IMG/VR virus record: IMGVR_UViG_3300028883_001011
Location: 1 to 26,747 of that record
Origin: a virus
Length of the DNA: 26,747 nt
Direction: 5' to 3' (one strand)
Shown here in pieces: positions 1-26,747 of the stretch. Under the pieces are notes generated by a model. The model was not told where the DNA came from. It ran no database searches and worked only from the letters and a program-made list of their open reading frames with translations. How positions within the stretch are numbered: the first letter of the stretch is position 1; each line of letters opens with the position of its first letter. The translations under genes and the position numbers were made by a program.

Positions 1-219
1 ATGGTCGGGCTCTTGGGAGCGACATCGAACGTACTGGGCAGCGCCGGCAAGCTGGCCGGCGGGCTCGGTGGTCTCACCGGCGGCGGGGGCGAGGGCCCCA
101 GCTCGGCGACGTCGAGTGTCTCGTTTCAATCGGGCTCGATGGATCGCGGCATCGATACGCAGACGCTTATGATCGGCCTGGTCATCATCGCGGGCCTGTG
201 GTTGTTGACAAGGCGGTGA
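1..219 (+). CDS. small single-pass membrane protein, virion-like
   Basis: The product has 72 residues. The first half is rich in Gly, Ala and Ser with a Gly run near residues 20-31, a polar Ser/Thr stretch follows, and a single hydrophobic segment (about residues 56-69) ends in a positive tail (TRR). This C-terminal anchor with Arg-Arg outside the membrane recurs in the next gene. The window begins exactly at the ATG, so no ribosome site can be inspected and a longer reading frame upstream cannot be excluded. The stop lies three bases before the next ATG, so the two genes are probably co-translated. I do not recognise the family. Glycine-rich small anchored proteins are common in the internal membranes of tailless phages such as PM2-like and PRD1-like viruses, which is my inference from context only. 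Confidence 0.6.
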   Translation: MVGLLGATSNVLGSAGKLAGGLGGLTGGGGEGPSSATSSVSFQSGSMDRGIDTQTLMIGLVIIAGLWLLTRR

Positions 220-222
220 CAC

Positions 223-570
223 ATGGGCAGTAGATCCTATTCGCTGGCGCAAGATCAACGCGTGCAGCTCGATTCGACCGAGGGCGGTCAGTTCATCGGG
301 CCGGCCGCGACGGTCCATCAAAACCAGGCCTACGATATCGGCACGTACAAGTATCAATCGGGCCTGACGGGTGCGGACGTGCTGGGCCTGTTGGAGAACC
401 AGGCCGACGTCACCAAGCGCTCGGCCGATGCGTCGAATCGGTTCGCCGAGCTGGCGTTGACGTCTCTCTCGGCGTCGCAACAAGGCCAGTCGATCGACTG
501 GAAACAGTATATCCCGATCGGGATCGTCGGCGTGATCGCGATCGCGGTCCTGCGCAGGGGGCGGCGATGA
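223..570 (+). CDS. membrane-anchored virion-like protein with C-terminal TM
   Basis: The product has 115 residues: a polar domain of about 90 residues, a hydrophobic segment (about 95-110, IPIGIVGVIAIAVL) and a basic end RRGRR. The topology repeats that of the preceding 72-residue protein, so both probably sit in the same membrane with the basic C-terminus on the cytoplasmic or virion-interior side. The middle (about residues 50-85) is charged and probably helical. The stop codon overlaps the ATG of the next, very small gene (ATGA), which indicates translational coupling. The family is not recognised. I see no signal peptide and no catalytic motif. A structural role in a membrane-containing virion is inference. 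Confidence 0.65.
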   Translation: MGSRSYSLAQDQRVQLDSTEGGQFIGPAATVHQNQAYDIGTYKYQSGLTGADVLGLLENQADVTKRSADASNRFAELALTSLSASQQGQSIDWKQYIPIGIVGVIAIAVLRRGRR

Positions 571-653
571 TTACCAAAGAGGCGCTGTATCAACTGATCT
601 TCTGGGTCGGGATCTACCACACGATCAAATGGGCGGCTAGGAAACTGGCATGA
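567..653 (+). CDS. 28-residue membrane miniprotein
   Basis: This short frame reads MITKEALYQLIFWVGIYHTI and ends WAARKLA. Its ATG overlaps the TGA of the upstream gene (ATGA at 567-570), and its own TGA overlaps the ATG of the downstream gene (ATGA at 650-653). Two back-to-back stop-start overlaps are hard to explain by chance and argue that it is translated. The centre (residues 7-20) is hydrophobic and aromatic, flanked by charged ends, so it should span or line a membrane once. It fits the class of tiny virion membrane proteins in tailless phages, but no homology can be claimed at this length. Confidence 0.6.
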   Translation: MITKEALYQLIFWVGIYHTIKWAARKLA

Positions 654-1279
654 AGACACCACGCTATTTTACGCAGACGCTGGCGGCCGGGGCCTACTGG
701 ACGATCGGGGCCTTTGGGCGGTTCGTCAATGTGCTGACGGTCTCGGCGTCCACGATTCAGGTCGCGATCGACGATGACCCGTTACAACAGGTGACGCCGG
801 GGATGCAGCTCGAAGTCCCTGAGTCTTATCAGCGGATCGTCTTCTACAATGCGGGGGCGGTCGCGTCGACGGTGGTCGTCTATATCGCGGATCGGCCGGT
901 GACGATGACCAGCGACAGCCTGGTCGCCGCGATGGTCGCGAGCCTGGCGAACATCGAGACGGACATCGATGATTACCAGGCGGCCACGACCACGCCCACG
1001 GTCCTGAACAAAACCAACGTGGCGGACGGGTCGGTGCCGGCGGCGGCGACGCTGCTGTTTGCGGCCAACGGGGACCGCAAGCCGGTGGAGATCGTCGCGG
1101 CCGAAGACAACGGCGGCTATGTCTACATCGGCCTGACCAACGCGGTCACGCCGACGGTGGCGGTCGCGGCGGTACTGCTACCGGGCGGGGCCTGGTGGTC
1201 GCAAAACTGGAAGGGGGGCGTCTGGGCCTGTGGATCGGATGCGCTGCAGAACGTCTATGGGAACGAGCAGGAGGCCTAA
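650..1279 (+). CDS. beta-rich virion or adhesin-associated protein
   Basis: The product has 209 residues. The N-terminal 85 residues follow a pattern I know from many phage virion proteins: an opening like TQTLAAGAYWTI, a middle stretch describing a bounded value (PGMQLEVPESYQRIVFYNAG), and a closing strand like VVVYIADRPV. A short charged helix-like linker (about 88-112) leads into a second beta-rich domain (about 113-205) ending in WW-SQNWKGGVWA. There is no signal peptide or membrane segment. It lies immediately upstream of the spike gene and is coupled to both neighbours (ATGA at its start, adjacent stop and start at its end), so a base or stalk for the spike is a reasonable inference. 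No enzyme motif is seen. Confidence 0.6.
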   Translation: MKTPRYFTQTLAAGAYWTIGAFGRFVNVLTVSASTIQVAIDDDPLQQVTPGMQLEVPESYQRIVFYNAGAVASTVVVYIADRPVTMTSDSLVAAMVASLANIETDIDDYQAATTTPTVLNKTNVADGSVPAAATLLFAANGDRKPVEIVAAEDNGGYVYIGLTNAVTPTVAVAAVLLPGGAWWSQNWKGGVWACGSDALQNVYGNEQEA

Positions 1280-2986
1280 ATGCCGGTAGGAAATCCAGCG
1301 GTCGCAGATCTGACGGCAACCACGGCCTGGTCGCGGGCGCTGCTGCTGAAGACCAACGCCACGGGCGGCCTGGCATCGCTCGGTTTGCCGGTCTACAATA
1401 CCGACGACTATGCGGATGACGTCGATGCGCTGGTCACAGCGGCCGGGGCGGGGCCCTATGTGGTCAACGTCAACTCCGATTCCGTCGTCTCGGCCAACAC
1501 CACGACCGACGACGACATTGTCTGGACCTTTCAACCGGGCTGCACGGTGACGGTCAATACGGGCGTCACCCTGACGATTGAATCGCCCGAGCATATCCAA
1601 GCGGGCCAGCGGCATTCGTGTTTTGCCCTGGCCGGGACCGGGGCGGTGGCGTTCACCAAAGCGGGCACGGTGTATCCGCAATGGTGGGGGGCGGTTGCGG
1701 ATGGAGCGACCGACGACGCGGCGGCCATTCAAGCGGCCATCGACGCGGTGACGGCCGGATCGGTCGTCGACTTCCCGGCCGGAACCTACGGCCTGGCTTC
1801 GGCCCTGGCGCCCAAGAGTTTCGTCACGATGCGGGGTCAAGGTCTCGCAACGGTGTTGTATGCCCTGGCGGCCAACGCGGACGCGATTTTTCAGACGGCC
1901 GTACAGTATGAGCGGGGCGTTATTGAGGGCTTCGCGTTCCGCTCGGCTGACAAGGACGTGTCGGTTTTGGAGAACACGGCCACGACTACGTATATCGCCT
2001 ACCTGCGGATGCGTGACTGTGAGGTTTACTCGGAATTCGACGTTGCCATTGCGGGCCTGTTCGGTTCGTGTTTGTTCGAGAATATCCGCTTTGGCTATCT
2101 GGGCACGCCGGGAACCAACTGGCAACCGGTCAAGCTGGTCGGCCCATCGTCGGGTAAAAATATCTTCTCGAACACGTTCGTGCATTGCAATTTCTATCAC
2201 GGGACATCGACCGTTGACGGCATGGTCCAACTCGAAACCGGCTGGGCCCAGACGTTCATCGGCTGCGTGTTCGAGCAATCGAATTGCCGGGCCCTGTACG
2301 CCAAGGGCGTGCAGTCGATTGAACTGTACGAATGCAACTTTGAGCATCTGTTGTGCAACGGTCACACGTACAACGCGGCCGTCTATCTCACCATAGATTC
2401 GGCCCTGGCGCAAGGATCGTCGGCGGTCTTTCGATCCTGCAAATTCCAGAACAACGCGGCCACGGTGTGGGACGCGGTCTGCTGTACCTATAATGCGACG
2501 TTCGTGTCTTTCGAGTCGTGCAGCGGTTCACTCGGCTCGAAGTATTTTTCGATGTGGCCGGGTCCGCTGTACGATGAGGCCAATCCGGGGCTCTTTCGCT
2601 TGACCAACAATCGGTGCGTCAGCTATGGCGGTACGGCTCCCAGCGTGTACCAGCAATATCCCATCACGGTCGGCGGCATCAAGCACACAGGCGAGACGGT
2701 GACACCGATGGAGACGTTACCGGTCAACGATGCCACGCCGAGTATCAATAACGGGACGTTCTTCACGATGAGCGGCGGCACCGGGGCGACGGTGACGACG
2801 TTAGACGACGGTGTAGACGGACAGCATGTGATTATCTATGTCATCGGTTCGCAGTACACGATTGATTTCAGCGGTGGCGGAAACCTCAAAGGCAACGGCG
2901 GTGTTGACGCGGTCGGGCCTGGTCGACTGGACGCGATCTACGACGGGACCAACAACCTCTGGCATTGCCAATGGGAAGGGTATTGA
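1280..2986 (+). CDS. spike protein with pectate-lyase-type beta-helix
   Basis: The product has 568 residues. Residues about 134-172 contain the entry motif of the pectate_lyase_3 superfamily: QWWGAVADGATDDAAAIQAA, then FPAGTYGL. This is followed by about 280 residues of short repeating strands with regularly spaced Asn, Cys and aromatic residues, as expected of a right-handed beta-helix. Phage spikes with this fold bind or cut surface polysaccharide. Residues 1-130 form a virion-attachment part, and the last 110 residues probably form a trimerisation or tip domain (GTFFTMSGGTGATVTTLDDG). An AGGAGG site just before the ATG supports the start. The presence of an active depolymerase site cannot be judged from the sequence alone. 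It may serve as the host-recognition spike of the block-1 virus. Confidence 0.8.
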   Translation: MPVGNPAVADLTATTAWSRALLLKTNATGGLASLGLPVYNTDDYADDVDALVTAAGAGPYVVNVNSDSVVSANTTTDDDIVWTFQPGCTVTVNTGVTLTIESPEHIQAGQRHSCFALAGTGAVAFTKAGTVYPQWWGAVADGATDDAAAIQAAIDAVTAGSVVDFPAGTYGLASALAPKSFVTMRGQGLATVLYALAANADAIFQTAVQYERGVIEGFAFRSADKDVSVLENTATTTYIAYLRMRDCEVYSEFDVAIAGLFGSCLFENIRFGYLGTPGTNWQPVKLVGPSSGKNIFSNTFVHCNFYHGTSTVDGMVQLETGWAQTFIGCVFEQSNCRALYAKGVQSIELYECNFEHLLCNGHTYNAAVYLTIDSALAQGSSAVFRSCKFQNNAATVWDAVCCTYNATFVSFESCSGSLGSKYFSMWPGPLYDEANPGLFRLTNNRCVSYGGTAPSVYQQYPITVGGIKHTGETVTPMETLPVNDATPSINNGTFFTMSGGTGATVTTLDDGVDGQHVIIYVIGSQYTIDFSGGGNLKGNGGVDAVGPGRLDAIYDGTNNLWHCQWEGY

Positions 2987-2988
2987 CG

Positions 2989-3522
2989 ATGGCTGAGCTA
3001 GTGACCTATGACGATCGCTACGTCAGTCCGGGCGACATGGTAGACCTGGCCTTTCGGATCGTGGGGCGCAATGAGGTCATGATCGCGCTGGCGGTCCACG
3101 AGATGAAACAGAAGATCGCCCACGATGAGCGATTCGACTACCAATCGGGCAAGCGGGAGAATCGGACGGACCTGGAAACCGGCACGGTCTACGAATACCT
3201 GGTCGTCCGCGTGATCGTGCGCAAGACACCGAAGCAAGAGCGCGACCAGGTCCAGCGGGCGAGTATCCTCGTCCCCCTGGCAGTAATCGTCGGCTGTATC
3301 TCAGCGGTGGCGATCGCCTACGCTGGCGTCCTGGCATATGACAGTTATAGCGTGCAACGTATCGCGCTGAGCGATGAGTCGGACGCGACCAAGGTGGCGG
3401 CGCTGGGGGCGCTCGAAACACCCCTGGCGGCCAGGTTCGCCAAGGGGGATTGGTTCCCCTGGATGGTCGGGGGCGGACTGCTGGCGGGAATGCTTTTGGT
3501 GGGTAGACGCATTAGGAGCTGA
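2989..3522 (+). CDS. two-pass membrane protein with soluble N-domain
   Basis: The product has 177 residues from the ATG two bases after the spike stop; the GAAGGG upstream supports this start over one 24 bases earlier. Residues 1-85 are soluble and charged (many Glu, Arg, Lys and Asp), followed by a long hydrophobic segment (about 90-117), an outer loop with Asp/Glu residues, and a second hydrophobic segment (about 152-170) ending in GRRIRS. The two-pass layout with both ends on one side suggests a structural membrane protein. The family is not recognised. It lies between the spike and the basic peptide in what looks like a single transcript. Confidence 0.65.
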   Translation: MAELVTYDDRYVSPGDMVDLAFRIVGRNEVMIALAVHEMKQKIAHDERFDYQSGKRENRTDLETGTVYEYLVVRVIVRKTPKQERDQVQRASILVPLAVIVGCISAVAIAYAGVLAYDSYSVQRIALSDESDATKVAALGALETPLAARFAKGDWFPWMVGGGLLAGMLLVGRRIRS

Positions 3523-3523
3523 C

Positions 3524-3655
3524 ATGGCACGCAAGACGTACAAGAAAAAGTCATCGGCGCAGAAGGCCAAGCGCAAAGGCAGCTCGGTCTACAAAGTCAA
3601 GAGCGGCTGGCGGATCTCGTCGGGGCGCAAGCGGAAACGTCGCCGGCGGCGATAA
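3524..3655 (+). CDS. 43-residue Lys/Arg-rich peptide, possible DNA condenser
   Basis: A clear AGGAG lies before the ATG. Of 43 residues, 21 are Lys or Arg, with short Ser and Gly spacers, one Trp, and a run of nine basic residues at the C-terminus (RKRKRRRRR). There are no acidic residues. Such composition is typical of peptides that neutralise packaged DNA, like adenovirus core peptides and similar basic proteins in membrane-containing phages. A ribosomal or nucleoid protein would be the alternative, but the position between two membrane-protein genes of a virus-like block favours a virion role. That function is inferred from composition and context only. Confidence 0.65.
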   Translation: MARKTYKKKSSAQKAKRKGSSVYKVKSGWRISSGRKRKRRRRR

Positions 3656-3738
3656 CCAGGGGGGCTGTGGGTCGGATCGACGGGAGATCGGCGATCCTGG
3701 GGCGTCTGAGGGATCGCAAACATGGAGGTAACGAGCCA

Positions 3739-4131
3739 ATGAGACGTTTTATGATGATCGCGGCCGTCTGCTGCTGTTTGGCTGGCGGCTGCACGGAAAG
3801 CCAGCTCGAACAAGGCGACGCGATCGTGCGCGACGTCAACAACATCGGCCAGGCGATCGACCAGGTCGCCAGCGGGCCGGCAGGGGCCCTGATCCCCCCG
3901 CAGGTGCGCCAGATCATGCAGCTCCTGGGGATCGGAGCGGCGGCGGCCTACGGGATCTGGCAGAAGATCCGGGCGGATCTGGCGAAGCAGGACACGCGCG
4001 GCGTGATCGCGTCGGTCGATACGCTGCTGGCCGGGCCGCAAGTCGCCAACACCAAGAAGGCCAAAGAGATCCTGGCGAACGACCAGGGCGAAGCCCTGGC
4101 CGCGCGAGTGAAAAGGCTCAAGGTGAGCTGA
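3739..4131 (+). CDS. small lipoprotein
   Basis: The product has 130 residues from the ATG that follows GGAGGT at a proper spacing; this start was chosen over one 72 bases upstream because it places the signal peptide at the N-terminus. Residues 1-17 are a lipoprotein signal (MRRF then a hydrophobic, Cys-rich core) and LAGGC supplies the acylated Cys at 18. The mature part has two helical regions, one with a hydrophobic stretch (about 55-70, LLGIGAAAAYGIW). Its stop overlaps the next ATG by one base. A lipoprotein next to a small membrane protein recalls phage spanin pairs, but the order is not the usual one and I cannot confirm it. Confidence 0.6.
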   Translation: MRRFMMIAAVCCCLAGGCTESQLEQGDAIVRDVNNIGQAIDQVASGPAGALIPPQVRQIMQLLGIGAAAAYGIWQKIRADLAKQDTRGVIASVDTLLAGPQVANTKKAKEILANDQGEALAARVKRLKVS

Positions 4132-4334
4132 TGGCGTTGACCGACGACCAGCAACGCGAGGTGCGCGAGATCGCCGACATCGTGGCCGATCGCATCATCA
4201 AGCACCATACCGAGAGCTGTCCGCACGGCCAGGCCTTTCAGATCTTCAAAGCCCGGCTACTTGGCGCGTGCATTATGGCGGCAGTCTTGTCAGGCGGGAC
4301 CGTCTTCGGCCTGGCGAAACTGTTCGGCGGGTGA
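4131..4334 (+). CDS. small C-terminal TM protein (holin-like size)
   Basis: The product has 67 residues. The N-terminal half is charged (LTDDQQREVREIADIVAD, then IIKHHTESCPHGQ), and the C-terminal third is one membrane segment (about 46-62). The ATG overlaps the preceding stop (TGATG). The arrangement of LT-DQQ-V, IA, VAD, then H-x-x-C and a terminal membrane segment is closely matched by the 95-residue product at 21216-21503 on the other strand, so the two are probably distant relatives. Size and topology would suit a holin or a virion membrane protein. I cannot choose between these from the sequence. Confidence 0.6.
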   Translation: MALTDDQQREVREIADIVADRIIKHHTESCPHGQAFQIFKARLLGACIMAAVLSGGTVFGLAKLFGG

Positions 4335-4360
4335 GTATAAGCCCATGGACCCACTACGGT

Positions 4361-4366
4361 TATAAT
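4361..4366 (+). promoter_or_regulatory. possible -10 box (TATAAT)
   Basis: A perfect TATAAT lies 16 bases before the ATG at 4383, in the only gap between genes in this part of the block. No good -35 box is seen at the expected distance and there is no extended -10 TG, so this is a weak candidate. Confidence 0.25.
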
Positions 4367-4382
4367 CCGAGGCAGTCTATCA

Positions 4383-4697
4383 ATGGGACTATTCGGCCCT
4401 TTTAGCAGCCCCAAGATGATTAAGCTGGCGCTCACGACCGCCGGCGTCGAAAAGGCCAGGCTCGACCATGATCGCGATCGCGATGAGCTGGTCCTGTCGG
4501 TCCTGGTAGCCGGCGAGATCAAGCATGTCCGGATACCGATCGGCATCACCTACACGATCGATGAGCTGGCCGCCTGGCTGGCCGGCGAAGATCCCTTCAG
4601 CGCAGAGCTCGATACGATCGACCAGGCCGGACAAAAGGTGGGCACCCAACTGTCCGGGCCCGCCGGCGATCGTCCGGAAACACCCCCCAACCTCTAG
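4383..4697 (+). CDS. hypothetical protein, 104 aa
   Basis: I do not recognise this protein. It begins MGLFGPFSSPK, which could be a short amphipathic segment, continues as a compact mixed alpha/beta domain (about 12-80), with strands around ELVLSVLVAGEIKHVRIPIG and a helix around TIDELAAWLAG, and ends in a Pro/Gly-rich tail. There is no signal peptide or membrane segment. A weak GAGG lies 11 bases upstream of the ATG. It is the last gene before the hairpin-rich non-coding stretch, and codon use matches its upstream neighbours. Confidence 0.5.
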   Translation: MGLFGPFSSPKMIKLALTTAGVEKARLDHDRDRDELVLSVLVAGEIKHVRIPIGITYTIDELAAWLAGEDPFSAELDTIDQAGQKVGTQLSGPAGDRPETPPNL

Positions 4698-4751
4698 CAG
4701 CTCCCCCGGAGAAAATCCCCACCTGGTCATTTTTTTTGCCCCCGTAGCGAC

Positions 4752-4780
4752 TTGACGCGGGGAGGATCTGCGTGTATGCT
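4752..4780 (+). promoter_or_regulatory. sigma70-type promoter before hairpin cluster
   Basis: TTGACG (4752-4757) and TATGCT (4775-4780) are separated by exactly 17 bases. Transcription would start near 4786, precisely where the hairpin-rich stretch begins. A short T8 run (4730-4737) lies just upstream and may end the preceding transcript. Confidence 0.5.
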
Positions 4781-4785
4781 GTGCT

Positions 4786-4990
4786 GGGCGGGAGGACGGA
4801 AGCCCTTAACCCCTCCCGGAGTTAAGGGCTCCGTCCCGTCAGCCGCCTTTTTACAGGCGGCGGCTGACTCCGTAAAGGAAAAACCCTCCGGGTTTTGGCT
4901 TTGACAAAGGCCAAAGGCGAGTTAGACTTTCCTTACGGGTCGGGGAGCGGTCCCCGGCGAAACCACCAAGCGGCTTCGCCGCGCGGTTCA
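4786..4990 (+). ncRNA. candidate structured RNA, at least five hairpins
   Basis: This 4698-5079 gap is non-coding. Within it: (1) a 15-bp stem with one bulged A, 4795-4810 with 4821-4835; (2) a perfect 10-bp stem, 4838-4847 with 4859-4868; (3) an outer stem 4870-4881 with 4928-4938 (11 bp, one bulge) enclosing AACCC/GGGTT and GGCTTT/AAAGGCC hairpins as a multibranch; (4) a perfect CGGGGA/TCCCCG stem, 4941-4956; (5) GCGGC-TTC-GCCGC, 4970-4982. The loop of stem 1 (CTCCCG, 4813-4818) is complementary to CGGGAG at 4789-4794, so a pseudoknot is possible. A promoter sits directly upstream. It may be a free RNA, a leader of the gene at 5080, or a replication origin; the sequence does not decide. Confidence 0.5.
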
Positions 4991-5079
4991 GGGAGATGCG
5001 ATGGACGCGGGCCGATCGACAGCTCATCACGCCAGCCAACGCCTGGCCCGATCTGCCGGCACGTCGCGGGGAGAGATCC

Positions 5080-5319
5080 ATGATCGAATTGTTGGAGCTG
5101 CTCAAGCTCGCATCGGACGCCAAGACGCAACAGGAAGTTTCCACCCAGCTCGAAGCGCACGCCTTACTGATCCGCACGATGCACAAAGATCTGTCCATGG
5201 TCATCGGCGGCCAGATCGGCATCGGCGTTTGCCTAATAGTGCTGGGCGGACTGGCCATCTACCTCGGTATCATCGTGTCGCGCATGGACAAGCGTATCAA
5301 GGCCCTGGAGGCCAAATAA
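5080..5319 (+). CDS. small membrane protein with flanking helices
   Basis: The product has 79 residues from the ATG preceded by GGGGAGAG; an in-frame ATG 84 bases upstream lies in structured DNA without a ribosome site and was not chosen. The N-terminal helix is leucine-rich (MIELLELLKLASDAKTQQEV), then comes a single membrane segment (about 46-66), and a short charged C-terminal helix ends KRIKALEAK. Small membrane proteins of this shape include holins and phage accessory proteins, but no family can be named. It is the last + strand gene before the integrase and faces it tail to tail. Confidence 0.5.
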   Translation: MIELLELLKLASDAKTQQEVSTQLEAHALLIRTMHKDLSMVIGGQIGIGVCLIVLGGLAIYLGIIVSRMDKRIKALEAK

Positions 5320-5349
5320 CTTAATCCCGCATGGTCGATCCCGCCCCCC

Positions 5350-5372
5350 GTTTCATTCCGATCGAATGAAAC
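5350..5372. repeat. perfect inverted repeat beside integrase 3' end
   Basis: GTTTCATTC (5350-5358) and its perfect complement GAATGAAAC (5364-5372) flank a five-base centre. No T-run follows on either strand, so it is a poor terminator. Its place 20 bases from the integrase stop, where attP or attL sites often lie, makes it a candidate recombination core or arm site. Confidence 0.4.
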
Positions 5373-5391
5373 ATAACATATCTTATCGGGC

Positions 5392-6399
5392 CTAAGACAT
5401 ATAAGCTTTTTTAGCCACATAAGACGTGGCTTCGGCGACCAGCGACAACTGAGTTTTTCGATCGTACTTACGCGTCGTCTCGACGCTTGAATGCCCGAGC
5501 AGATCCGCCGCACGACTTAAGCCGAACTTGTCTATCATGCTCGTGGCAAACGCGGCTCGTAGTTCATGAAAACGCCGCGCTTCACGAATGCCCGCACGTT
5601 CCTGCAAGCGCCGAAACTTGCGGGGAAAATTGCCTGTCGGATCACGCGTCTCTGCAAAGCCCAACGTGCCGTCCGCCTGAAACGCCAGCAGTCGCTCTAC
5701 ATAAAACGATTCCAAACAGACATACCCATCCGCGTGGCCAAGCTCAGCGATCCGGTCCGTGATGATCTGACGCAACGGGACAACCGTGCCATCAAAACAC
5801 ATCGTCTCCGGAATCCCCAGGTACCGAAGCTTCTTGCCTTTGACACCCCAGCCAATCGTCCGTTTGGCCGGCCGATGATAGCCGATCACAATGTGCGGCG
5901 TTTCGGCGTCGAGCTTGACGTCTCGGGCTTGTACGCCCAGGAGCATCTCGCCGCGACGAGCGCCCATCAGGCCCAGGCAGATCCGAATCTGCCAGAACGG
6001 GCTGGCGACTTTCATCAACTGGGCCAACTCTGCCGTCGTAAACGTCTGGCGGGGCGGCTCCTCCTCGATCGGCAGCGGCCGAATCGTTCCGAACGGATTG
6101 GTTCGGATGTAGCCGTGCCGACTGAGCCAGGCCCAGAAGGGCTTGAAGTTGTTCAGATACCCGTTGACGCTGACCTGCGATCGCCCCGCCGCCAATAACG
6201 TCCTATAGTCTTCAGCCATCGCCGTCGTGACCTCGTTGACTGACAGGTCATATTTGACCTCGCCGTCCGGGTCCGGCGCTGGCGTACCGAAGTTCTCACA
6301 GAACATCCGACAGGCACGACGCTTGATGTCCACGCTGGCAGGCCGCAAAGGCTGCCGGGACAGGTACAACTCAAAATAGCTTGCTACCGACTCCATCAT
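5392..6399 (-). CDS. tyrosine recombinase (phage-type integrase)
   Basis: The product has 335 residues, usual for the family. Residues about 1-105 form the SAM-like core-binding domain (ending SRHGYIRTNPF). The catalytic domain shows Arg148 in the GARRGE box, a Lys near 189-190, the HELR box (His278, Arg281), LGHSSVETT with His303, and Tyr312 in RKYDR, so all catalytic residues are present. It lacks the extra patch between boxes that marks integron integrases. GGGG lies seven bases before the start. It probably integrates and excises the block-1 element, whose genes point towards it. An inverted repeat lies just past its 3' end and another upstream of its start. Confidence 0.9.
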   Translation of the reverse strand: MMESVASYFELYLSRQPLRPASVDIKRRACRMFCENFGTPAPDPDGEVKYDLSVNEVTTAMAEDYRTLLAAGRSQVSVNGYLNNFKPFWAWLSRHGYIRTNPFGTIRPLPIEEEPPRQTFTTAELAQLMKVASPFWQIRICLGLMGARRGEMLLGVQARDVKLDAETPHIVIGYHRPAKRTIGWGVKGKKLRYLGIPETMCFDGTVVPLRQIITDRIAELGHADGYVCLESFYVERLLAFQADGTLGFAETRDPTGNFPRKFRRLQERAGIREARRFHELRAAFATSMIDKFGLSRAADLLGHSSVETTRKYDRKTQLSLVAEATSYVAKKAYMS

Positions 6400-6437
6400 A
6401 GAAATCCCCTTTCCGACCCCTTCTGTCGGGGCCTTTC

Positions 6438-6465
6438 AGAGTCAGCCACTGTGCAAGCCGACTCT
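6438..6465. promoter_or_regulatory. inverted repeat upstream of integrase
   Basis: AGAGTCAGC (6438-6446) and GCCGACTCT (6457-6465) pair at eight of nine positions around a ten-base centre, about 40-65 bases before the integrase start. A CCCC/GGGG hairpin (6417-6431) lies between it and the gene. It could be an operator or an Xis/Int arm site. Confidence 0.3.
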
Positions 6466-7064
6466 AAGGTAGCCCGATAGAGCCGCCGGTCGCAAGCATG
6501 TTTACCATGGATTAAGTTGCCAAAGAGCACCGCAGGCCGCGAAAGGACCGCCTGTGACAGCGCAGGTGCCCCAAAACCGCAGGACTGGGCCGAATAACCG
6601 CCCTTTCCCCCTGTCACCGCCCTGCCGGGACGGCGTTATGAAGATCCTGAGGGGCCAGGCTACGCGCCATGGCCCCCAGGCAAATCAACAAGACGGCCCC
6701 GGGATTTTAAGAGAGGGAGAGGAAGCGAGACTACCCGGGGCCGAAAGGTGCAATGCGGAAAAGAGGGGGCATCCATTGGGGCGAGCTGGCATGGGCTGAG
6801 GACTTCCGACCGGGCCGACCGCCCTGCCGCATAAGTATCCTTTTCTGACCTCGAAACCCGCACGTCCATTTTGCCGCCTCTCGACCGCTGCAGCGTGATT
6901 TCTCTTGGCTTATGGCCACCGCTTGGCCATAGTGAGCCTGTCCTCGATGAGGACCAGGAGGCTGCGTGCCAGTGACGCAACCACGATTGGAATATACAGA
7001 TGCGATTAGTACGCGCCAACAAGAAAAGCGAAGGGGTGCTCAGGAATATGCAGGTCTGCTCATG
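6466..7064. other. non-coding stretch with one long inverted repeat
   Basis: No convincing gene is seen in about 600 bases. The only clear structure is a perfect 10-bp inverted repeat, CGGCCCCGGG (6694-6703) with CCCGGGGCCG (6734-6743), around a purine-rich 30-base loop. A CCGCATAAG motif at 6827-6835 matches the motif in the palindrome near 10510. The stretch may hold the boundary between the block-1 element and the accessory island. Confidence 0.35.
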
Positions 7065-7093
7065 TTGACTACACGTATGTTCGGAGATAGGCT
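7065..7093 (+). promoter_or_regulatory. sigma70-type promoter for 7118 gene
   Basis: TTGACT (7065-7070) and TAGGCT (7088-7093) are 17 bases apart; the -10 keeps the most conserved T, A and final T. Transcription would begin near 7100, on top of the first in-frame ATG, which favours the next ATG at 7118 as the real start. Confidence 0.35.
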
Positions 7094-7117
7094 AATCTTA
7101 TGGAAAAAGAACCAGGC

Positions 7118-7684
7118 ATGAAAAAAATCGATACGCACGTCCCCGTTGACGTCTGGAAACGCTACGAGCAATGGGTAAAGGGCCGTGGCAACATCCCGTC
7201 GCGACAGCTTCACACGCGACTCTTTGAACTGTTCTTGGCCTTGCCCGAACACCTTCGCCTTCAGGTTCTCTACGGCAAGCTTGAAGACATGAACCAGATC
7301 GTCGCCCCCTTGAACCGCCAACGTGTCCCGGTCCCGGAAGATGCATTGCAGTGGTGTGGCATGCCGCTGACGCCGGCGTGGACCGCCGCCGAGCGAGAGC
7401 ATGCCATCCGCGCGATGGCACAGGATCTTCTTCGACGCGGCATACCGGTCGACCAACTCCACGCAGCCATCGAGGCACCCGCCAAACGTGGACAAGCATC
7501 GGCTCCCGGCGCGCCGGACTTGTCTCCGGAAGAACTGGTGTCGACTTGGCCCGAGGACACTAAGCAGTGTGCGATGGCCGTGCTCGCGCGCAGTATTCCC
7601 GACAAAGAACGATCGAAGCTTCATCGTGTTATTGACGTCGAGGCCGCCGCGATTGCCTCCGATCAGGCGGATACTGTTTCTTGA
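7118..7684 (+). CDS. hypothetical protein, possible ribbon-helix-helix N-terminus
   Basis: The product has 188 residues from this ATG (194 from the ATG at 7100). Residues 1-45 begin with a strand (MKKIDTHVPVDVWKRYEQWV) followed by two helices, a layout compatible with a ribbon-helix-helix DNA-binding fold, though no diagnostic motif is certain. The remainder (about 70-185) is helical, with a Pro/Ala-rich break near 130-145. There is no membrane segment. Its 3' end overlaps by 56 bases the convergent small gene at 7629-7808, so at most one of the two may be expressed at a time. The function is unknown; an accessory regulator is a guess. Confidence 0.5.
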   Translation: MKKIDTHVPVDVWKRYEQWVKGRGNIPSRQLHTRLFELFLALPEHLRLQVLYGKLEDMNQIVAPLNRQRVPVPEDALQWCGMPLTPAWTAAEREHAIRAMAQDLLRRGIPVDQLHAAIEAPAKRGQASAPGAPDLSPEELVSTWPEDTKQCAMAVLARSIPDKERSKLHRVIDVEAAAIASDQADTVS

Positions 7685-7808
7685 TAGCAACGATCAGGCC
7701 CTCGACATAGGTCGTACGGACCCGCTTCCTGTTGAGAAGTTTGACCAGGCGTGTGATGGCACGGTCCTTTTCGGCACCCCCATCCGCGAGACGACTCTCC
7801 TCGCTCAT
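7629..7808 (-). CDS. small basic hypothetical protein, 59 aa
   Basis: The frame is longer, but the ATG at 7808 was chosen because AGGG precedes it and a good promoter lies about 95-120 bases upstream. The product starts MSEESRLADGGAEKDRAITR, has one predicted helical core (about 14-42) and ends in a basic tail rich in Arg (RRQSRRPRRQ). No family is recognised. It converges on and overlaps the 3' end of the + strand gene before it. The existence of the gene rests mainly on the promoter. Confidence 0.35.
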   Translation of the reverse strand: MSEESRLADGGAEKDRAITRLVKLLNRKRVRTTYVEGLIVAIKKQYPPDRRQSRRPRRQ

Positions 7809-7901
7809 GACACTGTTTCCCTCATCAAAAGGTTCCTGCTGAACCCGACGACCTAACCTCATTTGAAGCCAGCACGTTCCGTTCGCCGGATTAGGCGACG
7901 G

Positions 7902-7953
7902 ATTAAAGCAAGCCTCTAACAAAATGTCAACACACAGTGACACGAAAGTGACA
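7902..7953 (-). promoter_or_regulatory. near-consensus promoter with paired upstream boxes
   Basis: On the - strand TTGACA (7930-7925) and TTTAAT (7907-7902) are 17 bases apart. Just upstream of the -35, two AGTGACA boxes (7936-7942 and 7947-7953, read on the + strand) repeat with an 11-base period, one helical turn, as expected of a binding site for an activator or repressor. Confidence 0.5.
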
Positions 7954-8130
7954 TTGAAAACAGAAAAATCTTCGCGCCCACTCCATACCTGCCAACCTCG
8001 CCGGAAAAAGTGAATTCTTCTCATTTTTGCATCCACATCGGACGGTCGTGAAACGCCTTATACAAGAGACGATGGGTGGAAACGAGCGATTCTATCTGGC
8101 GGACAAAATATTCTTGCCAAGCGATTGAAC

Positions 8131-8171
8131 ATATTGTACAATTTGGACGAATAGTACAGAGTGTACAATAT
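8131..8171 (+). promoter_or_regulatory. toxin-antitoxin operator with GTAC boxes
   Basis: ATATTGTACA (8131-8140) and its perfect complement TGTACAATAT (8162-8171) flank a region that also holds TTGGAC (8144-8149). The first box is itself a palindrome (ATTGTACAAT, 8133-8142), and a third GTAC lies at 8154-8157. It ends 15 bases before the antitoxin ATG, so it is probably the site of autorepression by the antitoxin-toxin complex. Confidence 0.55.
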
Positions 8172-8185
8172 ATGGAGATCCACCG

Positions 8186-8431
8186 ATGACGACAATCGCT
8201 GCCAGTGATTTTCGGCAACAGCTCGCCGATCTGGGAAACCGCGTCGGCTACGGCGGTGAACGCATCACGGTCACGCGTAGCGGCAAGCCGCTTTTCGCCA
8301 TCGTGCCCTATGAGGACGCCGAACTGCTGGAGGCCCTGGAAGACCGGATGGACCTGGATCTGGCCAAGAAAGCCCTGAAACGCAACGATACCGTTTCCTG
8401 GACGAAGGCGAAGAAGGAACTGGGCCTGTAG
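8186..8431 (+). CDS. Phd/YefM-family antitoxin
   Basis: The product has 81 residues and GGAG precedes the ATG. The N-terminal 50 residues match the Phd/YefM fold: an opening strand and helix (MTTIAASDFRQQLADLGNRV), then ERITVTRSGKPLFAIVPYED, the typical sheet ending in a VPYED-like turn. The acidic helical C-terminus would wrap the toxin. In this family the dimeric N-terminus binds the operator and represses the operon, and the C-terminus neutralises the partner RelE-type RNase. The toxin gene follows after six bases and the palindromic operator lies upstream, which completes the module. Confidence 0.88.
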   Translation: MTTIAASDFRQQLADLGNRVGYGGERITVTRSGKPLFAIVPYEDAELLEALEDRMDLDLAKKALKRNDTVSWTKAKKELGL

Positions 8432-8437
8432 GCTGCC

Positions 8438-8707
8438 ATGACGTACCGCATTGAGATCGACCGCCGGGCCCTCAAGGTCTTGGCTTCCCTGCCCAAGAAG
8501 ATCCAACGCCAGATCGTCGCACGGATCGATTCCCTCGCCGAAGAACCGTTCGCGCCCGACGCCCAGCAAATCAAAGGCCAGGAAGACATCTGGCGTATCC
8601 GCTCAGGCAGCTACCGCATCGCCTACACCGTCCGTCAGAAAGTCCTCTGCATCCTGGTCCTACGGGTCGGGGACCGCAAAGACTTCTACCGGCATTTCAA
8701 TCGGTAG
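8438..8707 (+). CDS. RelE/ParE-family toxin
   Basis: The product has 89 residues, usual for RelE toxins. The N-terminus (MTYRIEIDRRALKVLASLPK) and the helical hairpin with KKIQRQIVARIDSLAEEP are characteristic, followed by the central sheet IWRIRSGSYRIAYTVRQKVLCILVLRVGDRKDFYR, where the Arg and the final Asp/Tyr residues correspond to the mRNA-cleavage surface of RelE relatives. It lies six bases after the antitoxin stop. In such pairs the toxin cleaves mRNA on the ribosome once the unstable antitoxin is degraded; they stabilise mobile elements and can act in phage defence. A ParE-like gyrase toxin is the alternative, but the conserved charged residues favour RelE. Confidence 0.88.
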   Translation: MTYRIEIDRRALKVLASLPKKIQRQIVARIDSLAEEPFAPDAQQIKGQEDIWRIRSGSYRIAYTVRQKVLCILVLRVGDRKDFYRHFNR

Positions 8708-8734
8708 CACCGCTTCACACCGGGATTGCCCGCA

Positions 8735-8780
8735 CAAAAAGCAAAACCCCGCCAGAGGCCTTTCAGCGTGTCTGACGGGG
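8735..8780 (-). terminator. terminator of - strand defence genes
   Basis: Read on the - strand, CCCCGTCAGA and TCTGGCGGGG (8780-8747) form an imperfect stem followed by TTTTGCTTTTT (8746-8736). It lies between the toxin and the - strand AbiGi-like gene. It should end - strand transcripts; on the + strand it lacks a T-run. Confidence 0.6.
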
Positions 8781-8919
8781 AGTAGATCAATCCCACTGCG
8801 GTGTGATTAGCTGAGTTACACAAATTGCGGCGTTGCGTGCGGGACGTGCGCTTGCTGCGTTCCATTTGTACCCACACACGGTGAAACAAATCAATCCTCC
8901 TTTTGAGAAACGGCTCCCG
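8781..8919. other. tail of second cassette, possible decayed attC
   Basis: On the - strand TGTGTAAC (8822-8815) is complementary to GTTACACA at the left edge of the AbiGi-like cassette (9622-9615), as a 5' half-site of its attC should be. No clear hairpin or closing GTT site follows, so the attC would be damaged, or the match is chance. An AGGAGG and a TTG-started short frame lie here too but look unconvincing. Confidence 0.3.
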
Positions 8920-9606
8920 CTAAAAATCAGCGCACTCGGTCAACGTAACCGTACTCGGCATGTCTTTCGAAAAGAACGCTCGTATCCTTTCCTCGCCTAA
9001 TGCCTTCCGCCGTACAGTCTCATCTGGGAACACGATTATTCTGACATCGCGGGCCTGGAACGGCATTCTGAAGACTCCCTTTCCGGCAGCACTCGTGAAG
9101 TGGGGATTGTCGTCGCTCTCATCGTAGATGAGTCGCCACTCAAGTTCTTCGAAAAAGTCGTCGCCATTGCCATCCGACATTCGCTTCACATGTGCCATTA
9201 TCCATTTTGCCCACCTCCTAATGTCCTCTTCACGTTCGGAGCGATCGTGGATCTTGCGAATGGAGTCCTCTAGCAGACGACCATTCCGATCCGATTCATA
9301 TGGTATGTAGATGACCGGACGACCACCTTTCTTCATGATGAAGTCACGTGCAAAGCCGATGCCAAGCTTGCCGTACCGTCGAGCGTGTGTTTCCGCTTGA
9401 CTTAATCTTATTTCGGTGAAACATAATCTCACCAGATGCTTGATCTTCCAGCGACGAATGACAGCTTCCGTTGTCCGCTTCGCGAAGAGTCCGTTCTCGC
9501 AGTCATCTGCGAGGCGCTCGACATATCGCTGCGTGTTGCTCCCTGCGGAAGAGTTCTCAATGTCTCTTCCGGTCCAATGAACGAGGATATTAGAATGGAT
9601 GGGCAT
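8920..9606 (-). CDS. AbiGi-like abortive-infection protein
   Basis: The product has 228 residues. Key segments resemble the AbiGi antitoxin family of phage resistance: an opening SNILVHWTG, the central LCFTEIRLSQAETHARRYGK and LGIGFARDFI (about 61-90), GGRPVIYIPYES (about 94-105), and FFEELEWRLIYD (about 151-162). In this family the pattern is C-F-x-[DE]-I-x-L-S with a His and YG-x-GI, followed by P-V-x-Y and a late EWR. Family assignment is from remembered motifs. In the known two-gene system AbiGi pairs with AbiGii, a nucleotidyltransferase toxin; no such gene is in the window. The ATG lies 15 bases after the attC crossover point, typical of cassette genes. GC is lower than in the flanking phage genes. 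Confidence 0.6.
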   Translation of the reverse strand: MPIHSNILVHWTGRDIENSSAGSNTQRYVERLADDCENGLFAKRTTEAVIRRWKIKHLVRLCFTEIRLSQAETHARRYGKLGIGFARDFIMKKGGRPVIYIPYESDRNGRLLEDSIRKIHDRSEREEDIRRWAKWIMAHVKRMSDGNGDDFFEELEWRLIYDESDDNPHFTSAAGKGVFRMPFQARDVRIIVFPDETVRRKALGEERIRAFFSKDMPSTVTLTECADF

Positions 9607-9615
9607 CGTTCTTCT

Positions 9616-9681
9616 GTGTAACGTTTGAGCTCAGGCCGCGGCCCGTCAGGGCCGTCGCGCCTGCAGTGAATGGTTAGCAGC
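9616..9681 (-). other. integron attC site, 66 bp
   Basis: Read on the - strand the site opens GCTGCTAACCATTC, has arms CAGGCGCGACGGCCC and GGGCCGCGGCCTG around a TGAC loop with unpaired bases in one arm, and closes CTCAAACGTTACAC. This is the attC plan: AAC, an imperfect hairpin with extrahelical bases, then GTT. The half-site GCTGCTAAC (9681-9673) is the exact reverse complement of GTTAGCAGC at the other end of the cassette (10375-10367), as demanded by excision and closure of a cassette. The crossover is between 9622 and 9621. The stop codon of the upstream gene lies inside the half-site, also usual in cassettes. Confidence 0.8.
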
Positions 9682-10374
9682 GTTCAGTAGAACGGAATTT
9701 CGGATCTGACCTAGTTGACACCACAAACACAGCCTCAGCTCCAGAACCGGGATCACTTTCGCTGACCCTCCTGTACGCATCTTGCATCCAAGAAATGCAC
9801 GCTTCTGGCGTGCACGAGTTCTTGGTGGAGGCAATAAATGAGTCGATGTTTACTAATCCGACTGCCTTCTCGAAATGCTCGCTTCCCGAGCCGGCATGAA
9901 GAATCTTAACCCCATCGGTGGATCGATGCAGGCGAGTCTGGTTTTCAACCGGGCTAAACAGAAATGTATTTGTGAAGTATGTGTCAGCGTCTTGGTCAAA
10001 GAACGAGGCGATGCCCTGATTGACCATGAACGAGGTCAATGTGCTCAGGCTGGAGCGATCATGAATACGTAGGAAACTTTCCATGTGCTTTCGAATTGTC
10101 CAGAGCCCTTCATCGATACTGGCACTCCGCTCAATCGTTTGGATGTAGTAATGGTCTTGTGTATGGCCAGCGATGCCCAAGGCTAGGCTTCTGCTCGAAT
10201 TCAGAGTGATTTTATTGTAGTCGTGAACTATGGAAGTGCCTCCAGCGTGAACGGCTATGTCAGGCGTTGTTGTAACCGGGCACTCCGCCATTGCCTTTCG
10301 ATCTGCTGACAGAACAGACATGTCTCTATGCAAAATATTGAGTATGAAGGTCACATGTACCCCTAAGCTGCTAA
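9622..10374 (-). mobile_element. integron gene cassette (Ntn hydrolase)
   Basis: The cassette is delimited by G-TTAGCAGC at 10375/10374 and G-TTACACA at 9622/9621, and holds one gene and one attC, all on the - strand. It is 753 bp long, a usual cassette size. There is no integron integrase, no attI-associated promoter structure and no run of further clear attC sites, so it is a lone cassette, either captured from an integron elsewhere or left behind by one. Confidence 0.75.
9674..10354 (-). CDS. stand-alone proteasome/HslV-like Ntn hydrolase
   Basis: The product has 226 residues from GTG at 10354, chosen because AGGGG lies five bases upstream and because it puts Thr directly after the initiator Met. 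The N-terminus reads MTFILNILHRDMSVLSADRK: once Met is removed, Thr is residue 1 and the Asp of SAD is residue 17, as in proteasome beta subunits and HslV. A Lys in NKITL (about 48) and GIAG (60-63) match the Lys33 region and the GxAG strand, with an insertion of about 14 residues. The helical middle and remaining strands are compatible with the fold. No unfoldase partner is nearby. It is carried on a gene cassette; the target is unknown. Confidence 0.6.
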   Translation of the reverse strand: MTFILNILHRDMSVLSADRKAMAECPVTTTPDIAVHAGGTSIVHDYNKITLNSSRSLALGIAGHTQDHYYIQTIERSASIDEGLWTIRKHMESFLRIHDRSSLSTLTSFMVNQGIASFFDQDADTYFTNTFLFSPVENQTRLHRSTDGVKILHAGSGSEHFEKAVGLVNIDSFIASTKNSCTPEACISWMQDAYRRVSESDPGSGAEAVFVVSTRSDPKFRSTERC

Positions 10375-10380
10375 CAATGA

Positions 10381-10530
10381 TTAGATGGACCCGCATAAGA
10401 TGCAAGAATGCTCGTTTCGGTCCGTATAAGCCGCCTTTGGATTTCCTGCCAAGAACGCCATAAGATTTGCTCCTTCAAGAGCTTGCTGTCGGTCCACTCC
10501 CTTATCCCGGGATCTTATGCGGATCCGCAT
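10381..10530 (-). CDS. 49-aa ORF with strong ribosome site
   Basis: The frame starts at an ATG inside the 28-bp palindrome, with GGAGG five bases upstream, and stops 26 bases before the Ntn hydrolase start. The product begins MRIRIRSRDKGVDRQQALEG, continues ANLMAFLAGNPKAAYT and ends CILCGSI, so it contains a CxxC pair. A second ATG (10461) also has a GGAG upstream and would give a 26-aa form. No family is recognised. It lies just outside the cassette boundary and may be the first gene of the same transcript, or a leader peptide. Confidence 0.4.
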   Translation of the reverse strand: MRIRIRSRDKGVDRQQALEGANLMAFLAGNPKAAYTDRNEHSCILCGSI

Positions 10531-10537
10531 AAGATCC
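10510..10537. repeat. 28-bp perfect palindrome with CCGCATAAGAT arms
   Basis: The palindrome consists of CCGCATAAGAT and its complement ATCTTATGCGG meeting at GGATCC. Further copies of CCGCATAAGA lie at 10391-10400 and, as CCGCATAAG, at 6827-6835. It covers the ribosome site and start of the 49-aa ORF. Confidence 0.65.
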
Positions 10538-10566
10538 TCCAAATCACAGCCCATTCACCGCATTGA

Positions 10567-10589
10567 TAGGGGCGCACGGACGCGCCCTA
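10567..10589. repeat. hairpin in leader of 49-aa ORF
   Basis: TAGGGGCGC (10567-10575) pairs with GCGCCCTA (10582-10589) with one bulged G; GATAG/CTATC pairing can extend it outward. No T-run follows on either strand. It lies between the putative promoter and the 49-aa ORF on the - strand. Confidence 0.35.
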
Positions 10590-10652
10590 ATAACTATCAA
10601 CCCTCCAGACGGTTTCGGCGAATCTCGCGTTCGGAGCTACTGAGTACAAGAT

Positions 10653-10681
10653 GTTTAAAGTGCAAACTTCCTGACGGTCAA
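10653..10681 (-). promoter_or_regulatory. weak promoter towards cassette genes
   Basis: On the - strand TTGACC (10681-10676) and TTAAAC (10658-10653) are 17 bases apart. The -35 is good and the -10 poor. A transcript would run through the 49-aa ORF, the Ntn hydrolase and the AbiGi-like gene to the terminator at 8747-8780. Confidence 0.3.
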
Positions 10682-10718
10682 AATACACCCAGTCGGATCG
10701 GCGGTCAAGGAAGACACC

Positions 10719-10742
10719 AAAAAATGTCCCGGCATGAGGACA
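10719..10742 (-). terminator. rho-independent terminator of phage operon
   Basis: On the - strand TGTCC (10742-10738) and GGACA (10729-10725) form a stem followed by six Ts (10724-10719). It begins five bases after the last tail gene, so it ends the structural operon. Confidence 0.6.
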
Positions 10743-10746
10743 CCGC

Positions 10747-11166
10747 CTACGGTTCGCTGGCGAGGGTCATTGTGACGTCGTAGCTTTCGCCATCGGCCAG
10801 GGCGACGCCGCTACCGGCGTTGAGGGGCTCGGTGGCGATCAGTTTGCCGCTATCGTCGGCGGTGGTGGCTAGGAACTTGGTCTTAGCTAGGCTCCACGCC
10901 CCACCGGAGGCGGTGAACGTCACCTCGGCTGTTGTCAGTGCCCGGCCGTTGGTTCCGGCGGCGGCACTGACCATGCCAATCGAATCGGCGGCAACATACT
11001 GACGGGCATAACCGTTGCCGCTCAATTCCGTCAGATCGCCCAGTGCCGCATTGGCTGGGATATCATCCTCGGCCTCCGTGCAGAAACCGATGTAGTAGTG
11101 GTTGGGCTTGGTCTGCTGGCCGTTGGCCAACTCGAATAGGAACTGAATACCCTGGGTTCGGATCAT
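10747..11166 (-). CDS. small tail-tip or fibre protein
   Basis: The product has 139 residues and begins MIRTQGIQFLFELANGQ. Its plan is that of a common phage virion protein: NHYYIGFCTEA, then LTELSGNGYARQYV, a mid segment ending AEVTFTASGGAWSLAKTKFL, and a closing strand. The same plan is found in the product at 15310-15708. AGGAAAG lies before the ATG. It is the last gene of the phage operon, ten bases after the tail-hub gene, and is followed by the terminator. The exact role is not known; tail-tip decoration or fibre attachment is likely from position. Confidence 0.6.
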   Translation of the reverse strand: MIRTQGIQFLFELANGQQTKPNHYYIGFCTEAEDDIPANAALGDLTELSGNGYARQYVAADSIGMVSAAAGTNGRALTTAEVTFTASGGAWSLAKTKFLATTADDSGKLIATEPLNAGSGVALADGESYDVTMTLASEP

Positions 11167-11175
11167 GCTGCTTTC

Positions 11176-12768
11176 CTACGTGTAGGGTCCATTTTCAGTG
11201 CTGGACGTGGTGAAAACGAGCTCGGAACAACCCTCATCATCGAGGAAACGATCCTCGATTTCTTCGCCTGCCTCGCTGGCGGCTGCGCTCGGTGGCATGC
11301 CGTAGGTGGTGTACGCCTGGCTGAAGACATCTTCGACCACTTCGAGGATACACTCGCCTTCGGTTAGGCTGCCTCGATCGATCGTCACGACACGGACCAC
11401 CATGCTGGCGATATTCAGGGCCGGATACGAGATCCGGATTACGCTGGTTTCGTACAGATGGGCCATCGTCCGCAGGGCTCGAAGCGTCAGACGCTTCGGC
11501 ATCGCGGAGAACTGCTGCTGCTCACGTGCGGCAATTTTGGCGGCCAGTTCCGCCGAGCAGACGAAAGCGGAATAGTCGAACTCCTGGACCACCGGATGAC
11601 CACCCTGGCGAGCTAGCAACGCGATGTCATCATCAACGGCAGGACGGCTTTCCAGCGTGACACGGTCGTGCCACTGGACAATGGTTCTGCTCGGCACCTT
11701 GCCGGGCGAGCTGGTCGCCATCTGCTCGACCCAGAAATCAGATTCATCGAATTCCTCCAGAGACTCGGCATCATAGTCGTCGCGGACCAGGCCGATCTCG
11801 AACTGGCCCGTCGACGGATCCACGTAGACCTTGCCATCAACAATGCCCTCGATTTGCTGAACCATACTCTCAACGTCGTCGTTGGCCGAATCCCACACAC
11901 AGGACAGGCCGTAGCCTTCGTCGTAGCACGTGTCGGCCGCTGTGAGGAAGCTGATGCCGATCGAAGTCGTGTCCTTGCCCAGGCCGACGATGATCGAAGT
12001 CAGCAGTTCGTAAATGATGTGAATCGCGTTGAGGTCGCCATCGGACCCGATCGGTGCCTTGCTGATATACCACATCTGCGAGCCATCGGTGAGTTGATCG
12101 GTCCGCTTGCCGAGAAAACTCCACGGCTTGATCTGCGGCATGGTCCCAATGTAAACCAACGCCAGAATCACCCCGGTGAATCCCCGATACGCAGGCTCGT
12201 CCGTGCCCAGCCTGCTCTCCAGATAACTGTCCAGTGCCTGTGTCGCCCCGCCATATTGGATGTGAACCGTCCCAGAGACGCCGCCCTCTCGCTTGTAGCC
12301 ACCAAAACAGTTACCCGCCGCGATTGTCGCGGTGGTGGCACCGTCTGCAGCCAGATCCTCCGGATCATCAAGCGTGGGCCAGACGCACGTGTCTGCCACC
12401 CAGATCTGCCGAATGCCATCGATGTTTGCCTGACAGACGCCCATGTGCAGCCCGATCGAATACAGATAGGCCACGGTCACCTTGCTGCCGGTCATCTTGT
12501 TGGCCCATTTCTCCTTCTTCTTGGCCTTCAACTGCAGCAGAGGGCTGACCGCGTTGGGAGACTGGAGACGCCGGCAGCCGAAGAGCACGGGCAGGGGCCG
12601 CCCTTCCTCGGCCGTCGGCAGCGTGAAATCTTCCTTGCCCGCCGGTTTTGGGCTCTTCTGCTTGGCCGCCAGCAGCATCGATATGCCCGTGGAGATGGCC
12701 GTGGCGACGAACATCTGCCAGAGGAACGGGATCAATTGGAAGATGGCGAGTACGGGCATCTCGATCAT
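11176..12768 (-). CDS. tail hub / tip attachment protein
   Basis: The product has 530 residues from the ATG that overlaps the preceding stop (ATGA) and follows GGGGGA; a GTG four codons upstream is less likely. The N-terminus has a hydrophobic stretch (about 5-32), then PTAEEGRPLPVLFGCRR and GRPLPV-type strands, as in phage tail-tip proteins of the lambda J and GTA host-specificity groups (putative phage tail protein family). The middle region with IIYELLTS, GIVDGKVYVDPSTGQFEIGLVR and SRTIVQWHDRV follows the hub pattern. The C-terminus is acidic. It probably closes the tail tip and contacts the host surface. It is shorter than typical J proteins (over 1,000 residues). Confidence 0.7.
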   Translation of the reverse strand: MIEMPVLAIFQLIPFLWQMFVATAISTGISMLLAAKQKSPKPAGKEDFTLPTAEEGRPLPVLFGCRRLQSPNAVSPLLQLKAKKKEKWANKMTGSKVTVAYLYSIGLHMGVCQANIDGIRQIWVADTCVWPTLDDPEDLAADGATTATIAAGNCFGGYKREGGVSGTVHIQYGGATQALDSYLESRLGTDEPAYRGFTGVILALVYIGTMPQIKPWSFLGKRTDQLTDGSQMWYISKAPIGSDGDLNAIHIIYELLTSIIVGLGKDTTSIGISFLTAADTCYDEGYGLSCVWDSANDDVESMVQQIEGIVDGKVYVDPSTGQFEIGLVRDDYDAESLEEFDESDFWVEQMATSSPGKVPSRTIVQWHDRVTLESRPAVDDDIALLARQGGHPVVQEFDYSAFVCSAELAAKIAAREQQQFSAMPKRLTLRALRTMAHLYETSVIRISYPALNIASMVVRVVTIDRGSLTEGECILEVVEDVFSQAYTTYGMPPSAAASEAGEEIEDRFLDDEGCSELVFTTSSTENGPYT

Positions 12769-13580
12769 AGAATCCCCCACTGGCTAAACGGGTCCTCGTC
12801 CGGGATATTCGGCTGACCGCGATACTCGTCACGATTGCCGAACTTGCTGTGGCAGGTCGCGACCAGGTGGTCGCAACCCGGATAGACTTCGAATCGCTGA
12901 TCGGCCGCCACACCCGGAATCCCCGGTGTGATCACGATGTCATTACCGCTGTGCGCCACGATCTTACGCCGCCGACCGTTGACGACGATATCCCCGCCGA
13001 TCCACCAGCCGTCGGCCTGATCGGCAAAGACCGCACTGGATAGCGTATTACCATCGACGGCGTCAAGAGCACCCGTGGCCTTATGATCGGCGCGAGCCAC
13101 GCCGCAAAACTCGCTGTAGAGTTCGACACTGCACTGGCGACTGTAGCGTGTGACCAGTCCCGCCTTCTGCATGGCGGCCGTCATCGGATCGATGATGATC
13201 TCGGCCCATCGCTTGCCCTGCCGATCGGACTGCTTGAAAGCCACGTCGGCCACGTCACCTCGGTAGACGGCCGTCACATCCGTACCGTGCCCTTTGTAGC
13301 GAACGTAGTGGACGATATCCTCGGGTGCTGTGATGGTGTACTGCCAGGCAAAGGGATTGAGCCAGTCGCACTTGACGACCGTCTGGCTCTTGAGGACGTT
13401 GCCCCCCTGCTCGATTCGACCGCCGCTGCAGTAACAGGCAAAGAACTTCTGCCCATCATACTCGACGTTGGCCGGGGCATCCGCATACCGCCAGAACGTC
13501 GTGGTCTCGCCGAGCTGGAACTCGTGCAGTTCGTACGGTACCGCTTCGATCAGCGAAGTCTCAGTATCCCAGAAGCCCAT
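12765..13580 (-). CDS. tail protein, DUF2163/BR0599 type
   Basis: The product has 271 residues from an ATG 17 bases after the upstream stop; the reading frame is open further but that part overlaps the previous gene. The N-terminus (MGFWDTETSLIEAVPYELHE) and the C-terminal signature GCDHLVATCHSKFGNRDEYRGQPNIP with PGCD and CxxKFxN match the BR0599 domain of gene-transfer-agent-like tail hubs. It has several Cys residues (CYCSGG, C-S-V, CGVA, GCD, CHS), which might form metal or disulfide sites. Position between the two other tip proteins is the same as in GTA clusters. No NlpC/P60 peptidase gene follows, which such clusters normally carry. Confidence 0.8.
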   Translation of the reverse strand: MGFWDTETSLIEAVPYELHEFQLGETTTFWRYADAPANVEYDGQKFFACYCSGGRIEQGGNVLKSQTVVKCDWLNPFAWQYTITAPEDIVHYVRYKGHGTDVTAVYRGDVADVAFKQSDRQGKRWAEIIIDPMTAAMQKAGLVTRYSRQCSVELYSEFCGVARADHKATGALDAVDGNTLSSAVFADQADGWWIGGDIVVNGRRRKIVAHSGNDIVITPGIPGVAADQRFEVYPGCDHLVATCHSKFGNRDEYRGQPNIPDEDPFSQWGIL

Positions 13581-13596
13581 CAGCTCATGCTCCCAT

Positions 13597-15306
13597 TCAT
13601 GGGCAACGGACCAAATCAACGGCACACGACAACTCGCCGTGACCGCGCCATTGGAGTTCGACCGTATCGTCCGCCAACCGGCATTTGTCCACCCAGGAAA
13701 CCATGCCGCCGGCGGCGAACGCCTGCTCGGGTGCCGCATCCAGATCGATTCTCTCTTCCTCGGTACTGACGACACTAAGCCCCGTGACCTTTCGAACGAT
13801 GATCTCGGTGGGAGTGGGCCGAAATGCTACGTATTGTCGCAGGGAACCATCGCCCATTTTCCGAGCATAGCCACCGTTGCGAATATACAGACTTGTATCC
13901 GTCGAGCTGACATAGCGAGTGAGCATCAAATCGCTGCGAAACGTCGGCACTAGAAACGCCACCTGCCGTCCGCGCATGGCATGCAGGAACTGGCGTAGCG
14001 ACCAGCACTGGGCCTCCGTCACACACTGCCAGACGTGTCGCTGACGAACGAGGTTCTCATCACTGTTGCTAATCACTTCGAAGGGACTGGTTCCGGCATC
14101 CAGGAGAGCGACATCGGGATCGTGCGTTTCTCGGAAGTTGTCGCCATCAGCGAAAGTTGGTGAGGTCAACACCTCCAGGTCGTCATAGGTCATTGCCGCT
14201 ACATGGCCGGTGACCGCCGCGTTATCGACGACCAACCACGTCATCTCGACCAGGGCCGCCCCGCCGATCAGCCTCTGCTTATTCGGTGTATCGAGGACAT
14301 ATCCCCGCCGCAACGGTACGATCCACTTGTCGCCAAAGAGGTCCTTCGTCAGATCGTTGCTCAGCACCAGGGCCGTGTCGGTTTTCGAATCGATCTTGAT
14401 GATCTCGTACTGATCGGGCTGCCAGATCAGGCCATAGGAATCGTCGCGGAACTCTGCGTAGCGCGTGTCCAGGCCGATCTCGTCGACGCCGGCTAACAGG
14501 ATCGCTGCGTGCCGCTTGGCCTGGGGCCATAGCGGTACGGGCCAGGTGTGCTTGAGCCAACCATCCATCACGGCATCGAACGATGCGACCTCCTCGTCAC
14601 CGGCCAGCAGCACCGTCGTACGAAACTGCGATCTCGGAATCCCGCCATGCCGAGCGATTCGCTGCTCGGTGCGGTTGTGGCTTTCCAGGATTTCGGTATT
14701 GAAGGTGAGCGTCTCGACGACCGGCCAGGTCCACGGCCAGTAGGCCGGCGCGAAATCGATGCCACTGGACCGCACGACCATGGACGAAACCGCCGCGATC
14801 GTGCAGGGCTCTCCTACGGGCTCGCCCCACTCCTCGAAGTAAAGATCACCAGCCGTGATGCTCCAATTGGCTCCGTAGTCGTCGGTGACGACCCTGGCTC
14901 CGCCACCATAGGTCCCTACCATCTTGTAGATAAGGCGAATGCTGTAGCTGTTGCTGCCCCCGCTCATCCAGATCACGATGGCATATGTTAGACCCGCCTC
15001 GACTTCGATCCCCGGATCAAAAGGAATCTCAACAATCTCGCCGGGATAGCTGGTGCCCAATGCGCTGTAATCAATCGTTGCGGAGACCAGGGCCGAGCCG
15101 GTCGGAAGTCCGCTGCTGGTGGCGAAGATGCCGCAATACAGCGTGCCGGTCAGCGACGTCGACGAGCGATACATCCGCAGCTTGACCGCTGTCAGGACGT
15201 GCGCCACCTCCGGCGTGAACGTCTGGCACTGCCGGGTTCGACCACCCCCTGTGGCAAAGGTCGCATCGTCGTAGGAGGTCGTATAGGATTCGTACAGGCT
15301 TGCCAT
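13597..15306 (-). CDS. tail tip protein with N-terminal beta-sandwich
   Basis: The product has 569 residues. Residues about 1-170 form a beta-sandwich resembling the choice-of-anchor or carbohydrate-binding type found in secreted bacterial proteins (TFTPEVAHVLTAVKLRMYRS, later VEAGLTYAIVIWMSGG). From about 190 on (AYWPWTWPVVETLTFNTEIL) the protein follows the distal tail / DUF2460-like plan with repeated strand pairs and WPQAKR, then QRHVWQCVTEAQCWSLRQFLHAMRGRQVAFLVPTF, typical of phage tail tip proteins. It lies four bases after the stop of the preceding gene. I infer that the sandwich is a receptor- or glycan-binding addition to a distal tail protein. Assignment of the second part is by position and general features. 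Confidence 0.6.
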   Translation of the reverse strand: MASLYESYTTSYDDATFATGGGRTRQCQTFTPEVAHVLTAVKLRMYRSSTSLTGTLYCGIFATSSGLPTGSALVSATIDYSALGTSYPGEIVEIPFDPGIEVEAGLTYAIVIWMSGGSNSYSIRLIYKMVGTYGGGARVVTDDYGANWSITAGDLYFEEWGEPVGEPCTIAAVSSMVVRSSGIDFAPAYWPWTWPVVETLTFNTEILESHNRTEQRIARHGGIPRSQFRTTVLLAGDEEVASFDAVMDGWLKHTWPVPLWPQAKRHAAILLAGVDEIGLDTRYAEFRDDSYGLIWQPDQYEIIKIDSKTDTALVLSNDLTKDLFGDKWIVPLRRGYVLDTPNKQRLIGGAALVEMTWLVVDNAAVTGHVAAMTYDDLEVLTSPTFADGDNFRETHDPDVALLDAGTSPFEVISNSDENLVRQRHVWQCVTEAQCWSLRQFLHAMRGRQVAFLVPTFRSDLMLTRYVSSTDTSLYIRNGGYARKMGDGSLRQYVAFRPTPTEIIVRKVTGLSVVSTEEERIDLDAAPEQAFAAGGMVSWVDKCRLADDTVELQWRGHGELSCAVDLVRCP

Positions 15307-15309
15307 GGT

Positions 15310-15708
15310 CTAATCCAAAGTGACCGCCAAGCCGCCGGCGCTCAATTCCAGGGGTGCTCCGCCGAAGTAGATATTCTGCACGGTGGGCAGTTCGCCGCGG
15401 GCCAGGAAGTTGCCGTCCGTGGCCGCATCGAACAACGCAACATGCGTGATCACGCCCCAGTCGGCCGTCGGCGTGGGAAAGACAATCGCCGCGGCATTCT
15501 CGATTTGGCCGTCGACCGCTATCGACCAATCGGCCGGATCGGTTTCAACGCGAGCGTAGTTGCCGCCCGACGGTTCAGTCAGTCCCGTGCCGGACTCACC
15601 TGGATCGGCCAGTGACGCCGCCACGTAGACATGGGTCGGCGCGGTGTAGGTCGCCTTACCGAAGATGTGGTCGAGAATCGTGTTTTCCCAATAGTCACTG
15701 AAACTCAT
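15310..15708 (-). CDS. small virion protein, tail fibre type
   Basis: The product has 132 residues from the ATG at 15708; the reading frame opens 39 bases earlier but would overlap the tape measure gene. It starts MSFSDYWENTILDHIFGKAT, followed by YTAPTHVYVAASLADPGESG, LTEPSGGNYARVET and ITHVALFDAATDGNFLARGEL, the hallmark pattern of a widespread small phage protein usually annotated as tail fibre or structural protein. It lies between the tape measure and the tail tip. The product at 10747-11166 has a related layout. Confidence 0.7.
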   Translation of the reverse strand: MSFSDYWENTILDHIFGKATYTAPTHVYVAASLADPGESGTGLTEPSGGNYARVETDPADWSIAVDGQIENAAAIVFPTPTADWGVITHVALFDAATDGNFLARGELPTVQNIYFGGAPLELSAGGLAVTLD

Positions 15709-15716
15709 CGTTGTCC

Positions 15717-18023
15717 CTATCCGTTCCTGGCCGCGTGATATTTCCATGCCTGTTCACCCTGGCGGCTCTCGAACCATTCCTGCGGCGTCTGGCGCTTATC
15801 CACGAGCGTGGTCTTGAGCGTTTGCCGCTCCCGGACGGCCCCCAGAATCTGCCCGAGCAGGCCAGTCATCTCTCCAAAGGCCGCATGATCACCGCCCAAG
15901 CCTCGGCCAAGGGCTCGCATCTGCCCAGGTGTGAAAATACCTTCATCGTCCCGGATCACGGCCGCCCGCTCGCCGGGGCCGATCCCTGTGTGATAACGCG
16001 GTGCATGGTTGAAGATCGCAGCCGAGACAACGCGTGCGGGGAGCCTGTCGTAGCCCGAGACACCGCCGCTATGGGCGACCGCCGTGGCCACACTGGCCGA
16101 TCCGAACATCGAGGTCTGCCCAGTCGCTACGGTCCCGGCCGATCCGCCGAACCAGCTACCGGCAATACTGCCGGCGAGATTGCCGAGCAACTGCGTGCCG
16201 ATGTTCATCCCCTGCGTCAGGAGCGGCTTCCACATCGCCTCTTGCATCCAGTACTCAAGCATCTGCAGCCCGACCTGCTCCAGAGCCTCGCCGAGATCTT
16301 CTGCCCGAAAGACTGCGTCGTTGATCGCGCCAAGCACGCCGTCCCGAAGCATAGTGCTGAGCTCGTAGCCGATCTCCCCGGCGGTCAGGAGTTCTTCCTG
16401 CATGGTACGGATGCCCGAGGCGAAGCCCTGGCCGAACGTCATGTCGGCCATGTCACGCGACCGCTGCATTGCCTCGATGGCCCGCTCCAACTCCTCACGC
16501 TGAGCGGCCGTTAGCTCGGCACCACGACGCAATGCCTCGTTGATAGCATTCTGCAGAATCACCTGCCGTTCACGCTCTTCGTTCGTCAGGCTGGCCAGGT
16601 CGGCTTCCTGGTAGAGCGACGCGATCGTTTGCTCGAGTTCCGTATTGAACTCCCGCTGTGTGGCGGCTTGCTCCAGTTGCTGACGCTCGGCCACCAGTTG
16701 CTCGACGGCCCGGACTTCTTCGGCCGTGAGATCCGCCGTGGTGCGTAGACCGTCATTGACGTCCTCCTGGGCCGCCTTTCTCGCTTGGTCTAGAATGACC
16801 TGCTGTTGACGCTCGGCGGCGTTCATTCCCAGCAGTTCGTTCTCCCGATTCAGCCTGTCGAGCATGCCATCGAGGGCGGAGACCTGTTGGATAATCTGCC
16901 CAGCAGCCGACGCCCCATCTGTGCCACTGGTTGTCAGATTCAGTGTTGGCAATTCATAGCTGCCAGGCAGCGGACGCGTCTTGGCGGCCAGTTTCTCTTG
17001 AAGGTCCTCTCGCTCCTGAACGTTCTCTCGTTGCTCCTGGTAGAGTTTCCGGCGGATCTCCTCGTAGGCGGCCCTATCCTTTGGTGGCGTCTCCCCGACC
17101 CCGCCGAAGAACCCGCCCGGATAGAACTTCTCCTGGAACGCCGTCGTGTCTTCGGGATGGAGGTTTTTGTACCTTTCCTTGGCCGTCTTTTCGATCATAC
17201 CGGGAGCGGACGTCGACTCAAGGAAATCGGCGAAGCCCTTTTGAACCTGCCCGTATTTCTGGACGACCCACGTGATCATCCCCACCGTGCCCTCGGCCCA
17301 GGCTTTGATATCCTCCTGGTTCTGTTCGAGGTAGTTCTGGATCGTCTCGAAAAGCGTTTTCATGCTGGGCAACAAGGCGGTGCCGATCGTCTCCTTCGTG
17401 TCACCCCAGGCGTTCATAAGTTGGCGATGTTGTCCTTCGGTGTCCTGGGCCTGCTTGGCGGCCAGCTCGAAGTTCTTCGTCCCAATGGCGATGAGTTGGT
17501 TGTACCGCTCCTGCGGAGAGAGGTTCTGACTGATGACAATACCCATCTCCTTGAGCTGGCCCGTTTCGCCCTTGGCCGCCAGGGCCACGAGCCGCATCGC
17601 GGTCTGGAGGTCCTTGTCGTAGGCCGTAGCCAGGCCAATCGCGGCTACAGTGGCCTCGTCGAGTCGGTCGGTGGCGACGCCGACGTTGTGGGCGTAGCTC
17701 ATCTGTTGGAGAATCTGCTCATCACCGTAGGTCGTGACCTGCTGGATCGCCGAAGCGTATCGTTTCAATTGTGATACGTTTTCGGCCGTGGCATCCCCGG
17801 TTCGTGCCAGCGACGCCTGGAGATCCGCTTCCGCCCGTTCCTGGACCATGGCTGCCGTTGTCACGCTCTTATAGGCCCGCTCCAAACCGTAGAGCCCGAC
17901 GCCCAGGCCTGCGAGCTGCATCAGTTGGCTCGTGGTCCGCCCCAGATCGCGACGGATACTGGCCAGACCGCTGCTGCCGCGATTGAAGACCTGAAAGACA
18001 ATACCAACGGTTGTGTTCGCCAT
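15717..18023 (-). CDS. tail tape measure protein
   Basis: The product has 768 residues. It opens with the phage tape measure pattern (FQVFNRGSSGLASIRRDLGR), has a hydrophobic stretch near 35-50, long helical and coiled-coil regions with many Glu, Gln and Arg (about 240-560), and ends with a Gly-rich region (about 610-650) and HSGGVSGYDRLPARVV and EGIFTPGQMRALG, a C-terminal motif common in tape measures. In siphoviruses the length sets the tail length at about 1.5 angstrom per residue, so about 115 nm is expected. It follows the G/GT chaperone gene directly, the standard order. AAGG precedes the ATG. Confidence 0.9.
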   Translation of the reverse strand: MANTTVGIVFQVFNRGSSGLASIRRDLGRTTSQLMQLAGLGVGLYGLERAYKSVTTAAMVQERAEADLQASLARTGDATAENVSQLKRYASAIQQVTTYGDEQILQQMSYAHNVGVATDRLDEATVAAIGLATAYDKDLQTAMRLVALAAKGETGQLKEMGIVISQNLSPQERYNQLIAIGTKNFELAAKQAQDTEGQHRQLMNAWGDTKETIGTALLPSMKTLFETIQNYLEQNQEDIKAWAEGTVGMITWVVQKYGQVQKGFADFLESTSAPGMIEKTAKERYKNLHPEDTTAFQEKFYPGGFFGGVGETPPKDRAAYEEIRRKLYQEQRENVQEREDLQEKLAAKTRPLPGSYELPTLNLTTSGTDGASAAGQIIQQVSALDGMLDRLNRENELLGMNAAERQQQVILDQARKAAQEDVNDGLRTTADLTAEEVRAVEQLVAERQQLEQAATQREFNTELEQTIASLYQEADLASLTNEERERQVILQNAINEALRRGAELTAAQREELERAIEAMQRSRDMADMTFGQGFASGIRTMQEELLTAGEIGYELSTMLRDGVLGAINDAVFRAEDLGEALEQVGLQMLEYWMQEAMWKPLLTQGMNIGTQLLGNLAGSIAGSWFGGSAGTVATGQTSMFGSASVATAVAHSGGVSGYDRLPARVVSAAIFNHAPRYHTGIGPGERAAVIRDDEGIFTPGQMRALGRGLGGDHAAFGEMTGLLGQILGAVRERQTLKTTLVDKRQTPQEWFESRQGEQAWKYHAARNG

Positions 18024-18026
18024 GAC

Positions 18027-18739
18027 CTACCTTCCCTGGCGGTGCCTGATCTGAGCGGCGAGCGCACGACGTCGGACCCGGGCCGGGCCCATGAGCCGGT
18101 TGAGGATCTGCCGGGCCTCTCGGGCAGCGTCCTTGTCGCCCAGAGCCGCCAGGACGACGTCAGCCAGATAGATCGCCCGCAACGTTTCAGCTGACTCGCC
18201 CCAGGGAGCTTCGGACTCGGCCAGTTCCAACTCGCGCAGCTCGTAGGCGCTGTAGCGGGCCCGGACCTCCTCAACGGGGCAGCCGTCCGCCCTCGCCAAC
18301 CGAATCAACAGACGCCGGCGAGGGTCCTCTCGAAGTTTTTTAGGATCTCCGCATCGGCCTTGCCGCCGATCGCGCAGAGCTTCATGCAGAGACTCACGAG
18401 GGGGGATTTGATGAGGTTGGGCAGCTCGATCAATTGCGGCAGATGCTCCTCGCCGAACAGACGCTTTCCCTCGGCGTTTCGGAGACAGCGCATCATCAGC
18501 TTGGCGTCGCCGAAGGAATCGTCGATTCTCTCCTTGCCGTCCTCCCCGGTGACTTTCCGGCAGGAATTGTACCACTCCTGCACCTCGACGTCGGTCAAGC
18601 CGTGGACGTACACCTGACCGGCACCTGGCAGGTCGTAGGTTTCGATGGGCACACGGCGGCGCAGGGCAAGAACGCTTTCGGTCGTCGCCTGCGACGGCGT
18701 CTTGGGCGATTCGGGGGTCGTGACTGTATCTTGAGACAT
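18027..18739 (-). CDS. tail assembly chaperone GT (frameshift product)
   Basis: This is the predicted -1 frameshift product. It shares 135 residues with the short form, then switches at the slippery heptamer (18341-18335) and continues in the overlapping frame for 102 residues beginning LREDPRRRLLIRLARADGCP and ending RALAAQIRHRQGR, 237 residues in all. The T part carries helical, charged features (EVRARYSAYELRELELAESE, then IYLADVVLAALGD) as usual for gpT-type extensions. It has no start of its own, and the two frames overlap by 31 bases. In lambda-like phages the G and GT forms in a fixed ratio bind tail tube and tape measure during tail assembly. Confidence 0.75.
18305..18739 (-). CDS. tail assembly chaperone G (short form)
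   Basis: The short form has 144 residues. The ATG at 18739 was chosen over one 123 bases upstream because a strong AAGGAGGAC precedes it and because the upstream part would be an Arg-rich, unlikely N-terminus. A flexible Ser/Thr/Pro leader (about 1-25) is followed by a compact domain (RRVPIETYDLPGAGQVYVHGL to about 140). No family motif is strong enough on its own; the assignment rests on position between tail tube and tape measure and on the frameshift site near its end, which is diagnostic for this class. It ends LAGVC. Confidence 0.8.
   Translation of the reverse strand: MSQDTVTTPESPKTPSQATTESVLALRRRVPIETYDLPGAGQVYVHGLTDVEVQEWYNSCRKVTGEDGKERIDDSFGDAKLMMRCLRNAEGKRLFGEEHLPQLIELPNLIKSPLVSLCMKLCAIGGKADAEILKNFERTLAGVC
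18335..18341 (-). promoter_or_regulatory. -1 programmed frameshift heptamer A AAA AAC
   Basis: On the - strand the short form reads CTA AAA AAC (18343-18335), so the heptamer A AAA AAC is in the exact phase needed. A -1 slip gives AAA AAA C, then CTT CGA, entering the open T frame, while the zero frame ends 30 bases later. This is one of the most efficient bacterial slippery sequences. Confidence 0.85.
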
Positions 18740-18785
18740 GGTGTCCTCCTTGGTTTGGTTCTGGGGTAGTGTCGATGCGATCTGG

Positions 18786-19193
18786 CTACGCGGCCGCCGA
18801 GAAGTCCCATTCCTTCTCCGGTGTGAGCGTGACCTTGTAGACCTCTTCGTTGTCGGTATCAATCGTCAACTCGCCCACCTTGGCGACGTAGCCGAGGCCG
18901 GCGTGGACGCTGGCGGTCGAATCCCGTAGCGTGAAATTGTCCTTGGTGTGTCCCTTGGCGTACTGACGAAGCTGGCCGTACAGGCTCTGCCCTTCGGCGT
19001 CATAGACCATCGTCAAGACGATGTCACCTTCGCGGACCTTGTTGGGCAGCTTGGTCGGGATCTTGTTGGCGTCGGTGACGCAGGCGACCTCCTTCATCTC
19101 GACCTCGAGGCCGCCGATCTGAATATCCTTGACGTTCGGGAATGTGCCGAGGGCCGTGCCTACGAGCGAGGCCCCGTATCCGGTTGCTGGCAT
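18786..19193 (-). CDS. major tail tube protein
   Basis: The product has 135 residues and begins MPATGYGASLVGTALGTFPN. It is rich in beta strands (DIQIGGLEVEMKEVACVTDA, GDIVLTMVYDAEG, LGYVAKVGELTIDTDNEEVYKVTLTPEKEW) typical of the gpV-like tail tube family, and has the usual size. AAAGGA lies upstream of the ATG. It precedes the chaperone gene by 46 bases, the standard order (tube, chaperone, tape measure). Hexameric rings of this protein stack to form the tail tube. Confidence 0.75.
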   Translation of the reverse strand: MPATGYGASLVGTALGTFPNVKDIQIGGLEVEMKEVACVTDANKIPTKLPNKVREGDIVLTMVYDAEGQSLYGQLRQYAKGHTKDNFTLRDSTASVHAGLGYVAKVGELTIDTDNEEVYKVTLTPEKEWDFSAAA

Positions 19194-19214
19194 AGATGGA
19201 TGTCCTTTCTTGCG

Positions 19215-19694
19215 CTACTGCGCGTACGGGTCGATGATGGAAACCTTGTAGTCGATCAGGATTGGCACGAGCACAACCGTCGCCTGACGTCGCCGGTCGA
19301 TCCAGACTTCGGGACTCTCGACGACCAGGCGATAGGCCAAGCCGCCGCACAGCCCGTCAGCCCCCTTATGGGCTGCGACCTCGATGCCGATCCGCTTCTC
19401 AATGTTCGCAACCACACGGTTGATCCGCTGGTCTACGGGCTCGGCCGAACCCAGCAAGTAGACGCTGGCCAGGAACGGCTGTCGCCAGCAGCGATGCGTC
19501 AGCGTCGGCTTGGTGGCCTCCTCGCGTTCGCCCATCTCCAGAATCATGGAGAGATCGCCAACAGTCTCGGCCGGCGGCTCCAGATCCAGTGGCCGCGAGA
19601 CGCTCAGCTTGTAATGATAGCCGTTGCCGGTCGTGATCTCTCTCATCGCCGCCAAGAGCCACTGGGCAATACGTTCGACAATTGGTTCAGACAT
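19215..19694 (-). CDS. tail terminator-like protein
   Basis: The product has 159 residues: a helical N-terminus (MSEPIVERIAQWLLAAMREI), then alternating strands and helices (HYKLSVSRPLDL, PVDQRINRVVANIEKRIGIE) and a closing strand pair (VVLVPILIDYKVSI). Size, predicted layout and position directly before the tail tube gene match tail terminator/completion proteins (lambda U group), which cap the tail tube and attach it to the head. No diagnostic motif is visible, so the call rests on gene order. Confidence 0.55.
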   Translation of the reverse strand: MSEPIVERIAQWLLAAMREITTGNGYHYKLSVSRPLDLEPPAETVGDLSMILEMGEREEATKPTLTHRCWRQPFLASVYLLGSAEPVDQRINRVVANIEKRIGIEVAAHKGADGLCGGLAYRLVVESPEVWIDRRRQATVVLVPILIDYKVSIIDPYAQ

Positions 19695-19706
19695 GCTCGC
19701 ACCTTC

Positions 19707-20357
19707 TCACTTGGGCCATCTCCTTTGTAGTTCGTAGTCCACCTGGCTGTGGACTTCCTTCTCCAGCCGCTCCTGGCCCTTGTCGTGGACCTCACGGAGC
19801 AGATCCTGGGCATCCTCGACCACCTGGCCGATGGAAGGCCCTCGTAGGAACACAACGGGCAACCGCCGCACCACATCGCCGGAGGCCGTGGGCGTCCCCT
19901 TACTGAAGCCCTTGTCGCCCTTCTGGACCCGCCGCCATAACAGCCGGTCCCCTTCGACCCGCTCGCCCGATTGAGCGTGCGTGAACCCTTCCGTTCTGAA
20001 ACCACGCGGGATGCGTCTGCTCTCGCCCTTGCGAACGGTGGCCGTGACGCCCCGCCGTTTGCTGATCGTATGGCGAAACGCCGCCAAAGCCATCCGTCGA
20101 CGGCTGATACCCAGTCGCCATCGCCAGTTCGTATAGCTGGCCTTCTCCTCATCCATGATCCGGGCCATGACGTCACGTTTCTTGGCCGTGATCCGCTGTC
20201 GAATCTCACTGTCGAGTTGAGTCCGGCCGGCGGCGGCCGTGCGTTTCAGGCCTCGATAGACGATCCTCGGCAGTAGCCTCGATTGCTCGCTCAATGCCCG
20301 GTCAACAGCCTTGAGCTTGGCCCTATCGAATTCGACTTTCACAAGGGGTTCGGCCAT
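19707..20357 (-). CDS. minor tail protein Z-like
   Basis: The product has 216 residues from the ATG overlapping the previous stop (TGATG). It opens VKVEFDRAKLKAVDRALSEQ and continues with ALSEQSRLLPRIVYRGLKRTAAAGRTQLDSEIR, close to the pattern of prophage minor tail protein Z (helix, then RxLxRTAxxGRTxL). The middle is very basic with GESRRIPRGFRTEGF and VVFLRGPSIGQVVEDAQDLLREV at the end. In lambda gpZ is needed for proper tail completion and DNA positioning. It lies between two connector-type proteins. Confidence 0.65.
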   Translation of the reverse strand: MAEPLVKVEFDRAKLKAVDRALSEQSRLLPRIVYRGLKRTAAAGRTQLDSEIRQRITAKKRDVMARIMDEEKASYTNWRWRLGISRRRMALAAFRHTISKRRGVTATVRKGESRRIPRGFRTEGFTHAQSGERVEGDRLLWRRVQKGDKGFSKGTPTASGDVVRRLPVVFLRGPSIGQVVEDAQDLLREVHDKGQERLEKEVHSQVDYELQRRWPK

Positions 20358-20692
20358 CACGTCAACTCCACGGTAATGAAGCCGGTATCCTGCTCGGGCC
20401 AGCGTGTGACCCGCAGCTTCACGTATTCGCCGCCGATCTGTCGCCGAACACTGACGTACCAGCGATTGGAGATCTCGGCCGCCGCGATGCCAGTCGAGGC
20501 ATCGTTGCGCAAGCGAACGATGACCGGCTGGATCTCTGTGCGAGGTCTGTCTTGCAGGTCGCGGGCGTTACGCTCCACGATCGCCGTGACCGTGCGGGCG
20601 TCTCCAGCCGGCGGGTGAACCACAACCTCCTCGCCGTACTCGGCCAGGAAGAACTCCGCGTCCTCGATCAGGATGTCAGCATGGGTGCTCAT
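20357..20692 (-). CDS. head-tail connector-like protein
   Basis: The product has 111 residues and begins MSTHADILIEDAEFFLAEYG. A short helix is followed by several strands (VVVHPPAGDARTVTAIVERN, IVRLRNDASTGIAAAEISNR, EYVKLRVTRW). The SH3-like beta layout, small size and position between the capsid genes and the tail terminator suit a head completion or stopper protein. The stop overlaps the ATG of the following minor tail gene. No family is recognised with certainty. Confidence 0.5.
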   Translation of the reverse strand: MSTHADILIEDAEFFLAEYGEEVVVHPPAGDARTVTAIVERNARDLQDRPRTEIQPVIVRLRNDASTGIAAAEISNRWYVSVRRQIGGEYVKLRVTRWPEQDTGFITVELT

Positions 20693-20695
20693 GGA

Positions 20696-21196
20696 TCAAT
20701 CGACACCGATGGCAATGATCTCGTAGGCTAAATCACTGGTGCCCGTGCCGTCGTGGGCGAGCTTGAGGTCTTTGTTCGTTGTCAGGTCGATGCCGTCGGC
20801 ATCCGGGGCCGTAGTCAGGAAGATGCCGCCCGGCCGCAACTTGAAGATGTCGGTCGGGTCATCGAACAGCAGGACAGGTGTTGTTTCGGCCCCGCCGATG
20901 AGCAGATTCGCCTCGGTGCTGGTATTCTTGATATAGAGCACCTTGAGCTTCTCCATGGTCAAGGCATACCGTAGCGGATCGAGCAACGTCCCGCTCGAGT
21001 ACAGATCGAGCGTCTCGTCGGCCCCATCGGCCAAAGACCGGCTGCCCCGAAAGACCATGTTGGCCTGGTTGGCACCGATGCCGTTGGCCAGCTCGATCAG
21101 CCGATTGAGCGTGACACGGTCCTGGGGCGTGCCCAAATCCGTCGTCGCCTGGTATAAAAGGTCGAAACCCAAAGCAATTCTCGTTGTCAATGACAT
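20696..21196 (-). CDS. virion structural protein, phage-specific
   Basis: The product has 166 residues and is beta-rich: FRGSRSLADGADETLDLYSS, a central VLYIKNTSTEANLLIGG, and FKLRPGGIFLTTAPDADGI. This layout (L-x-x-G-A-D-x-x-L-D-L, then I-K/R-N-T-S, then RPGG-x-x-x-x-x-AP) is one I have seen repeatedly next to capsid genes in siphoviruses, but it carries no established function. Here it lies three bases from the connector gene. A decoration or neck role is possible. Confidence 0.55.
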   Translation of the reverse strand: MSLTTRIALGFDLLYQATTDLGTPQDRVTLNRLIELANGIGANQANMVFRGSRSLADGADETLDLYSSGTLLDPLRYALTMEKLKVLYIKNTSTEANLLIGGAETTPVLLFDDPTDIFKLRPGGIFLTTAPDADGIDLTTNKDLKLAHDGTGTSDLAYEIIAIGVD

Positions 21197-21215
21197 GAGT
21201 GTCTCCTTGTCGTAT

Positions 21216-21503
21216 TCAAGATCCCATCAGCAGCTTGATCAGCGCCGAGCCCAAGGCACTGCCGCCGGCCGTCAACGCCCCCAATCCGACCAGCAGCCCC
21301 ACAAGGAAACGCTTGGACCCGAACCATTGCTGGCTCGTCTGGCACGTTGCCTTGTGCAACTCAATCATCTGGGCCATGGCCTCACCCTGGGCAGCGGCGA
21401 TCTCCTTGCCCAGACTGTCCGCCACTTCCTTGGCGATCCAGCGAACGATCTGCTGGTCCGCCTGCGTCAGCGTGACTTGGTTGCCATTGGACTGTGTGGT
21501 CAT
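21216..21503 (-). CDS. small C-terminal TM protein
   Basis: The product has 95 residues. A polar helical N-terminal half (LTQADQQIVRWIAKEVADSL, then AMAQMIELHKATCQ) precedes one membrane segment (about 70-90, FLVGLLVGLGALTAGGSALG). The layout matches the 67-residue product at 4131-4334 on the other strand: LT-DQQ-V, IA, VAD, H-x-x-x-C/C, basic residue, membrane segment. It is placed directly after the major capsid gene, an unusual position for a membrane protein. It could be a holin; no family is certain. Confidence 0.55.
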   Translation of the reverse strand: MTTQSNGNQVTLTQADQQIVRWIAKEVADSLGKEIAAAQGEAMAQMIELHKATCQTSQQWFGSKRFLVGLLVGLGALTAGGSALGSALIKLLMGS

Positions 21504-21528
21504 TGCACTCCTCGCTGGATTAGGCTCA

Positions 21529-22479
21529 TCAGGTCGTGATATTGCTCATCAGGTAGCCGCACTCGGTCGAGATAAACTCCTCATCCGTGTCGTGCCGCAC
21601 TCGAATCACATCCCCGCGAACCGTCTCATCCCGGTAGGATTCCACGACCGTGTTGGTCGGTGATTCCCGGGTCCAGAGGAACGTCCGGCCGAGTTCCGGT
21701 TCGACGCCCAGCATAGGACTGTCGCTGATCCGGCAAAGCATCGCGTATTCGTTGCTCCAGATTGCCGAGAGCGATGCATCCTGGCCCTTCTTGGCCCCGT
21801 TGAATAGCGAGCCGCCCACCAGGATCTGATCGACCCCGAACGCCTGGGCCAGCAACGGCACCGCGATGTCGCCCCGCTGCACGGCCGGTGTCGTGTACTT
21901 GATCCGGTCGATGATCTGATCACACAGGCCCAAGTCAAGAAACGTGCTATAGCTGATGATCAGCGTGTTCGGCTCGACGCCGATCACATCGTGGATCGCT
22001 TTCCGACCAGCCTTGACGTCATCGATGGGGACGGCATTCTCATGGTCGTCCCACTCATTGGTCACGGCATGGGCGGTGAAGTTCGACTCGTTGAAGACCA
22101 TATTGGCGACGCGCTTCTCCTGCCCGCGCAGAATGATCTTGAGCGCCCGGATGCCCGCCATGGCCTCGGCGTCGAAGTACCGCTGGTAGAGGTTGACCTC
22201 GCGGTCGTCTACGGGTTCCTCCCAGCCGTTCTCTTCCGTGGCGAATGTGTCCCACTGCCATTCCCAGTCGCTACGCTGGTAATGGCCGCGAGCCGAGCGT
22301 TTCGTATTCGGTGTCGAGAACATTACCTCGGGCGGGATGACGGGGTATTGGCCGGTCTGCTCGTCCGTCCGAAACAGCGGCAGCACGCGCAGGCCGATGA
22401 ATACGTTGACCGGGTCCACCGCCTCGTAAATCACGGCCCGCAGATCGGGCCGCTCAGCGGCTGTTGATGGTCTTGGCAT
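21529..22479 (-). CDS. major capsid protein
   Basis: The product has 316 residues, usual for HK97-fold capsids. It begins MPRPSTAAERPDLRAVIYEA, has a charged region with YDEDF-like elements (about 60-100, RSDWEWQWDTFATEENGWEE), then VANMVFNESNF, a helix-rich middle (AGRKAIHDVIGVEPNTLIIS) typical of the P-domain region, and a beta-rich C-terminal part with GGSLFNGAKKGQDASLSAIW and LGRTFLWTRE. Position after the protease and decoration genes agrees. The identification rests on position, length and these general features. Confidence 0.8.
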   Translation of the reverse strand: MPRPSTAAERPDLRAVIYEAVDPVNVFIGLRVLPLFRTDEQTGQYPVIPPEVMFSTPNTKRSARGHYQRSDWEWQWDTFATEENGWEEPVDDREVNLYQRYFDAEAMAGIRALKIILRGQEKRVANMVFNESNFTAHAVTNEWDDHENAVPIDDVKAGRKAIHDVIGVEPNTLIISYSTFLDLGLCDQIIDRIKYTTPAVQRGDIAVPLLAQAFGVDQILVGGSLFNGAKKGQDASLSAIWSNEYAMLCRISDSPMLGVEPELGRTFLWTRESPTNTVVESYRDETVRGDVIRVRHDTDEEFISTECGYLMSNITT

Positions 22480-22523
22480 GGATGTTACTCCTTCTCTGCA
22501 GAGATTACCTGGTGGTCACTGGA

Positions 22524-22862
22524 TCACGACGTCAGGAGACACTCGATGATGTCCCCGTCGGCCGTGGCCTCATCGAGGGCAGCCCCTCTGGCGGTGGTAC
22601 CGCTGCCTTCGACCTTGCCGTCGGCCGCGGGATAGACGGCTGCTCCGGCCGTAATCGCCCCAGCCGCTGCGACCTCGAATGTGCCGCCGGCATTGATGAG
22701 GCGAACCGTGATATCTTCACCCAATGCCGCGCGGAACTCGGTCACGCCGATGGCCTCTTCCTCATCGCCGGCGTACACTACACTGGTGCCGGAAAGCTTG
22801 ACACGCCGGCGGGGCTCCAGAGCCGCACCGGCCGGGAATGTTCGTTTCGATCCTTCGATCAT
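22524..22862 (-). CDS. capsid decoration protein, DUF2190-like
   Basis: The product has 112 residues. It has the sequence pattern of small DUF2190-like capsid-associated proteins: RRRVKLSGTSVVYAGDEEEA, then GVTEFRAALGEDITVRLINA, EVAAAGAITAGAAVYPAADG and RGAALDEATADGDIIECLL. These proteins (compare lambda gpD and relatives) sit on the three-fold axes and stabilise the expanded shell. It is directly upstream of the major capsid gene in transcription order, the usual place. Confidence 0.8.
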   Translation of the reverse strand: MIEGSKRTFPAGAALEPRRRVKLSGTSVVYAGDEEEAIGVTEFRAALGEDITVRLINAGGTFEVAAAGAITAGAAVYPAADGKVEGSGTTARGAALDEATADGDIIECLLTS

Positions 22863-22876
22863 GATGAATGTCCTTT

Positions 22877-23038
22877 CTACGCCTTCAGTGGCTGCTCTTC
22901 ACCCTTGGGTGTCTTGGCGGCCTTCTTGACATTAGCCATATTCGCCGTCAGCCGCGTGCCGCACTTGCGGCAGTTCTTCCGCTTACCTTCGACGACCACC
23001 CGCTCGGTACCACACTGAGGGCATTTAACGCGTGCCAT
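22877..23038 (-). CDS. small zinc-ribbon protein (Com-like)
   Basis: The product has 53 residues from the ATG at 23038, preceded by AAAGGA; the frame is open 51 bases further but that part overlaps the protease gene. The sequence MARVKCPQCGTERVVVEGKR followed by KNCRKCG contains two CxxC pairs (CPQC, CRKC), a rubredoxin-like zinc ribbon. The C-terminus is Lys-rich. Mu Com is a comparable small zinc protein that controls translation of a phage gene, but I do not claim the same role. It sits between the protease-scaffold and decoration genes. Confidence 0.6.
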   Translation of the reverse strand: MARVKCPQCGTERVVVEGKRKNCRKCGTRLTANMANVKKAAKTPKGEEQPLKA

Positions 23039-23085
23039 GTTTGTCCTTTCGATTTGTTGTTGAACTGGTTGGAGAGGCCTGCCGG

Positions 23086-24174
23086 TCACTCACCATCCTG
23101 TATCTTGGCGTGCAGATCCGGGTACAGGTCCACGCACTTGCGGACGGCCTCGGCTTCGCTGACCTTGAACTCAGCCTGGTGGGCCTTGACCGCCTCCATG
23201 AACGTGACGGGGCCGCTCTCCTGAACCTCCGGGGCCGGTTGTTCGATGAACTCCTGTGTCGCCTTATCCCGCTGAGGCTTGGCCCCGACGGCGGGTGGTT
23301 TGGCGAGTTGCTCCCGGGCAGCCTTCAATTGCGTGGTCAAACGGCCGTTCGCCTCCCGCAAGGCCCAGGATTCGTCCCGCCCTTCGGCAAACGCCGTGAC
23401 CAGAAGCTCCCTGTCCTCACCACAGGTCTCCTTCAGGGCCGCAAAGCGGTTCTTCTCGGCCTGTAAGCCCTCCACCCTGCCCGCCTCAAAGACGGCCTGA
23501 TAGACCTCACTGTGCTCGGCCTTGAGCGATTCGGCCGTCAGGACTGTCGCCTGATTCTCATCTGTCATCGTGATGTCCTTTCCGATCACTGAAAACTGGA
23601 CTTGTTGCCTGTCGTTATCCGCAAATGCGGTTGATCTCGTGTTGGGCACGGCCCCGAAGACACACATGCTGACCTCGTCGATCAGGGCCTTGCGAAAGAC
23701 GGCCCCCGGCCCCTTGAGCGTGTGGCCGTTGACCTTGACGCTGGCACCCTCCATGACTCGCTCAATGACCCTGGGTACCAGCGACAGCGAGGCCTGCATG
23801 GGGAAGCCGTCCTGCATGTCCCCTCGAAGTTGCTGGGCGTCGGGATTGCCCAGGAACCGTCCTTCGAAAGTCACCTTTCGGCCGATTTCTTGCTTCGTCG
23901 TGACGCCGAGACGTGAATTGGTCCAGTGCGAATCGAGCACCGGCAGCGGCTCCGACGCGAATGCCAGGCCCTCCAAATCAAACGCCAGGTTGCCCCAATA
24001 CCAGTGGTTCGGAATCACTCGCCCGTCATAGGCCTCGATGTGGAAGCGATTCTCGTCGTCGCCCTCGCCGGCAGCAAACTGGACACCGCCCTGCCGTGCA
24101 AACACGCAGGCATCCCTTGGTGCCGTTGTCTCACCGGTAAACCGTTTGGCCACCTCAGCCATTGTCTGTGGCAT
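23086..24174 (-). CDS. prohead protease fused to scaffold domain
   Basis: The product has 362 residues. Residues about 20-200 form the protease: VRV-type strands (RVIPNHWYWGNLAFDLEGL), a His in LPVLDSHWTNSRLG (about 82), a Ser-containing PMQASLSLVPRVIE (about 126-134), and KALIDEVSMCVFGAVPNTRS, following the U35/U9-type prohead protease layout. The last 160 residues are a helical, Glu/Lys/Gln-rich region with an SLKAEHSEVYQAVFEAGRVE pattern ending in a charged tail, like an internal scaffold. Such fusions mature the capsid and remove themselves. The ATG has AAGGAG upstream, and its start overlaps the portal gene by 20 bases. Confidence 0.75.
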   Translation of the reverse strand: MPQTMAEVAKRFTGETTAPRDACVFARQGGVQFAAGEGDDENRFHIEAYDGRVIPNHWYWGNLAFDLEGLAFASEPLPVLDSHWTNSRLGVTTKQEIGRKVTFEGRFLGNPDAQQLRGDMQDGFPMQASLSLVPRVIERVMEGASVKVNGHTLKGPGAVFRKALIDEVSMCVFGAVPNTRSTAFADNDRQQVQFSVIGKDITMTDENQATVLTAESLKAEHSEVYQAVFEAGRVEGLQAEKNRFAALKETCGEDRELLVTAFAEGRDESWALREANGRLTTQLKAAREQLAKPPAVGAKPQRDKATQEFIEQPAPEVQESGPVTFMEAVKAHQAEFKVSEAEAVRKCVDLYPDLHAKIQDGE

Positions 24175-25639
24175 CGCCTGACTCCTTCCCGTCCTCGGTC
24201 ACTTGGCCTTGATCCGCTGCCACAAGTCCCTCTTGTTGCTCAATCTTCTGCTCCCGAACCCGCTCACGGACCACATCGCGGTAGTCTCGGCCGGACCGCG
24301 CACAGATTGCCGTGCGCGTATTCGTGCCGTTCTCCAAATCCACCTTGTCCGACATGGCCTCCTTATATGGGTCCACGTAGGGCCAGCGTTTGCAGATCAC
24401 CTCGTGAGCAAACGCATCGTCCCTGGGAGATAGATCGCCGCGAGCGATCCACTGCGAAACCTTCCATCGCCAGATCCGGCTGACCAACGGCTTGATGACC
24501 AGATTCTGCTCGTCCTTCCAGTTGTCCCACGCCTCCTGGTAAGCGATCCGGGCATTCATGAACGTGGCCCCCGAATAGTCGAGCGTCGCCAACATCAATG
24601 GCATGCACATCGGCCGACAGATGAACATCAGGCACCGCAGAACAAACCGGTCGAACTCCGAGTTGGGCCGCTGGGCGGCAATCGCCTTGGCGTCCTCGCC
24701 CGGCGCGCACTCGTAGATCAACCCCGGTCCGAGTTTCTCCTGCTTGAACCCTGCGGCACCGGTGGCCGTGGACGCTTGGTTCGGCCGGACCGCTGGCAGC
24801 ATCCCTTCGGGGAATCGTTTCGTCAGGGCCATTACGAACAGCGCGTTAACGTGGGCCGCGACCAGTTCGGCGTCGGCGTAGCGGGTCAACTTGTCAATCC
24901 AGTCGATCGCACTGGTCAACACGGGCTCACCCCGCGTGTAGCTGACGCGGTCGGGATTGAACACATGGTGCACGTGCTCGGTCGTCAGCCACCGGTAGGA
25001 ATCGCCCTTGATAAAACCCCACCGGTCCGCGTAGCCGATGTAATAACCAATCACCCGACCATCCGTCTTGCGGGCGGCCACGCCATTGATCACATCGTAA
25101 TGCTGGGCCGCTGGCAGTCCGTGCGGCGTACCGCACTGCTCGCCTTCAACGAGCCAAAGGTGCTCCGGGCCAAACACCATCAAGTCGTCGCCGTCCCGGC
25201 GATAGGACTGATACGCCAGCTTCAACAGCGTATGAAAGTTGAACCGCCCCGTGACGTCGCACGGCCGGTCGATCATCTCTTCTTTCCACAGCCGCTCGGC
25301 CGTCTGGTTCCATGCCTCGTCGACCGTCCGAGACTCGACCTTGGTCTCAGAACCCACGACGCCCTTGGTCTCCGTCGCGAGCAGGCCCTTGATCAGCGGA
25401 TTGTTCCGCCCCATATCCCGGCAGATCTCCCGCAGCCGTGACAGCGCTGATTCTGTCAGATGGGCGTCACCCGATCCCGATAGACCGCTCCGAGGCTTCC
25501 GCGTCCGCGACCCATCGAGCGCATCGTAGGCGAACCGGTACGCCCGCCGCAAATACGCTCGCCTGGGCGAAACCGCCAGCGTCAGCCGATCCACGCTGTC
25601 CGCCAACTTCCGCTGCCACTTCGTGAGCAGTGCCCGCAT
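24155..25639 (-). CDS. portal protein, lambda gpB type
   Basis: The product has 494 residues, near usual for this family. Segments typical of lambda-type portals are visible: an N-terminal YRFAYDALDGSRTRKPRSGL, RDMGRNNPLIKGLLATETKG, NFHTLLKLAYQSYRRDGDDL, HVHHVFNPDRVSYTRGEPVL with a PxL motif (portal wing), LGPGLIYECAPGEDAKAIAA and the clip/stem region with DYSGATFMNARIAYQEAWDN. The charged C-terminus (DYRDVVRERVREQKIEQQEG) is common. A dodecameric ring of this protein forms the DNA entry channel and docks the terminase. The ATG overlaps the preceding stop by one base. Confidence 0.92.
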   Translation of the reverse strand: MRALLTKWQRKLADSVDRLTLAVSPRRAYLRRAYRFAYDALDGSRTRKPRSGLSGSGDAHLTESALSRLREICRDMGRNNPLIKGLLATETKGVVGSETKVESRTVDEAWNQTAERLWKEEMIDRPCDVTGRFNFHTLLKLAYQSYRRDGDDLMVFGPEHLWLVEGEQCGTPHGLPAAQHYDVINGVAARKTDGRVIGYYIGYADRWGFIKGDSYRWLTTEHVHHVFNPDRVSYTRGEPVLTSAIDWIDKLTRYADAELVAAHVNALFVMALTKRFPEGMLPAVRPNQASTATGAAGFKQEKLGPGLIYECAPGEDAKAIAAQRPNSEFDRFVLRCLMFICRPMCMPLMLATLDYSGATFMNARIAYQEAWDNWKDEQNLVIKPLVSRIWRWKVSQWIARGDLSPRDDAFAHEVICKRWPYVDPYKEAMSDKVDLENGTNTRTAICARSGRDYRDVVRERVREQKIEQQEGLVAADQGQVTEDGKESGDATDNG

Positions 25640-25842
25640 CAGTCCGCCACCTCCAGGGCTCGAACACGTCCCCCGGTCGCGAACCTGATTCGTAGCTCCA
25701 AATCCTCCTTCATCTGGCGCAACTCGTCTAGTCTCAGGTTCGTCTTCGACCGTCCGTCCGGGGCCGTCGACGACTGAGCCTGCAGTGTCCGCTCAATCGC
25801 GTCGTCTACAATCTGCAGTTGTTCTGCCAAACTCAGTGCCAT
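25639..25842 (-). CDS. gpW-like head-tail joining protein
   Basis: The product has 67 residues from the ATG at 25842; a TTG 33 bases upstream was not preferred. It begins MALSLAEQLQIVDDAIERTL, has an exposed turn (STAPDGRSKTNLRLDELRQM) and a final helix (EDLELRIRFATG). The two-helix plan with a short basic segment and its place immediately before the portal gene agree with gpW-type joining proteins. No terminase gene precedes it in the window. The first gene of this structural operon may be here, since no open frame in this direction continues upstream for about 220 bases. Confidence 0.65.
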   Translation of the reverse strand: MALSLAEQLQIVDDAIERTLQAQSSTAPDGRSKTNLRLDELRQMKEDLELRIRFATGGRVRALEVAD

Positions 25843-26066
25843 GAGCCCAAGATATGGGCTGGCCTTGGAATTCAAAGTGGTGGATTACCAGGGATTGGTA
25901 AGAAGGGGAAGAAATGTTCGCAAGGCGGCTGAGGACTCCGTCCGACTGGACGGCCTGTAGCGCCCGCTTGGGGGCGAGGCTTGGATTGTGGAGCTGCTCG
26001 GTCATACTGGCTGATGCTGTCAGTAGACTGGCGGCCATGGTGATGAGCAGCGTGCCATTCCTCGTG
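25843..26066. other. non-coding gap between phage operon and methyltransferase
   Basis: No convincing gene, tRNA or attachment core is seen. An open - strand frame (25793-26038) overlaps the gpW-like gene in another frame and looks like a shadow. The phage operon promoter should lie here, but no clear box pair is visible. Confidence 0.35.
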
Positions 26067-26747
26067 TCAGATGCAGTCGGTGTCTTTCGCGTTGATCAGA
26101 AGCATGGAACATGCCAGAAGAAATGGGTTGGTATTTTCGTGTCGCTCCATGCGCTCGACACACAGCGGTAACCCGGCCTCTTCGATAATTTCCTCATAAT
26201 CTCGCAGAGGGTCCCATACGATCACGCCTGCCGGGAACCCAACGGTCCGGGCCGTCTCGGCGATCAGTTCCTGCCACTTCCGCGTCATGGCTTCCCGTGA
26301 GCGACAGTAATCAAATACAGCAATCCTGGCTCCCGGCTTGGTTACCCTTACAACCTCCGAGAGGACCAGCTCTGGATCGGGAGCAACACACAGCACAAAG
26401 CTCTCAAGGGCAGCATCGAAACTGTCATTGCCGAAGGTCATGCTTGCTGCGTCCATCTCGCGTAGCTCAATCTCGTTGTGATCCAGCGCGTCTCGTTTCT
26501 CCTGGGCCATCGCCAGCATCTCCGGCGTGAAGTCGATTCCCGTCACGCGGGCATCCTCCGGATAATAGGCCAGATTTCTGCCAGTGCCCACCCCTACCTC
26601 GAGCACGTGCTGTGATGACTCTAGAGCCAATTCACCGATCAACTTGCGGCGGTCAAATTCCCAGTACTCTGCCATCACCTGTTCGTAGCGTGACGCCCCC
26701 ATTCCATAGACGTGCCTGATGGTAGAGGCGGTAATCTCGTGATTCAT
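26067..26747 (-). CDS. class I SAM-dependent methyltransferase
   Basis: The product has 226 residues. Motif I is VLEVGVGTGRN (about 48-58), the acidic loop DARVTGIDFTPEML follows, then EMDAASMTFGNDSFDAALES and LSEVVRVTKPGARIAVFDYC, the order of motifs I to III in UbiE/Methyltransf_11 proteins. The first 40 residues, with YGMGASRYEQVMAEYWEFDR, are like quinone or phospholipid methyltransferases. The window ends at its ATG, so the upstream region cannot be judged. The substrate is unknown. It lies at the position where a terminase is expected if the phage block continues, or marks host DNA beyond the prophage. Confidence 0.8.
   Translation of the reverse strand: MNHEITASTIRHVYGMGASRYEQVMAEYWEFDRRKLIGELALESSQHVLEVGVGTGRNLAYYPEDARVTGIDFTPEMLAMAQEKRDALDHNEIELREMDAASMTFGNDSFDAALESFVLCVAPDPELVLSEVVRVTKPGARIAVFDYCRSREAMTRKWQELIAETARTVGFPAGVIVWDPLRDYEEIIEEAGLPLCVERMERHENTNPFLLACSMLLINAKDTDCI

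Follow-up and report, generated by a model that had tools for sequence, protein, structure and literature searches.

The window, a metagenomic virus record of 26.7 kb analysed over its full length of 26,747 nt, carries a variable cargo locus of a phage at 8796–10746, with a tail-fibre gene on one side and a Phd/ParE toxin-antitoxin pair on the other. The G+C content of the locus is 51%, whereas the tail region has 61% (sd 1.5%) and the DNA on the opposite side 60%. Within the locus, two adjacent genes are encoded on the minus strand, in the orientation of the tail operon. The first is a gene of an unnamed family (9674–10354), coding for a protein of 226 amino acids and forming, with the attC site at its end, a very probable integron gene cassette of 753 bp (cassette 1; 9622–10374, minus strand). 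The second is an AbiGi-like gene (8920–9606) coding for a protein of 228 amino acids, which is probably the gene of a second cassette (cassette 2).

The DNA on both sides of the cargo is shared with a sister phage, L006. A backbone segment with a terminator (8733–8795, minus strand) is 92% identical in L006, and the Gp80-like phage fibre gene on the far side (10747–11166, minus strand) is conserved at 84–86% identity in L005 and L006, the fibre protein of L006 being 86% identical. The Phd antitoxin gene is 74% identical in DNA sequence, and the L006 counterpart of the gene at 7100–7684 has 66% protein identity. Between these same flanks, L006 carries a ClpP-like SDH protease instead. The second relative, L005, stops at the stop codon of the fibre gene. 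The same flanks with another cargo in L006, together with the G+C contrast, place the cassette inside a variable locus of the phage. The earlier note had described a cassette captured beside a prophage; the cassette actually lies within the cargo locus, between backbone segments common to L006. These edges also bear on an assembly chimera, in which a foreign integron fragment was fused to a phage contig. Such an artefact would suit a metagenomic virus record of 26.7 kb and the abrupt shift in G+C at the cargo edges. However, the cargo locus of L006 is bounded at the same two places, so that a chimera would require two joins at exactly these points, and this explanation is extremely unlikely. 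The product of the L006 protease gene (5615–6565) is a serine protease of the ClpP-like SDH type (PF01972, E 1e-17), and the ParE gene of L006 is present as a fragment only.

Cassette 1 extends between two G|TT cleavage points and has matching half-sites of 9 nt at its ends. Its 5' edge is the R' half-site G|TTAGCAGC (10367–10375, minus strand). At these positions the plus strand reads GCTGCTAAC and the minus strand GTTAGCAGC; the latter (10375–10367) is complementary at 9/9 nt to the R'' half-site GCTGCTAAC at 9681–9673, as expected of ends compatible with a circular cassette. On the minus strand the cassette is laid out as ...CTAATCATTG|TTAGCAGCTTAGGGGTACAT-GTG...(226 codons)...TGC-TAA-C..., followed by CATTCACTGCAGGC...GCCTGAGCTCAAAC and then GTTACACA. 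It contains one open reading frame in the orientation of the attC, preceded by a Shine-Dalgarno-like AGGGG (10360–10364). The GTG start lies 21 nt past the G of R', and the TAA stop codon (9676–9674) falls within the R'' half-site.

The attC reads, from 9681 to 9615 on the minus strand, GCTGCTAAC-CATTC-ACT(G)CAGGC-...-GCCTGAGC-TCAAAC-GTTACACA. It is composed of the R'' half-site (9673–9681), an L'' box ACT(G)CAGGC with an extrahelical G (9659–9667), an L' box GCCTGAGC (9629–9636) and an R' half-site GTTACACA (9615–9622), which would serve both as the end of this attC and as the putative start of cassette 2. The L'' and L' boxes pair at seven of eight positions, L'' containing the extra G, and the geometry is (5,6,3). 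When single-stranded DNA was folded, the complement of the coding strand gave the complete attC hairpin, AAC/GTT pairing included (-15.7 kcal/mol, z -2.3), whereas this pairing stayed open in the coding strand; such asymmetry is the behaviour expected of an attC. Thus, the R''-L''-L'-R' plan, the extrahelical base and the bottom-strand hairpin of an attC are all present. In Rfam, no family matched.

As the earlier note had proposed, the site was also examined with an attC covariance model. The model built here (R1) was trained on arrays from Pseudomonadales genomes, mostly beside intI, and on R388, with the window left out. It is based on 12 training sites only, with shortened centres, and its E-values are roughly calibrated. 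R1 gave a single match at E ≤ 10 in the 26.7-kb window, at 9679–9616 on the minus strand (23.6 bits, E 9.5e-4). Sites in known arrays scored about 15 to 43 bits, and the training site dfrB2 scored 59.5. As an outside control, three sites were found in Tetrasphaera phage TJE1 (25.4, 22.3 and 21.9 bits); the seven other control sources, E. coli K-12 and phage DNA, gave nothing above 11.1 bits. In a 3-Mb Alcanivoracaceae genome, only one site scored at least 23.6 bits among the 150 of 728 first-look candidates that were scored, and it lies ~700 bp away from a broken intI, an integron integrase gene in two pieces (L075, G001:C5:63466–64058). The score of the window site is comparable to those of the TJE1 sites and of sites in Pseudomonadales arrays. 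Anatomy, geometry, fold and covariance model all confirm the hairpin plan that had been claimed at 9616–9681, and the stop codon is located within the half-site, as had been stated.

The earlier note had further held that matching half-sites are hard to obtain by chance. The 9-nt complementarity is indeed exact, but among 200 dinucleotide shuffles of the window, matching half-sites of at least 9 nt with any 7/8 hairpin arose in 89. Paired half-sites and a loose hairpin thus prove little by themselves. The same signature with the hairpin geometry of real attC sites appeared in one of the 200 shuffles, and none had this geometry and, in addition, a purine following each GTT. Only in combination with attC geometry is the half-site match good evidence. 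These counts bear directly on the reading in which hairpin and half-site match are both coincidental and the gene is an ordinary phage moron. The frequency of the loose signature speaks for it; the stricter count of 0/200, the fact that the claimed site is the only R1 match in the window and the low scores in the seven control sources speak against it. It is also contradicted by a homologue of the gene in a chromosomal cassette chain, where the opening half-site, GTTAACAGC, is almost identical. Coincidence is accordingly a highly improbable explanation.

This homologue, full-length and 43% identical to the cassette 1 protein, was found in the Alcanivoracaceae genome (locus L009), as the last gene in a chain of cassettes with successively matching half-sites. 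The half-site pairs are at 6816/7284, 7361/8446, 8481/9265 and ~9301/9913, the first two having been found by a search requiring a hairpin and the others read by eye and less strictly; the homologue opens with GTTAACAGC at 9983. The position of the homologue in this chain indicates that the gene family is truly a cassette family. A TIR-domain gene (8481–9301) is the cassette two places ahead of the homologue in the same chain, which may be a defence-rich array. A truncated homologue is located on a Pseudomonas aeruginosa plasmid, ~3 kb from an attC match, and shorter remnants of the gene occur without attC in four further genomes. A 351-bp N-terminal remnant with near-identical flanks was observed in genomes of three species (L071, L072 and L073 in G068, G196 and G128), which suggests that a larger element has spread recently. 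No relatives of the cassette 1 protein or of the AbiGi-like protein were found in IMG/VR.

Searches of the cassette 1 protein against Pfam, NCBIfam, PADLOC and PHROGs returned nothing convincing. Its N-terminus (MTxIxNxxH...AADR...NKI...AGxT) weakly resembles HslV, of the proteasome/HslV-type Ntn hydrolases, with the catalytic residues Thr1, Asp17 and Lys33 of HslV in register. The probability of this alignment was 2–4%, near the top of the shuffled controls, and the protein had no Pfam match to PF00227. Structures predicted with AlphaFold for the cassette 1 protein and its L009 homologue had pLDDT values of 40 and 45, too poor for searching. The resemblance to HslV is a lead only. In one reading of the locus, phages of this group load the slot from fibre gene to toxin-antitoxin pair with host- or phage-defence genes from chromosomal integrons, and the product of cassette 1 is a proteasome-like protease that acts on its own and represents a new type of defence. 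The protease half of this reading draws on the ClpP-like protease that the sister phage has in the same slot; as a whole the reading is improbable.

The AbiGi-like protein matches PF10899 (E 9e-10) and AbiGi in PADLOC (3e-12), and proteins of this kind also match the phage family phrog_13416. The AbiG abortive infection system needs both AbiGi and AbiGii; AbiGi-like alone was found here, with no AbiGii candidate up to the Phd/ParE pair. No attC accompanies an AbiGi-like relative in another genome (L081), which speaks against cassette 2. The ATG of the AbiGi-like gene is 16 nt past the R' G of GTTACACA, within the usual range for cassette genes. Downstream of the gene, TGTGTAAC (8815–8822, minus strand) is the exact complement of GTTACACA and the putative R'' of cassette 2. 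This 8-mer has two copies only in the window, the half-site itself being one of them, against 0.21 expected, and in shuffles of the 124-nt tail 3' of the gene TGTGTAAC arose with a probability of 0.0013. Neither the covariance model nor the hairpin search detected an attC after the AbiGi-like gene; the phage backbone starts ~20 nt beyond TGTGTAAC, leaving nothing of an attC after R''. Because no attC follows, the case for cassette 2 is built on the 8-nt match and the typical start offset, on which basis this gene is a probable second cassette whose 3' attC is broken. The cassette had been called lone in the earlier note, and this description holds for the one intact attC in the window but not for the adjoining gene.

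The same evidence weighs on another origin, namely that a host integron integrase placed a single cassette directly into the cargo locus, in an attG-like G|TT site immediately upstream of a resident AbiGi-like phage gene. The upstream flank CTAATCATT|G and the downstream TTACACAG would suit a bare GTT target, just one attC is present in the window, and the match of AbiGi-like proteins to phrog_13416 is as expected of a phage gene. On the other hand, the AbiGi-like start is placed 16 nt past the half-site, as in cassette genes, and beyond its 3' end stands the exact complement of the half-site at which it begins, for which the chance is about 0.001. Insertion of a single cassette also predicts an uninterrupted target, CTAATCATTGTTACACAG. 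No empty-site relatives were found: the joined-flank 16-mer had ten viral matches, all in unrelated sequence and at unrelated places, with neither gene present. Single insertion is possible but rather doubtful, and a fragment of a two-cassette array would be, by a moderate degree of confidence, the probable origin of the cargo.

Taken together, the matching half-sites, the attC anatomy, the occurrence of the gene family in a chain of chromosomal cassettes, the conserved flanking phage genes and the foreign G+C make it very likely that 10374–9622 (minus strand) is a genuine integron cassette, consisting of one gene and its attC, inside a phage cargo locus. The carrier is a tailed phage or prophage with the cassette in its cargo (moron) locus. 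No intI is encoded in the window, the best match to TIGR02249 (cut-off 265) reaching 22.5 bits, in agreement with the earlier note. A tyrosine recombinase at 5392–6399 was considered as IntI and rejected, being of phage type (phrog_1, E 1e-27). Since the record, which may be a fragment, encodes no integron integrase, cassette 1 would have been formed and moved by such an integrase acting in trans in some host. A two-cassette piece of an integron array could then have lost its 3' attC where it was joined to the phage backbone, a step for which illegitimate recombination could serve. The cassette genes would be transcribed from the tail operon or from a local promoter. As attC 1 retains the parts needed by the integrase, cassette 1 could yet be excised or relocated in a host that carries an integron. 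The similarity to AbiGi and the TIR-domain neighbour of the homologue suggest that the cargo may act in defence or in competition of host or phage. A search for the host of the phage found none.

Integrons and CALINs have been reported in phages, with 21 phages among 10,705 genomes (Qi et al., 2023; PMC9892861). In that survey a CALIN was defined by at least two attC sites without an integrase. Three attC sites were reported in phage TJE1, and both of those tested recombine with attI1 (PMC9892861). As in phage-borne CALINs, the window has an attC-bounded cassette in a phage genome without intI, and its attC scores like those of TJE1. Unlike them, it has one intact attC, below the two-site minimum of the survey, and belongs to a metagenomic phage whose cargo locus varies between sister phages. 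The locus is thus neither a complete integron, with intI and attI beside the cassettes, nor a CALIN, having one attC and a putative second lacking everything past R''. An isolated cassette outside an integron also recalls the single cassettes reportedly inserted at attG sites in genomes (Loot et al., 2024, Nat Microbiol); here, in contrast, the target is a phage cargo locus, and the probable second cassette points to an array fragment.

The closest counterpart of the gene, the L009 cassette, shares a GTG start, a near-identical opening half-site and a stop near a degenerate end half-site. It differs in belonging to a chromosomal cassette chain, with the broken intI elsewhere in the genome, whereas cassette 1 has one neighbour and is carried by a phage. 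Similarly, the attC geometry (5,6,3) and extrahelical base are those of class 1 integron cassettes (R388 dfrB2 and orfA), and several chromosomal cassettes have the same geometry; in contrast to class 1 integrons, intI, attI and a resistance gene are lacking here. As phage-borne cassettes were reported in 2023, the locus is a real but rare instance of a known phenomenon. It adds a carefully bounded example and indicates that single-attC cases, which are skipped by surveys with a two-site minimum, can be supported through the half-site rule combined with attC geometry. Also, the cassette gene family is common to a chromosomal array, a plasmid and a phage, which makes cassette traffic through phages directly testable.

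A few further features of the window were observed. The 370 bp upstream of cassette 1 resemble neither an attC nor any known attI, which speaks against the cassette reading, and a search for a plasmid origin gave no match. Just upstream of the cassette is a perfect 28-bp palindrome, GGATCTTATGCGGATCCGCATAAGATCC (10510–10537), and an extra copy of CTTATGCGGRTCC occurs ~110 nt from it; the repeats in this region (10387–10537) may belong to an attachment site or form a small element related to a recombinase. Left of the phage integrase, the block at 1–5319 contains plus-strand genes for small proteins ending in membrane-like segments and for a tailspike-like protein. No DNA similarity to the related phages L005 and L006 was found for it, and it may come from another element. 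At the right end (26067–26747), a UbiE-like methyltransferase gene follows the portal region, no terminase gene having been noticed in the window; this end is possibly a prophage edge or host DNA.
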